The notes beneath the pieces were generated by a model. That model ran no database searches. It saw only the letters and a list, made by a program, of their open reading frames with translations, and was not told the origin of the DNA. Shown here one piece after another: positions 1-64,000 of a stretch of 64,000 bases of DNA. The stretch's first letter is position 1. Each line of letters begins with the position of its first letter. The position numbers were made by a program, and so were the translations under genes. This stretch comes from Williamsia muralis NBRC 105860 (lineage in GTDB: Bacteria > Actinomycetota > Actinomycetes > Mycobacteriales > Mycobacteriaceae): positions 682,001-746,000 of the forward strand of contig NZ_BDAP01000002.1 of the NCBI RefSeq assembly GCF_001598915.1, written 5' to 3'.

Positions 1-3000
1 GCTGCTGAACCGTCGCCGACAGCGAGAAGCGCTGCGCCACACCGGCGATCGTGAGACCCGGACCCTGATCGCAGCTCACGTCGATCCGTCGGTCCGGGTC
101 GGCCACCGGCTGCCGATCCCCGAGGACACCGATCTCCGAGATGCCGGTGGGTGACACCTCGGCGAACCCGAGACTGTTCACGTCGAGCACCTCGTCCTTC
201 TCCAGCACGGTGATCGTGATCGTGGAGGTGACATGGGGATCGAGTTCGATGGTGCCATCGGCGGGGATGTCACGGACCTGCCTGCCGTTGCCCAGGTCGA
301 TGGCCAGACGTTGCGGCTGTGCCGGGAACTGACCCGGTGGCACGGTGATTCGTATTCCATCGACCTCGCGTGGGGTCGGGAGGGTGAGTCGCAGAGTGGG
401 TCGCTCGGCCGTCGGGCCGTTGTCCCTGGCGATCCAGGTGGTCGTCGGGTCGCCGTCGACCGCGGCCGTTGCGTTGCCGCGCGGATCGGTTACGGCCGAC
501 TCGGCGGAGGCGCTGATCGAGCCGAGCCCGGACAGCAAGGCGTTGAGAGCGTCCGACGGATTGGCGGTGACCGTGACCGAGGTGTCCACCGACGTCGTGG
601 TCGGTACCGAGAGCACCCGACCGAACACGCCTGGCTCCTCGGCCGCCAGGCCCAGCCCCGCCGAGCAGCGGGTGGCGTCGGGTCCGGGAACGCAGGCCGC
701 GCGAGCGGGCAGCTCGGGTCCGAGGACCCAGCCCGAGACCTGTTGGCCGGCGACCAACTGCGGCAACACCACCCGGTGCCGGATGGGGAGATCGCGGGCA
801 GCAGCCGCGTCGCGCAGGGTCACCTCGGAGATCGCGAACTGATTGCCGCCGGTGTTGTCCTGGGTCGCGATGGCCCGGATCTGAACCCACCGGGTGGGCC
901 CGCTCGGCGGCACCACCGTGGCGGGGGTGCCGGCCTTGACCCCGGTGGCGACCGTACTGCCGGCTTCGGTGGTGATGAGCAGGGTGTCCACCTCGGGGCC
1001 GAGTGCCTTGCCGACGGTGATGTCGAGGGCCAGGCGCTCGCGGGGGCGGGTGAAGTCGAGCTGCAGGTACTGCCCCACCGCAGAGTCGAGACCACGGCTG
1101 ACCCAGGCGGTGTTGGTGTCGCCGTCGAAGGCCGCGACCGGGGAGCTGCCCGGAGCGCTCTGTCCCAGTTGCGTTGCATCCGAGGCCGATCCAGACGCGC
1201 TGACGTTGAGTTCGCCGGGCTGCCCGTCGAGTAGCCACTCGCCGTGCACCAAGGGCTGGCCGGGCACCGGGTAATCGGGGACGGCGTTCTGGGTCAGGCG
1301 CCGGTCCTGTGGGGTGCGGATGGCCGAGCTGTGGTTGTCCACGCGCCCGAAGTCGACTTCACGATCGGTGGGAGTGTCGGTGACCACCACGGGTGCTTCG
1401 GCGAGACCCGCTCGGCGGGCATCGGATTCGAGCAGGGCCGGACCGAGAGGCGGTTGCCCGGCGAGCGCGGCGTTGTCCTGCAGTGTTGCAAGGGCTTCGG
1501 GACCGCCGGCCACCCGAGGCATCGACGACAGTGGAACCGTAGCGGGCCGGGTCCCTGGGAAAGACACCGTCGATTCGACCGCAAAGATCTGTACCGCAGG
1601 CATTTTCGGACGCAGACCGTCGTCGGCGACCACATCCTCGATGGTGTTCGGTCCGACGTCCGGCCCGAATCGGGCGACCGGCACCATTCCCGGCGATGCC
1701 GCGACAGCGTGTTGTGCGAGCAGCGGCCGTGCCGAACGGGAGGTGGACGGATCGAGGTCGGCCCGCACCACCACGTAGGCGACGCCCTGCCCGGCGAGGG
1801 TCGCGGCCAGTCCGGGCGACGGCCTGCCATCGGCAATGGCCCGTTGCACCGAGTCCAGGGCGCGGATGGCGCCGGGAGGGGTGAGCGGGATGGCATCACG
1901 CACCGCCCACGGTTGTTCGGTGAGCACCTGCAGAGGCTCGTCACGGGTCAGGCCCCAGGTCTGATTCGCAAACGGCGACCCCGGAACCACCAGTGCACGC
2001 CGATCTTCATCGGCGCCGTGGTCATCGAGCCACGTCGCCGCATCTTTCCAGTACGACGGGATCGCACCATAGCTCGCGGGCGCCGCCAGCCCGACGGTCC
2101 ACACCATCGATCCCGCGGCGAGCAAGGCAACCACCACGACCACTGCCGCGGCCACCGGTCGCGACCGTTCCGGGTGGGCGAATACCCGACCGGTCTCGCG
2201 CCAGCCGACGATGTCCGGCGTCGGCACCCGGGCCAGCAGATGGGCGATACCCAGGGCCAGCGGGATACGGATCAGCGGGTCCCACTTGTGCACGTTGCGC
2301 AGTGGCGCGCCGGCACCGTCGAGGAACACCCTCACCGACTCGGAGATCGGTGAACCGAGCTGTCCGGGATAGCCGAGGCAGATGGCGAGCAGGCCGACGA
2401 ATGCGATGGTGATCAACCGGCCGCGACCCGGCATCGACCGCATCGCGAGCCCGGCCAATCCGGCGGCGGCGAGCAGGCCGGTGGCGAGGACCGCGTACGG
2501 CTGCGTCGCAAGGCCGGCGCCCGCGACCCGCTCCGGCGAGACAAATGGTGTCCATGCGCTGGTGCCCCGGAGGACTTCGGTGAGCGACACCCATTCGGTT
2601 GTCACCCTTGATGATTCGATGAAGTCCAGGAACGGGGGGCTCACCCGCGACAGGATCAGCAGCGGCACCAGCCACCACAGGCAGGCAAGGACGGAACCCA
2701 GCAGCCACCAGCCGCCGAACCGGACCCAACGGGCAGCCGGACCACGCAGGGGTGCGTGCAGCAGCCACCACAACACGGCGACGGATGCCGCGGCCAGCGT
2801 GGCGACCGCGTTCACCGCACCCATCAATGCCAGTGCGCATGCCGATTGAAAGGCGAGGCGCCGCAAGGAGTTCGTCGGCTGTGCCCGGTTCAATGCGATG
2901 ACCACCGGCGCGAGCACCCAGGGCGCCAACATCACCGGCAGTGTCTCCGACGAGATGGATCCAATGGTGGTCATCACCCGCGGGCTCAGGACGAACACCA

Positions 3001-3361
3001 GAGCAGCGCAGATGCGCGACCACCGCGATCCCACCCCGAGGGCGTCGGCGAGACGCATGAAGCCCACGAACCCGACCCACAAGAGCAGCGCCCACCACAG
3101 GCGCTGGATCACCCAAGGCGGTATCGCGAGGAGATCGCCCAGCGCGAAGAATGCACCGTGCGGGAAGAAGTACCCGTACGCCTGGTTCTGCACCTGGCCG
3201 AGCGGGGCGATCGACGACCACAGGTGGGCCGCGCGCCCGAGAAAGGCGAGGGGGTCGCCGGTCAGATCGAGCTTGGTGTCGGCAGCGATCAGGCCGGGAG
3301 ATTGAACGAATGACGCCAGCAGCGCCCACAGAGCTGCAAAAAGCAGTCCCCGTTTGGTCAG
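1..3361 (-). CDS. aftD: Arabinofuranosyltransferase AftD, N-terminal part (C-terminus off window)
   Basis: AftD is a multi-spanning membrane GT-C glycosyltransferase that adds alpha-1,3-arabinofuranose during arabinogalactan and lipoarabinomannan assembly. The reverse-strand frame is open from 3361 to the left edge, about 1120 codons of a family usually near 1400. The N-terminus has a membrane anchor, then TKLDLTGDP and QNQAYGYFFPHGAFF, a typical AftD opening. Later segments include HKWDPLIRIPLA, and a beta-rich part with VTSTITITVLEKDE precedes the edge. No ATG, GTG or TTG lies near the expected start. A CTG overlapping the stop of the upstream DUF2613 gene (CTGA) is preceded by GGAG at a 7-base spacing (3369-3372), so CTG is my chosen start. 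The gene is last in a coupled set of three. Identity is confident; the start codon is an inference. Confidence 0.9.
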   Translation of the reverse strand, partial: MTKRGLLFAALWALLASFVQSPGLIAADTKLDLTGDPLAFLGRAAHLWSSIAPLGQVQNQAYGYFFPHGAFFALGDLLAIPPWVIQRLWWALLLWVGFVGFMRLADALGVGSRWSRICAALVFVLSPRVMTTIGSISSETLPVMLAPWVLAPVVIALNRAQPTNSLRRLAFQSACALALMGAVNAVATLAAASVAVLWWLLHAPLRGPAARWVRFGGWWLLGSVLACLWWLVPLLILSRVSPPFLDFIESSRVTTEWVSLTEVLRGTSAWTPFVSPERVAGAGLATQPYAVLATGLLAAAGLAGLAMRSMPGRGRLITIAFVGLLAICLGYPGQLGSPISESVRVFLDGAGAPLRNVHKWDPLIRIPLALGIAHLLARVPTPDIVGWRETGRVFAHPERSRPVAAAVVVVVALLAAGSMVWTVGLAAPASYGAIPSYWKDAATWLDDHGADEDRRALVVPGSPFANQTWGLTRDEPLQVLTEQPWAVRDAIPLTPPGAIRALDSVQRAIADGRPSPGLAATLAGQGVAYVVVRADLDPSTSRSARPLLAQHAVAASPGMVPVARFGPDVGPNTIEDVVADDGLRPKMPAVQIFAVESTVSFPGTRPATVPLSSMPRVAGGPEALATLQDNAALAGQPPLGPALLESDARRAGLAEAPVVVTDTPTDREVDFGRVDNHSSAIRTPQDRRLTQNAVPDYPVPGQPLVHGEWLLDGQPGELNVSASGSASDATQLGQSAPGSSPVAAFDGDTNTAWVSRGLDSAVGQYLQLDFTRPRERLALDITVGKALGPEVDTLLITTEAGSTVATGVKAGTPATVVPPSGPTRWVQIRAIATQDNTGGNQFAISEVTLRDAAAARDLPIRHRVVLPQLVAGQQVSGWVLGPELPARAACVPGPDATRCSAGLGLAAEEPGVFGRVLSVPTTTSVDTSVTVTANPSDALNALLSGLGSISASAESAVTDPRGNATAAVDGDPTTTWIARDNGPTAERPTLRLTLPTPREVDGIRITVPPGQFPAQPQRLAIDLGNGRQVRDIPADGTIELDPHVTSTITITVLEKDEVLDVNSLGFAEVSPTGISEIGVLGDRQPVADPDRRIDVSCDQGPGLTIAGVAQRFSLSATVQQ

Positions 3362-3558
3362 TTTGTGACTCCGGCGTTGTCCCTGGTGCCGTAGTCCACC
3401 GAGCCCTTCACGAATCCGCTGTCGGCGTTGAAGCTGTTGACGTCGGTGGCGGGCTTGTCCTCGGACGTCAGTACTCCACCCAGAAATACCGCCGCGATGG
3501 CCACGACCACGCCCAGGAGTCCAGCAACGGCGCCGGCGATCAGGCGGTTGTTCATCAT
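3358..3558 (-). CDS. Small DUF2613 membrane/secreted protein
   Basis: This 66-residue protein has one hydrophobic segment near residues 6-30 (LIAGAVAGLLGVVVAIAAVF) and a short polar extracytoplasmic tail. It matches the DUF2613 family, whose M. tuberculosis member Rv0236A also lies beside aftD. Its function is unknown. The ATG overlaps the TGA of the upstream universal stress gene (ATGA), and its own TGA overlaps the CTG proposed as the aftD start, so the three genes look translationally coupled. Two adjacent ATG codons (3558 and 3555) could each be the start. Confidence 0.85.
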   Translation of the reverse strand: MMNNRLIAGAVAGLLGVVVAIAAVFLGGVLTSEDKPATDVNSFNADSGFVKGSVDYGTRDNAGVTN

Positions 3559-4115
3559 GGCAGCGAAGTTACCACCCGTGCTCTGGTGCGCAGGTCGGCG
3601 CGGGTATCCACGCGGCGCTTGGCGCACCCCGCCGGCACCACCAGCACGGGTCGGTGGCAGTGCTTGAGGACATGCTCGGAGACGCTGCTGTGGAGCAGTG
3701 CACGCAGGCCGGACGACCCGCGGGTGCCCGTCACCAGGATGTCGACGTCGAGGGTGTCCGCGGCGTCCACCAGCGCACCCCAGACGGTGGAATCGACCTC
3801 GGCGAGTCGTCCTTCGGCGCGCAGGCCGGCGGCGATCGCGCGTTCGACTCCCCGGGCGTTGCGGGTGCGGGCATCCTCGTGGAGGGCATCGTCGATGTCC
3901 TGGTCCACCACCGAGTGCAGCACAGGCTGCATGCCTCCGGAGAGTGCGGACAGGCGTGCGCTCTGGTGCACACCCGATTCCCATGCGGTGACCACAAACG
4001 CTCGGTGGGCGGCGAGGAAACGGCCGGCGTAGTTGATCGCGCGGTCGGCGTTCTCGGTGCCGTCGTAGGCGATCATGATGGTGTCTTGCTTGCCGGTACC
4101 GGACTGACTGGACAT
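3555..4115 (-). CDS. Universal stress protein family protein
   Basis: This 186-residue single-domain UspA-like protein starts with IMIAYDGTENADRAINYA and has the nucleotide-binding pattern GTRGSSGLRALLHSSVSEHVLKH followed by PVLVVP. That is the usual G-x2-G-x9-G-S/T loop of ATP-binding Usp proteins. The start ATG has GGGAGGA eight bases upstream. The last bases overlap the DUF2613 start. M. tuberculosis has no Usp gene between Rv0236A and lpqI as far as I recall, so its place at the head of the aftD operon is unusual. The physiological role is not predictable. Confidence 0.88.
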   Translation of the reverse strand: MSSQSGTGKQDTIMIAYDGTENADRAINYAGRFLAAHRAFVVTAWESGVHQSARLSALSGGMQPVLHSVVDQDIDDALHEDARTRNARGVERAIAAGLRAEGRLAEVDSTVWGALVDAADTLDVDILVTGTRGSSGLRALLHSSVSEHVLKHCHRPVLVVPAGCAKRRVDTRADLRTRARVVTSLP

Positions 4116-4203
4116 GGCGTTTTCCTCCCGTACGGGCTTGTAGCCTCAGAATAGCGCTCAATGTAACCCACGTCACACCAAGGCGGCGTGCAACACTCGT
4201 GCC

Positions 4204-5469
4204 ATGTTCGCTCGCCCCCGGCCCAGCCCGACCCGACCTCGCGCAAGGCTTGAAAGAGCCGGTCGACCTGCATCGACGAGCGGCGGACGGCATCACCCCG
4301 GCCGCACCCTCGCGGTACTCGCGGTCAGCGTGTCGATGCTCGCCGCATGCAGTAGCAGCGACGGGGGCAGCGGCCTCAGTTCCACGACGGCGTACGTCCC
4401 GTCGTCGTCGACGGTGGCACCGTCGTCGTCGGCGTCCGCCGCGCCGCGCGTGGAGCCGGCAGCCTGTGGCGCACGGGAACTGGCCGAGATGTCGCCTCGG
4501 CGCAAGCTGGCCCAGCTGCTGGTCGTGGGGGTGACCGGCACCGAGGATGCAGTGGACATCGTGCGCCGGGAACAGATCGGTGGAGTCTTCATCGGCAGCT
4601 GGACCGACCTCGGGATGTTGTCCGACGGCGGGGTGGCTTCTGTGCAGAAGGCGGCCGAGACGCCGGTCATGGTGACGGTCGATCAGGAAGGTGGCCGTGT
4701 CTCGCGGTTGTCCGGCCTCGGTATCGACAGTCCGTCGGCGCGCGAACTGGCCGCGACGATGACGGTGGAGCAGGTGCATGCCCTGGCCAAAGAGCAGGGC
4801 CTGCAGATGAAAGAGCTCGGCATCACCGTCGACTACGCGCCTGTCGCCGATGTGAGCGACGAATCCGACGACGAGGTGATCGGGGACCGTTCGTTCAGCG
4901 ACGACCCCGCAGTGGTGACCCGCTACGCCAACGCCTACGCGCATGGTCTGCAGGACGCGGGGATCATGCCGGTGTTCAAGCACTTCCCCGGTCACGGACA
5001 CGGGTCCGGTGACTCCCACACGGGAACCGTGGCGACCCCGGATCTCGACGAACTGCAGAACAGTGATCTGGTTCCTTACCGGACGTTGATCCAGCCCGGG
5101 GTGGCGGTGATGGTCGGGCATCTGATCGTGCCAGGCCTGACCGGTCCGGACACCCCCGCCAGCATCAGCGAACCCGCGATGTCCCTGCTGCGCGACGGCA
5201 CGGGATATGGCGGCAAGCCCTTCGGCGGTCCGATCTTCACCGACGACCTGTCAGGCATGGCTGCCATCAGTGCCAAATACGGCATCGAGAAGGCGGCAAC
5301 CCTGGCGATCAGCGCCGGCGCCGACATCGCCCTGTGGCTCTCGACCGACAAGGTGCCCGCGGTGCTCGACGCACTGACTGCGGCGATGGGTTCCGGCACT
5401 CTGCCGGCCCAGCAGGTCGATGAATCGGTGGTCCGGGTCCTGCGTGCCAAGGGTGAACTCGACTGCTGA
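4204..5469 (+). CDS. lpqI: Lipoprotein beta-N-acetylglucosaminidase (LpqI/NagZ, GH3)
   Basis: This 421-residue glycoside hydrolase family 3 enzyme probably releases N-acetylglucosamine from peptidoglycan-derived muropeptides at the outer face of the membrane. An arginine-rich leader and hydrophobic stretch end in the lipobox LAAC with Cys49, so the protein should be lipid-anchored. The NagZ signature KHFPGHGHGSGDSH spans residues 259-272 and carries the catalytic His/Asp loop. The nucleophile aspartate lies in FTDDLSG near residue 347. The position beside aftD and tetR matches M. tuberculosis Rv0237 (lpqI). The long N-terminus before the hydrophobic segment has no better internal start. Confidence 0.92.
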   Translation: MFARPRPSPTRPRARLERAGRPASTSGGRHHPGRTLAVLAVSVSMLAACSSSDGGSGLSSTTAYVPSSSTVAPSSSASAAPRVEPAACGARELAEMSPRRKLAQLLVVGVTGTEDAVDIVRREQIGGVFIGSWTDLGMLSDGGVASVQKAAETPVMVTVDQEGGRVSRLSGLGIDSPSARELAATMTVEQVHALAKEQGLQMKELGITVDYAPVADVSDESDDEVIGDRSFSDDPAVVTRYANAYAHGLQDAGIMPVFKHFPGHGHGSGDSHTGTVATPDLDELQNSDLVPYRTLIQPGVAVMVGHLIVPGLTGPDTPASISEPAMSLLRDGTGYGGKPFGGPIFTDDLSGMAAISAKYGIEKAATLAISAGADIALWLSTDKVPAVLDALTAAMGSGTLPAQQVDESVVRVLRAKGELDC

Positions 5470-5504
5470 TCGGGCGCCGAGGTCCCTTGACGGGCCGCGG
5501 CGAA

Positions 5505-5520
5505 CTTACCGGCTGGTAAG
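5505..5520. promoter_or_regulatory. TetR operator candidate upstream of tetR
   Basis: The palindrome CTTACC-N4-GGTAAG is preceded by CGAA. An almost identical element, again preceded by CGAA, lies between fabG4 and fadA2 at 8575-8590. The pair suggests one regulator, most simply the adjacent TetR protein, acting on its own promoter and the lipid genes. The operator assignment is an inference from symmetry and duplication. Confidence 0.6.
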
Positions 5521-5557
5521 GTGACATTCGTCTGAATTCAAAGGGGGTGTGGTCGTC

Positions 5558-6154
5558 GTGGCCGGAGGAACGAAGCGTTTGCCACGCGCCGTGCGAGAGC
5601 AGCAGATGCTCGACGCCGCCGTGCAAGTGTTCGCCGCCAACGGTTTTCGAGAGACGTCGATGGACGCGATTGCTGCCCAGGCCAGTATCAGCAAGCCGAT
5701 GCTCTACCTCTACTACGGCTCCAAGGACGAACTCTTCGGCGCGTGCATCAGCCGTGAAGGCGCTCGGTTCATCGAGGCGATGAGCTCTGGGTTCGACCCA
5801 AATCTGCGCCAGCACGACCAGGCCCGCACGGTGATCTACAGCTTTCTGCGTTATGTGCACGACAACCGCGAATCATGGCGAGTGCTCTACCGCCTCGCCA
5901 GCGGTCAGGCCAAGTTCGCCGGCCTGGTGGCCGCGAGCCGCGCCCGGTTGATCGAGATGGTCGCCGATCTGCTGCGTCGGGGCACCACCGTCCCGCACCC
6001 CAGCGACACCGACTTCGAGTTGATGGCCGTAGCGCTCGTCGGGGCCGGTGAGGCTGTCGCCGACCGGATCTCCGAGGGCGACATCGACCTTGACGTCGCC
6101 GCCGACCTCATGGTCTCGATGGGCTGGAAAGGCCTGGCGGGCGACCGCCCCTGA
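5558..6154 (+). CDS. TetR family transcriptional regulator
   Basis: This 198-residue regulator has an N-terminal helix-turn-helix (DAAVQVFAANGFRETSMDAIAAQASISKPMLYLYYGSKDELF), typical of TetR/AcrR proteins, and a C-terminal ligand-binding domain. It corresponds by position to M. tuberculosis Rv0238. I chose the GTG at 5558 because AAGGGGG lies about 11 bases upstream; a GTG at 5549 is in frame but has almost no spacing from that site. A palindrome upstream (5505-5520) recurs in the fabG4/fadA2 intergenic region, pointing to autoregulation and control of the neighbouring lipid genes. The ligand is unknown; an acyl-CoA would fit the target genes. Confidence 0.88.
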   Translation: MAGGTKRLPRAVREQQMLDAAVQVFAANGFRETSMDAIAAQASISKPMLYLYYGSKDELFGACISREGARFIEAMSSGFDPNLRQHDQARTVIYSFLRYVHDNRESWRVLYRLASGQAKFAGLVAASRARLIEMVADLLRRGTTVPHPSDTDFELMAVALVGAGEAVADRISEGDIDLDVAADLMVSMGWKGLAGDRP

Positions 6155-6176
6155 ACCGACTGCCCCTGACCAAAAA

Positions 6177-6227
6177 TGGTGGGTTCGGGCGAGCCCCACC
6201 AGGGGAAATGCTCGCCCGAACCCACCA
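6177..6227. terminator. Bidirectional terminator between tetR and htdX
   Basis: A perfect 17-bp inverted repeat has arms TGGTGGGTTCGGGCGAG (6177-6193) and its complement (6211-6227) around a 17-base loop. It sits between the convergent tetR and htdX stops and has an A-run on one side, as expected for termination in both directions. Confidence 0.85.
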
Positions 6228-6235
6228 ATTCGGGG

Positions 6236-7111
6236 TCAGCGGATGGTCGCCGTGAGGTGCGGGTACCCCTTCTTGGGATGCAGCACCGAGAGGTCGAATC
6301 CGTCGCCGGTGCGGGTGGTGTAGAGATTCACCTTGGCGGGCAACACGATCGGCTTACCGAACCGCACGTTGTAGGTGACCTTGTCGTCCAGTTGTCCTTC
6401 GACATTCGCCACCACGCGCGCAGCGGTCCACATTCCGTGGGCAATGGCCCGCGGGAACCCGAATGCCTTGGCACCCAGGTCACTCATGTGGATCGGGTTG
6501 CGGTCGCCGCTCGCAGACGCGTACTTACGAATCAGGCCGAGGTTGGCGACCAGCGTCGCGTCCGGGGGCGCCGGACGACGGTCCTTGGGGGCTTCGCCGC
6601 GTTCACCACCGGACAAACTGGTGCGCTGCTGACTGAGGAACGTCGCGGTCTGACGGGTGACCAGCTCGTTGCCCACCGAGAACTCGGAGATCGCGTCGAC
6701 CAGCATCCCCTTGCGGTGCTCCCGCAGATTCTCCGTGTGTGTACGGATGCTCAGCGGCTCAGTCACCGCGACCGGGCGGATACGCTCGATGGTGTTCTCC
6801 ACGTGCACCGAACCCACCGCAGAGAACGGGAAGTCGCGGGCGACAAGCAGTTCCATCACGAGCGGGAACTGCATCACGAACGGGAAGGTCAGCGGCAGGG
6901 TGTCGCCGAACCGCTGACCGGTGCTGGCGCAGTACGCGCGCAGCTGATCGAGGTCGACCTTCACACCGGACAGGGCGAGTTCGGTGTCGGGGAGGTGCGC
7001 GTCGGCCTTGATGGGACCGGACTTACCGATACCGGGCAGCATTCCGACCACCGCGCGACGATAGATGTCGGAGGTGGCCGGAAACCCTTTCAGCTCAATG
7101 GTTTTTGGCAC
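6236..7111 (-). CDS. htdX: MaoC-like (3R)-hydroxyacyl dehydratase/hydratase HtdX
   Basis: This 291-residue double hot-dog protein of the MaoC/hydratase-2 type interconverts (3R)-hydroxyacyl and trans-2-enoyl thioesters. The catalytic motif is YASASGDRNPIHMSDLGAKA followed by GFPRAIAHGM, with the Asp/His pair in SGDRNPIH. It matches M. tuberculosis Rv0241c. The start is taken as the GTG at 7111, one base after the fabG4 stop, so the pair is tightly coupled; the longer frame to 7144 would overlap fabG4. Its place with FabG4 and FadA2 suggests a beta-oxidation-like or fatty-acyl elongation function. Confidence 0.9.
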   Translation of the reverse strand: MPKTIELKGFPATSDIYRRAVVGMLPGIGKSGPIKADAHLPDTELALSGVKVDLDQLRAYCASTGQRFGDTLPLTFPFVMQFPLVMELLVARDFPFSAVGSVHVENTIERIRPVAVTEPLSIRTHTENLREHRKGMLVDAISEFSVGNELVTRQTATFLSQQRTSLSGGERGEAPKDRRPAPPDATLVANLGLIRKYASASGDRNPIHMSDLGAKAFGFPRAIAHGMWTAARVVANVEGQLDDKVTYNVRFGKPIVLPAKVNLYTTRTGDGFDLSVLHPKKGYPHLTATIR

Positions 7112-7112
7112 G

Positions 7113-8474
7113 TCACGCTCCCAGCATGCTCTGACCGCACACACGCACCACGTTGCCGGTCACCGCGCTCGAGGCCGGATTCGCAAAGTAGGCAACGGTT
7201 TCGGCGACATCGACGGTCTGACCGCCCTGCTGCAGCGAGCTGATCCGACGGCCCACCTCGCGGGTGGCCAGCGGGATGGCCGCAGTCATCGCGGTCTCGA
7301 TGAAGCCGGGCGCAACAGCGTTGATGGTGATCTTCTTCTCCGCCAGAACCGGCGCGTACGCGTCGACGAGCCCGATCACCCCGGCCTTGGACGTGCCGTA
7401 GTTGGTCTGACCGCGGTTGCCCGCGATGCCGGCGATGGACGACACATCGATGACCGCGCCACCCTCGCGCAGTGCGCCGGCCTCGAGCAGGTCGTCGACC
7501 AGCTGCTGCGGGGCGATCAGGTTCACGCCGATGACCGCGTTCCAGCGGGCGTCGTCCATGTTGGCGAGCAGCTTGTCGCGGGTGATGCCGGCGTTGTTGA
7601 CGATGATGTCGATGCCGCCGTGACGTTCGAGTGCGTGCTCGGCGAGCTTGGCGCCGGCATCGGGAGCGGTGACGTCGATCGGCAGCGCGGTGCCGCCGAC
7701 CTTGTTGGCAGTGGCCGACAGCGCTTCACCGGCCGCGGGGATGTCGGCGGCGATGACGTGGGCGCCGTCACGCGCGAGGACCTCGGCGATGGTGGCACCG
7801 ATACCGCGGGCGGCACCGGTGACCACGGCGACCTTGCCGGTCAGCGGCTTGTCCCAGCTGGCCGGGGCAACAGCATCTTTCTCGTCGACGCGGATGACCT
7901 GGGCGTCCACGAACGCCGACTTCGCCGACAGCAGGAATCGCAGGGTCGACTCCAGTCCGCTCAAACCGGTCTTGGCATCGGGGGAGACGTAGACGAGCTG
8001 GGCGGTTGCGCCGTTGCGCAGTTCCTTGCCCAGCGAACGGGTGAAGCCCTCGAGCGCGCGCTGTGCGACATGCTCGCTCGGGTTCTTGATCAGCTCCGGA
8101 GTGGTGCCGATGACCACGAACCGCGCACTGTTGCCCGCCGACCGGATGGTGGGCGCGAAGAATTCGAACAGCTGCGACAGCTCGGACGACTTGGTGATGC
8201 CGGTGGCATCGAGCACCGCGGCGCCCAACTTGTCTGCTCCACGACCACTCGTGTTGTTCACGATCAGCTCGTAATCGTCTCCGAGGAGTTCGCGAAGGGG
8301 CTCGATCAGCCGGCCGTTGCCGCCGATCAGGACGGGCCCTGCCAGCGGGGGCTCGCCGGCCTTGTAGCGGCGCAGAGTGGGCGGCTGTGGCAAGCCGACC
8401 TTGCTCGCGATGAATGCGCCCGGTCCTGAGCTGACGATGGTCGAGTAAAGGTCGGTGGTTCCTGTGGCAGACAC
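7113..8474 (-). CDS. fabG4: High-molecular-weight 3-oxoacyl-(ACP) reductase FabG4
   Basis: This 453-residue two-domain short-chain dehydrogenase has an N-terminal flavodoxin-like part and a C-terminal Rossmann reductase with the NAD(P)H motif [12 protein letters not shown], a catalytic serine in DVSSIAG and YGTSKAG (Tyr/Lys). Length and order match M. tuberculosis Rv0242c (454 residues). I chose the GTG at 8474 because GGGAG lies five bases upstream; a GTG two codons earlier overlaps that site. The frame stays open far upstream over fadA2, but that part is antisense shadow. The promoter region holds the second TetR-type palindrome. Confidence 0.92.
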
Positions 8475-8574
8475 GTGCACTCCCTTTTCTTTGCTTTTGA
8501 ACGCCTCGCGTACGGCATGTGTGTTGTGTGCACCACCCGAGTCGGGCATATCCCGGGGGCGGCTCGACAACGAA

Positions 8575-8590
8575 CTTACTCGGGAGTAAG
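8575..8590. promoter_or_regulatory. TetR operator candidate between fabG4 and fadA2
   Basis: The palindrome CTTACT-N4-AGTAAG is preceded by CGAA. It lies 101 bases upstream of the fabG4 start and 41 bases upstream of the fadA2 start, where one bound dimer could affect both divergent promoters. It copies the element before tetR at 5505-5520. Confidence 0.6.
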
Positions 8591-8630
8591 AATACGCCAT
8601 AAGAGCCATCCACAACTTGGGAGATCCACA

Positions 8631-9926
8631 GTGGTATCGAATAACCAGACCCGTACCGTGCGACCTGTCGCGATCGTCGGCGGCAACCGGATCCCGTTCG
8701 CCAAGCAAGACGGGGCCTACGCCAAGGCCAGCAACCAGGACATGTTCACCGCCACGCTCGACGGCCTGATCAGCAGGTTCAGCCTTCAGGGCGAGCGGCT
8801 GGGCATGGTGGCCGGTGGTGCCGTGCTCAAGCACGCGCGTGACTTCAACCTCATCCGCGAGTCGGTCCTCGGCTCGGCCTTGTCGCCCTACACCCCGGCC
8901 TTCGACCTCCAGCAGGCCTGCGGCACCGGTCTCCAGGCGATCTCTGCTGTGGCCGACGGCATCGCGACGGGCAAGTTCGACGCCGGTATCGGCGGCGGTG
9001 TCGACACCACCTCCGATGCCCCGATCGCGGTATCCGAGGATCTGCGGCAGTCGCTGCTGGCAGTGAACCGGGCCCGCAGCACCGTCGACCGCCTCAAGGC
9101 CATCGCCAAGCTCCCGACGTCGCTGGGCATCGAGATCCCACGTAACGGTGAGCCCCGTACCGGCATGTCCATGGGTGAACACGCCGCGATCACCGCCAAG
9201 GAGTTCGGCATCAAGCGGTCCGACCAGGACGAACTCGCCGCAGCCAGCCACAAGAACATGGCGGCCGCCTACGACCGCGGCTTCTTCGACGACCTGATCA
9301 CCCCGTTCCTCGGGCTCACCCGCGACCAGAACCTGCGGCCGGGAAGCACTGTCGAGAAGTTGTCGACCCTCAAGCCGGTCTTCGGGGCGTCCCTCGGCGA
9401 CGCCACCATGACTGCGGGCAACTCGACTCCGCTGACCGACGGTGCTTCTGCTGTGTTGCTGAGCACCGACGAGTGGGCTGCGGAGAAGAAGCTGCCCGTG
9501 CTCGCACACCTCGTGGATGTCGAGACCGCCGCGGTCGATTACGTCAACGGGCCCGACGGCCTGCTCATGGCTCCCACCTACGCGATTCCGCGTCTCCTCG
9601 AGCGCAACGGCCTGACCTTGCAGGACTTCGACTACTACGAGATCCACGAGGCCTTTGCCTCGGTCGTCCTGTGCACGCTGGCGGCATTCGAGTCCGATGC
9701 GTACTGCAAGGAGCGGTTGGGCCTCGATTCGGCACTGGGCAGCATCGACCGCAGCAAGCTCAACGTGAACGGGTCCTCGCTGGCGGCCGGCCATCCGTTT
9801 GCTGCCACCGGCGGCCGGATCGTCGCCCAGACGGCCAAGCAGATCAAGGAGAACGGCGGTGGACGTGCGCTGATCTCCATCTGCGCTGCAGGCGGACAGG
9901 GCGTCACCGCGATCATCGAGGCGTGA
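8631..9926 (+). CDS. fadA2: Acetyl-CoA acetyltransferase (thiolase) FadA2-like
   Basis: This 431-residue thiolase condenses or cleaves acyl-CoA thioesters. The nucleophilic cysteine is Cys97 in [15 protein letters not shown]. The second thiolase signature is [17 protein letters not shown], and the C-terminal base region is [15 protein letters not shown]. The chosen start is the GTG at 8631 with TTGGGAGA just upstream; the frame extends further left only through the intergenic operator region. It is divergent from fabG4-htdX, as in M. tuberculosis Rv0243. Confidence 0.92.
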
Positions 9927-10008
9927 TCGGACGCCGGGGATTGCACATCTGAAAAAACTTTTTGAAGGTGTGTAACGCCTGGCGCCCCTACGGCGAAGTA
10001 CTTGATAA

Positions 10009-10065
10009 CTCCGGTTGAGCTGCACGACCCCCGACCCTGTAGCTCAACCGGAGCCCTATTTTTCC
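10009..10065 (+). terminator. Rho-independent terminator after fadA2
   Basis: A 13-bp inverted repeat (CTCCGGTTGAGCT at 10009-10021 with its complement at 10041-10053) is followed by CCCTATTTTT. Nothing else convincing is visible in 9927-10263. A weak TTGACG / TATGAG pair with a 15-base spacer (10196-10222) might be the promoter of the next small gene. Confidence 0.85.
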
Positions 10066-10263
10066 CGGTGTGACAATCCGCCGGTTCCTCTGGTCGCTCG
10101 TCGACCCGGCCCGTACCGCTCTCGAAGCGAGGCTCGCGGCCTCCCGATGTGGCGTCGGCTACATCCGTCCGCCGGACGCAATAAACAGCTGTCTCTTGAC
10201 GTTTGGAATCTCGCTGTATGAGTCAGCCGCCCTTGTCGGGCGGGAGATATCAGGAGGTGGACC

Positions 10264-10425
10264 ATGAGTTCCTACTCGCCGCCGGCGACATGGACGTCAC
10301 CGACGTTCCGTGCCCACACTCGTCCGATCGGCGACGAACCCGGGCCGGGCTGGTCGGGTTATCTGGTGGTCGCGGCAGTACTCGGACTGCTGGCGTTGAT
10401 GTTGATCGGCGCCACCCCGAGCTGA
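10264..10425 (+). CDS. Small single-span membrane protein (53 aa)
   Basis: This 53-residue open frame has a strong ribosome-binding site (CAGGAGGT) six bases before its ATG. The N-terminal half is Pro/Thr/Arg-rich. The second half is one transmembrane segment (YLVVAAVLGLLALMLIGA), ending two residues after it. The arrangement suggests a small inner-membrane protein with its N-terminus inside. I do not recognise a family. A terminator-like hairpin follows directly. Confidence 0.6.
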   Translation: MSSYSPPATWTSPTFRAHTRPIGDEPGPGWSGYLVVAAVLGLLALMLIGATPS

Positions 10426-10434
10426 CGTCCGGCG

Positions 10435-10463
10435 GGCCCGCCGCGACTTGGTAGCGGCGGGCC
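10435..10463. terminator. Hairpin between the small membrane protein and P450
   Basis: A perfect 10-bp GC-only stem (GGCCCGCCGC / GCGGCGGGCC) with a 9-base loop lies between convergent genes. There is no T-run, so the terminator role is likely but not certain. Confidence 0.6.
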
Positions 10464-10498
10464 ACGGCCACTGCCCGGTCACACCGCGGAGCGCCCGA

Positions 10499-11875
10499 TC
10501 ACCCCGCAGAGGGTGCAGACACCTCGAACCGGAGACCGAAGTTGTTGAAGGTGAGGGGAAGCGGTGCGTCGGGCGACAGGTGCGGTGTGGAGGTCAGAGT
10601 GAAGCGCCCACCCAGCAGATGGGCGAGGAACGTGCTCGTGGTGAACAAGACGAGGTTCTCGCCGGGGCATCGGGCCGGTCCGGCGCTGAAGGGCACCAGA
10701 TCCGGGCGTGCTGCGGCCCGGCCGTCGCTCCAGATGTCCGGGGCGAATGTGTTGGCGTAATTCGCCAGTTCGGGGTCCCGATGAAAGACAGGCGCCTGGA
10801 TGATGACTCCGGCACCGGCTTTGGCCACCATCGAGCGGTCGTCGCCCCAATAGGTGTCGGCTGTGGTGTCCCGCAGGATGCTGGGCGTGGTGGGCCACAG
10901 TCGCACCGATTCCAGCATGCAGTCGCGAAGGAAGTCGTACGTGCGCGGCTCCGCGCCGTCGGATCCGATCTCCGACAACGCCCGCTGCATCTGCTCGGGA
11001 TGAGTGGCCAGCAGCGCGAGTGCACGGCTCATCGCGATTCCCGCGGCGTCGAATGCGAACAGCCAGTGGGGCATCTGCCCGATGGGGTCGACCGCAGGTG
11101 TCGTCGGTATCTCGCCGAGTGCCGCTGCCAGACTTCCTGGGGCCGGGTCGGCGACGTACTGGTACAGCCGCTCGATGAACCGCTCCCGTCTCATCGGATG
11201 CGGGCGCGACAGGAAAGACCAATTGCCGGCCGCCCGGAGTTTTCTCAACAGGTCGGTGGTCTGCTCGTCGTCGCGTGCGGCGTCGCCGAACGTGATCCGC
11301 CGTACCGCTTTCCACCAGGCGATCAACAGGTCGTCGGCGCTCATGGACCCCGCTTCTGTCATCTGAGAGAGAAGGACGTCTGCTTCTTGACCGGCCACGT
11401 CCGCGATCGTGCTTGCCATCCTGTGCAGTTCACGCGGGGTGTCGAGCGCGGCGACGTTGACCAGCCGTCGTTGCTCACGGAGGTGTCCCTCCGAGATGAG
11501 AACCGCATGCGGCTGAAACGGGTTGAGCGCAGCCTTCTTTTCCCGTGTCGCCGGATTGAACGGATCCGGCGATTCCTCGAGCACCCGCTGGACGTCGGCA
11601 GAATCGAGGATTACCAGAATCCGGCGGCCGGGCAGTACGAGCTCGACGGGTCCGGACCCGTACTGCTCGCGCAGTCGGCGCGCGCACTTGAGTGCGGTGG
11701 AGTCGGCTTGCACTCGCTCGAGCCCGGCCATCACCAGCGGTCGGCGCACGATGACACCGGCAGCGATGGCGGCAAAGCCGAGCTCCGCGAGTACGCGCAG
11801 GGCACCGGCACCGCGAATCCGGGGTACCGGAGCGATGTGCCCGGCGGACGTGTGCGCGGATGTCGTCTCGGTCAT
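10499..11875 (-). CDS. Cytochrome P450
   Basis: This 458-residue soluble P450 monooxygenase has the heme-ligand motif FSAGPARCPG with Cys403, the K-helix ExxR in LESVRLWP, and a PERF-like region before the heme loop. The I-helix reads FAFDAAGIAMSRAL, so the usual acid/alcohol pair (D/E-T) for oxygen activation is replaced by A-M/S. That may mean a different proton-delivery route or peroxide use. I chose the ATG at 11875, about ten bases after GAGAGG. No ferredoxin or ferredoxin reductase is adjacent. The substrate is unknown. Confidence 0.88.
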   Translation of the reverse strand: MTETTSAHTSAGHIAPVPRIRGAGALRVLAELGFAAIAAGVIVRRPLVMAGLERVQADSTALKCARRLREQYGSGPVELVLPGRRILVILDSADVQRVLEESPDPFNPATREKKAALNPFQPHAVLISEGHLREQRRLVNVAALDTPRELHRMASTIADVAGQEADVLLSQMTEAGSMSADDLLIAWWKAVRRITFGDAARDDEQTTDLLRKLRAAGNWSFLSRPHPMRRERFIERLYQYVADPAPGSLAAALGEIPTTPAVDPIGQMPHWLFAFDAAGIAMSRALALLATHPEQMQRALSEIGSDGAEPRTYDFLRDCMLESVRLWPTTPSILRDTTADTYWGDDRSMVAKAGAGVIIQAPVFHRDPELANYANTFAPDIWSDGRAAARPDLVPFSAGPARCPGENLVLFTTSTFLAHLLGGRFTLTSTPHLSPDAPLPLTFNNFGLRFEVSAPSAG

Positions 11876-12105
11876 GGGGTGTGGTCCTCTCTGGCGTGAG
11901 CGCTTCGACTTCGAGGAGTCGACCCACTGGCGGCTGGTCTGGCCATGCGGGCGATTTGGTGGCCGAATTCCCACTGCTGATGGGCTTAAACCCGATCGAC
12001 GGGGTTTGAAGTGGTCCCGTTGTGGGCACACTTCGCCGAGCGCGACGCGCTGTGTGCCCGCATTCCGTGGGCTCACCGGGGTGACTTATCGAGGTGGACT
12101 GTCTG
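11876..12105. other. Intergenic region with two imperfect inverted repeats
   Basis: No gene is seen in these 230 bases between the divergent P450 and zinc-ribbon genes. Two symmetric elements are visible: AAACCC (11988-11993) facing GGGTTT (12002-12007), and GGGCACAC (12024-12031) facing GTGTGCCC (12052-12059). Either could be an operator or transcript hairpin. The evidence is symmetry only. Confidence 0.35.
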
Positions 12106-12324
12106 ATGCGTGGGGATTCGTCATCGATCCTGTGCCTGTGGTGCGGATTCGAGCTCGCGGCGTCAAGATTTGCTGGTCCGGCGGCCGCTGCTGCCGTGGC
12201 CACCGCAAACGGCTGGTCGGTGAGCGACCACCACACGCTGTGTCCGTCATGCGCCACTGCCTTCGCGGCGATCCAGCAGAACGTCCTGGACGAAGATCGC
12301 GACTGCCCAACAACAGTTGGTTAG
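12106..12324 (+). CDS. Small zinc-ribbon-like protein
   Basis: This 72-residue protein has two CxxC pairs, CLWC near the N-terminus and CPSC near residue 48, about 33 residues apart. That is the layout of a small zinc ribbon. GAGGTGG lies eight bases before the chosen ATG; a GTG at 12094 is in frame but overlaps that site. The stop falls inside the IdeR box of the next gene. No family is recognised. Codon use looks like its neighbours, but the short length leaves the call moderate. Confidence 0.5.
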   Translation: MRGDSSSILCLWCGFELAASRFAGPAAAAAVATANGWSVSDHHTLCPSCATAFAAIQQNVLDEDRDCPTTVG

Positions 12325-12334
12325 GGTAACCTTC
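12316..12334 (+). promoter_or_regulatory. IdeR/DmdR-like iron box before the siderophore-interacting protein
   Basis: GTTGGTTAGGGTAACCTTC matches 15 of 19 positions of the mycobacterial IdeR consensus TWAGGTWAGSCTWACCTWA. It ends five bases before the ATG of the next gene, so bound repressor would block transcription start. Iron repression of that gene is expected. Confidence 0.75.
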
Positions 12335-12339
12335 CCCGC

Positions 12340-13218
12340 ATGGGATTTTCGTTTGCGCGGGTGGTCGAGAACACCGAGCTGAACCCGCGGCTCCGCCGGA
12401 TCGTTTTCTCCGTACCCGATGTGGCCGTCCTCGAACTGCCTGACCTGGCGGACGAAGTGGTCGGCATCTACTTTCCGACCGCTGGTGGCGGCCGGCCCCC
12501 GGCGATGGAGAACCGGGACGGTGTCTGGGGCTACTACGACCAGGAGACCCCACCGGAGGGTCGCAATTACACGGTTCGCTCTGTCGATCGGACTGCCAAC
12601 ACGATGGTGGTCGACTTCGTGGTGCACGACCACGGCGTCGCCACCTTGTGGGCGCAGGGTGCCCAGGTCGGGGACGAGGTCGGGATGTCCCACGCTCGAG
12701 GCTGGTACCGCCCTGAGGCAACCACCGAGTGGCAACTGCTGGTCGCCGACCTCGCGGGTCTGCCCGCGCTCGCCCGGATCATCGAGGGACTGCCTGCGCA
12801 GGCCCGGGTCACCGCCATCGTGGAGGTTGTCGACGAGTCCGATCTCGACTATCTGCCCCGGCGCGACAACGTGGACCTGGTCAGTCTGGTCGGCAGCGGA
12901 AACGGTTACGGCGACAGCCGACTCGGCGAGGCAGTCGAGCGGTTCGGTCACCCCGAGGGCCGCGGGTACTGCTGGTTCGCCGCCGAGGCGAAGGCATCGC
13001 GCGCTGTTCGCAAGCACTTCCGCAAGCAGTTCGGCTGGAAGGCCGATCAGTGCGACATCATCGGCTACTGGCGATTCGACGGGGAAGCCTGGGCCAAGAG
13101 GTTCGAGCAGGTCGGTGGTGAGCTGTACGCGGTGTATGCCGCAGCGCTCGCCGACGGCAAGAGCGAAAAGGTGGCTTCGGAGATCTTCGACGACGCGCTC
13201 GAACGCGCTGGGCTCTGA
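12340..13218 (+). CDS. Siderophore-interacting protein (ferric-siderophore reductase, ViuB-like)
   Basis: This 292-residue SIP-family flavoreductase binds FAD through an N-terminal barrel and uses a C-terminal Rossmann-like half to take electrons from NAD(P)H, reducing ferric siderophore in the cytoplasm. The FAD motif RNYTVRS begins near residue 75. The C-terminal part has WFAAEAKASRAVRKHFRKQFGW, typical of the family. An iron box lies immediately upstream. It is convergent with the transporter operon that follows. It probably serves the siderophores made at the right side of the window. Confidence 0.92.
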   Translation: MGFSFARVVENTELNPRLRRIVFSVPDVAVLELPDLADEVVGIYFPTAGGGRPPAMENRDGVWGYYDQETPPEGRNYTVRSVDRTANTMVVDFVVHDHGVATLWAQGAQVGDEVGMSHARGWYRPEATTEWQLLVADLAGLPALARIIEGLPAQARVTAIVEVVDESDLDYLPRRDNVDLVSLVGSGNGYGDSRLGEAVERFGHPEGRGYCWFAAEAKASRAVRKHFRKQFGWKADQCDIIGYWRFDGEAWAKRFEQVGGELYAVYAAALADGKSEKVASEIFDDALERAGL

Positions 13219-13230
13219 TCTCGCCGCACT

Positions 13231-14016
13231 TCATTCCGCGGTGAACATCGGCCGCCCGGACACCGGGTCACGGCTGATCCGGGCGCGTACGTCGAACACC
13301 GTGTGCAGCAGGTCGGCGGTCAGCACGTCGTCCGGATGACCGTCGGCGATGATCGTGCCGTCGCGCATCGCCACGATCCGATCGCAGTATCGCGCGGCCT
13401 GGTTGACGTCGTGGAGCACCATCACAACCGTTTTGTCATGTGCGCGAACGAGTTCGACGATCAGTTCCATCAGATCGATCTGATGCCGGATGTCGAGATA
13501 TGTGGTCGGCTCGTCGAGGAGCAACACGCCCGTGTCCTGGGCGAGTGCCATCGCGATCCAGGCCCGTTGACGTTCACCACCCGACAACGAATCGAGGCGC
13601 CGTTCGGCCATCGACGTCACCCCCGCCATCGACATCGCCCTGGCCATCACCTCGTCGTCGCGGCGACTGAGCATGGCAAGGGGGCCCAGCCGCGGATACC
13701 GGCCCTGTTCCACCAGCTCACGAACCCGCAACCCTGCCGGGATCGTGGAGGTCTGCGGAAGGATCGCGAGCCTGCGTGCAACGTCGACCGTCTTGCGCGT
13801 GGCGATGGGTTGACCGTCCAGTCGAACCTCCCCATGGCGGGGGGTGAGTACCCGGGCCAGAGCCATCAGCAGCGTGGACTTGCCCGAGCCGTTGGGCCCC
13901 ACCAGTGCTGTTGCGGTACCGGACTCGATCCGCAGGTTCAGGCCGTCGACGACGGCACGTCCGCGATAGCCGAGTTCGAGGTCGAATCCCTCGAGCAGCG
14001 GCGGATTTTGATTCAT
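13231..14016 (-). CDS. FecE-type ABC transporter ATPase (metallophore uptake)
   Basis: This 261-residue ATPase energises import of a metal chelate. Walker A is GPNGSGKSTLL, the ABC signature LSGGERQR, Walker B VLLLDEPT and the D-loop TTYLD; the switch His lies in VLHDVNQAARYCD. The start is the ATG at 14016, overlapping the upstream permease stop (ATGA). It is third in a coupled permease-permease-ATPase operon whose promoter carries a Zur-like box. FecE relatives handle siderophores, heme or B12 rather than free metal ions, so the cargo should be a metallophore complex. Confidence 0.92.
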   Translation of the reverse strand: MNQNPPLLEGFDLELGYRGRAVVDGLNLRIESGTATALVGPNGSGKSTLLMALARVLTPRHGEVRLDGQPIATRKTVDVARRLAILPQTSTIPAGLRVRELVEQGRYPRLGPLAMLSRRDDEVMARAMSMAGVTSMAERRLDSLSGGERQRAWIAMALAQDTGVLLLDEPTTYLDIRHQIDLMELIVELVRAHDKTVVMVLHDVNQAARYCDRIVAMRDGTIIADGHPDDVLTADLLHTVFDVRARISRDPVSGRPMFTAE

Positions 14017-15008
14017 CTGCGTTCCTTTCGGACGAGCCAGATCAGGTACGGCGCACCCAGTGACGCGGTGACGGCGCCGACCGGGAGGCCGGTGACCGCC
14101 GGGCCACTCCCGGGCAGATCGAGTGTGATGCTGAAGGCCAGGAGATCCGCGGCCGACAGAGCGATTGCCCCGAGCACCATGCTGACGGGTATCAGATTCC
14201 GATAGTCGCCGCCGACGAGGATGCGTGCCAGATGTGGTGCCATCAACCCGATGAACGCCACCGCTCCGGCTGCCGTGACGGCCGCTGCGGCCGCGAGCAC
14301 CGCGACCATCAGCAGCACGAAACGGGTTGGCGCCGTGCGCAATCCCAGACCCGTGGCGGTGATGTCGCCGAGCGAGAGGACATTGACCCGCGAGGATGCG
14401 AGCAGAGCAGCCACCCCGAGTACGAGGACCCAGGGCCACAAGGCATTCCAATCGGACTGCGTACGCGCGTTGAGTGACCCGATGAGCCATCGGAGCACCA
14501 CACCCATCGGCTGCGCGTCGACGACGAGCAGCAACGAGGTGACTGCGCCGAGGATGGCACCCAGCAAGATTCCCGCGACCGCGAGCGACCGTCGGCCGAC
14601 CAGGTACAGCAAGACACCGGCGGCGACTGCACCGACCAACGACGCGATGGCTGCCATGTCCTGGTGTGGGAACGCGAGGATGGCCACGACAACACCGAGT
14701 GCCGCGCCCGCCCCGACTCCGGTGGTTCCCGGTTCGGCGAGTGGATTGCCGATCACGGCTTGCAGCAGTGCGCCCGAGAGAGCAAGCAGGACACCGGCGC
14801 CCATGCCGACGAGTACCCGGGGGAGGCGGTACTTGAGGACGATGACCTCGTGTGCGCGGGTCTCCGACGTGCCCGTCAGTACTCGAAAGGTGTCGGCGGC
14901 GCCGAGGTCGGAACGCCCGATCAGCAGATGCGCCATCACGAGTGCGACGAGCACGACCGTGCCGCCGGCCAGGAGGGGGAGGGGCCGCAGCAGGTTCGGT
15001 TCCCTCAT
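14013..15008 (-). CDS. FecCD-type ABC permease (second subunit)
   Basis: This 331-residue integral membrane permease of the FecCD/BtuC family has about ten hydrophobic segments. Conserved features are RLPRVLVGMGAGVLLALSGALLQ, GNPLAEPGTTGVGAGAALG, and GAVAFIGLMAPHLAR, which contacts the ATPase. It overlaps both neighbours by ATGA, indicating a stoichiometric heterodimer with the preceding permease. Confidence 0.92.
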   Translation of the reverse strand: MREPNLLRPLPLLAGGTVVLVALVMAHLLIGRSDLGAADTFRVLTGTSETRAHEVIVLKYRLPRVLVGMGAGVLLALSGALLQAVIGNPLAEPGTTGVGAGAALGVVVAILAFPHQDMAAIASLVGAVAAGVLLYLVGRRSLAVAGILLGAILGAVTSLLLVVDAQPMGVVLRWLIGSLNARTQSDWNALWPWVLVLGVAALLASSRVNVLSLGDITATGLGLRTAPTRFVLLMVAVLAAAAAVTAAGAVAFIGLMAPHLARILVGGDYRNLIPVSMVLGAIALSAADLLAFSITLDLPGSGPAVTGLPVGAVTASLGAPYLIWLVRKERR

Positions 15009-16027
15009 GCCGCCGAGTCCTGGCGGCGTAGTGCGATGAGCAGCGTCGGGACGCCGATCAGGGTGGTGGTGATACCCACCGGGATCTCGATGGGATACAG
15101 CGCAATTCGGGACAAAAGGTCGGCTGTGGTGAGCAACACTGCGCCCGCGACCGGTGTCAGCCAGAAGACCCGGCGGGCGCTGGTGGTGTGCAGCGCCCAC
15201 CTGCACAGGTGCGGTGCCAACAGGGCCACGTACGCCACCGGGCCGCACACGCAAGCGACAACCGCAGCCAGGACGCCGGCGCACCCGAGCGCCGACAACC
15301 GTGCACGAAACACGTTGATGCCCAAGCCCGCTGCAACATCATCGCCGAGCGACAGCGCTGCCACGCGGTGCCGTAAGAACAGGGCTGCCGGTACGGCGAC
15401 AGTGAGCCAGGGAGCGACCACCGCGACGTGTGGCCAGCCGCGATCGCTGAGGCTTCCCAGGAGATAGCGGAACAGCAATGGCAGGTTGCCCTCGGTGCCC
15501 AGGCTCACGAGCGCGATCACGAGTCCAGACGCCAACGCGGTGACCGCCGAGCCGATCAGCAGCATCGTGGTGGGGTCGTGGGTTTTTCCCACTGCCACGA
15601 GCACCGTCGAGCCGGCCACTGCGGCGCCGAGCAGGGCGACGTACGGCAGCTGGTGCAGTCCCACCGGCAGCGCGAGGACGGTCACCGCGGTCAACACCAC
15701 GGCAGCGCCCGAGGACACGCCCAGGAGTTCGGGGCCGGCGATGCGGTTCTGCATCGCGTCCTGCATCAAGATGCCCGCCAGGCCGAGGGCGGCCCCGCAC
15801 ATCACGCCGAGCAGTGCTCGTGGCAACCGGGAATCCGCCACGTAGGGGTGAAGGGGATCGGAAACGTCGGTGAGTGCGGCGAAAGCCTCGAGTGGCGTCA
15901 CCACCGGGTCCCCGGCGCACAGGGCGGCCACCACCACGACTGCGATCGCGGCCGTACCCAGCAGCAACGAGCCGGTGAGCCGTCGGTTGGGTCGCCTCTG
16001 CGCAGTCGTATTGACAATGGTTATCAT
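15005..16027 (-). CDS. FecCD-type ABC permease (first subunit)
   Basis: This FecCD/BtuC-type permease of about 340 residues carries SRLPRALLGVMCGAALGLAG, ELLGVSSGAA and GPVAYVALLAPHLCRW. The ATG at 16027 lies inside the Zur-like palindrome. In-frame ATG codons at 16039 and 16042 are alternatives, and none has a clear ribosome-binding site, so a leaderless or very short-leader transcript is possible. It is divergent from the substrate-binding lipoprotein and shares its operator. Confidence 0.9.
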   Translation of the reverse strand: MITIVNTTAQRRPNRRLTGSLLLGTAAIAVVVVAALCAGDPVVTPLEAFAALTDVSDPLHPYVADSRLPRALLGVMCGAALGLAGILMQDAMQNRIAGPELLGVSSGAAVVLTAVTVLALPVGLHQLPYVALLGAAVAGSTVLVAVGKTHDPTTMLLIGSAVTALASGLVIALVSLGTEGNLPLLFRYLLGSLSDRGWPHVAVVAPWLTVAVPAALFLRHRVAALSLGDDVAAGLGINVFRARLSALGCAGVLAAVVACVCGPVAYVALLAPHLCRWALHTTSARRVFWLTPVAGAVLLTTADLLSRIALYPIEIPVGITTTLIGVPTLLIALRRQDSAA

Positions 16028-16029
16028 TT
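16009..16029. promoter_or_regulatory. Zur-like box 1, divergent importer promoter
   Basis: The core TGACAA-TGG-TTATCA is an imperfect Fur-family palindrome like the TGAxAATGATTxTCA sites of actinobacterial Zur. It lies between the permease operon and the lipoprotein gene and overlaps the permease start codon. Two closely similar sites occur at 17011-17032 and 22680-22700. It does not resemble the IdeR consensus. Confidence 0.75.
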
Positions 16030-16058
16030 CGCTCAACATCATCTGCAAGGGAGATCGA

Positions 16059-16994
16059 ATGCGCAAGTCCATCGCTCTGTCCACCACTCGCGGCCTCGTC
16101 GCGGCCGCATCGGCATTGGCGTTACTGGGGGTGGCAGCCTGCGGCACCGGCGGTGACGAGCCGGCCGCCGAGTCGATCGTCGTGACCGACGCAACCGGCA
16201 CCACGGTCACCCTGGCGGGCCCGGCCGACCGAATCGCCTGTCTGACACTGATCTGCGTCGACGCTCTCAAGGAAGTGGGGATCACCCCCGTTGCTTACCG
16301 GGAGGATCTGGCCCTCGATGAGCGGTTCTTCGGACCCGACGCGGACATGCGAAAGATCACCGGCGGCTTCGGTGAGGAAAACGTAGAAGACATCGCCATG
16401 TCCGAGCCCGACCTGGTCATCGGGCTCGGTGGAGTACAAGACGGGCTGCGAGCAGCTGTCGAGGAGTCCGCGCCGTTGTATCTGGTCGATCCGTCCTCGT
16501 GGCAGGACTCGGTCGAGTTCTTGCGCACCATAGGGCAATTGACGGGTAAGCAGGCAGAGGCGGACGCTTCGGCCCAATCGTTTGTCGAGCGCGTCGAAAC
16601 CGCGCGCCAGAACCGCAGTGACCTCACCACGTTGTCGATGTACGGGGAGCCGGGCAGTCTCGGCGTCGACTCCGTCGAAACGCCGGTCGGTTCACTTCTT
16701 GCCGAGGTCAGCGACTACCCATGGCCTGCCGGTACCGATGCCTTCGCAACCGTGTCGGTTGAGCAGATCGCAGGCGTCAACCCCGATGTCATCTTCGCGC
16801 AGGCATTTTCGTCCGGCGACGACGCGGAACCGCTGTCGGCGAGACTGGCGACGAATCCGATCTGGCCCTCGGTCGCGGCAGCGCAGAACAACCGCGTGGT
16901 CGAGGTGGAGGCGAGCCTGTGGGCCACCGGCCGCGGAACCGTGTCGTTGGGCTTTGTTCTCGATGAGGTGACGGGCGAGTTGGCAAAGTCCTGA
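16059..16994 (+). CDS. Metallophore-binding lipoprotein (FecB/BtuF type)
   Basis: This 311-residue periplasmic-binding-type protein has a signal peptide and lipobox GVAAC with Cys28. It should deliver a chelate to the divergent FecCD/FecE transporter. The fold is shown by VVTDATGTTVTLAGPADRIACL, then SEPDLVIGLGG and GVNPDVIFAQAF. AAGGGAGA precedes the ATG by four bases. The Zur-like box lies 30 bases upstream, and the next Zur-like box lies just behind the gene. Pairing with the RiPP genes downstream suggests the ligand is their product bound to zinc. Confidence 0.92.
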   Translation: MRKSIALSTTRGLVAAASALALLGVAACGTGGDEPAAESIVVTDATGTTVTLAGPADRIACLTLICVDALKEVGITPVAYREDLALDERFFGPDADMRKITGGFGEENVEDIAMSEPDLVIGLGGVQDGLRAAVEESAPLYLVDPSSWQDSVEFLRTIGQLTGKQAEADASAQSFVERVETARQNRSDLTTLSMYGEPGSLGVDSVETPVGSLLAEVSDYPWPAGTDAFATVSVEQIAGVNPDVIFAQAFSSGDDAEPLSARLATNPIWPSVAAAQNNRVVEVEASLWATGRGTVSLGFVLDEVTGELAKS

Positions 16995-17010
16995 CGGATG
17001 GCGCCCACGC

Positions 17011-17032
17011 TATTGAAAATGATTGTCAAATA
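17011..17032. promoter_or_regulatory. Zur-like box 2, RiPP operon promoter
   Basis: The core TTGAAAATGATTGTCAA is a near-perfect Fur-family palindrome, closest of the three to the published actinobacterial Zur sites I recall. It lies 82 bases before the precursor peptide ATG and 16 bases behind the lipoprotein gene, so the RiPP operon should have its own zinc-repressed promoter. Confidence 0.8.
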
Positions 17033-17113
17033 GCCTAGCGTGAGTCCTGGTCGTTCGATGAGCGACCGATTCGGTTGCGATGCAGCCGAATTCACTACAA
17101 GCGAAGGAGATTC

Positions 17114-17236
17114 ATGAACGACAATGAGTTCTTCCGTTCCATCCAGGCGCCGGTGAGCTTGGCGACCCATTCCGCGGGCCACAGCAACGCGCTCGTCGAG
17201 AACCCGTTCGACGACGCACAGGATTCCGAGGACTGA
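17114..17236 (+). CDS. Candidate RiPP (TOMM) precursor peptide, 40 aa
   Basis: This 40-residue peptide is preceded by GAAGGAGA at a four-base spacing and followed by a hairpin, then RRE, YcaO and transporter genes. The N-terminal part (MNDNEFFRSIQ) could be the leader helix. The middle holds VSLATHSAGHSN, with two His-Ser pairs separated by Ala-Gly. The acidic tail is NPFDDAQDSED. There is no cysteine, so azoles could come only from Ser or Thr (Ser9, Ser15, Thr18, Ser20, Ser24, Ser38). Two His-oxazole units would make plausible zinc ligands. The precursor role is inferred from context, size and expression signals; leader and core limits are unknown. Confidence 0.72.
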   Translation: MNDNEFFRSIQAPVSLATHSAGHSNALVENPFDDAQDSED

Positions 17237-17267
17237 TAGGTCCTCGCATCACCTGATGTGTCAAGAG

Positions 17268-17307
17268 CCCGCGTGCCATTCGAGTGACGTCCCGGGTGGC
17301 ACGCGGG
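17268..17307 (+). terminator. Hairpin between precursor and modification genes
   Basis: A perfect 11-bp stem (CCCGCGTGCCA / TGGCACGCGGG) with an 18-base loop follows the precursor stop by 31 bases and has no T-run. Such attenuators often keep precursor mRNA in excess over enzyme mRNA in RiPP operons. Confidence 0.65.
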
Positions 17308-17328
17308 ACCGGATGAAAAGCGAGACCC

Positions 17329-18042
17329 GTGCAGCTGTCCCCGAATACCGCCATATATCAAGCACATCAGGGCTTTGTCCTGCGCACCGCCGACGACGAG
17401 CACTTCGAACTCACTCTGGATGGTGACGAGGTGCACGAGCTCTTGTCGGTGCTGTCCGGCGATGGGTCATCTGCCTCGAGCAGGGTCCGTGCCGCCCTGA
17501 GTGCGTTGGTCGACGCAGGTCACGTGGTCACCACCGTCGCGCGGCCGACGGTGACAGTACGTGGGCAGGGCAAGATCGCGAGTGCGACCTCGAAGAGGCT
17601 GGGAGCGCGCGTGTCCGGTGAAAGCGCGAGCGCTGACGTCGTCTGTCACGTCAGCGACGATCCCGTTGATCCGGCCCAGATCGGCGCCGTGGACCTGGCC
17701 AGCTATCGCGACGGGATCATCCAGGTCATCACGCCGCAGGCGGTCGGTGTCGCGGACGTGGTCGGCCGGCGTCGTGCCTGCGCCATCCATCGTGACCGGA
17801 TGCAGTCGCATCACCGACCGGTTGACGGCGGGCTGCGGCTGGAGTCGACCCTGCATCCGGTGTCTGATCGGGCAGCTGATGTGATCGCAGACCTCATCGT
17901 CACCGAGATCGACGACCGACAGGGTCGGTCGATCACCGAGTCGCCGACAAGCCGTTCACAGCATCTGCTGACCACTGTCGACCTACGCACCCTGCGGATT
18001 GTCCGGCGACCTGTGTTGCCCATTCCCGCTGTGCCGCAATGA
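17329..18042 (+). CDS. RRE-containing TOMM partner (cyclodehydratase C-type) protein
   Basis: This 237-residue protein probably binds the precursor leader and presents it to YcaO. The first 65 residues (YQAHQGFVLRTADDEHFELTLDGDEVHELL, then an ALSALVDAGHVVTT helix) read like the RiPP recognition element of TOMM/ThiF-like C proteins. The rest is a reduced Rossmann-like region without an obvious nucleotide motif or CxxC zinc site. The start is the GTG at 17329; no strong ribosome-binding site is seen. Its stop overlaps the next ATG (ATGA). I assign the class by pattern and context, not by a strong motif. Confidence 0.65.
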   Translation: MQLSPNTAIYQAHQGFVLRTADDEHFELTLDGDEVHELLSVLSGDGSSASSRVRAALSALVDAGHVVTTVARPTVTVRGQGKIASATSKRLGARVSGESASADVVCHVSDDPVDPAQIGAVDLASYRDGIIQVITPQAVGVADVVGRRRACAIHRDRMQSHHRPVDGGLRLESTLHPVSDRAADVIADLIVTEIDDRQGRSITESPTSRSQHLLTTVDLRTLRIVRRPVLPIPAVPQ

Positions 18043-19376
18043 CTTGTTCGCTGACCGATACCCAGGTCGACGGTCTTCACACAAATGTTTTCCTGCCGGA
18101 CACCGCGCCGAGGTCTGTCCTCATCATCCGCACGCCCTACGATGCCGCCGCCTATCGGGCGGAAGCGCACGCGTGGGTTCGTCGGGGAATCGCGGTGGTC
18201 ACCCAGGATGTCCGGGGACGGCACCGGTCCCGCGGCCGTTTTCGGCCGTTCGAGAACGAGGGGGCCGATGGGCTCGCGACCCTGCAGTGGGTTGCGAGCC
18301 GATCATGGGCCGGCGCACCGGTGATCCTGTACGGCACGTCGTACTCCGCGCACTGCGCGGTGGAAACGGCGATCGCCGCGGCAGAGGCGAGGGTCGACGT
18401 CGGCGGGGTGTCGGTGGCGGTCCCCGCGCTCGGTCTCGGTGAGACGGCACGCAACATCGATGGATGCTTCTACCTGCAGTCGCGGGTGGGGTGGTGGCTC
18501 GAACACGGAGAAGGATCCGAATCGCTCGGCGCCGCAATCCCTGACGGTCTGCTCGACACGCTGCCGGTGGCCGACATCGGTCGCCGCGTCACACCGCCGA
18601 TCTCGGCGTGGGAGAGAGTGATTGGAGCCGATCGTCGAGATCGTGAACGCGGTGCCGAGGTTTCACGGCAGCGCTGTCCGTTGCTTGCCGTCGGTGGCAT
18701 GGCGGATTGGTTTGCGCAGGACACTGTCGACCTCTGGACGTCTTGGGGTGGCCCGGCGGCGCTGGTCATGGGTCCCTGGGACCACAGTCTGCGCGGCTCC
18801 GACCGAGCCCGCCGCATGGAGTCGTGGATTGATGACGTGTGTGCCGGCACCCCCACAACCGGCGCGCAGGTGCTCGGTCTCCCTGGAGGAACGGTTGACC
18901 TAACCCGGTGGCCGAGCACCGAGGCGTCAACTGTTCTGCCAGGCGGGCGATTTCACGCCGACCCCACCGATCCCTTCCCTTCGATGGCTCACGGGGCAGA
19001 CCTCAGCGAGGCGGCCGCGCGGCCGGATTGCCTTGTTCTCGACCTGCCGAACCGTTCTGCCGCACTCATCGGAACACCCACGGTGCGAGTGCATCCGACT
19101 GACGGTGCCGGCCACTGGGGCGCTCTGCTCGCCATCCGGCGCCGCGACGGTCGACTCGAACAGACGGCGCACGGTATGTCCACGCACACGACGATCCACC
19201 TCACCCCGGTGGCCGCCCACCTCGACACAGGAGAATCGATGGTCCTCATCCTCTCGGCGCATTCCTTCCCTCGCCACGCGCGCGATCTCCAGTCGCGCAG
19301 CGACCACCTCGCCGGCACCGAAACGCGTGCAGTCCTGCGCGGGGTCGAGTCCGTGACGTTGGACATGCCGGCATGA
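18039..19376 (+). CDS. CocE/NonD-type S15 hydrolase, possible leader peptidase
   Basis: This 445-residue alpha/beta hydrolase of the X-Pro dipeptidyl-peptidase S15 (CocE/NonD) family has the nucleophile elbow YGTSYSAH with Ser101 and the oxyanion neighbourhood TQDVRGRHRSRGRF. The acid lies in VGGMADWF and the histidine in MGPWDHSLRG. A C-terminal beta-sandwich follows, as in CocE. It is coupled by ATGA to the RRE gene before it and the YcaO gene after it. A maturation role such as cleaving the leader or trimming the product is an inference from position. Confidence 0.82.
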   Translation: MTCSLTDTQVDGLHTNVFLPDTAPRSVLIIRTPYDAAAYRAEAHAWVRRGIAVVTQDVRGRHRSRGRFRPFENEGADGLATLQWVASRSWAGAPVILYGTSYSAHCAVETAIAAAEARVDVGGVSVAVPALGLGETARNIDGCFYLQSRVGWWLEHGEGSESLGAAIPDGLLDTLPVADIGRRVTPPISAWERVIGADRRDRERGAEVSRQRCPLLAVGGMADWFAQDTVDLWTSWGGPAALVMGPWDHSLRGSDRARRMESWIDDVCAGTPTTGAQVLGLPGGTVDLTRWPSTEASTVLPGGRFHADPTDPFPSMAHGADLSEAAARPDCLVLDLPNRSAALIGTPTVRVHPTDGAGHWGALLAIRRRDGRLEQTAHGMSTHTTIHLTPVAAHLDTGESMVLILSAHSFPRHARDLQSRSDHLAGTETRAVLRGVESVTLDMPA

Positions 19377-20755
19377 ATTCAATTGTGGCAGAGTCGAACA
19401 CCTCGACCGTCCTGTCGGCCGAGGACCTGATCGATCCGTACACCGGCGTCATCCGGGCCCTCCACCCCGTGGATCGGCTCGACGCGATGCCCGAACGGTA
19501 CGTGGGACTGACCGCCGAGATCGCCGACACCAGAACGCATGGGAACTGGCCGAGTGACCTGGTGTCCCTCGGAACCACCTTCGCCGACGAGGCGGGTGCC
19601 CGTATCGCGGCGATCGGCGAGGCCGTCGAGCGGTACTGTGGCAATTACGTGCCGAAAGACCTGCTGCGGGCGACATCTCGGGAGTTACGCAGCGCGGGTG
19701 TGCGCCATCTAGGGCCCGATGAACTGAACTTCTTCGCCGAGTGGCAACTCGAGACGCCGAGGTTCCCGTTCGAGCGGTTCACCCATGACACGGTGATCGC
19801 CTGGTGTGAGGGCCGCGGTGACGACGGAGAACCGACGCTGGTGCCTGCGTCGTACGTCTATCTCAACTGGCGAACCGGAACCCGTAAGCGCGACCCGTGG
19901 CTACACCATCTGAACTACGCGGGCATCGCCACCGGAGCAGGCCTGGACGACGCCGCCGCCCGAGGGTTGCTCGAACTCGTCGAACGGGACTCACTGTCGT
20001 TGTGGTGGCATCTGAACCTGCCCGCCCGCGGTATCGACATCGGTAGCGTGCCAGGCCTGGCCGACGACCTCGGTGACACCCGATTACGTTGTCACCTGCT
20101 CGAATTGCCCGCCTACTTCGGTGTCCCGGTGGTCGCTGCGGTGATCCACGACCCGGAACTGGGCATCGTGGCGGGGGGCTTCTCCGCCAAGCTCGACCCG
20201 GCCGAGACCGCCCGGAAGGCGGTACTCGAGGCCATTCACAGCTGGGTGTTCACGCGGGGCCTGCTGGAGCCCGACGGCTGGGTGTTCGGCTCCATGGAGG
20301 CCGGCGTGCTCTCCCGCGGGTTGTATCTGGACCATCGAGCGGACCGCAGTTACCTCGATGCCGCCGGTGTGCGGAGCGAGCATGTCCGCGATCTCGGGGC
20401 GCAGGCGCAGGTGTGGCTGGATCCATTGACGCAGACAGCGTTGCTGCCGCGCTTCACCGAACCGGCCACCACGGTGGGTATCGATGAACTGCCCACCGGC
20501 GACCTCCCGGATCTCGAGCACCGACTGCGAGCCGCCGGCCACCAGATCGTTGTCTGCGACATCACCACGCCCGACATCGCATTGACGCCGCTGCGGGTGG
20601 CGCGGGTGTGCGCCGCCGGGTTGATCCCGAACGCCCCGGCGGGGTTCCCCTACTTCGGTCTGCCGCGGTGGCGGGAGGTCGCGCGAGCAGAGGCGACGGG
20701 CTGCGATCCGGATGACCCGAACTCGTTGTTGCTGGTGGCCCCTCCTAGCTTATGA
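19373..20755 (+). CDS. YcaO-domain cyclodehydratase (TOMM biosynthesis)
   Basis: This 460-residue YcaO protein uses ATP to activate peptide backbone amides, forming azolines from Ser, Thr or Cys. The ATP/Mg pattern IGEAVERYCG (Glu83, Glu86, Arg87), the LLELVERDSLSLWWHL segment and KAVLEAIHSW are typical. The C-terminus is APPSL, a weakened form of the proline-rich tail that inserts into the active site of many TOMM YcaOs. It is coupled to its neighbours by ATGA overlaps. With a SagB-like dehydrogenase nearby, oxazole or methyloxazole formation is predicted. Confidence 0.92.
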   Translation: MNSIVAESNTSTVLSAEDLIDPYTGVIRALHPVDRLDAMPERYVGLTAEIADTRTHGNWPSDLVSLGTTFADEAGARIAAIGEAVERYCGNYVPKDLLRATSRELRSAGVRHLGPDELNFFAEWQLETPRFPFERFTHDTVIAWCEGRGDDGEPTLVPASYVYLNWRTGTRKRDPWLHHLNYAGIATGAGLDDAAARGLLELVERDSLSLWWHLNLPARGIDIGSVPGLADDLGDTRLRCHLLELPAYFGVPVVAAVIHDPELGIVAGGFSAKLDPAETARKAVLEAIHSWVFTRGLLEPDGWVFGSMEAGVLSRGLYLDHRADRSYLDAAGVRSEHVRDLGAQAQVWLDPLTQTALLPRFTEPATTVGIDELPTGDLPDLEHRLRAAGHQIVVCDITTPDIALTPLRVARVCAAGLIPNAPAGFPYFGLPRWREVARAEATGCDPDDPNSLLLVAPPSL

Positions 20756-21978
20756 ACCCGTTTCGCACATTCGTGGTCGCGCGCGCGATCTGCTGGGCGG
20801 GCAATGCCGTCACGCTGGTGGCGCTGCCTCTTCTCGTCTACCAGCGGAGCGGCTCGGCACTGTTGTCCGGTGTGACGTTTGCCGTCGAGTCGCTGCCCTA
20901 TCTGCTGTTCGGGCTCTTCGCCGGCGCGGTGGCGGACCGGTTCGACCGCAAGTCCATCCTGGTTGTCGCCCAGATGCTGAGTGCAGTTGCGCTGGCATCG
21001 ATTCCGGTGGCGAATGTCGCTGGGGACGTCCTGATCGTGCACGCCCTCACCGTTGCCTTCCTCGTGTCCACGCTGTTCGTGTTCTACGATGCGGCGTCGT
21101 TCGGGGTGGTGCCCGCTCTGGTCGGGCGGGACCGGATAGCCGACGCCACAGGAACATTGGTGTCCGTGGGTACCGTCATCGGGATTGCCGGACCGTTGCT
21201 GGGGGGTGTGGCGGCCACTGCGCTCAGTCCCGCCGGTGCGATCGCGATCGATGCATGCTGCTATCTGTCTGCGGCGGCACTCACCGCCACCATCGCGATT
21301 CCCCCGAACGCCGTCGAAGCCGTTCCGGGCCATCGTATCTCGGATCAGATAGGTGAGGGGTTGCGATACATCTGGCAGCAGCCGGTGGTGCGCGCACTGA
21401 CTCTGGTGGGAATAGGTGTGAGCCTCGCCAACGGCGTGGTGGTCGGACTGATGGTGGTGGTGGGTGTCCGGCGACTGGGCCTGGGTGACGGCGACGCCCG
21501 ACTGGGTGCGTTGTATGCGGCCACCGCGCTGGGGGCGTTCCTCATCAGCCTCGTCAGCGCGAAGATCCAGCGCGTCGTGGACACCGGGAAGATCACCCTC
21601 GCCGGAATCGCCGTGTCCGCCGGGGCGATGCTGCTGTGGGCACAGACGCCCTGGTTTGTCGTCTCGCTGGTGATCCTGGTTGTGTACCAGGCTGCCAACA
21701 CGATGATCATCGTCAACGGAATCGTTGTGCGGCAATCGATCACGCCTGACGAGTTGCAGTCGAGGGTGAACACGACGGCGCGGATGATCGCCATGGGCGG
21801 TACCCCGTTCGGCGCTGCGATGGGTGGGGCGGTGGCGCAGGTCGGCGGTGTCGGTGTGGCGGTGTCCGCCGGCGCGGTGGCCCTGCTCTGTTCAGCCTTC
21901 GTCGGCTGGCGGATGGGGGTGGCTCGCCTGCCGCTGCTTGCCGACCTCACACCGAGCGCCCACGGCAAAGGCGAGTAG
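20752..21978 (+). CDS. MFS transporter, candidate RiPP exporter
   Basis: This 408-residue major facilitator protein has about twelve hydrophobic segments and the MFS loop motif GAVADRFDRKS between segments 2 and 3. It overlaps the YcaO stop by ATGA, so it is made together with the RiPP enzymes and is the obvious exporter of the mature product. Its last 87 bases overlap the antisense 3' end of the SagB gene. Confidence 0.9.
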   Translation: MNPFRTFVVARAICWAGNAVTLVALPLLVYQRSGSALLSGVTFAVESLPYLLFGLFAGAVADRFDRKSILVVAQMLSAVALASIPVANVAGDVLIVHALTVAFLVSTLFVFYDAASFGVVPALVGRDRIADATGTLVSVGTVIGIAGPLLGGVAATALSPAGAIAIDACCYLSAAALTATIAIPPNAVEAVPGHRISDQIGEGLRYIWQQPVVRALTLVGIGVSLANGVVVGLMVVVGVRRLGLGDGDARLGALYAATALGAFLISLVSAKIQRVVDTGKITLAGIAVSAGAMLLWAQTPWFVVSLVILVVYQAANTMIIVNGIVVRQSITPDELQSRVNTTARMIAMGGTPFGAAMGGAVAQVGGVGVAVSAGAVALLCSAFVGWRMGVARLPLLADLTPSAHGKGE

Positions 21979-22668
21979 TGGGACCTGGCTGCGCTGCAAC
22001 GAGAGCATCTCGCTGATCCGGTTGTCATAGAACCCGGATATCGCACAGCAGGCGAGGTCGAGTGCGGTGGCGATGAGGTACAGGTGTGCTGCAGCCAGGC
22101 CGGCATCGACATGCAAGGTGCGATAGTGCCGCTCAGAATATTTGGTCAGTGTCGCGTCGAGTTCGCCGACGAGAATGACGACAACCGGAGCGCGTCGGGC
22201 GAACTGCGGTTGGACGAGACCCTGTGCGAGTGCGCCGCGTACATCGCCTGTTCTGCGCCGGAGCAACCGGTGGTGGACGCGGTCGAACTCGTACACACCC
22301 ACGGGTATCTCGTCGAGTGTTTGCAGCGCAACCACGTAAGCGGTGGTCGACGGTAGGCCACCGGCGCTGGGATGGAAAGTCAACAAGCGCTCCTCGCCGT
22401 CGCCGGTTCGCACGGTGCGCTGTGGACCTAGCGCCCACCGCAGCAACGCCGACAGGTCTGGGTGGCCGAGCGGGCCGTAGCTGTACCGCGAGCGCCGGTC
22501 GCGGAGGACGCCGTCGATCGGAACCGATGGCGCGTCGGAGGGTTCACTCAGCGTGATCACCCCGTCGCCCTCGGACAGCCGGATCGGCGACACGGGAGGG
22601 CCCGAGTCGGTGAGGGCATCGTGGACTGCCCGTGCGCGCTCGACTCTTGTACCCACCAGACCATCCAT
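21892..22668 (-). CDS. SagB-type azoline dehydrogenase (nitroreductase family)
   Basis: This FMN-dependent oxidoreductase of about 258 residues would oxidise azolines to aromatic azoles. SagB-like features are VLRDRRSRYSY near the N-terminus, FHPSAGGLPS, and DAGLAAAHLYLIATALDLACCAISGF, with NRISEMLSL near the end. The ATG at 22668 is preferred because the upstream in-frame ATG lies within the Zur-like palindrome. The C-terminal residues (KQRQASHPHPPADEG) are encoded antisense to the MFS gene. It is convergent with the main RiPP operon but shares its regulator signal. Confidence 0.87.
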   Translation of the reverse strand: MDGLVGTRVERARAVHDALTDSGPPVSPIRLSEGDGVITLSEPSDAPSVPIDGVLRDRRSRYSYGPLGHPDLSALLRWALGPQRTVRTGDGEERLLTFHPSAGGLPSTTAYVVALQTLDEIPVGVYEFDRVHHRLLRRRTGDVRGALAQGLVQPQFARRAPVVVILVGELDATLTKYSERHYRTLHVDAGLAAAHLYLIATALDLACCAISGFYDNRISEMLSLQRSQVPLLAFAVGARCEVGKQRQASHPHPPADEG

Positions 22669-22679
22669 GGCATGTAGTC

Positions 22680-22700
22680 TAATGACAACGATTGTCATTA
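22680..22700. promoter_or_regulatory. Zur-like box 3, between sagB and rpmJ2
   Basis: A perfect palindrome TAATGACAA-N3-TTGTCATTA lies 11 bases before the SagB start and 95 bases before the cysteine-free bL36 gene. Cysteine-free ribosomal paralogues are classic Zur targets, which supports zinc as the signal for all three boxes. A TATAAG hexamer (22747-22752) may be the bL36 promoter -10 element. Confidence 0.82.
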
Positions 22701-22795
22701 GTTCGCCGGGCAGGTAGTGTCCTGAATGCACCGAAAGCCGGTCGCGTATAAGGCGCGCAGCAGGACACCCTGCCGCGCATGGACATTGGAGCACC

Positions 22796-22918
22796 GTGAA
22801 GGTCCGTGCATCACTCAAGTCGTTGAAGAACCAGCCCGGCTCGCAGGTCGTGCGCCGTCGCGGCAAGATCTTTGTGATCAACAAGGGGAACCCGCGGTTC
22901 AAGGCTCGGCAGGGGTAG
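22796..22918 (+). CDS. rpmJ2: Zinc-independent ribosomal protein bL36 paralogue (C-minus)
   Basis: This 40-residue bL36 ([20 protein letters not shown], then [17 protein letters not shown]) lacks the four zinc-ligand residues (three Cys, one His) of the housekeeping form. Such C-minus paralogues replace the zinc-binding copy during zinc starvation, freeing zinc, and are typically repressed by Zur. It starts with GTG. A Zur-like box lies upstream, shared with the divergent SagB gene. Confidence 0.93.
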
Positions 22919-22932
22919 TCGACGTAGGGGGT

Positions 22933-23892
22933 TCAGTGGTCGCCTGGCCAGTCGACGTCGGCGGGTGACTTGTCGTCGCGCAATCCTTTCCAGCTGGGGT
23001 GGCGGAGTTTGCCGGTGAACTCGCGGTACTCGACATCTCCGACGTATGTCGGCGTCACCCAGCGAGCGTCTTTGGCGATGGCCCGTGGGGGAGTCTGGGC
23101 GAACGGCGGAGTTGATGTCTCTATCGCGGTGAGCATCTCGAGTAGTTCTCGCCGCATCGCAGAAGAGAATCCTGTACCCACGTGGCCGATGTAGACGAGT
23201 TCGCCGTCTGCGTTGTGAGCGCCCAGTAGCAGCGAGCCGATTCCACCCGAAGCGGCGCCAGACCCTGGAACCCATCCGCCGACAACCACTTCGGTGTTGC
23301 TGCGCAGCGGGGTCTTGATCCAGGCGGGTGACCTGCGGCCTGGTCTGTACACCGAATCGGTCTTCTTGGCCACCACCCCCTCAAGGCCGTTCTGGCGGGC
23401 GATGTCGAGCATTGTCTTGCCGTCGATGTCGGTCCAGATGGGTGGAACGCGAACCCGTTTCGATTCCAGCCCGAGGTCGTCGAGTAGTCGGCGCCGCGTG
23501 AGGTAGGGCAGGCTCGCGACGTCGTCGCCGTCGAGCTCGAGGATGTCGAACACGTAGAAGGTCGTGGGCACATCCTTGCGGAGTTGTGCGCTCGGTTTGA
23601 GTACGTGCATACGTTGCTGAAGGCGCGCGAACGACGGTCGGCCTGTGTCATCCAACGCAACGATCTCGCCGTCGAGCACAACCGGGTGGCCGGCCACGGC
23701 TCCGGGCAGTGCGTCGACGAGTTCGGGAAAACTGCCGGAGACGTTGTTGCCATTGCGGCTGACGAGACGCGCCGAGGCCGAGTCGACAACCGCGATTGCC
23801 CTCTGCCCGTCCCACTTCATCTCGTATGCCCAGCCGGAACCAGCGGGCGGCGTGCCGAGGGTGGCAAGCATCGGAAGCGGTGCGTCTGTCAT
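22933..23892 (-). CDS. ATP-dependent DNA ligase (LigD ligase-domain type)
   Basis: This 319-residue ligase has the adenylation motif EMKWDGQRA (lysine nucleophile followed by DG), then VLDGEIVALD, FYVFDILELDG, EGVVAKK and WIKTP, followed by an OB-fold domain. It resembles stand-alone ligase domains of bacterial end-joining (LigC or the LigD ligase module). No Ku, polymerase or nuclease partner is adjacent. It is convergent with rpmJ2, with only 14 bases between the stops. Confidence 0.9.
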   Translation of the reverse strand: MTDAPLPMLATLGTPPAGSGWAYEMKWDGQRAIAVVDSASARLVSRNGNNVSGSFPELVDALPGAVAGHPVVLDGEIVALDDTGRPSFARLQQRMHVLKPSAQLRKDVPTTFYVFDILELDGDDVASLPYLTRRRLLDDLGLESKRVRVPPIWTDIDGKTMLDIARQNGLEGVVAKKTDSVYRPGRRSPAWIKTPLRSNTEVVVGGWVPGSGAASGGIGSLLLGAHNADGELVYIGHVGTGFSSAMRRELLEMLTAIETSTPPFAQTPPRAIAKDARWVTPTYVGDVEYREFTGKLRHPSWKGLRDDKSPADVDWPGDH

Positions 23893-24028
23893 ACCGTTCG
23901 AGTCTGCCGTGAGGCGAGGGATGGCACCACCCCGCCCAGCGGGGAGTTCGGGTCTGGAAAACAGCGCGTGACGCTGCAGGTCATCAAGGGTTGACCCGGT
24001 CAGGGTCCGTTCGAGTAGCGTTCAACGT

Positions 24029-24829
24029 ATGGCTCTCGATCACGGTGACCCCGGCGACGCTCCCTCTGTGCCACCTCCGCTGGCGGGCATCGCCGACACC
24101 ACGCGGCCGTCCGCGGCAGAGGAAGCGCGAACGCTCGTGGCGTCGACGAACATCGGTACGCTCGCCAGCCTCACCGCAGACGGCGACCCGTGGGCATCGT
24201 TCATCACCTACGGTCTGCTCGACGGGTCGCCGGTTCTGTGTGTCTCGCACATGGCCGAACACGGCCGCAATCTCGCGGGCAATCCCCGGGCCAGCATCGC
24301 GGTGGTGACACCCAACGCCGAGGCGGACCCGTTGGCCAGCGCCCGCATCACGCTGGCCGGTCATGTGGAGAAGCCGAGCGAGGCCGAGTACGCGGCAGCC
24401 CGCCAGGCGCACCTGGACGGGGTGCCCGCTGCGAAGTACTACGTCGACTACAGCGATTTCTCCCTCTGGGTGTTGCGCGTCGAGCGCGTGCGGTGGGTAG
24501 GTGGGTACGGCCGCATGGACTCGGCATCCGCCGAGGCCTATGCCGCAGCGTCACCCGACCCGGTGATCCCCAAGGCGGCCGGCGCGATCGACCACCTCAA
24601 CAACGACCACCGCGACTCCCTGCTCGCCATGGCCCAGACACTCGGTGGTTTCCCCGACACCACCGAGGTGACCTGCACCGGCGCCGACCGCTACGGACTC
24701 GATCTACGCGTCACCACGCCGCGAGGCGTGGCCTACACCCGCGCGGGGTACGCATCGCCGATCAACTCGATCGACGAATTGCGTTCGGCCACGGTGGAAC
24801 TCGCACGCCGCGCACGTGCTGCTCACTAG
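24029..24829 (+). CDS. HugZ-like split-barrel protein with DUF2470 domain
   Basis: This 266-residue protein has an N-terminal pyridoxamine-phosphate-oxidase-like split barrel (LVASTNIGTLASLTADGDPWASFITYGL) and a C-terminal DUF2470 domain (AIDHLNNDHRDSLLAMAQ). The pairing is typical of HugZ-type heme-degrading or heme-binding proteins. Heme-iron use would suit a metal-acquisition neighbourhood, but no heme ligand can be assigned with certainty. Its TAG stop and the stop of the opposing dehydrogenase overlap in CTAG. Confidence 0.8.
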   Translation: MALDHGDPGDAPSVPPPLAGIADTTRPSAAEEARTLVASTNIGTLASLTADGDPWASFITYGLLDGSPVLCVSHMAEHGRNLAGNPRASIAVVTPNAEADPLASARITLAGHVEKPSEAEYAAARQAHLDGVPAAKYYVDYSDFSLWVLRVERVRWVGGYGRMDSASAEAYAAASPDPVIPKAAGAIDHLNNDHRDSLLAMAQTLGGFPDTTEVTCTGADRYGLDLRVTTPRGVAYTRAGYASPINSIDELRSATVELARRARAAH

Positions 24830-25530
24830 TTGACGAGCTGGGGATAGAGCGTCTCGATGCCGGCCGACAGACCGGCCTTGACGTTCGCGCTGATCTCGTC
24901 GGCGATCACCTCGTAATCGCCCGCCGCGAGCCCGTCGTACGCGAGCCGGACGATGTCGGCGGGATCGTTCTTCTCCGCGTCTACCGCGGCGGTCATCGGG
25001 GTGTCGGTGTAGCCGAGGTGCAGCCCCATCACGTGCGTTCCCTGCGCCGCGAGTTCGATCCGGAACGAGTTGGTCGCCGACCAGAACGCGGCCTTGGACG
25101 CGCTGTAGTCCGCGGCGAGTCCGATCCAGCTCAGTACCGAGTGCACGTCGAGGAATGCTCCTCCGCCGTTCGCGGCCAGAACCGGCGCGAATGTTCGCAC
25201 CACCTGGATGGCGCCGAAGAAGTTGACCTCGAAGGTCGCGCGGATGGTCTCGATCGATGTGGTGCTCAGATTGTCGCCACCCAGGATTCCGGCGTTGTTG
25301 ATCACGATCGTGGTGTCGCTCGCGAGTTCGGCGGCAGCTCGGATGGAGCGGTCGTCGGTGACGTCGAGTGCGATGGGGACGATGCGGTTGTCGGGCCACT
25401 CGCGCGGACTGCGGGCAGAGGCATAGACCTTCGCGGCCCCGCGGTCGAGCGCCTGCTCCACGAACTCGCGGCCCAGGCCGCCGTTGGCTCCGGTCACCAG
25501 GACCACTGCACCTTCGAAGTCGACGGACAT
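24826..25530 (-). CDS. Short-chain dehydrogenase/reductase
   Basis: This 234-residue classical SDR has the cofactor motif TGANGGLG, NNAG at the expected place, a catalytic serine in DVHSVLSW and YSASKAA (Tyr/Lys). The start is the ATG at 25530 (MSVDFEG); an upstream in-frame extension to 25575 lacks support. The substrate is unknown. It is convergent with the HugZ-like gene and divergent from the truncated kinase. Confidence 0.85.
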   Translation of the reverse strand: MSVDFEGAVVLVTGANGGLGREFVEQALDRGAAKVYASARSPREWPDNRIVPIALDVTDDRSIRAAAELASDTTIVINNAGILGGDNLSTTSIETIRATFEVNFFGAIQVVRTFAPVLAANGGGAFLDVHSVLSWIGLAADYSASKAAFWSATNSFRIELAAQGTHVMGLHLGYTDTPMTAAVDAEKNDPADIVRLAYDGLAAGDYEVIADEISANVKAGLSAGIETLYPQLVN

Positions 25531-25612
25531 GTTTGTACTCTTTTCTGCTGTCGGGATCTGGCTTTGGTAATCCAAAGCCAGGGCTGATGTGTTTTATTCC
25601 GCCGAAGTAGTG

Positions 25613-26653
25613 ATGGACCCTCGTGCGAGGAAGGTTCAGTCCCCTCTTACCTTCGTGGACCACACTGGGATCGTGATCGTCAGTCCGTTGCGTCGCCTCG
25701 CGCGTCGAACCGCCGTGCGTCGTCGCGGCGCCGGGCGCGCGCCGCGACGTTCGTTGCGCTGGCAGATAACCGTGCTGGCAGGGGCAGTTGTGGCGGTGGC
25801 CGCCGCGGTGATGGCCCTGGCCGCTTACCTGGTGGTCAGCGACGGGCTGAACGAACGTGTCGACGACAACCTGAAGTCGCGGGCTCTGTCGGTGACGACC
25901 TGGGTGAACCAGGGGATCGAAGTCGAGGACCAGGCATCTCTGGAGATGGTCGCGCAGACGATCCGGTACGGCGACAACGGCATCTACTTCGGACTCGTGC
26001 TGCAGAACGGGCTGACCGTTCGTACCGGTCCCATTCCGATCGGACCCGGTCAACGCAATGTGATCGAGGGCAAGCGGGAATCGTCGCTGTCGAATGTCGA
26101 CGGTCATCGCGTTCTCGCCCAGAGGCTCACCGACGGGGTCACGCTGGTCCTCTCCAAAGACCTGACCTCCACGCATGCAGTGCTGACCCGGCTCGCCTGG
26201 GTGTTCGGCATCATCGGCGGGTGCGGCGCCATCCTCGCCGGGGTGGCGGGCACAACGGTCGCGCAGGCAGGCCTTCGGCCGGTCGACCGACTGATACGAG
26301 CATCTGAACGGGTCGCCCGAACCGATGATCTCCGCCCGATCCAGGTGGCCGGGAACGACGAGCTGGCCGGCCTCGCCTCCACGTTCAACACGATGCTGGC
26401 CGCGTTGTCGGATTCGCGTGATCGGCAGTCTCAGCTGATCGCCGACGCCGGCCACGAGCTCCGGACCCCGCTCACCTCGTTGCGGACGAACCTCGAGTTG
26501 CTGATCGCCGCGAGCAAGCCCGGTGCGTCGGCGATGTCCGAAGCAGACATGGCGGAACTGCGGTCGGATGTGATCGATCAGATCGAGGAGTTCTCTGCGC
26601 TGGTCGCGGACCTGGTGGACGTGGCACGGCCGCCGACGATGGGGCGTTCCTAG
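25613..26653 (+). CDS. Sensor histidine kinase lacking its ATPase domain (MprB-like remnant)
   Basis: The protein of about 346 residues has an N-terminal membrane segment, an extracytoplasmic domain, a second membrane segment (FGIIGGCGAILAGVAGTTV), a HAMP region and a DHp domain with the H-box DAGHELRTPLTSLRTNLELL. It resembles the first part of MprB (about 500 residues). The frame then stops after DLVDVARPPTMGRS, so the N, G1, F and G2 boxes of the catalytic domain are missing, and no response regulator is adjacent. It is probably a truncated remnant. The start is uncertain: GTG 25589, ATG 25613 or GTG 25673. Confidence 0.7.
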   Translation: MDPRARKVQSPLTFVDHTGIVIVSPLRRLARRTAVRRRGAGRAPRRSLRWQITVLAGAVVAVAAAVMALAAYLVVSDGLNERVDDNLKSRALSVTTWVNQGIEVEDQASLEMVAQTIRYGDNGIYFGLVLQNGLTVRTGPIPIGPGQRNVIEGKRESSLSNVDGHRVLAQRLTDGVTLVLSKDLTSTHAVLTRLAWVFGIIGGCGAILAGVAGTTVAQAGLRPVDRLIRASERVARTDDLRPIQVAGNDELAGLASTFNTMLAALSDSRDRQSQLIADAGHELRTPLTSLRTNLELLIAASKPGASAMSEADMAELRSDVIDQIEEFSALVADLVDVARPPTMGRS

Positions 26654-26668
26654 GGTGGTCGCGGCTAC

Positions 26669-26715
26669 TTAGGGCGCCCTAAAATTTTCGGCAGGGGAGT
26701 CGCTCGGGCGCCCGA
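26669..26715. repeat. Two palindromes in the gap before the ABC genes
   Basis: TTAGGGC-GCCCTAA (26669-26682), followed by AAATTTT, and TCGGGC-GCCCGA (26704-26715) are both perfect palindromes in the 82-base gap between the truncated kinase and the IdeR-boxed transporter genes. The first may act as a terminator; both may mark a junction. Confidence 0.5.
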
Positions 26716-26717
26716 AG

Positions 26718-26736
26718 GTAGGATAGCCTAATCATG
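26718..26736 (+). promoter_or_regulatory. IdeR-like box before the ABC transporter pair
   Basis: GTAGGATAGCCTAATCATG matches 14 of 19 positions of the IdeR consensus. It touches the GTG start of the first ABC gene, so the transcript would be leaderless or start downstream of the site. Confidence 0.6.
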
Positions 26737-28535
26737 TGTTGAACTCTGGGCGGTCCGATCGGCTCACGATCGACACCGGCTCGCGGCTCCCGGTGTTCTT
26801 CGTGCCGCCCGCAGAGCCGGTGCGCAGCAAGCAGATCCGAGTCGATGCCGACACCACACCGAAAACGTTGGTCATCCGCACCATCTTCGGGGCCGGGAAG
26901 TACACACTGCCGGGCATGATCCTGATGGTCGGGCACTTCGTCGGTGAAGCGCTGGTGCCGGTGGTCATGGGATTGGCGATCGACCGCGCGGTGTCCACCG
27001 GCGATGTCGGGTCACTCATCGCCTGGGTTGTCGCACTGGCCGCTGTATTCCTCCTGCTGTCGCACACCTGGCGGTTCGGTGAGCGTCTGACGATGTACGC
27101 GCACGGTCTGGTGGAGCACCAGTTCCGGATGCGGGTCACCGATCGTCTGCTCGACCCTCGGGGGATGGCCGGCCCGGCACGACTGCCGGGCGTCTCCCTC
27201 AACATCGCCACCTCCGACGTGATGCGATTGTCGAGCGCTGTGTTCATCGCCGTCTTCCCCATCGGGGAGCTCGCCGCGGTCATCGTGGCGGGCGCCGTCC
27301 TGCTGTTCATCTCCTGGCCGCTCGGACTGGCGATCCTTCTCGGGGCGCCGACCCTCCTGTGGATTCTCGACCTGGCGGGTGGACCGCTGCGGGCGCGGAC
27401 CGAGCACGAACAAGAACTCGCCGGCGACGCAGCGGGCACGGCCGCAGATCTGGTCGCCGGATTGCGGATCGTCAAGGGACTTGGTGCCGAACCCGAGGCC
27501 GGCCGGCGGTACCGGATGGCCAGCAGTCGTGCGCGCGTCGGTGCGATCCGCGCTGCCGGATCGCAGGGCACCTACATCGGCGTGATGCAGATGGTCTCCG
27601 CGTTGTTCGTTGTGGGAGTGGGGATCGCGGCGGGCCTGATGGCAGTCGAAGGGCAGATCAGCTTCGGCGAATTGATCACGGTCGTCGGACTCACCCAATT
27701 CGTGATGGGGCCGCTGAACGCACTGGGGACCAACTTCGGCGCCCTCTGGAACAGTGCGGTGCCCTGCGCCAAACGGGTGCTGTCGGTGTTGCAGGCCGAA
27801 TCGGCGATCGAGTCCGGGTCCGTCCGGAACGCCGAAGGTCCGTTGTCCTTCGACGACATGACGGCCGGGCCGGTCGCCGGATTGACCCTCGAACTGCCCC
27901 CGGCGGGACTGGTCGCGATTGTCTGCGCGCCCGAGGAAACCGAAGCGCTCGTCGCCGTTCTCGCGCGCAAGAAGGCACCCGAGTCCGGCGTCGTGAGGCT
28001 CGGTGATGTGGACCTGTTCGACCTCGGCCGCGACGTCGTACATCAGCTGGTGCGAGCAGTGCCGCACTCTGCGGATCTCTTCGAGGGTTCGGTGCTCGAG
28101 AACATCGAGGCCGGTGTGGACGACGATGTCGCTGACCGTGATTCCCGCGTCACCCGCGCGATCTTCGCGGCCGCCTGCGACGACGTCGTCGAGGTGTTGC
28201 CCGCGGGCCTCGACACCCCGGTGGGCGAGGCCGGCCGCATGCTCTCGGGCGGGCAGCGCCAACGTGTGGGTCTGGCCCGCGCTCTGGCTGCGGAGTCGAA
28301 GGTACTGATCCTCAACGACCCCACCACAGCAGTGGATTCGGTCACCGAGGCCACCGTCGCGCGGCGACTCCACCTCACCCGTGAGGGTCTGAGCACGGTG
28401 GTGTTCACCAACTCACCGGCGTTCCTCGAAGCGGCCGAACACGTTGTGATCATCTCCGGCGGGTCCTTGGTCTACCAGGGCGATCTGGCCGGCGCGGGCC
28501 TGCTGCCCGCCGGATTGAGCGGAGCCGGCCGATGA
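26736..28535 (+). CDS. ABC transporter half with degenerate Walker A (siderophore transport)
   Basis: This 599-residue exporter-type half transporter has six membrane segments in residues ~50-320, then a nucleotide-binding domain. The Walker A position reads VAIVCAPEETEALV, with no GxGKS/T, and Walker B ends LILNDPTT in place of DE. The signature LSGGQRQRVGLARAL is intact. It is coupled by ATGA to the next half, which has the opposite defects, so the two should form an asymmetric heterodimer with one catalytic site. The IdeR-like box and siderophore genes downstream imply siderophore export or IrtAB-like import; the direction cannot be read from sequence. Confidence 0.85.
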   Translation: MLNSGRSDRLTIDTGSRLPVFFVPPAEPVRSKQIRVDADTTPKTLVIRTIFGAGKYTLPGMILMVGHFVGEALVPVVMGLAIDRAVSTGDVGSLIAWVVALAAVFLLLSHTWRFGERLTMYAHGLVEHQFRMRVTDRLLDPRGMAGPARLPGVSLNIATSDVMRLSSAVFIAVFPIGELAAVIVAGAVLLFISWPLGLAILLGAPTLLWILDLAGGPLRARTEHEQELAGDAAGTAADLVAGLRIVKGLGAEPEAGRRYRMASSRARVGAIRAAGSQGTYIGVMQMVSALFVVGVGIAAGLMAVEGQISFGELITVVGLTQFVMGPLNALGTNFGALWNSAVPCAKRVLSVLQAESAIESGSVRNAEGPLSFDDMTAGPVAGLTLELPPAGLVAIVCAPEETEALVAVLARKKAPESGVVRLGDVDLFDLGRDVVHQLVRAVPHSADLFEGSVLENIEAGVDDDVADRDSRVTRAIFAAACDDVVEVLPAGLDTPVGEAGRMLSGGQRQRVGLARALAAESKVLILNDPTTAVDSVTEATVARRLHLTREGLSTVVFTNSPAFLEAAEHVVIISGGSLVYQGDLAGAGLLPAGLSGAGR

Positions 28536-30346
28536 GCGCCGCGACCGGGGATGCCACACCTGAGGTCTCGACGGAGAAACTCGCGATTGCGAACTTTCGC
28601 ACCACGATGGGCTACCTGGGCGTCGAGGTGCGTAAACAGATCTGGCCCCTCGTGCTGCTCGCCGGAATCATGACGGCTGCAGCAGCACTGGGGCTCGTCA
28701 CGCCGAGAGCCCTCGGGGAGATCGTCGACATCGCCGACGAAGGTGGCGCCACCGGCGAGATATGGCGCCTGGCCGGGGTCATGGCCGCTTCGGCGGTGGG
28801 TGCCGCGGTGCTCGCCGGACTCGGAGTCCGTTTGTCCGCGAAGATCTTCGAGACGATTCTGGCGCATCTGCGAGAGACCATGCTGGCCGCCTCGCTGCGG
28901 CTGCCGCTTGCGCGCGTGGAGGCCGCCGGCAGTGGTGACCTGGTGTCCAGGGCCACCGACGATGTCAGCACCGTGAGCCAGGCCATCGGATCGGTGGTAC
29001 CCGCCCTTCTCACAGCCACTTTCACCATCGCCGTGACGTTTGTCGGCCTGGCGCTGCTGGATTGGCGTTTCCTGTTGGTTCTCGTGGTGGTCATGCCGGT
29101 CTATGTGAACGGTGTGCGGATGTTCCTGAAGAAGGCACCCGCGATGTTTGCCGCGGAACGGGCTGCCACCGCCGAGCGGGCCCATCACGTACTCGGCTCG
29201 ATCCGCGGGTTGGACACCGTGCACGCATTCGAGTTGTCGCAGTCGCTGAACGGCCGGATTGAGCGTCATTCCTGGTCGGTGGTCCGCTGGTTCATGCGTG
29301 CGATCGTGCTGCAGAACCGACTCGGCGCCCGCATCAACCTGGGCGAGTTCGTCGGCATGACAACCATTTTGATCATCGGGTTCGTGCTGGTCGGGTCGGA
29401 CTCGCTCACCGTCGGCGCAGTGACCGCAGCCATGCTCTATTTCCTGTTGTTGTTCGACCCGATCGGACGGGTCATGTTGCTGGTGAACGACCTGCAGTCC
29501 GGCGCAGCCGCTCTCGGTCGCATCGTGGGCGTGATCGAGGAGGCGGACCGCGCGGCGACCACCACGACGGCCGTCGACACCAAGCCGGCCCGGCCTGCGC
29601 CGGGGGCGCCACTGGTCGAGATCCGCAACGTCAGCTATTCGTATTCGCCAGAGCACGAGGTGCTGCACGACATCTCGCTGTCGATCGCGGCGGGAGAACA
29701 CATCGCCGTGGTGGGATCATCGGGCGCCGGGAAGACGACACTGGCCACCATCGTCGCCGGTATCCACATGCCGTCCGAGGGACGTGTGCTGTTGGGTGGC
29801 AGGGACATCACGTCCATCGACCGCACCGAACTGGCGCGTTCGACTGCGCTGGTCACCCAGGAGGTGCACGTCTTCAGCGGAACGCTGGCCTCGGACCTTC
29901 GAATCGCCGCGCCGGACGCCGACGATGATCAGCTCTGGGCCGCACTGGATCTCGTCGATGCGGGTCCGTGGGTACGTGCGTTGCCCGATGGCATCGAGAC
30001 GGTTGTCGGCGAGCAAGGGCACCACCTCACACCGATGCAGTCGCAACAACTCGCCCTGGCCCGGATCGTTCTGCTCGACCCCGAGATGGCGATACTCGAC
30101 GAGGCGACCGCCGACGCCGGCAGCGCAGGTGCGGGTGTCCTCGAGGCCTCGGCGGAAGCGGCCCTGCGTGGACGCTCGGCACTCATTGTGGCGCATCGCC
30201 TGAGCCAGGCGGCTCGCGCCGACCGCATCGTCTTCATGGAACGCGGACGGATCGTCGAAGTGGGTACACACGCCGAACTCGTCTCGCTCGGAGGCCGTTA
30301 CGGCAACCTCTGGAGGGCTTGGTCTCGGGGCCGCACGCAGAGCTGA
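28532..30346 (+). CDS. ABC transporter half with degenerate signature motif (siderophore transport)
   Basis: This 604-residue exporter-type half transporter has an intact Walker A (VGSSGAGKTTLA) and Walker B (MAILDEAT). The signature is replaced by LTPMQSQQLALAR, where LSGGQ is expected. Together with the preceding protein, one composite ATP site has good Walker and signature motifs and the other has neither. It overlaps the previous gene by ATGA. Its stop is followed by a 188-base intergenic region containing an IdeR-like box. Confidence 0.87.
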   Translation: MSAATGDATPEVSTEKLAIANFRTTMGYLGVEVRKQIWPLVLLAGIMTAAAALGLVTPRALGEIVDIADEGGATGEIWRLAGVMAASAVGAAVLAGLGVRLSAKIFETILAHLRETMLAASLRLPLARVEAAGSGDLVSRATDDVSTVSQAIGSVVPALLTATFTIAVTFVGLALLDWRFLLVLVVVMPVYVNGVRMFLKKAPAMFAAERAATAERAHHVLGSIRGLDTVHAFELSQSLNGRIERHSWSVVRWFMRAIVLQNRLGARINLGEFVGMTTILIIGFVLVGSDSLTVGAVTAAMLYFLLLFDPIGRVMLLVNDLQSGAAALGRIVGVIEEADRAATTTTAVDTKPARPAPGAPLVEIRNVSYSYSPEHEVLHDISLSIAAGEHIAVVGSSGAGKTTLATIVAGIHMPSEGRVLLGGRDITSIDRTELARSTALVTQEVHVFSGTLASDLRIAAPDADDDQLWAALDLVDAGPWVRALPDGIETVVGEQGHHLTPMQSQQLALARIVLLDPEMAILDEATADAGSAGAGVLEASAEAALRGRSALIVAHRLSQAARADRIVFMERGRIVEVGTHAELVSLGGRYGNLWRAWSRGRTQS

Positions 30347-30391
30347 GCTTGGCCCACCTCACATTTTCGCACGCTTCCATAACTCGCCAGA

Positions 30392-30410
30392 TAAGTATAG
30401 GCTTAGTTGC
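30392..30410 (+). promoter_or_regulatory. IdeR-like box before the aryl carrier protein gene
   Basis: TAAGTATAGGCTTAGTTGC matches 13 of 19 positions of the IdeR consensus. Read in reverse it contains CCTATACTTA, also present in the box at 33330-33348. It is the only signal seen in the gap 30347-30534 and probably controls the aryl carrier, dehydratase and ligase operon. Confidence 0.55.
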
Positions 30411-30534
30411 AAGCGCGGCGGTACGATGTGTCGCCCCATCGTCGGAGTCGATTGCGACTTCTCGCGCCTGACATGGCGGCAATGCCGTTGTCCCGGTGGC
30501 GTTTCGCCCCGACATCGCGAGTGAGGAGCTGCAG

Positions 30535-30813
30535 TTGAGTCAGCAAGATGTGTCCACGAGTTTGTCGGAGGAGCAGATCGTTGCCGACATCGCGGGAGCT
30601 CTCGGCATGGCTCCCGCCGAGGTCACGCACGACCTGGATCTCCTTGACGCCGGTCTTGATTCGATTCGGCTGATGTCGTTGGTGGAGAAGTGGCGCAGCG
30701 CGGGCTCGGCCCACGTCGACTTTCCCGTGCTCGCCTCCGACCCGGTGGTCGGCACGTGGATCGAGGTCCTGCTGACGAGTGCTGACGACGCCGGCCAGGG
30801 CGTTGTCTCATGA
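30535..30813 (+). CDS. Stand-alone aryl carrier protein
   Basis: This 92-residue carrier protein has the phosphopantetheine site LLDAGLDSIRLMSL, the form seen in EntB/DhbB-type aryl carrier domains rather than peptidyl carriers. The start is a TTG at 30535, six bases after GAGGAG; the longer frame to 30496 lacks a ribosome-binding site. It overlaps the following gene by ATGA. It should carry the aryl acid activated by the ligase two genes downstream and hand it to the first condensation domain of the large NRPS. Confidence 0.85.
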   Translation: MSQQDVSTSLSEEQIVADIAGALGMAPAEVTHDLDLLDAGLDSIRLMSLVEKWRSAGSAHVDFPVLASDPVVGTWIEVLLTSADDAGQGVVS

Positions 30814-31694
30814 AGATGTGCATGGCAACGGTGTCTCTCGGCGGCGGCCTGGAGGAGAAGATCGATGCGATTGCCGCCGCCGGGTTCGACGGTATCGAGT
30901 TGTTGGATGCCGACCTTCGGGAGTCGGCGATGTCCCCGGGCGAATGTGCTCGCCGCTGTGCGGACCTCGGATTGACCATCGACCTGTATCAGCCGTTCCG
31001 GCGAGCCGAAGGCGTGTCGCACGACGAGTTCGGTGCTGTGCAAGCTCGTTTTCGACGCGAGCTGGAGGTGATGCGGGAGATCGGTGCCGACTCCATACTC
31101 GTGGTCTCCAACACCGATGATGACGCCGACAGCAGCCGTGACCTGTCGGTGGCACAGCTGGCGGCGCTGGGCGACGTTGCCGCCGAGCACGGCGTGACGG
31201 TGATGTTCGAAGCTCTGGCGTGGGGTACCCACATCAGCCGGGTCGCAGATGCGTGGGAAGTGCTGCAGCGCGCCGATCATCCTAACCTGACCCTGGTGGT
31301 CGACACGTTCCACCTGATCGCCCGGGGTGAGGATATCGGCATCTTGTCCGAACTCCCAGCCGGCTCGGTGGGATTTCTCCAACTGGCCGATGCGCCTTTG
31401 CTTTCCATGGACCTCATGCAATGGAGCCGTGGGCATCGCTGTTTCCCCGGTGAGGGGCAGATGGATCTCCTCGCCCCGATCGGCACCGTCCTGGCATCGG
31501 GGTATGACGGGCCCCTCTCGCTCGAGATCTTCAATCCTGGCTATCGCGAACGCGATACGCACGAGGTAGCCAGGGCCGGGGCAGTAGCGCTCGGCGAGTT
31601 CATCGATGAGCTGGGAACACAGGCGAACGCCCCGTCCTCCACCTGGACAAACGATGGCGTGCAACGTCTTTCGGCGCAGGTGGGTTCGCTGTGA
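30810..31694 (+). CDS. 3-Dehydroshikimate dehydratase (protocatechuate-forming)
   Basis: This 294-residue TIM-barrel enzyme of the xylose-isomerase-like superfamily should convert 3-dehydroshikimate to 3,4-dihydroxybenzoate. MATVSLGGGLEEKIDAIAAAGFDGIEL, YQPFRRAEG, EALAWGTHISRV and LEIFN match the bacterial QuiC/DSD group; the petrobactin enzyme AsbF does the same reaction. Candidate metal ligands are Glu134, Asp165, His168 and Glu239. It is coupled by overlaps to the aryl carrier gene before it and the aryl-AMP ligase after it. No isochorismate or salicylate synthase is present, so 3,4-dihydroxybenzoate is the expected starter acid. Confidence 0.87.
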   Translation: MKMCMATVSLGGGLEEKIDAIAAAGFDGIELLDADLRESAMSPGECARRCADLGLTIDLYQPFRRAEGVSHDEFGAVQARFRRELEVMREIGADSILVVSNTDDDADSSRDLSVAQLAALGDVAAEHGVTVMFEALAWGTHISRVADAWEVLQRADHPNLTLVVDTFHLIARGEDIGILSELPAGSVGFLQLADAPLLSMDLMQWSRGHRCFPGEGQMDLLAPIGTVLASGYDGPLSLEIFNPGYRERDTHEVARAGAVALGEFIDELGTQANAPSSTWTNDGVQRLSAQVGSL

Positions 31695-33316
31695 GCGGGT
31701 TGCGACCGTTGGAACTGGACGGGGTCGTGCCATATCCTGCCGACTTTGCCGCCCGGTACCGCGACGAGGGTTACTGGACCGATCAGACGCTGTCCGAGAT
31801 GTTGTTCGAGACGATCGAACGGTCGCCCGATCAGATCGCGCTCATCGCCGGAGACACCCGGATGACCTATCGCGAGCTCGGGGAGCGGACGCTGGCGTTC
31901 GCGGCGGGTTTCGAAGCTCTCGGTGTCGGTCGTGGCGACCGCGTGGTGGTGCATCTGCCGAACGTGCCCGACTACCTGCCGATCCTGTTCTCTCTGTTCG
32001 AGCTGGGGGCGGTTCCCGTCCTTGCCCTTGCCGCGCTGCGCAGGCATGAGATCGAGTACTTCGTGGGGTTCACCGAGGCGGTCGCCTATGTCACCGTCGA
32101 ATCCCACGCCGGCAACGACTTCGGGTCACTGGCGAAGGAGCTGAGACAGTCGTCGGCGGGCCGGCTCCACACCGTCGTCTTGTCCGAGGACGGCGCGGGT
32201 GATGATGTGGAGCAATTGCTTTCGCGCGGTCTGTCGGCGCACCGACGCAGATCCCTGCCGTCGGACGTCGCCTTCTTGCAGTTGTCGGGCGGTACCACCG
32301 GCCAGCCCAAGGTGATTCCCCATACCCATGAGGACTACCTGGCCTCCGTCCGGGCCAGTGCGGACATCGGCGGGATCACCGATGGCACCGTCCAACTGGT
32401 GGTCCTGCCGATGTGCCACAGCTTTGCGATGCGCTCGCCGGGGTTCCTCGGGGTGCTCTACAAAGGCGGCACCGTGGTGCCCGCCCCGAACGGAAGTCCC
32501 GACGTCACGTTCCCTCTGATCGAGCAGCACGGCGTGACCGACGTGTCGGTGGTCCCACCGCTCGCGCTCGTGTGGCTCAATTCGTCGCTCAAACGCCGGT
32601 ATGACCTGCGAACTCTGGAGGTCCTACGGGTGGGTGGGGCCAAGTTCAGTGCAGAGGCCGCCCGCCGGGTGCGTTCGGAGCTCGGTGCGACCGTGCAGCA
32701 GAGCTTCGGGATGGCCGAAGGGCTCACCACCTTCACCGGGCTCGACGAGGACGAAGAGACGATCACCACCCGGCAAGGCCGCCCGACGCTGGAGGCCGAT
32801 GAGGTGCTGGTGGTGGACGACGAGGGACATGAGGTGCCCCTCGGCACCTCCGGCCATCTGCTGACGCGCGGACCGTCGACCATCCGCGGTTACTACCGCG
32901 CGCCCGAGCACAACGCCGCCAACTTCACCGCCGACGGGTTCTATCGAACGGGCGACATAGTCCGCGCGGACGAGCGCGGCTACCTCACGGTGGTGGGGCG
33001 GTCCAAGGACCAGATCAACCGGGGCGGAGAGAAGATCGCACCCGAAGAGGTCGAAAACGTCCTTCTGACATCGGAATCGGTTCACGATGTGTCGGTGGTC
33101 GGAGTGCCCGACGAGCTGCTGGGGGAGCGCACCAAAGCGTTTGTCATCCCACGGGAGGGAAGCGACAGGTCGACGCTGTCGCTCGCGGCCATCAGGAGGT
33201 TCCTCACCGACAAGGGTCTTGCCGCGTACAAGATCCCGGACGTCGTGGAACTGGTCGACGAGTTCGAACGAACTGCGGTGGGCAAGGTCAGCAAACGCCA
33301 CCAACGCGCACGCTGA
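31691..33316 (+). CDS. Aryl-AMP ligase, predicted 3,4-dihydroxybenzoate-specific
   Basis: This 541-residue stand-alone adenylating enzyme resembles DhbE/EntE. It activates an aryl acid with ATP and loads the carrier protein. P-loop LQLSGGTTGQPKVIPHTHEDY, FGMAEGL, FYRTGDIVR and GRSKDQINRGGEKIAPEEVEN are all present, with the C-terminal lysine in AVGKVSK. At the aryl pocket DhbE has His-Asn-Tyr and a serine five residues after the Asn; here His243-Ser244-Phe245 and Ser249. Loss of the Asn, which I recall contacts the 2-hydroxyl, fits an acid lacking that group. It starts with GTG overlapping the dehydratase stop (GTGA). Confidence 0.88.
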   Translation: MSGLRPLELDGVVPYPADFAARYRDEGYWTDQTLSEMLFETIERSPDQIALIAGDTRMTYRELGERTLAFAAGFEALGVGRGDRVVVHLPNVPDYLPILFSLFELGAVPVLALAALRRHEIEYFVGFTEAVAYVTVESHAGNDFGSLAKELRQSSAGRLHTVVLSEDGAGDDVEQLLSRGLSAHRRRSLPSDVAFLQLSGGTTGQPKVIPHTHEDYLASVRASADIGGITDGTVQLVVLPMCHSFAMRSPGFLGVLYKGGTVVPAPNGSPDVTFPLIEQHGVTDVSVVPPLALVWLNSSLKRRYDLRTLEVLRVGGAKFSAEAARRVRSELGATVQQSFGMAEGLTTFTGLDEDEETITTRQGRPTLEADEVLVVDDEGHEVPLGTSGHLLTRGPSTIRGYYRAPEHNAANFTADGFYRTGDIVRADERGYLTVVGRSKDQINRGGEKIAPEEVENVLLTSESVHDVSVVGVPDELLGERTKAFVIPREGSDRSTLSLAAIRRFLTDKGLAAYKIPDVVELVDEFERTAVGKVSKRHQRAR

Positions 33317-33329
33317 CTTCACCTTCTAC

Positions 33330-33348
33330 TTAAGTTAGCCTATACTTA
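33330..33348 (+). promoter_or_regulatory. IdeR-like box before the ornithine hydroxylase operon
   Basis: TTAAGTTAGCCTATACTTA matches 16 of 19 positions of the IdeR consensus, the best in the window. It lies 82 bases before the hydroxylase ATG and probably controls the whole hydroxylase, MbtH, PanD and NRPS1 operon. Confidence 0.75.
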
Positions 33349-33430
33349 CCAGAGTGAGATGTGAGGTCGTGTTCCCAATGATCGTTCGAGTTGTCGGTTC
33401 CGCTGGGAGCCCGGCAGGAGGAGTCGCTTC

Positions 33431-34774
33431 ATGACCACCGATGAGAGTGCTCCGTTCGATGTGGTGGGCGTCGGTTTCGGACCGGCGAACCTCGCGCTGG
33501 CGATCGCGATCGAGGAGTACAACGACCGGGCCCGTCCGGCAGACCGCCTGACGGCGAAGTTCGTGGAGAAACAGCAGCGGTTCGGCTGGCACCGGGGCAT
33601 GTTGATCCCCGGCACCACGATGCAGATCTCGTTCCTCAAAGACCTTGCCACCCAACGGGACGTCTGCAGTCCCTACTCATTCCTGAAGTACCTGTCCGAG
33701 CGTGGCAGGTTGACGGACTTCATCAACCAGCAGAGCTTCTTCCCCACCCGGCTCGAGTTCCACGACTACCTCGAGTGGGCGGCCGCCAAGGTGTCGCTGC
33801 CCATCGCCTACGGGACCGAGGTCAGCTCGGTGAACTGGACCGGCGACGTGTTCGAGGTCCAGGTGCCGGGTTCGGTTCCGGTGCGCGGGCACAACGTGGT
33901 TCTCGCCGGCGGCCTGCGTTCCAAGGTGCCCGCGGGTGTCACGCAGAGCGCGCGTGTGTTCCACAACCACCGCTTGCTCGAGCACCTCCGGGAACTGCCG
34001 CGCATGCGCCACCAGAGACTGATCGTGGTGGGTGCCGGACAGAGTGCTGCAGAGGTGGCCGCCTATCTCCACGAGACGTATCCGGATTCCGAAATCCACG
34101 CGGTCTTCGGCAAATACGGGTACACACCTGCCGACGACAGTCCCTACGCCAACCGGATCTTCGATCCGGACGCTGTTGTCGATTTCCATCAGTCGTCCGA
34201 CGAACTCCGCGCGCAACTGCTCAGCTATCACCGTGGAACCAACTATTCGGCAGTGGATCCACCGCTGATCGAGGAGCTGTACCGCCGCGAGTACGGGGAG
34301 CGGGTGTCAGGGCGCCGGAGGTTGTTCGTACGCGGTGCGTCGGAGGTCAGCTCGCTGGTCGAGACGGATGACGGAGTAGCCGTGCAGATCCGCCATCGAC
34401 CGTCCCAGGGCGTCGACGAGTTCAGCTGCGACGCAGTCATCTTCGCGACGGGTTTCGAGCCGGTCAGTCTCGCCGAGCTGCTCGGCCCGCTGGCGGCGGC
34501 CTGCGATGTGGACGACAAGGGTCGCCCCGTCGTGGACCGTCAATACCGGGTGACCACCAGCGGACGCATCAAGGGCGGGATCTACCTGCAAGGCAACACC
34601 GAGCACACCCACGGCCTCACGTCGACCCTGCTGTCGAACTTGGCAGTGCGTTCGGGAGAGCTGGTGGACTCGATCGTCGCCTCGGTCAGGCGAACCGAGG
34701 CGGAGGCCACCGTCCACATCACTTCTGAATCGAGCGAGCAGAGAGAAGGCGACTTTGTCTACCAACCCCTTTGA
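33431..34774 (+). CDS. L-ornithine N5-monooxygenase
   Basis: This 447-residue flavin- and NADPH-dependent hydroxylase of the SidA/PvdA/IucD family makes N5-hydroxyornithine for hydroxamate groups. The FAD motif is [14 protein letters not shown], the substrate-side segment [25 protein letters not shown], the NADPH motif [12 protein letters not shown], and the C-terminal motif [15 protein letters not shown] lies seven bases before the ATG. The last 20 bases overlap the MbtH gene. It should supply the hydroxyornithine modules of both NRPSs, since no other hydroxylase is present. Confidence 0.92.
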
Positions 34775-35030
34775 TGATGACGAGGGCACGTTCTATGTGC
34801 TCGTGAACGATGAAGAACAGTACTCACTGTGGCCGACGTTCGCGGAGGTGCCGCAGGGCTGGCGGATCGTCCACGGAGCGAACGGTCACGCCGGCCGGCA
34901 GGAATGCCTCGACTACGTCGACGAGCATTGGACGGACATGCGGCCGAAGAGCCTGCGTGACGCCATGGACGCGGACGCCACGAATTCGGATGCCACGGAT
35001 TCGCGGGCACGCCACAGCGTTTCTCCCTGA
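34755..35030 (+). CDS. MbtH-like protein
   Basis: This 91-residue MbtH-family protein binds and activates NRPS adenylation domains. The family signature is complete: [50 protein letters not shown]. The start is a TTG that overlaps the hydroxylase gene by 20 bases. The Asp/Thr-rich tail after the SLRDAM helix is longer than usual. Confidence 0.93.
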
Positions 35031-35067
35031 ACAACTCACAGCATCTGACGAACCGAGGACACAAAAC

Positions 35068-35475
35068 ATGCTCCGCACTCTGGTGAACGGTAAGATCCAC
35101 CGCGCCACAGTCACTCAGGCCGACCTGCATTACGTCGGCTCCATCACGGTCGACGAGACTTTGATGAAGGCCGCCGATCTCGTGGAAGGCGAAAAGGTTC
35201 AGGTCGTCGACGTCACGAACGGCGCGAGACTGGAGACCTACGTGATCACCGGCGCCGCCGGTTCAGGGGTCATCTGCATCAACGGGGCAGCGGCTCATCT
35301 GGTGAACCCGGGTGACCTGGTGATCATCATGTCGTTCCTGCAACTCGACGAGGCCGAGGTCATCGTGCATGAACCCAAGGTCGTCCACGTCGACTCGGAC
35401 AACGCGATCGTGGCGCTGGGAAATGATCCGGCGCAACCGGTTCCGGGCGCGACCGATCAGCTGTCGAGCCGTTAG
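35068..35475 (+). CDS. panD: Aspartate 1-decarboxylase (beta-alanine supply)
   Basis: This 135-residue pyruvoyl enzyme cleaves itself at Gly24-Ser25 in HYVGSITVD and then decarboxylates aspartate to beta-alanine. Normally panD belongs to pantothenate synthesis; here it lies inside the siderophore operon between MbtH and NRPS1. NRPS module 2 of the first synthetase and module 2 of the second both show beta-alanine-type specificity residues, so a dedicated beta-alanine supply is likely. The frame extends upstream over mbtH, but ATG 35068 gives the standard PanD N-terminus ([16 protein letters not shown]). Confidence 0.93.
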
Positions 35476-35522
35476 ACACGATCGACGACCGTCTCGCATC
35501 GGCGAGCGCAAGGGAATGTGGT

Positions 35523-38500
35523 TTGGCGATGGGACGTGGCATGAGGCTCTCGGGTGCGCAATGGGGCGTGTGGTTCGCTCAGGAATTGGCGCCTCGGTCG
35601 CCGGTGTTCTCGATCGGGCAGCTCCTGTGGCTGCCCGCGGGGTGCGATAGCGAAATCCTGGCTCGCGCCGTGGGCATCGCCGTTCACGACGCCGACGTCC
35701 TGTGGTGCCGTTTCGACACCGGGCCGCAGGGACCGCTGCAGTCGATCCAGGTGCCGGCTGCCCCGCCGTTGATCGCGGTGCGCAACCACGTGGGCACCGC
35801 CGATTCACTTCGGGCACAGGCGCGCACGCGGATGTCCGAGGCGCTACCCCTCGCTGAGGGCCCCTTGTTCGCCGCCACGGTGTGGTCGCTCGACGATGGG
35901 CAGATCGTCTGGGAGTTCAAGGCGCACCACATACTGCTCGATGCGTATGGGCTGTCGTTGCTGACCCGTCGGGTGGCGCAGGTGTACACCGCGCTGTCGC
36001 GGGGTGCGGCCGTACCGGAGTCGACGTTCGGCACCGTGGCCGAGATGATCACGGCCGAGGACGAATACGAGCGCAGCGATGTCGCCGAGCGCGATGGTGA
36101 GTACTGGAGTGCCTTCGCCGAATCGCAGGCAGATTCCGCAGCGTCGCTGGTGCCGGCGTCGCCGAGCGAGAACATGCCCATCGGTGTGTCCGTGTCGATC
36201 GACCGGGAGGTCATCGACAGGGTCGACCAACTGGCTCGATCGGTCGGCGCCACCTGGGGTGAGGCGATGATCGCCCTCTGGGCCTGGTACGACTCGAATC
36301 GGTCGGGCAGTACCAAGGCGACCATCGGAATCCCGATGATGGCTCGGCGCGGGGTGGGCCTGCGTACCCCGATGATGCAGGTGAATGTTCTGCCCGTGTC
36401 GCTGGAGATCGACCCACGCGACAACGTGGGCGAGTGGATCACCCGTGCGGCGGCCGCACTCGGCGGCGTGCGCCGCCATCAGCGTTACCGGGGTGAGCGC
36501 CTCGCCCAGGTGTCCGACGGCGTCAAACCTGCTCTCTCGCAGATCAATCTGCACGTGTTCGACTACCACGCCGATTTCGCGGGAACGGTCGCGGTCACCG
36601 AGGAACTCGGCACCGGGCCGGCCGACGACCTCAATCTGTTCGTCTACAACGACAAGGTGAAGGGGTTCGCGCTCGAACTCAAGGCCGACCCCACCCGGTA
36701 CAACGAATCAGAACTGCGGATGCATCTGCGAAGGATCGAGAGCGCAGTCCGCAGGCTGTCGTCGCTGTTGGCCGACGATCGTCTGCGCGCACTGGCTCCT
36801 GCCGACCCCGTGGACACCGACCTGTTGTCGGAGTGGGTGTCCGGGCAACCCGAGGTCAGCCGCGAGGTGACGATCGACGAGCTGTTGCAGACTGCAGCCA
36901 GGGAGCATCCGGGGCGTGTCGCGGTGGCCGTCGATGATCGGCACCTCACCTATGCGCAGTTCGATTCTCGGGTGAACCGCATTGCCCGGCACCTTCTCTC
37001 ATCGGGTGTGCGCACCGGCGACCGCATCGCGGTGATGGCCGTGCGCGACGAGTGGCTGCCCGTCATGCTCGCGGCAGTCATGCGCGCGGGCGCTGTGTAC
37101 GTTCCGGTGGACCCCGATTATCCAGACGACCGGATCGAGTTCCTGCTGCAGGACGCCGCACCGAGTGCAGTGCTGACGAACTGTGGCGACGCTCTCGACA
37201 TCGGGCGGTTCGCCGAAGTCGTGGGGACGCCGCTCATCGACGTCGCGGACCCTTCGGTGGTGCGGGACCTCGACACCGTGTCGGCGGAACCGGTTGGCGA
37301 CGCCGACCGAACACGCAGACTGCTCCCCGGAGATGCGGCGTATCTGATCTACACCTCGGGCACGACAGGTCGTCCGAAGGGCGTCATGGTCAGTCACGCC
37401 AACGTCATCGCATTGTTCGACGCCGCCACACACTTCGACTTCCGCGCCGACGACGTATGGATCTTGCTGCACTCGTACGCCTTCGACTTCTCCGTCTGGG
37501 AACAGTGGGTGCCACTGACCACCGGGGCTGCGCTTGTCGTCGTCGGCCAGGATGTCCTGCGCGATCCGGTCCTCATCGGAGATGCGATCCGCAGGCATCG
37601 GGTCACCGTTCTCAATCAGACACCGTCAGCGTTCTATGCACTGATCGACACCGAACAGCACCGGACGGACAGCCCAGACCTCGCACTGCGAACGGTCGTG
37701 TTCGGCGGCGAGGCACTGAATGCGGCCAGACTCGCGCCATGGCTGGATCGCCACCCGACCACGCCGACGTTGATCAACATGTACGGCATCACCGAGACCA
37801 CGGTGCACGTCACGCACACCGTGGTGTCGTCGCACGGCGATGTCGCAGGAGCGTCGGTCATCGGGCGGGCGCTGCCCGGCCTGCGTGCCGACGTCCTCAC
37901 CCCTCATCTGCAGACGACGCCGATCGGCGTCGTCGGAGAACTGTATGTGGCCGGACCGCAGGTCGGTCTCGGATACCGCGGTCGTCCGTCGCTGACCGCA
38001 ACAAGATTCGTCGCCGACCCGAACGGGTCCGGAACCCGTATGTACCGCACCGGCGATCTTGCGAGGTGGAACGTCGCGGGCGAGCTGGAGTATCTGGGCC
38101 GCATCGACGACCAGGTCGAGATCCGCGGATTCCGTATCGAACCGGGTGAGGTCGCCGCCGCTGTGCAATCGCATCCGGATGTGACGGCTGCTGCTGTCGT
38201 CGCCGTCGATCGGGGTGCCGAATCGAGTGGCGCCGCGAACCCACATGCCGCAGCAGGAACGGTTCTCGCTGCCTACTATTGCGCGGCGGTCGAGTCCGAC
38301 TCCGAAGGACAGCCACTCGACGCCGCACTGCGCGTCTGGGCCGAGACTGCGCTGCCCGCCCACATGGTGCCGTCGGTGTTCGTCCGGGTGGACGCATTGC
38401 CGATGACAGCGAACGGCAAACTCGATCGCCGAGCGCTTCCCGCAATAGATCTCGGCGCGCGCAGCGGCCACGGGCGTGAAGTCAGCACCGCCGCAGAGCG

Positions 38501-41500
38501 CGCTATCGCGGCTGTCTTCCTCGACGTACTCGGCCTCGACTCGGCGACCCAACTGTCGGCCGACGACGACTTCTTTGCCCTCGGTGGCGACAGCATCGTC
38601 TCCATCCAGGTGGTATCGCGAGCCAGGCGCGCAGGACTGGTGACCACAGCCAAGATGGTGTTCGAGCAACGCACGGTAGCGGCGATCGCGGCCTCGGCTG
38701 TTCCTGCGGTTGATGGCCGTGAGATCTTCGGACGGGACCTGGCGGCGGGAGGCGGCCACGGCGGCCTGGCTCCGTTGATGCCGATCGCCCATCGCCTGAT
38801 CGATGTACCCGGATTCGATTCTTTCGCACAGACATTTGTGTTCGTGACCCCCGAGGATCTGACGTGGGAGCGGCTCCGCGACGCGCTCGACCGAGTGGTC
38901 GGACGACACGGGGCATTGCGCGCGCGGGTCGTCGGATCGGGCGAAGCACGCCAACTCGAGGTCGGTGCCGTCGGCGCGAATGCGGCAGACAGGCTCGATC
39001 GTGACGAGGGCATTGATGGACAGCTCAATCGGTGGAGCACCGAGAAGTGGCAGCAGCACCTGAGAGAAGTCGCGACCGACCTCGCGGGCGCGCTGGATCC
39101 GGCGGCAGGCGTCGTGTGGCGAGCGCGGTGGATCACCGATTCAGCGAGCGCCACAGGGCGCCTCGTCATGGTGATCCATCACCTCGTCGTGGACGGGGTC
39201 TCCTGGCGGATTCTCGCCGACGACCTGGCTGCCGCGTCGTCCTCCGATGTGCGCTCGCCTGATGTCGGCCTGTCCACCGCAGGCACCGGGCTGGCGGCGT
39301 GGGCCCAAGCGCTCACAAGCCAGGCCGCCGCAGGCGCTTTCGATGTTCAGAGACCGCTGTGGCTGGCGATGGCGGGGCAGACCGAGGGCGTTCTCGGGCA
39401 TCGGCATCTCGATCCGCAGCGTGACACCTGTGCGCATGTGCGGCGCGTGAGTGTGATGATTTCCGCGCTCACCGCGTCCGCGGTACTGACCGACGTCCCG
39501 CGGATCGCTGCGGGAACCGTCGACGACGTCTTGCTCGGCGCGCTGTCCGCGGCGCTGTCCCAGTTGTTCTCCGATCGTGATGAGTTGTCGCACGACGGGA
39601 TGGTCATCGGGCTGGAGGGTCACGGCCGCGAAGAGGGAGTCGTCGACGGCGCGGATCTGTCGACGACAGTCGGCTGGTTCACATCGTGGTACCCGGTGCG
39701 GCTTCCGCTGCCTCGCAGCGAGTTCGGACGATCCGAAGCCGATGGGTTGCACGGGAAGCGCGCGCTGGATGCAGTCCTGACCGTGAAGGAGACGCTTTCC
39801 TCGATACCCGACAAGGGCATCGGTTACGGAGTTCTTCGCCACCTCGCCACCGGACCGGCGATTGGGCTCACCGCCCTGGACCACCCGCAGATTGCGTTCA
39901 ACTACCTCGGCCAGTTCCGAGGTGCCGGTGTTGGTGGCGTCGACAGTGAATTGCCATGGCAATCCGCCCCGGAGACAGCGGGATTGGGTCTGCATGCGGC
40001 CGACGAGATGCCGGCCCCGGCGGTCGTCGACATCACCGCCAGGGCAGTCGTCTCCGATTCCGGAGTCGAGCTGCACGCAGATTTCGCCTACGTCGAGTCG
40101 GTCATCGACGAAGCCGCAGTGCGTGCACTTGCCGACCGATGGACCACGGCGCTGGCGGCACTCGCGGAGTACGCCACCTCACCGCAAGCGGTTGTGGCAC
40201 ACTCGCCCAGCGACTTTCCCCTGGTCGACGTGTCGGCGGTCGACATCTCGACGTGGGAGCGCGAGCACGGGGAACTTCTCGGGGTGCACCCACTGACGCC
40301 GGCCCAGCGCGGTGTCCTTTTCCACTCAGCCCTCAATGCGTCCGGCGGCGTCGATCTGTATACGGCGCAACACGTTCGCGACGTTGCCGGCCGTGTGCAG
40401 CCTGACAGGCTCCGCGCCGCATGGCGAGCGGTGTTGACGAGGTATCCGCAGCTGACGATGGCTGTGCGGACCGCTCACGACGGCACTCCCGTCGCCGTCA
40501 TCCCGGTGACCGTGGACGAGCCGTTGACGGTTATCGACCTGCGGGCGAGTGCGGATCCGGAACACGATGCCGCGACGTTCATCGATGACGACCGGGCGCG
40601 GGGCTTCGATGTAGAGCATGGCTCACCCATTCGTCTGACGCTCCTGCTCACCGCCGACGAAGCGGGTGTTCTTGTCCTCACGTCGCACCATGCGGTACTC
40701 GACGGTTGGTCCACTCCGCTGCTCGTCCAAGACCTGCTGCGGGCCTACCAAGCGCCCGAAACCGTTGCCTCGCAGGTGGACAACACGTTCTTCCGTTTCG
40801 TGCGCCGGATGGCGGAGTCGGACGCGCAGCACGCCATCGATGTCTGGCAGGGCCCGCTGTCCGCAGTCACCGAACCGACCCTGGTGGCCGGTGGCTGGCA
40901 ACCGGACGACACGTCTTTCCCCGACACTGCCGAGACGGTTCTCTCCGCGCCCGTGACCGCCGAGCTCGCGAACCTCGCCAAGCGCAGATCGATCACACTG
41001 AACACCGTCGTCCAGGCCGCGTGGGCGCTGACGCTACAGATCCATACCCGCTCGGCGACAACGGTCTTCGGGTCGGTGGTCTCCGGGCGGTCCGTGGACG
41101 TCGACGGCATCGACACCGCCATCGGAATGTTCGTCAACACCATTCCCACGGTCGTGACCGTGTCACCCGACATGACAGTCGATGCAGTGCTCGACACCGT
41201 GCACGCCTTCAATGTGGCGGTGCTCGAGGGTCATCAGGTCTCGCTCACCGACATTCACCGTCTCAGCGCGATGCCGGCATTGTTCGACACGCTTGTGGTG
41301 ATGGAGAACTACGTCAACGACGACACCGTGCTGGGTGAACTGCAACGCGCAACCGGTCTCAATCTTGAGCTACGGCAGTGGCGCGATTCGACGAACTATC
41401 CGCTCACGCTGCGCGTCGTTCCCGCCGCCGAATTGTCGGTCGAGTTGTCCTACCACCCCACCGGCGTGGACGCCGATTCCGCCCGCAGGATCCTGGACAT

Positions 41501-44500
41501 CTTCACCCGTGTTCTCCAGGCGTTCGGAACGGGGACAGACACACAGATCGCGCGACTGAACACCGTGGGCGCCTCGGATGCTTCGGTGATCAAGCAGGTC
41601 TCGGCTGGACCCGCGTTGCAGGTACCCCCGGACACGACGGTCGATTCGCTGCTGGTCGCGTCTGCACAGTCCCATCATGACCAGACCGCGGTGGTCCACC
41701 GGGCTGTTGAGATGACCTACGCGCAGTTCGACGCGCAGGTGAACCGGCTGGCCCGGTACATGCTCGTCTCCGGTGTCCAGGTCGGTGACCGAGTGGCCCT
41801 GATCGGTGGTCGCGACGAGTGGCTACCCATCTGCGTTGCGGCCATCATCCGTGCGGGTGCGGTCTACGTCCCGGTGGATCCCGAGCATCCCCGGCGACGC
41901 CGGGACCACATCCTGGCCGAGTGCACACCCACCGCCATCCTGAGCACGGTGGCCCCCGACTCCCTGGGTGGCGAAGAGGATCTGATCGGCGACGGACGAC
42001 TCGTGAACCTCCGGGATGAGTTGACCCTCACCATGATCGCTGCGGTGTCCGGCGAACCGATCAGGGAATCGGAACGAAACCGGCCGTTGCTGGCCGGTGA
42101 CCTGGTGTACGTGATCTACACCTCGGGCACCACGGGTGCACCCAAGGGTGTGGAAGTGTCGCACCGCTCCCTGGTGAACCGCCTGACCTGGGGCGCGCAT
42201 CTCATCGGCGACAGCGACGACGTGGTCGGCGTTGCCAAATCCGGTCTCGGTTTCATCGACGCACTCACCGAGATGCTGCACATCGTTGTGGTCGGAGGCC
42301 AGCTGATCGTCGCGACCGCAGACGAGGCGAAAGACCCCGCACAACTGTCGGAGCTGTGCGCGCGGGCGGGTGTCACCGATGTGGTGATGGTTCCGTCCCT
42401 GGCTCGCAACATCGCGGCGTCCGGCGCGTCACCAGCCAGCCTGCGCCGATTGACGGTGTCGGGGGAGCGACTCGATGTCCCGACAGTCGAGCAGCTCACG
42501 TCCGCGTGGCCGGATACGCCGGTGACGAACTTCTACGGCTCCACCGAGGTCGCCGGTGACGTGACCACTCATTTGTTGTCGCCGGACGGGCACGGTTCGG
42601 CGCCCATCGGCCTCCCGGTCGCCAATTCGGCTGTTCTGGTGCTTGATCCGATGCTGCGGCCGTCACCCGTCGGTGTCGTCGGTGAGTTGTACGTATCGGG
42701 TGTCCAGGTGGCTCGCGGCTATCGTGGGCAATCCGGTCTGACGGCATCCCGGTTTGTCGCCGACCCAGCCGGCTCGGGCGAGAGGATCTATCGGACAAGC
42801 GATCTCGTCCGGTGGTCCACCACCGGGGTCCTGGAATACTCGGGCCGTGCCGACGACCAGGTGAAGATCCGGGGCCAGCGTGTGGAACCCGGTGAGGTGG
42901 CTGCGGTACTCGGCTCGCACCCACGCATCTCGTCCGCGGCCGTGGTGGCGGTCGAACACCCGGTGTCGGGCACAATACTCGCCGCCTACTACACAGAAGC
43001 CGGCACCGAGACGTCCGACGCCCACGCTGTCGCGTCGGTGGCCGACGGGTTCGACGACGAACTGCGAGAGTGGGCAGCGTCGCGATTGCCCGCCCACATG
43101 GTCCCCTCTGCGTTCGTTCGGCTCGATGAGCTCCCGGTGACCGTGAACGGGAAGCTGGATCGAAGTGCGCTGCCGGCAATCGATCTGGGGGCAGGCGGTG
43201 GACGTGGCCGTCCATTGTCGACGGAGACCGAACACACCGTTGCCGCGCTGGTGGCCGACGTCCTCGGGCTCGGGGAAGTCCAATTGTCGGCCGAGGATGA
43301 CTTCTTCGTCCTGGGCGGGCACTCGCTGCTGGCAACCCGGCTGATCGCGTTGCTCAACGCGCGATGCGACCGGGGATTGACGTTGCGCTCGGTGTTCGAT
43401 CACCCCACCATCGCCGGCCTGGCCGGGGCAGTGGATGCGGCGGGTGGCCCCGGTGATTCTTCGGCGTTGCCTCGGCCCGTTGCCGTGAACCGCCCGGAGC
43501 ACATACCGGCTTCCTCGGGCCAGCAGGCTCTCTGGGCCATCGAGGGCCTCTCGGAAGCGAGCGGCCGGTACGTCGTACCGGTGAAGTGGTACGTGGAGGG
43601 GTATTTCGACCAGGCGGCCTGGGAACGAGCCCTCGAAGTGGTCGTCCGCCGCCACGAGGCGCTGAGGACCCGGTTGGTGGAGGCCGGGGAACACGGTCTT
43701 GTCCAGATCGTGGAACCCGCAGACTCCGTAGGCCGGTGGCTGACCACCGACCATCTGCACCTGGACGGGTCCGATGTCGGCACCGACTGGGACACGGTGG
43801 AGAACTGGGTACAGAGTCCGATCTCCCTCGATACGGACATGCCGATCCGCTCGCTCGTCGCACCGCGTGACAATGGCGGCCACATCCTCGCGGTTGCGAT
43901 ACATCATGCGTTTGTCGACGAGTGGTCGATGTCCACGGTCGCGAGCGAGCTCTGGGCAGCATACGGCGCCCTGAGCGAGAATCGGGAACCGGCTCTGCCG
44001 CCGGTTGTGTTGCAGTATGCGGACTTCGCGGTGTGGCAGCAGCAGCTCGTCGACACCGTTGCCTTCGAGCGAGGCACTCAGTACTGGGCCGATACCCTGG
44101 CTGGGGCGCCCGAGTTGTCCACCCTCCCGCCCGATCGGCCGCGGCCGGCAACCCCCACCTTCCAGGGCGGTTACAACGGACTTGTCGCCGACGAGGCGAC
44201 AACCGCTGCCCTGCAACAGCTCTCCGCTGACACCGATGCCTCGATGTTCGTGGTCGTCCACGCCGCGGTCGCTCTGACCTTGCACAGGCTGGGGGCCGAT
44301 TCGGACATGGTGCTCAGCTCGCCGACCGCGGGACGTCCGGACGCGGCAGTCATGTCCACGGTCGGCTACTTCATCAACACCGTGGCCGTCCGGCACCGCC
44401 TGCAACCGATGTGGACGCCGAGAGAGTTCTTGAGCGCCACCCGGGAAACAGTGCTCGGAGCTCTCGACCACCAGTTGATCCCTTTCGACAGGGTTGTGGC

Positions 44501-47500
44501 GGCATCACGCGTCGGCCGGATTCCGGGAGCGAACCCGCTGTGTCAGGTGCTGCTGAACTTCGTGACCGAGCACGAGCAGATCAGAGACGACACCCTCCAG
44601 CCCGCCGGCCTGTCCCATTTCGAGAGGGTCGGCGGTGTCCTGAAGACCGTCAAGGCCGACTTGGAACTCGAGTTCCAAGTGCTGAACGGCGTTCTGACGG
44701 GTGGTGTCTCGTACGCCGCCGAGCTGTACACACCGGCCTCCATCGACCGTTTTGTCGACGTGTTCACCGCCGTCCTCGACGTGATGGTCCACGCTCCTGA
44801 CAAGCCGCTGAGCGCTGTCGAGTTCGGCCCCGTGCCGCTGCAGGATGCCGGACGCAGCGAAAACCTGGCTGCCGAGCACCCGACCGTGGACGCCATGCTC
44901 CAGGCCGCCGCCAGTGAGTTTCCGTCGGAACCTGCGCTGGTCTTCGGAGAACGGACCTACACCTCGGCGCAGTTCGATCAGCGTGTCAACCGGCTGGCCC
45001 GCCAGCTGATCCGTTCCGGCGTCGAGGTCGGGGACCGTGTGGCGGTCCTGATCCACCGGCGCCCGGAGCTGCCCCTTGCCATGGCCGCGGTGGTGCGTGC
45101 CGGCGCCGCGTTTGTCCCCATCGACCCCGCCTACCCACTCGATCGAATCCGGTTTCTGATCGAAGACAGCGGCGCTGCAGTGTTGATCACCGCCGGTCGC
45201 GACGACGATGGCTCGATGTACGGCCACACCAACACATTTGATCTGGCCGATCCAGCGGTGACGTCGCGGATCGACATCATGGACCCGTCGCCCGTCGGCG
45301 ATGACGAACGCTCGCGTCGATTACATGCCGACGACTCGGTCTACGTGGTGTACACCTCGGGCACCACCGGGCGACCCAAAGGGGTCGACATCACGCACCG
45401 GGCATTCGGTGAGCTGATCCGTCGCCGCCAAGACCTCTGCGAACTGGCTCCCGGTGATGTCGTGATGGCCAGAACGGCAATCGGTTTCGATCCGGCGGCG
45501 GCAGAGTTGTTCTGGCCGCTGGCCTTCGGCGGTGTTGTGCACTATCTGGATGACACCCAGTTCGCAGACCCGGCGTATATCGCTGAGCTGTTGAACAACA
45601 ACCACTTCGCCTGGATCGACTTCACCCCGTCGCTCATGGAGGAGGTGCTGCGGCAGGGCACCCTGACGGAGCTGGCGCCCAATGTCCTGTCGCTGGGTGG
45701 CGAAGCGGTGCCGTTGTCGCTTGCCCGTGACCTCCACACGAGATTTGGTGTGAGGGCATGGAACATCTACGGCCCGGCCGAAGCGACGATCGAGGTCGTA
45801 CTCGGCCAGTTCGACCCCGGCGCCGACTACTCGGACGGGACCCTTCCGATCGGGCGTCCGCTCACCAACACCACTGCCGTCGTGCTGGATTCGTGGTTGC
45901 GGAGAGTGCCGGCAGGTGTCATCGGCGAACTGTACGTGTCGGGCGTGCAATTGGCGCGTGGTTACCACCGCCGCCCCGGCCTGACGGCCGGGAGCTTTGT
46001 CGCCGACCCACGGGGCTCTGGTGGTCGCATGTACCGGACGGGCGATCTGGCCCGATGGAATGCCGATGGCCTTCTCGAGTATCTGGGACGTGTCGACGAT
46101 CAGGTGAAGATTCGGGGCCAGCGGGTGGAACCCGGCGAGGTCGCCGCGGTGGTGGGCGGCCACCACTGGGTCGGATCCGCCGCAGTGGTGCCGGTCGAAC
46201 ATCCGGTCGCCGGAGTGACTTTGGCGGGGTATGTGACCGCACTCGGCGATGGTGCCCATCTGTCCGACGACCTGTTCGCGGAACAACTACGCGAGTGGGT
46301 CGGCGCCAGGTTGCCGGCACACATGGTGCCGTCCGTCTTCATGCGTCTGGACGTGCTGCCGACGACTGCCAACGGCAAGGTGGACCGCCGGTCCCTTCCT
46401 GCCGTGGACGTGGGTGTCTCGAGCGGCCGGGGACGCGAGCTGGAAACCGATACAGAACGTGTGGTCGCGACGACGGTCGCAGGGGTTCTCGGGGTGGACG
46501 CCGACGTCGTGATGGCCGCCGGTGACGACTTCTTCGCCCTCGGTGGGCACTCGCTGACGGCAACACGGTTGGTCGCGCTACTCAACGACCGGTGTGGATC
46601 TGATCTGACGTTGCGGTCGGTGTTCGATCACCCGACCATTGCCGAGCTCAGCGCCGCGGTGGACGCAGCGATGAAGACCGCCGCACCGGCCGCGCATCCG
46701 CAGCCAGGCAAGATCGAACGGCCGGAGCACATCCCGGCTTCGTATGGCCAGCAGGCGCTCTGGGCGATCGGCCAGGCAACCGGGCCGAGCAGCCAGTACG
46801 TCATCGGTGATGCGTTACAGGTGGACCCGGGTCTTGATGCGGAGACCCTGCGACGGGCTGTGGTGTCGGTGGTGCGGCGCCACGAAGCGCTGAGGACTCA
46901 CTTCGACTGGCGTGCGGGAGATCTGGTCCAGGTCATCCGTGACGCACGCGACGCGGACGGTGTTCCGTACGACGTCGTTGACGTAGCGGAGGCTGACGTT
47001 GCGCGCACGGCCGGCGAGCGCCTCGGACGGCCACGGGACGGCTCGGAGGAGTGGCTTGTCGAGTTCGTGCATCTGCGCAGTGCCGGTCGTCAGTGGCTGC
47101 TGGTGGCGGGGCACCACATCGTGTTCGACGAGACGTCTTTCGACGTCTTCCTGTCCGATCTCGACCTCGCTCTGCGGGCTGAGGGTGGCGATGACCCTGC
47201 GCGACAACAGCTTGCCGACGGTCAGGGACGTCTGCGGCAGTTCGCCGACTGGGCGATCCAGGAACGGTCCGTGCTCGACTCGGCGGCGGGCGGGCGCTCC
47301 GCCCTCATCGAGCGGGTCACGACGCGGCTCGCGAACCACGTGGTGTACCCGTACCTGCCCTACGACCACGCGGGCCCCGGCCGGCTAGCGGCATCGACGG
47401 CGGCGGAAGCCGAATGTGTTGTGCCGAAACAACTCGTCGAACAGGTACAACAATTCGCCGCCCGGAGTCGTGTCACGCCGCTGATGCTCCTCAACGCCGC

Positions 47501-50500
47501 ACTGTCTGCGGCGTTGGCATCGCACGGCGCCGCGAACAGGTCCGTCTTCGGCACGCCGGCGACACTGCGCCAGGGGCCTGATGCCGAGCAGTCGATCGGG
47601 TACTACCTCAACACCGTTCCGGTGCCGGTGTCGACCGAACCATCCGCGAGCTTTTCCGACAACGTAGCCGAATCGCGCCGGCTCCTGCTCGAATCCCTCG
47701 ACGCCCGAGACGTGCCGTTCGAGTTCGTGGCATCGTCACCCAGTCTTCGCGTGAGTGCCGAGAGCACATCGCCGGTCTTTCAGGTGTTGACCGCGTACCG
47801 CGCAGCGGCACCTGATGAGTCCCACCGATATCTCAGTCGCGCGATCGACGTCCTCGATGCCGGGCGCTCCGAGTCGGTTGCGAAGTTCGATCTCACCGTT
47901 GCCATCATCGACAACGACGGCGCCTGGACTCTGTGGTTCAGCTACGCATCGGCCCTGTTCGAGCCCGCAACCATCGAGAACCTGATGGCGACCAGCGCAT
48001 TCCTGCTGATCGCCGGCAGTCAGTCGCCGACGGCGACAGTGCAGCAACTGTGCTCGGAGTACATCGCACCCGAGCGGTCGCGACTCGGCGGGATGCCAAC
48101 AGGTGACCATAAGGCGGAAGCCGTTCTCTCTGAGAGGGTCCGGCTGCCCGCCTCCCTGTTCAGCGTCAGCGACGTACGTGTGGCCGCGTTGCGGCTCCTC
48201 GGGTGGGGCCTGACCGGGTCCGGTGTGGTGCAGATGCCGCTTGCCGTGGATCGGGACGGACCGCGACCGGCAGCGACTACTCCGTTGATCGTGTGTTCGA
48301 CCTCCGACGGCGTGCACGCCGACGACTTCGAGATCCGGGTGCCCGGTGACGGCCGCTTCGACCTCGAATCGGTCGGCGTGGTCAAGACTCTTCTGTTTGC
48401 GGTACTGCACGCCCCTGATGCGGATCGGTTGCAGATCGATCTGCCACCGGCCGGCCTGATCGACGCCGAGCGTGACGCAGCGGGCGACCGCGTCGACGAC
48501 CACAGTGACCGATGGCTGGCCTTCGCAGATGATGTCGACATCGCCGATCCGATCACCCTGGCCTTCGATGACCGAGACCCGCGCATGGGACGCAGTGTCG
48601 TGAATGTTGATGCCGCAACCGGACCGGTCGACCTGGCAGACCTGCGTGCGTCGGTGGTGTCGTCGACGGTGCAGGCTCTTTGCTCCATCGATGTCCTGAC
48701 CCCTGCGGACCTCGTCTCCGAAGGTGTCATCATCGACATCGAAGAACCGTCGCGCGAAGACATACGGCAGTACATCATCGGGCGAGCGCGGCGGACGTTC
48801 CCCGTGTTGGTCCGATGGGCCTCGGAAACAGGCGATCTCGCCGACGAGACCCACGACGCTCTGGCGATGACCCCTGCCGAGGCAGAGGGCTATCTGATCC
48901 TGCGCGACCACAGTCCTGCGACCATCGGCGTCTTCGATGACCTTCCCGAGGCGCAGATCCTGATACGGCTCCATCACGCGGGTTCTCCTGTGGCGCCGGG
49001 CATCACCGCATCACCGGGAGTCCATGCGCTGGTGCTCGATGTGGTCGTGGCCGGTACGGAGAGTTCCGGGGTGGCCGTGGCCGTGGACGTCGTGACAACG
49101 CTGCCGATTGATGCGGTGGTCCTGGCAGAACGAGTTGCGGCCGCCCTGACAGCGACCGGATCGGTGGTCGGCCTTCTGACCTCACCCGACCCGTGGGCCG
49201 ACGGTGTTGTGTACGAACAGATTGCCGCGCCGCAACTGGTGGAGGTCGGTGCGAACCTCACCGAAGAACTGTCGGCCACGTTCGGCCAGGTCGCCGAGAT
49301 CCTTCCGGTCAGTCCGCTCCAAGAGGGTCTGCTCTTCCACCTGCTGACGGCGGAGGCTGCCGACTCGACGGACGTCTATTCGTCACAGTTCGTGATCGAC
49401 TTCGTCGGCGCCGTCGATCCGGACCGGTTCCACGCCGCGGTCACGGCATTGCTGTACCGCTACCCGAACCTGCGGGCCGGATTCCATGTGCACGGTGAAT
49501 CCACCTTCCAGATCGTCCAGGCCAAGGTGGAGGTGCCCTGGACCTGGTATCGGCAGGCAGATACCGCCCGGCTCGGGCGCGACTCGATCCTGCAGGACGA
49601 ACGTCGCCGGCCGTTTGCCGCGGACGCTCCGCCTCTGATGCGGTTCGCCCTGTTGCAGAACGACTCCGAGAGGTGGACGTTGTCCGTCGTCTTCGAGCAT
49701 CTGCTCATGGACGGCTGGTCGAGCGGCCTGATGTTGGAGGCGTTGTTCAGGCTGTACAACGAGATCGACGTCGCCGCCGATGTGGTGCCCGATCGGATCA
49801 CCCCTGCAGAGCCGTCGTTCCGGGACTATCTGCAATGGCTCCAGACCCGTGACACCCCAACAGGTTACGCAGTGTGGGCCCGCGAATTGGGCGGCATCGA
49901 ATCGCCTACCCTGATCCGTCCTGGCGTCACCGAGCCCGCCCGCGCCTCGCATGCGCGGGACCACGAGATGGATCTCGACGAGACGCTGTCGGCTTCGATA
50001 CGCGCCGTGGCAGCTGACGCCGGCGTCACTGTTGCGACACTGCTCTATACAGCGTGGGGTGTGCTGCTGAGCAAGCTCGTGGGCCAGAACGACGTGGTGT
50101 TCGGCACGGTGGCCTCAGGCCGCAGCCCGGATCTGCAGGACTCCGACCAGATCATCGGTCTGCTGTTCAACACGGTTCCGGTGCGCACCACGGTGCGCCC
50201 GGGAAACACGGTCCGTGAACACCTACGCGCTCAGCAGCACAGCCAGCTCGAGACGATCGAACACCCCTATGTGCAGCTGTCGCAACTGCACAGCGCGGTG
50301 GGCGTGGACCAGCTGTTCGACACGCTGTTCGTGATGCAGAACCACCAGTGGATCGACACCGACGCGCAATGGTCGCAGATCGGTCCGGACGGCTCGGTCT
50401 CGGTGGACGATGTGTCACTGCAGGACGCGACGCACTACCCGGTGTCGATCGCCTGTCACCCCGGCCGAACCATCCATCTCCGATGTGCCTATCGCAGCGA

Positions 50501-53500
50501 CCTTCTCGCCGCAGACGAGGTCACCACCCTGATGGCACGGTTCGTGCGAGTCGTGCGCGGATTCGTCGACGATGTGGATGCGCCGATGGCCAGGATCTCG
50601 GTCCTGTCCGAGGACGAGTCTGTTGCCGGTGTCACCGCCGGTCTGGTGCGCCAGGACATCCCGACGGAGTCCATAGCATCGCTGCTGGCCCGTCAGGTGC
50701 AGGCACATCCCGACCGGACTGCGTTGGTGTCGGGCCGGACACGCCTCACGTTCGAGGAGATGTCGGCGCACGTCCGCACGTTGGCGGCCGAACTGGTCCG
50801 ACGGGGCATTGGATCGGAGGACCGGGTCGCCCTGTACCTCGAGCGCGACCACAACATGGCCATCGCGATGTTCGCCGTCTTCGAGATCGGCGCTGCCTAC
50901 GTGCCGATCGACCCCGAATTGCCGCCTGCCCGGGTGGGATACATCCTCGATGACTCAGAGTCCTCGATCGTGTGCACCTCGGCGATGCTGGCGTCATCCC
51001 TTCCCGCGACCGCACCCGAACTGCTGCTCGTGGGTGAGACCTTGTCCGGGGCCGATACACCGGTGCCCGAGACGGTGCAGCGCGCTGTCGATCCAGCCGG
51101 CCTGGCGTACATCATCTACACGTCGGGCTCCACCGGTACGCCGAAAGGTGTTGCGGTCCCGTACGGCGGATTGATCAACATGTTCTACAACCACGTCGAG
51201 CGCATCTTCCGCCCGGCCACCGAAGGCCGGGGCGGCGCGCCTATGAAGATCGCGCACACCACGTCGTTCTCGTTTGATGCCTCGTGGGAGCAGTTGTTCT
51301 GGCTGCTGGACGGACATTCGGTGTACGTCATCAGTGAGAGCATGCGCAAAGATCCTGCTGCGCTGCTGTCCTACTACGCGCAGAACCGCATCGACGGATT
51401 CGACGTCACGCCCTCCTACGGTGAACTCCTGGTCGAATCAGGCCTGTTCACCCATACCGAACCCGGCTACGACGGCATCTCGTTCTTCTCGCTCGGAGGA
51501 GAGGCGGTCCCGGAGACGTTGTGGGCGACGCTGCGTGAGCGGCCCGGTCTGTGGTCGTACAACCTCTACGGCCCAACGGAATACACGATCAACGCGCTCG
51601 GCGCGAATCTCGCCGACAGTGACCGCCCGAATGTCGGCGAGCCGATCTTCAACACGATGGCACTGTTGCTCGACCGGTCGCTCACCCCGGTGCTCGACGG
51701 CGTGGCGGGCGAGTTGTATCTCAGCGGTGCCGGAATGGGCCGGGGCTACCAGGGTCGGCCTGATCTGACGGCCGCGTCGTTCATCGCCCACCCGTGGCGG
51801 TCGGGCGAACGGATGTACCGCACCGGCGACCTGATGAGGCGTCAGCCAGATGGGTCGCTGGAGTACCTGGGGCGCTCGGACGATCAGATCAAGATCCGCG
51901 GGTTCCGCATCGAACCGGCGGAGATCGCCAGTGCCCTCGTCGATCGTGACGACGTGTCGCGCGCCACGGTTGTGGTCCGCAAGAGTTCGTCCGGTAAGGC
52001 GTTGCACGCCTATGTCGTTGCTGCGGGGGAGGCCACGATCGAGGTCTCCGACCTGCGTGATCATCTCGCGGCCCGGCTGCCCGACTACATGGTTCCCTCG
52101 GCCATCGGGGTTGTCGAGAACATCCCGCTGACGGTGAACGGCAAGGTCGACGTACGCGCTCTACCCGAGATCGAACTGGCAGAAGAGGTTGCGCGGGAGC
52201 CCCAAACCGAGTTGGAGAAGACGATCGCTGCCGCGGTCGCAGACACCCTCGGGATATCCCAGGTGTCGATTGATGCGGACTTCTTCAACATGGGTGGTCA
52301 TTCGCTGCTCGCGATGCGTCTGGCCGGACGCTTGAGCAACACACTGGGTCAACCGATCTCCGTTCGTGCGATCTTCGATCACCCGACAGTGGCGGAGATG
52401 GCGGCCGCCATCGACGGCGACGACAGTCCTGGCGACGTCGAGAAGGCACCCGGACTGCCGCGGATCGGCGAGATCGAGCGGCCGGACCAGATCCCGGCTT
52501 CCTATGGGCAGCAGGCACTGTGGGTGATCGACGAGATGGCGGGTGCGGGGTCGACCTACACGGTGACCATCCTGTGGCACGTCTCCGGCCGTCTCGAACC
52601 CATCGCGTGGTCCGCCGCCCTGCGTGACCTCGTCGTCCGCCATGAGCCGCTGCGAACCCGACTGTCAGAGGCCGACGACGGCTCGATCGTGCAGGTCATC
52701 ACGCCGCCGGATTCGGTCGAGCGGTGGCTGCAGATCGACCACGTCGACGCAGTCGGATGCAGCGACGACGAGACGGTTGCGCTCATCGAGCAATGGGGCA
52801 GCAGGCCACTGTCCGTTGCTGCGGACTCGACCTTGCGAGGCGTGATCATGCGCCGCAGCGACGACCAGTTCGTTGTGGGCTTGGCGTTGCACCATGCTTT
52901 TGTCGACGAGGGATCCATCGGCTCGGTGTCCGGGGATCTCTGGAATGCCTACTGCGCACGTCGAAGCGGTGAGGCACCCGTCTTCGAGCCTCTCGCAGTG
53001 CAATTCGCCGACTATGCGGTGTGGCAGCGATCGCTGTTCGACCAGGGTCGATTCGACGAGTCGGTGCGCTACTGGAACGACCAGTTGGCCGGTGCACCGG
53101 AACTGTCCACCCTGCCTCCGGATCGCAGCCGGCCGAGCAGGCAGAGCTTCAAGGGGATCGACCTCGAGATCTCGCTGGACGACGGACTGGTGTCGCGCGT
53201 CCGCGAGACCGCGGCGAGGCTGGACGTCTCGATGTTCATGACCTTGCACGCGGCGGTCGCCGTGGCGATGAACCGGCTGGGTTCAGGCACCGATCTTGTG
53301 CTGGGATCGCCGACGGGCGGCCGATCGGAGGAGACCGTCGCCGATACGGTCGGCTATCTCGTCAACACGGTGCCGATACGGCATCGCCTGCTTCCACAGG
53401 ACACCTTCCGAACCGTGCTGCAGCGCACCAGGAACAACGTGCTGACCGCGTTCGAACACCAGCGGGTACCGTTCGACCAGATCGTCGCCGCGGGGAACGG

Positions 53501-56480
53501 CGCTCACGTCGCCGGCGCGAACCCGTTGGTGCAGGTGCTGGTGAGCTATGTCGCTCAGTCCAGCGGATCGCACGAGCGTGATCTCCTTGCGAAAGCCGGC
53601 CTGGGCCTGCTCGATCCACTGGGTGGCAGTCTCGGAGTGGTCAAGGCCGACCTCGACGTCTTCTTCGTCGACGACGGCGAGCGGATCGAAGCCAACCTGG
53701 CATACGCGGTCGACCTCTATGAGGAATCGACGATCAGGCGTTTCATCGAGACACTGGTGCAGGTACTCGAAGTGGTGGCCGAGGATCTCGACACCTCGCT
53801 CGCTGCTGCGCAGTTGGTACCTGTCGAGTACGTCGACATCACCCGATCCGCTCAGGCCCCTGGGGCGACGACCGTCCACGAGGAAGTCACGGTCGACGGG
53901 TTGTTGCGGAGCGCTGCAGCTGAATTCGCCTCGAGCATCGCAGTTGTACACGGCGCGATCGAGTGGTCGTTCGCAGAGCTCGACGGCCGGGTGAACCGGT
54001 TGGCCCGCCATCTGATCGGAGCGGGCGTACACGTCGGCGACCACGTCGCCGTGGTCGCGCAACGGGACGAATGGCTGCCGGTGATGATGGCTGCGGTGTT
54101 GCGCGCCGGCGGCGTTTACCTGCCGATCGATCCCTCCTACCCCGACGAGCGGATCACCTACCTGCTCGAGGACTCTTCTCCGACTGTGGCGGTGACCAAT
54201 TCGCCGGACTGGAACGGTTCGGCCGGTACCGCCGACATCCCGGTGATCGACGTCCTGGCAATCGGCAGCAGCGCCGAGGAATCGGATGCGCCGATCACGG
54301 ACGACGACCGGAGCCGACCTCTGTTCGCCGATGACGCCGCCTATCTGATCTACACCTCGGGGACAACCGGGCAGCCCAAGGGCGTTGTGGTCTCGCACCG
54401 GGCGCTGGCCAACCGGTTGCAATGGGGTCGCCGGCGGTACCCGTTGACCGGGCCGATTCTCGTCAAGACGCCGATCGGGTTCGATGTGTCGCTGCCCGAA
54501 CTGCTCTCGCCGCTGGTGGAGGGGCACGCCGTGGTGGTTCTCGCGGCAGGCGATCATCGCGATCCGTGGAAGATCGTCGACGCGGTGACCCGCCACGACA
54601 TCGAACGCGTGAACTTCGTGCCGTCGATGGCCGACATCCTCGTGGAGAACGTCGACGCGGACGCCGGGGCCCAGGTGGCCGAGGTCCTGCTCGCCGGTGA
54701 GGCACTTCGCTGGAGTCTGGCCGACTCGATCGAGTCGTCACTGGGCGCCAACGTCCTCAACATCTACGGGCCGACGGAATCGGGCGAGGTGATGTACTTC
54801 GACTGTGGAGCGGTACCCGGTGAACAACGTGAAGGATTTGTCCCGATCGGATGGCCGGTGGCCAATTGCGTTGTGCTCGTGCTCGATCCGTGGCTACGAC
54901 GGGCCCCGGCAGGTGTGGTGGGCGAACTGTACCTGTCAGGCGCGCAGTTGGCCCGTGGTTACCACGATCGTTTCGGGCTGACTGCATCGCGGTTCATCGC
55001 AGATCCGACCGGACGCGGTGGACGCCTCTATCGCACAGGGGATCTGGTGCGAGCCGACGGCAATGGTGTGCTGGAGTACGTCGGACGCGTGGACGACCAG
55101 GTGAAGATCCGAGGCCAGCGTGTGGAACCCGGCGAGGTCGCTGCAATCCTGGACGGCCACCCCCGGGTGTCATCGGCCGCCGTGATCGCAGTCGACCACC
55201 CATCGTCGGGAAAGACGCTGGCCGCGTACTACACAACGGGCGAGGTCACTGACAACCCGGCTGCGTTCGACGATGATCTGCGCGACTGGTGCGGTTCTCG
55301 ACTGCCGGCCCACATGGTGCCCACGGCGTTCACCATGCTCGACGTGTTGCCGGTGACGGCCAACGGAAAGCTCGACCGTTCCGCTCTTCCCGCGGTGGAG
55401 GTGAGCGGGCACGGCCGTGACGGACGGACTCTGTCACCCGGAACCGAAAGGGCCGTCGGGGAACTGGTGGCGCAGGTGCTGGGACTCGGCGACGTCGAAC
55501 TGTCGGCCGACGACAACTTCTTCGATCTCGGAGGGCATTCGTTCACCGCCGTGCGGCTGGCATCGCGAATAGCTGCGGAGTTCGGTGTGAAGGTGGGTGT
55601 TCGCAACATCTTCGAGAGCCCGGTGGTGTCGTCGATAGCAAACCTGATCGACCGGTCCACCGATCACTCGGATACCGATCATCTGCGGGACTCTGTGCTG
55701 CTGAGGCTTTCTCCGACGGCCGGGGCCGCGTACACCGAGCACCTGTTCTGTGCCTATCCCGCGTCGGGATCAGCCGTGATGTACGACCGCTTGGTGGCCC
55801 ACGTACCGGACGGCGTGGCCGTGTACGGGCTGCAGAACGTGTCGCTGTTCGATCCCGAGATGGACATGGGCGATCTGGATGCGACGGCGCGCTGGTACTT
55901 CGACCTCATCGACCGTGAGGCCGATGGTGGCGACATCCATCTGCTCGGCTGGTCGTACGGCGCGCACCTCGCATTTGCACTCGCCAAACTGATCGAGAAG
56001 CAGAGCGACTCGAAACTGATCAGCCTGACGCTGCTCGACTCGGGCCCGACACCAGAGCCGGGTTACATCACGGGAGCGATGTCACTACAAGAGTCGATCG
56101 ACGACTTCTGCTACGCATTCAGCATCAACCACCGTTTCTCGACGGTGGACGAGCTCGTCGATCACGCCGTCGATGTGGCGCCGTTGTGGCCGGGGATCCA
56201 AAAGTCCGACGTACGAGGCATGTTGAAGTCGGGCGCGACCGCCACCGAGCATCTTGCGAGCCCGACGCAAGGACAGGTACACGCGGATGCTTTGCTGTTG
56301 CAGGCAGGGGTGGACGGCAATCTAGACACCTTTAACTGGCGTCATCACATCGTTGGAAAGGTGGAATATTCATCGACCATAAAGGGGCATCGAGAGATGC
56401 TTGACGACGACGTCGTTGCGGATTGGGGAGATCGGTTGCGCCGGTTCATCTCTGATACCCGAAGCTCAAAGACCTTTTGA
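35523..56480 (+). CDS. Giant siderophore NRPS (NRPS1), five A domains and a terminal thioesterase
   Basis: 6985 residues. Order with approximate residues: C1 (1-420, [10 protein letters not shown]); A1 453-973; PCP1 (LGGDS) ~1030; E 1073-1563 (IHHLVVDG); C2 1583-2013 (HHAVLDGWS); A2 2036-2550; PCP2; C3 2657-3103 (HHAFVDE); A3 3120-3627; PCP3; C4 3733-4180 (HHIVFDE); an unassigned segment 4180-4586; C5 4590-5033 (EHLLMDGW, first His lost); A4 5046-5550; PCP4; C6 5653-6110 (HHAFVDE); A5 6123-6627; PCP5; TE 6723-6985 with GWSYG (Ser6811). Ten-residue codes read by eye: A1 DFWNVGMVHK (Thr), A2 IDTVTSFGDK (beta-Ala type), A3 DPADSGIIEK (basic, perhaps Arg), A4 DAEDSGLINK (hydroxyornithine-like), A5 DVPNLAIEVK (unassigned). 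C1 should accept the aryl acid from the stand-alone carrier. TTG start, seven bases after AAGGGA. Confidence 0.93.
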
Positions 56481-56524
56481 TAAACACTCCGGAACATTTC
56501 CGGAGCAAGAATGGAGAACTGACA

Positions 56525-57493
56525 ATGAAGAAGTCTCGAAGACTGCGGCTGTGGTCGTTGTTGGCCGCGCTGCCACTGCTTTTCGTGGTCCTGCTGACCG
56601 GATGCTCGGACGATTCCGACAAGGATTCGGCCTCGGGCGAGACCCGGACGGTGGAAACTGTCGACGGTCCTGTCGAGATCCCGACCGACCCCCAGCGCAT
56701 CGTGGCGTTGCGTGGCTCGGCAGAAGCACTGCTCAGCCTCGGTAGCGACAAGGTCGTCGGCGTACCGGATCTCTACACGGCCGACTACTTCGGCACCGAC
56801 ACGGCCGCTTGGGACAAGTACCAGAGCCTGCCCAAGGTCGGCACCATCGCGCAACCGGATTATGAGGCGATTCTCGCGCTCGAGCCCGACCTCATCGTCG
56901 GCAACGTTCTCGAAAAGCATTGGGAAGCAATCGACAAGGAGAAGCTGAAGGCCATCGCGCCGGTCGTGAACCTCGAGGGCGGGTCATTGCTGGTCACCGA
57001 CTGGTACGAGACCTTCGACGAGGCGGCCGACATCGCGGGCATGAAGACCGAGGCCGAGGAGCAGAAGCAGCAGTTCCACGCACGCGCCGACGAGATCCAC
57101 CAGAAGTACGCCGACAAGATCGACGGCACCAAGTTCGTCGCGGTCGCGTCGTGGTCACCGGGCACTTTCTGGGACCAGAACGCCGGAACGTATGTGCCAC
57201 ACAAGCTCGAGGCCGCGGGGCTGACCTTCCCCACGGGCGAGGGACAGGAACGTTCGTATGAGCAGCTGGGAATGCTCGCCGACTACGACGTGATCGTCTA
57301 CCCGACACGCGCAGACGGAACCACCACACCAGAGGTGCAGGCGATGCTCGACTCCGAGCTCTTCAAGAGTCTGCCCGCAGTACAGGCCGGACGGGTTCTG
57401 GCTGTGGCATACACGGATCCGTTCACCTACGCATCCGGAATGGCCAGCCTGGACAGCCTGGAAGCGCAGTTGGAGAAGCTCCCGCAGAAGTGA
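56525..57493 (+). CDS. Ferric-siderophore-binding lipoprotein (FecB/FxuD type)
   Basis: This 322-residue substrate-binding lipoprotein has a signal peptide and lipobox LLTGC with Cys27. Family features are TVDGPVEIPTDPQRIVAL, LEPDLIVGNV and PAVQAGRVLAV. It follows NRPS1 by 44 bases and probably shares its transcript, so it should capture the ferric form of the product. No permease or ATPase for it lies in the window. Exochelin loci encode a comparable protein, FxuD. A strong terminator follows. Confidence 0.9.
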   Translation: MKKSRRLRLWSLLAALPLLFVVLLTGCSDDSDKDSASGETRTVETVDGPVEIPTDPQRIVALRGSAEALLSLGSDKVVGVPDLYTADYFGTDTAAWDKYQSLPKVGTIAQPDYEAILALEPDLIVGNVLEKHWEAIDKEKLKAIAPVVNLEGGSLLVTDWYETFDEAADIAGMKTEAEEQKQQFHARADEIHQKYADKIDGTKFVAVASWSPGTFWDQNAGTYVPHKLEAAGLTFPTGEGQERSYEQLGMLADYDVIVYPTRADGTTTPEVQAMLDSELFKSLPAVQAGRVLAVAYTDPFTYASGMASLDSLEAQLEKLPQK

Positions 57494-57510
57494 GTACCTG
57501 ACTCAGATCG

Positions 57511-57542
57511 ATGATGGCGCCGGCGTTTGCCGGCGCCATCAT
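57511..57542. terminator. Bidirectional terminator between lipoprotein and formyltransferase
   Basis: A perfect 14-bp stem (ATGATGGCGCCGGC and its complement) with the loop GTTT lies between the convergent genes. It closes the NRPS1 operon. Confidence 0.85.
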
Positions 57543-57589
57543 TGCGTAGCGTGCCCTGCCGCCGTCGGAAACAGCGGTGCGGGAGTCGG

Positions 57590-58279
57590 TCAGGCCCGGT
57601 AGGACGCGAACAGATCTCGGTACGCCGGGTAGTGGTCCTCCAGTACGCCGAGTTCCGTGGCCCGGACGAAGTTCGGATGGTCCCGGTACTTGCCGATGTC
57701 GGCGAGTTGCTTCATCCCGTAATAGCCTGCGGGAGCAGGGGAGTGGTTCGCGGAGGCCGGCGCCGGGCTTCGATCGAGGGAATCGATGTTGTCGACGAAG
57801 ATGTCGTGACAAGCCTGCGTCACCTCCATCGACAGTTCCTCCAGCGTCACGGACTCGGTGAGTGCGATAGCCCGTCTGTCGATGACGTCGCCGGTGTCGA
57901 TCCCCGCGTCGACGCGATGGAGGGTGACACCGAACTCGTGCTCACCGTTCAGGATTGCGAATACTGCGGCGGCAATGGGCAGGCCCCGATACCGCGGAAG
58001 CGGCCCGCCGTGAATGTTCACGATGGTCACGCCGAGTTCCAGGATCGGCTCACGAAAGATGAAGGGATTACCGGTCGAACACACCAGTCCGTCTGTGCAG
58101 ATCTCGTCGATGCCGTCAGCCAACTCGTTGACGTCGTCGGTGCCGGCGCATTCGAGATCGGACGCCCACGCGGGGACGGCTTCGCCCTCTGGGTGGATGA
58201 CAACGTCGACCGGTGTGCCCACCGAGGCGGCATGACCTGCGGCACGCCACAGCAGAGCTCCTGAGCCGACCAGAATCAC
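57590..58279 (-). CDS. Hydroxyornithine formyltransferase (FxbA/CchA-like)
   Basis: This 229-residue formyltransferase related to methionyl-tRNA formyltransferase should use N10-formyltetrahydrofolate to formylate N5-hydroxyornithine. The catalytic segment is STGNPFIF (Asn), VNIHGGPLPRYRGLP (His) and VDAGIDTGDVI (Asp). AAGGGAAG lies six bases before the GTG start. It is divergent from NRPS2 and shares an IdeR-like box with it. The first A domain of NRPS2 carries the published code for formyl-hydroxyornithine, which fits this activity. Confidence 0.9.
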   Translation of the reverse strand: MILVGSGALLWRAAGHAASVGTPVDVVIHPEGEAVPAWASDLECAGTDDVNELADGIDEICTDGLVCSTGNPFIFREPILELGVTIVNIHGGPLPRYRGLPIAAAVFAILNGEHEFGVTLHRVDAGIDTGDVIDRRAIALTESVTLEELSMEVTQACHDIFVDNIDSLDRSPAPASANHSPAPAGYYGMKQLADIGKYRDHPNFVRATELGVLEDHYPAYRDLFASYRA

Positions 58280-58320
58280 GAGAACTTCCCTTCGCCCGCG
58301 GTCTTCGAACCCAATCGAAC

Positions 58321-58339
58321 CTAGGGTAGCCTAAACTTC
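58321..58339. promoter_or_regulatory. IdeR-like box between the formyltransferase and NRPS2
   Basis: CTAGGGTAGCCTAAACTTC matches 15 of 19 positions of the IdeR consensus and directly abuts the ATG of NRPS2. It should repress both divergent genes when iron is sufficient. Confidence 0.7.
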
Positions 58340-61300
58340 ATGACGACTTTCGGGCACCCCGGGGACTCGGCCACGCTCCAGGTGGACATTTCGGAGCTGC
58401 ACGAGCGATGGAATGACCGGACGACACCAACGACCACGGCAACCGTTCCGGAGTTGTTCGCTGCTGCAGCCCGATCGACGCCTGATGCCCTTGCTCTCGT
58501 CGATGGGCGTACCCGACTCACGTACCGCGAATTGTCGGTCAAGGTGGGCGAATTGGCGGAACGCCTACGTCAGTCGGGGCTACCCGCCGAAGGTGTGGTC
58601 GCCATCGGTATGTCTCGCTCGGCCGAGATGGTCGTTTCCGTACTGGCCACGATGGCAGCCGGCGGCGCGTTTGTTCCTGTCGACCCGCACTGGCCCGAGA
58701 CCCGTCGGCGACAGGTGAGCGCCGACGCATCGGTGCACATCGCACTGACAGCTGCGGACGACCGCACGGACTGGGGCACCGAGACGATCTCGGTGAGCCT
58801 CGCCGACTGGCGGTTCGGTGATTGTGTGCCGGACGCGTCCCCGCTGCGCGTGCAGGGGAACCAGTTGGCCTACGTGATCTTCACCTCCGGGTCCACCGGG
58901 ACTCCCAAGGGGGCGATGATCCGGCACGAGGCGATCTGCGAACGACTTGTGTGGCAACGTGATCAGATACTGATGTTCGGACGAGACGATGCCTCACTGT
59001 TCAAAGCGCCTCTGGCGTTCGACATCTCGATCAACGAGATACTGCTGCCACTTGTCTCGGGTGGGTACGTGGTGGTGGCGGCGCCCGGAAGTGAGAAGGA
59101 TCCTGACTACCTACTGGATCTGATCGCCTCGGAACGGGTCACCTACTTGTATCTGGTGTCCTCGATGCTCGACACCCTGTTGGCACTGGATCGCGATCGG
59201 TCGACCCGGTCGGGATCCGCGTTGGCTTCGGTCAGGCACATCTGGTGTGGCGGAGAGGTTCTGACACCCGATCTCTTCATGCGATTCCGGCAGCAATTGT
59301 CCACCACGCTCTATCACGGCTACGGACCGGCTGAAGCGACGATCGGCGTATCGCACGTCATCTACCGCGACGAGGCCGAGAGAATCGCCACGTCGATCGG
59401 TCGTCCCAATCCGCACACCCAGTTGTACGTGCTGGACGAGCAGCTCGAGCCGGTTCCGGTGGGTGTGGGCGGTGAGCTCTACGCTGCCGGATTCCTGCTC
59501 GGCCGTGGATATGTCGGCAACGCCGCGATGACTGCGTCGAAGTTCGTATCCAACCCGTTCGACCCCGACGGCTCACGGATGTACCGCACGGGCGACCTCG
59601 CCCGCTGGTGCGACAACGGTTCGCTGGAGTTCCTCGGCCGGGCGGACAACCAGGTGAAGATCCGCGGGAGGCGGGTCGAACTCGAAGAGATCGAGGTGAT
59701 CATCTCCGGCCACCCGCAGGTGCGACAAGCGGTGGTGACACTGACGGGCAATACCGCCGGCGCCGACAGTCTGTCGGCCTATGTGACCGAGAACCCGGGC
59801 GCCACGGTGGATGTGGAGAACCTACAGTCCTGGTGCGTCGACAATCTTCCCGACTACATGGTGCCGTCGAACCTGATGGTCCTGGACGCTTTCCCCGTCA
59901 CCGCCAACGGCAAGGTGGACCGCCGCGGGCTGCCTGCGATGACCCCCACTCGGCAAGGCGCGTTCATCGCGCCGCGTACACCCCACGAACAGCTCCTGTG
60001 CGACATCTTCGCGACCATTCTCGGGGTGGAGAAGGTCAGCGTCGACGACGACTTCTTCGCTCTGGGCGGAGACAGCATCGTGGCGGTCAAGGTTGCCCTG
60101 GCGCTGCGGCCGGAGGGATTCAGGCTCCGCTCACAGGACATCGTCTCTCACCGCACGCCCGAACATCTTGCCACGGCACTCACAGCGTCGGGGCCGGCGA
60201 CGACAGTCCCGACAACCGACGCGCCTCTTGTAGAACTCGAAGACGACGAGTCGGACGAGATCCATTCCCAGGTCGATGGTTTGCGTGAGGTGCTGCCACT
60301 GACGGCCGTCCAATCCGGCATCTACTTCCATTCGATCGCGGTGGATGACCACGACCCCTACATGGTTCAGCAGATCGTCGAGTTGTCCGGGCCACTCGAT
60401 GTCGACAGGCTCGCCGAGGCCACAGACGTGGTGATCCGCCGACATACGGCACTGGCGGCGGGCTTTCGCACCACGCGGTCGGGCCGGGTCATCTCGACCG
60501 TGGGGTCGACGCCCGCACCAGAGTTTCGGACGTTGAGTTCTGTTGATGAATCGACGCTGGAGGCAACGCAATTCGTGGACAGGGTTGCGTCTGAGGAACG
60601 CAGCCGCAAGTTCGATCTCACTCGGCCGCCGCTGATGCGCTACACCCTGATCACCATCGGGGAGGGGCGGTACCGGCTCATCCAGACGGTGCACCATCTG
60701 ATCGCCGACGGTTGGTCGGTGGCACTGATCTGGAACGACATCATGGCTGCATATCGCGGCGAGCCGTTCGACTCCAGCGCACCGCAATTCAGCGACTTCC
60801 TGAGGTGGTGGACGCAGGGGCGAACCCCACAGAGCGAGGTGGAAGCGTGGAAGAACCACCTCGCCGACATCGGAGATCCGACACTGATCTCCGACCACCT
60901 GCCGCGCAGTGCGGGCAATGGCTTCGGTCGGCGCCGTCGTACGCTGGGGCCCGATCACCGGCAGGCACTGACGGCGTACGCCCGATCGCGATCGGTCAGC
61001 GAGGGTGCCGTGATGACCGCGGCATGGGGTGTTCTGCTGGGCTGCGTCCTGGGTCGGACCGATGTGGTGTTCGGTTCCACCACAGCGGGTCGTGGCGAAG
61101 ATGTGGACGGCATCGACCGGATCGTCGGGATGCTGCTGAACACCGTGCCCACCAGGGTGCGCTGGACCCAGCGCGACACCATGGACGACGTGGTCCAGGA
61201 CTTCGTCCGCGCGGAGACCGAAGTGCTCGACCACCAACATGTTCCGCTCCTGGATCTCCATTCGGCGTTGGGTGTACGCGAGTTGTTCGACACCCTGTTC

Positions 61301-64000
61301 TCGATCGAGAACCTCGAACGTCCCGACGATGTCGGCGATCTGCGACTCGGGGCCATCGAGTACATCCAGGCCCCTCACTACCGGTTGACTGCGCTGGTCA
61401 CACTGCACGAGTCGGTGTCGGTGGCGTTGACCAACGACCGGGCGGCAATCGACGACGCGGTGGCAGACCGGCTCGCGGATCTCTACCTCGGTGTCGTAGA
61501 GCTGATCGTCACCGGATCCGATCGGGGTACCAACGCCTTTCGCGCGATCACCGCGACGTCCCCGGTTGACCATCGCACCGTGGTGGACACCTGGAACCCG
61601 CCGTCGAAGACTGCGGAACTGCCAGACTCGGTGGCTGAGCTCATCGAACGTCGGATGGCCGAATCGACGGAGCTGGCGGCCCTGGTTCAGGGTGACGTCA
61701 CCGTGACCTACGGTCAGCTGGGAGAGCGGGTCAATCGATTGGCCCGCTTGCTGATCGAGTCGGGCGTAGGCCCGGAGGCCCGGGTGGCGTTGCTCCTCCC
61801 GCGCTCGCCCGATCTGGTCACCGCACTGCTCGCCGTGATCGTTGCCGGTGGCGCTTATGTCCCGATCGATCCACGGCATCCGACCGAGCGGATCAGCCAC
61901 CACCTGTCCGACTCGTCCCCGACCGTGGTCCTGGCCACCGAGGCAATTGCGGTAACGCTCCGGGGGGCCGGCGTCGACGTCCCGGGTGTGCTGATCTGTC
62001 TGGACGATGCCGCGATCAACGGCCGGATGTCAGCATTGCCGGCAGGGCCCGTCGGCGCTGCCGAGAGGCAGACCCAGCTGCGCGGGGATCACGCCGCCTA
62101 CGTCATCTACACCTCGGGGTCGACCGGTAACGCCAAGGCCGTGGTGGGATCTCACACCGGGTTGGTCAATCGCCTCGAATGGTCCACTGCGAGTTGGACC
62201 GACGGCAGCAGTCCCCTCGGAGGTGCCCGGCTCGCCAAGAGTTCGATCGGCTTCATCGACGGGTCCACGGAGATCTTGGGTGCGCTGTTGGCCGGGTGTC
62301 GGTTGGTGATCGCCGACGAATCCGAGTCGAACGACGCGGATCGTCTGGCGGACCTGGTGCAGAGTCACGGCATCACCCAACTCACCGGGGTGCCGACCCT
62401 GCTGCGGGCCGTCGCCGAAGTGGGAGCGGAACGGGTCGGTGTTGTCCGGCAGTGGATCTGCAGCGGTGAGGCGCTGTCCTCGGCTGTCGTCGACGAGATC
62501 AACCGGGCATCACCGGGTGCAACGGTGATCAACTCCTACGGTTCCTCCGAGGTGGCCGGTGACGTCGCATTCTCCTCGCGTTCCCCTGCGGTCGCCGAAC
62601 CCATCACCATCGGCGCACCTGTGCCGGGGAGCCAGATCTATCTGCTCGACCCCTGGCTACGTCCGGTGTCACCTGGAGTCACCGGGGAGTTGTACGTCGG
62701 CGGGGCGCAGGTGGCCCGAGGTTATGCCGATCGGCAGGCCCTGACTGCTGCCACGTTCGTGGCAGACCCTTTCGGCCCGGCAGGCACCCGTCTGTACCGA
62801 ACCGGCGATCTGGCCCGCTGGACCTCAGCCGGCTCGCTGCAGTATCTGGGCCGCCGCGACTTCCAGGTGAAGGTGAACGGCGTCCGCGTCGAACTCGAGG
62901 AGGTCGAGGCCGCGCTCGCCGCTGTACCCGGTGTGGCCGCGGCTGCTGCCACGGTTCACGAATCGGGCGAGTCGAGCCGGCTGGTGGGCTATGTGACGGC
63001 GGCAGAGGGCGCGCACCTGGACGGCCGGACGGTTCGCGACGCGGTGACCGCTGTTCTGCCCGTGCACGTTGTACCGATCGTGCTGGTCGTCGACGCCCTA
63101 CCTCTCACGCCTACCGGGAAGGTCGACCGAAAGGCGCTGCCGACGCCCGATTTCAGTTCACTGACCACAGCATCGCGAGAGCCCCGTGGCGCCGCCGAGG
63201 AGATCTTGGTGTCGGCATTCGCGGAGGCGCTGGGGCTGCCCGCGGTCGGTGTCGACGACGACTTCTTCGACCTGGGAGGCGACAGCATCTCCTCGATCGC
63301 GGTGGTTCGGCGGGCCGGGCAGCGCGGTCTGGACCTCACCATCCAGGACGTGTTCGCGCTGCGCGCGCCGGCGCGATTGGCAGAGGGTCGAACCGTGGCG
63401 CCCGACGATTCGGCCGAGTCGTCCGTGCGACCAGAGCCCGTGCCGGTGGTTCCCCCGGTTGAGCAACATCGGCTCCGTCAGTCCGGTCTCGACATCGAGC
63501 AGCACGTGCTCACCGAGGTCGTCGATCTGCCGCACCCTGTGGAGCCCGCGCAGTTGGCGTCGGCGGTCGACACGGTGCTCCGCGAGTTCGAGTGCCTGCG
63601 GTGGCGGGTGAACCCACGTCACCGATTGCTGTGGAACACCGACGTACCCCCGTACGCAGACCGTCTGGCGTCGGAAAGTGTTGCAACACTGGATCAGTCC
63701 GGTACGGATGCCGAAGGCGCTGTGAGGACAGCGCGTGACCATGTGGTCGAGCGGGTGGACATCACAGCAGGGCGGCCACTGCATGTCGCACTCCTGCGGT
63801 CTTCGCAGGGCACCCACCTCATCGTGGCCGTGCACGGGGTGGTCGCAGACCGGTACACCGTCCACCAGGTGACAAATCGCTTGACCGCACTGCTGGACGG
63901 ATCCGACTCCGGTGCGCCGACCGTGGGGTCCACCGCGGACGCAACGGCCGCGTTGGCCGAACGTGCGCAGTCTGCCGATGCCGATGCAGCACTGGCTGAA
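58340..64000 (+). CDS. Exochelin-type siderophore NRPS (NRPS2), N-terminal part, runs off the window
   Basis: At least 1887 residues, open to the right edge. There is no leading condensation domain, so it begins with a loading module. Order by nucleotide: A6 58340-59930 ([19 protein letters not shown]), PCP6 ([10 protein letters not shown], ~60066), C7 60270-61590 (VHHLIADGW), A7 61610-63130, PCP7 ([12 protein letters not shown], ~63279), then the start of a C/E-type domain from ~63440 with a degraded HHxxxDG (AVHGVVADR). Codes read by eye: A6 DINYWGGIGK, the coelichelin/erythrochelin code for formyl-hydroxyornithine; A7 IDTTISSGDK, beta-alanine type. Formyl-hydroxyornithine then beta-Ala is the opening of exochelin MS made by FxbB. 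Confidence 0.92.

Follow-up and report, generated by a model that had tools for sequence, protein, structure and literature searches.

A streptamidine-type gene cluster of Williamsia muralis as a likely Zur-controlled zinc-scavenging pathway

The stretch of Williamsia muralis NBRC 105860 DNA that we analyzed (64,000 nucleotides; referred to as the window) contains genes for a YcaO protein, an RRE-type partner, a SagB-like dehydrogenase, an MFS exporter, an S15-type hydrolase, a short precursor, a FecBCDE-type importer, and ribosomal protein bL36, all identified by profile scores or fold (Table 1). This inventory is as the preliminary description had it, including its reading of bL36 as the zinc-free (C-minus) form. 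Judged by family, fold, and place, counterparts of amiF1-F4 and of amiA, B, C, D, and E are all present. Since the precursor scores above the cut-off of its NCBIfam model, the cluster is, on sequence grounds, an ami-family (streptamidine-type) RiPP cluster.

Table 1. Features of the ami-type locus, with positions in the window
Feature	Position	Strand	Evidence
fecE-like ATPase (amiF)	13231..14016	-	ABC_tran 113.1 bits (over Pfam cut-off); best NCBIfam model FecE-type, under its cut-off
fecD-like permease	14013..15008	-	FecCD 241.6 bits (over Pfam cut-off)
fecC-like permease	15005..16027	-	FecCD 240.2 bits (over Pfam cut-off)
Zur-type box 1, between fecC and fecB	16009..16029		33.5 bits, published-site matrix
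fecB-like substrate-binding lipoprotein	16059..16994	+	Peripla_BP_2 64.4 bits (over Pfam cut-off); lipobox-like LGVAACG
Zur-type box 2, 5' of precursor	17011..17031		33.2 bits, published-site matrix
amiA-type precursor, 40 aa	17114..17236	+	NCBIfam NF040714 streptamidine 54.7 bits, cut-off 40
Predicted core THSAGH	17165..17182	+	Alignment with published core HLSATH; boundary inferred
Strong hairpin, amiA/amiB spacer	17268..17307	+	Arms 17268-17278 / 17297-17307
amiB-type RRE/E1-like YcaO partner, 237 aa	17329..18042	+	AlphaFold model and Foldseek
amiC-type S15/CocE hydrolase	18039..19376	+	Peptidase_S15 93.2 bits (over Pfam cut-off)
amiD-type YcaO	19373..20755	+	YcaO 165.4 bits (over Pfam cut-off)
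MFS exporter, standing where amiT1-T2 would	20752..21978	+	MFS_3 91.7 bits (over Pfam cut-off)
amiE-type SagB-like dehydrogenase	21892..22698	-	TIGR03605 109 bits, cut-off 78.4
Zur-type box 3, between amiE and bL36	22680..22700		33.7 bits, window's best, published-site matrix
Cys-free ribosomal protein bL36	22796..22918	+	Ribosomal_L36 67.6 bits, 0 Cys

The probable start of fecC is predicted at ATG 16027, within box 1, and that of amiE at ATG 22698, within box 3, with ATG 22668 as the alternative; both correct an earlier reading. The LGVAACG motif of the fecB product resembles a lipobox. The spacer RNA between amiA and amiB folds with a z score of -5.00, and hairpins were present in all four spacers that were folded. 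The amiB-type protein matched no Pfam or NCBIfam family; its AlphaFold model (pLDDT 83.2) had McbBCD (3.0e-6) and TruD (6.2e-6) as best Foldseek matches, and this resemblance to McbB and TruD suits the label of RRE-type partner. We assigned the SagB-like dehydrogenase as AmiE from its enzyme class and place. Kinship to Streptomyces AmiE and AmiB is putative: by tblastn, the window's SagB-like protein was found in 12 and AmiB in 8 of 34 related loci, and by clustering, 22 of 35 loci had an AmiB-like protein. The maps of 34 loci omit L030 and L101 because these are near copies. The amiC-type hydrolase likely removes the leader, the role proposed for it in PMC8442711.

The precursor contains no cysteine, and its predicted core has one threonine and one serine. 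Two histidines and Ser3 were found in all nine motif-A cores. A wide survey for motif B gave 1 of 394 genomes, so that motif B depends on five loci; the precursor of the motif-B locus L134 is identical to that of L038. The computed [M+H]+ of dehydrated THSAGH is 591.2634, and the identical calculation reproduces the published 647.3260 for HLSATH; for the zinc form of the THSAGH peptide, [M+64Zn-H]+ is predicted at m/z 653.177. The preliminary description had proposed an azole product, a TOMM zincophore, which would agree with the pairing of YcaO with a SagB-like dehydrogenase, with the dehydrogenase being essential in a relative (PMC8442711), and with the conserved Ser3. However, we found no azole sign in the cysteine-free precursor, which also lacks the Ser/Thr/Cys-rich core expected of an azole TOMM, and the SagD-type cyclodehydratase model TIGR03604 gave 214.5, under its cut-off of 219.25. 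Moreover, the one solved product of the family, streptamidine, is a six-residue amidine without azoles made from the core HLSATH, with no function assigned (PMC8442711). The azole claim is thus unsupported, and we consider such a product very unlikely.

The sequence SNALVENPF directly follows the core in 36 of 36 unique tails, SNALV being demanded by the search pattern. Together with the shorter fragments and unexplained m/z 414.69 ion reported for streptamidine and the essential AmiE whose role was left unexplained (PMC8442711), this would suit a mature peptide that is longer or further modified, with its intact form as a zinc ligand and streptamidine as its breakdown product. This variant, compatible with the zinc-scavenging interpretation given below, is possible but doubtful, as the native host makes substantial amounts of streptamidine with no 414.69 ion detected there (PMC8442711) and SNALVENPF may instead be a recognition site.

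The three similar palindromes that the preliminary description placed at three promoter regions were borne out. Scored with a Zur matrix built solely from published sites (4 from C. glutamicum and 12 from M. smegmatis), they rank first to third in the window, at 33 to 34 bits against 14.0 and 7.9 bits for the next best, and the Zur operator form (7-1-7 / 10-1-10) was found at ami promoters. The pattern TGANAAYGNTTNTCA has five exact matches in the 5.54-Mb genome, counting both strands, three of which are in this cluster, and allowing at most one mismatch gave 41 matches genome-wide versus 6 for a reversed control pattern; of these pattern sites, the 25 with available loci (L004-L028) were also scored with the matrix. 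A looser pattern with three mismatches left the window unremarkable (6 matches versus 4.43 expected), and the Zur-box argument thus depends on close matches. The genome has a second bL36 gene encoding three cysteines, and the boxes separate Cys-free from Cys-containing bL36 genes. A gene for a Fur-family protein lies behind a box-bearing ArsR/SmtB gene; although NCBIfam Fur/Zur models all scored under cut-off, the smtB-zur gene order gives this protein its name as a candidate Zur.

We extended the analysis to related loci by locating precursors with a pattern requiring HSNALV, which all loci from the streptamidine HMM searches fit. Ungapped dereplication reduced 81 occurrences, including loci fetched twice, to 45 loci, which still include close relatives with indels and hence are not 45 independent events. 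A Zur-like box (at least 18 bits) was present 5' of the precursor in 42 of these 45, compared with 3 of 9,000 shuffles. Furthermore, fecB had its own Zur-like box in 21 of 27 cases, and such boxes also occurred at the gene for the GTPase MRF and at a beta-propeller gene. We found no mention of Zur control of ami clusters in the literature searched. With a Zur-operator-like site at each of its three promoter regions, the cluster is predicted to be induced by zinc starvation; zinc as the signal, as proposed in the preliminary description, has strong sequence support extending across the ami family, and Zur control of the cluster is strongly predicted. Linkage of bL36 to ami genes is local: of the eight Williamsia Cys-free bL36 genes, four are less than 9 kb away from an ami precursor, and among 34 related loci tblastn found a Cys-free bL36 in two, L029 and L094, leading us to reject the linkage as a family trait.

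An iron (siderophore-like) pathway would account for the Fec names, and Fec- and Fhu-type iron models are the best fits to the transporter, although all fall under cut-off. It would also account for the SIP gene adjoining fecE and a 14/19 IdeR-like site at 12316, but one of the 34 related loci contained SIP, and the gene was rejected as a cluster member. Iron control of ami promoters was likewise rejected, since matches there to an IdeR consensus were at chance level only, whereas the boxes match Zur sites and tell the two forms of bL36 apart. Although the Fec-type ami genes were labeled iron transporters in 2021, the CAS assay of streptamidine was negative (PMC8442711), and an iron pathway appears highly improbable.

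An MFS exporter and a FecBCDE-type chelate importer lie beside the biosynthetic genes in this cluster, the MFS protein scoring 108.9 bits against the EntS model, under the model's cut-off. FecC/D-type permease genes were detected by tblastn in 31 of 34 ami loci; FecE counts were set aside, though 34 of 34 loci matched, because the match may come from another ABC ATPase. The export and re-import of a zinc chelate, inferred in the preliminary description, would fit this gene set and the two-histidine core. Alternatively, the cluster may be Zur controlled while the peptide handles zinc inside the cell or at its surface, or serves as a signal or a weapon under zinc scarcity, consistent with the negative outcome of the published metal-binding assays on streptamidine. 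The ami beta-propeller (c6) resembles the zinc chaperone AztD and could handle zinc by proteins alone. AztD was its best VIA-align match, but the AztD sequence profile gave 4.8 bits only and no Pfam or NCBIfam family scored above cut-off, so a sequence link was rejected, with the fold comparison as sole support and a common fold proving no function. A signal or weapon would need neither the Fec-type permeases nor a box belonging to fecB, and neither antibacterial nor antifungal activity was observed for streptamidine (PMC8442711). We regard a peptide other than an exported zincophore as unlikely.

The sequence itself shows which genes are present, to which family the precursor belongs, and that the cluster has three boxes of a kind conserved across the family. 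The cluster is likely a zinc-scavenging pathway with a RiPP zincophore, for which zinc binding is predicted, with one published negative result against it. We think it probable that this streptamidine-family cluster is induced by zinc starvation and likely yields a two-histidine peptide that leaves the cell, binds zinc, and returns via the Fec-type importer. With ample zinc, Zn-Zur would repress all units; as zinc falls, AmiA would be made and presented by AmiB to YcaO. YcaO, AmiE, and AmiC would then likely form an N-terminal six-ring amidine on THSAGH, as published for HLSATH, and the MFS protein would export the peptide. Zn(II) would be coordinated by the amidine and both imidazole groups, perhaps also by Ser, and the resulting complex would be captured by FecB and taken up through FecCDE. 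Meanwhile, zinc-free bL36 would replace the zinc-binding form.

We see an even chance that the whole streptamidine family, with motifs A and B, represents Zur-controlled ribosomal zincophores, very small amidine peptides with a fixed histidine pair that are exported, zinc loaded, and re-imported by a dedicated FecBCDE, with many loci adding an AztD-like beta-propeller for zinc handling. If so, both the iron transporter labels and the negative binding tests in the literature would stem from a wrong choice of metal or assay, and redundancy with a Zur-boxed ZnuA would account for the absence of a phenotype in the published work. If Zur does regulate streptamidine-type clusters, this directly indicates which metal is involved, which condition induces them, and which assays are suitable. 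The ami products would then be, to our knowledge, the first ribosomal zincophores and would offer a cheap, gene-encoded way to a zinc ligand.

Methanobactin, like the product proposed here, is a ribosomal peptide that is made upon metal starvation, exported, metal binding, and taken back, but differs in its copper, its other enzymes, and its Cys-derived ligands. Coelibactin and EDDS are not ribosomal peptides, unlike the RiPP here. Similar to our cluster, the genes for coelibactin in S. coelicolor and EDDS in Amycolatopsis japonicum are actinobacterial metallophore genes under Zur (PMC6103462). The AztABCD zinc importer is related to our findings through a Zur-boxed AztD in this genome and the AztD match of c6 but differs in that a protein chaperone hands zinc over to AztC and no peptide ligand takes part (PMC6689063). 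Streptamidine-type clusters have been reported from more than 230 species, and the statement in the preliminary description that it knew of no characterized TOMM zincophore needs correcting: a 2021 paper described the ami cluster type and suggested a role in metal import, whereas metal-binding and starvation tests of streptamidine were negative (PMC8442711). The cluster here shares with them the precursor family, fecBCDE, the AmiB-like partner, the hydrolase, YcaO, and the dehydrogenase. It differs in its core (THSAGH rather than HLSATH), in a divergent dehydrogenase gene adjoining Cys-free bL36, and in its MFS exporter, which takes the place of AmiT1-T2, the ABC exporters that characterize the major subset; it also has Zur boxes, a term absent from the main text of PMC8442711. 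Because loss of amiT1-T2 lowers production without abolishing it and gene content varies in many clusters of the family (PMC8442711), the missing amiT1-T2 is compatible with ami membership.

The 40-residue precursor in the window scored 54.7 bits against NCBIfam NF040714, "streptamidine family RiPP" (curated cut-off, 40). Streptamidine, as described in PMC8442711, lacks azoles and consists of HLSATH bearing a six-membered amidine ring at its N terminus. The preliminary description had proposed an azole RiPP zincophore, a kind not known to be characterized; because the window precursor belongs to this family, whose published product is azole free, the azole is unsupported and the cluster type, published in 2021, is not new. 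The genes that it had listed were all present. From left to right, these are fecE-fecD-fecC (-), fecB (+), the precursor gene (amiA), and genes for a 237-aa protein, an S15 hydrolase, YcaO, an MFS exporter and a SagB-like dehydrogenase (-), the last facing a gene for bL36 without cysteine. The 237-aa protein had no family match in profile searches, and its structure model (pLDDT 83.2) best matched the microcin B17 synthetase McbBCD (E = 3.0e-6) and TruD (6.2e-6) in the PDB. As modeled, it resembles leader-binding and E1-like partners of YcaO enzymes, in agreement with the "RRE-type partner" described earlier. The assignments of AmiB and AmiE rely on fold, enzyme class and gene position; tblastn with the window proteins reached only 8 (AmiB) and 12 (AmiE) of 34 related loci. 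The genome is of Williamsia type, its YcaO being 98% identical to that of W. muralis BULT 1.1. A contig labeled Kitasatospora arboriphila also carries an ami locus, with a YcaO 97% identical to that of the window, and is likely from a mislabeled or contaminated assembly. Hairpins differing in sequence occurred in the amiA-amiB spacer of all four loci folded, and perhaps shield the precursor mRNA or thin read-through.

Coordinates of features in the window and of one gene in a related locus
Feature	Position	Strand	Remark
SIP-type ferric-siderophore reductase gene	12316-13218	+	beside fecE
IdeR-like site	12316-12334		14/19 match
Zur-type box, fecC/fecB	16009-16029		overlaps likely fecC ATG at 16027
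Zur-type box, upstream of amiA	17011-17031		
Strong hairpin, amiA-amiB spacer	17268-17307		
Zur-type box, amiE/bL36	22680-22700		overlaps likely amiE ATG at 22698
Fourth-best matrix site	29355-29375		probably chance
Beta-propeller gene (locus L102)	5691-6878	-	position in L102

We scored Zur boxes with a 21-bp matrix made from published sites only: four C. glutamicum sites shown by band shifts to bind Zur (PMC2823685, in part) and 12 predicted M. smegmatis sites upstream of Zur-controlled genes and smtB (PMC7174638, in part). Across the 64 kb, the three Fur-family palindromes previously noticed ranked first to third (33.7, 33.5, and 33.2 bits; training sites, 27.0 to 40.1), which supports the predicted zinc signal; the next scores were 14.0 and 7.9 bits. 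Two boxes overlap likely start codons; in C. glutamicum, Zur control of leaderless genes has been described (PMC2823685). The same paper quotes TGAAAATGATTTTCA as the 7-1-7 consensus for S. coelicolor Zur. The pattern TGANAAYGNTTNTCA had five exact matches in the genome (5.54 Mb, 22 contigs): three at this cluster, one preceding AztD (NF038015, 438.9 bits; cut-off, 400), and one preceding an ArsR/SmtB gene and then a Fur gene, which is the smtB-zur order.

Across nine Williamsia genomes, a box of 31.7 to 36.4 bits preceded all eight genes for Cys-free bL36, whereas 0 of 9 genes for Cys-containing bL36 had an upstream box of at least 15 bits. Each genome encodes two ZnuA homologues, one with a 27.7-bit box in 9/9 genomes and the other lacking any box of at least 14 bits in 9/9. 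These contrasts indicate that, within Williamsia, the matrix can tell genes of zinc starvation apart from their paralogues. An IdeR consensus had a mean match of 9.64/19 at ami precursor promoters versus 9.61/19 in shuffles. The SIP gene, found in 1 of 34 related loci, is likely a separate iron-regulated gene.

The 36 unique precursor tails gave nine six-residue cores, all with Ser3, Ala4, His6 and exactly one more His, at position 1 (HLSATH, HASATH, HDSASH and others) or position 2 (THSAGH and THSATH); position 6 was fixed by the search pattern, and the one-of-two rule at positions 1 and 2 was not part of it. The more distant motif-B precursors from five loci (Planobispora, Thermoactinospora, Actinomadura and one further genome) carry AHPTCNHALV, which likewise has His1 and His6; a box (22.8 to 30.0 bits) is present there too. 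We infer that a zinc ligand would require such a constant pair of histidines.

In overlapping genome samples, HMM searches detected the precursor in 4 of 396 genomes sampled across the phylum, 6 of 298 from the organism's order, 6 of 9 Williamsia genomes, and 29 of 297, 5 of 149 and 3 of 198 from the family of genome G104, the family of G133 and the order of G387, respectively; searching for YcaO yielded 16 named loci. Among 45 dereplicated precursor promoters, 42 had a box of at least 18 bits and 22 one of at least 27.0 bits, the lowest training-site score, versus 3 of 9,000 dinucleotide shuffles reaching 18 bits. The three promoters below 18 bits were L036 (16.8), L091 (16.7) and L050 (-10.1). 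G133 holds three identical precursor copies (L047, L049 and L050), of which at least L050 lacks an upstream Zur box. A total of 64 sites reached 18 bits in 662 kb from 34 larger loci, located at amiA (28), fecB (19), MRF (4), amiE (3), a beta-propeller gene (3), motif-B precursors (2) and elsewhere (5, two of them near Fec-type genes in L094 and L106). Of 27 loci, 21 had a site of at least 15 bits within 700 nt of fecB. Motif-B loci account for four of the six without one, and there the box is instead placed across the promoter of the precursor or the beta-propeller gene. FecC/D-type permeases were detected in 31 of 34 loci. Of the other three, L103 and L105 have a FecE-like match reaching the end of the sequence fetched, and L113 showed none. 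MRF is a CobW-like protein, Zur controlled in M. smegmatis (PMC7174638, in part), and the one protein tested scored 305.2 bits against NF047431, under the 375 cut-off. The beta-propeller family has at least 356 relatives, four invariant histidines and no Pfam or NCBIfam match over cut-off. In several loci its gene and amiA or fecB lie on either side of a Zur box, and its best match in fold comparison (VIA-align) was AztD.

Genes, family, boxes and conservation are evident at the sequence level. In the mechanism we propose, Zn-Zur would hold the units off, and zinc loss would jointly switch on precursor, enzymes, exporter, importer and zinc-free bL36; the peptide would be cut, closed to the amidine, exit via the MFS protein, bind zinc and return via FecBCDE. 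The streptamidine authors likewise suspected metal import, but the same text (PMC8442711, in part) holds points against this mechanism: streptamidine bound none of seven metals tested, zinc among them, its production was lost without the fec genes, and AmiE is a puzzle. The YcaO mutant there also had no phenotype under metal starvation. We suggest that acidic LC-MS could strip imidazole-bound zinc and that ZnuA redundancy could mask a starvation phenotype.

In the open PMC literature, judged mostly by title and abstract start and with subscription papers and preprints mostly outside it, we found, among the matches listed, no report of Zur control of the streptamidine family and no paper joining YcaO, Zur and zinc. 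AmiA, streptamidine and zinc led only to the 2021 paper, whose main text lacks the word "Zur." A 2025 regulon-mining paper links Zur to coelibactin, with neither "RiPP" nor "streptamidine" in the available main text (PMC12161575). The published streptamidine gene set comprises amiF1-F4 (fecBCDE), amiA, amiB, amiC, amiD and amiE, and that of the window matches this list; the streptamidine cluster has amiT1-T2 where the window has an MFS gene (PMC8442711, in part).
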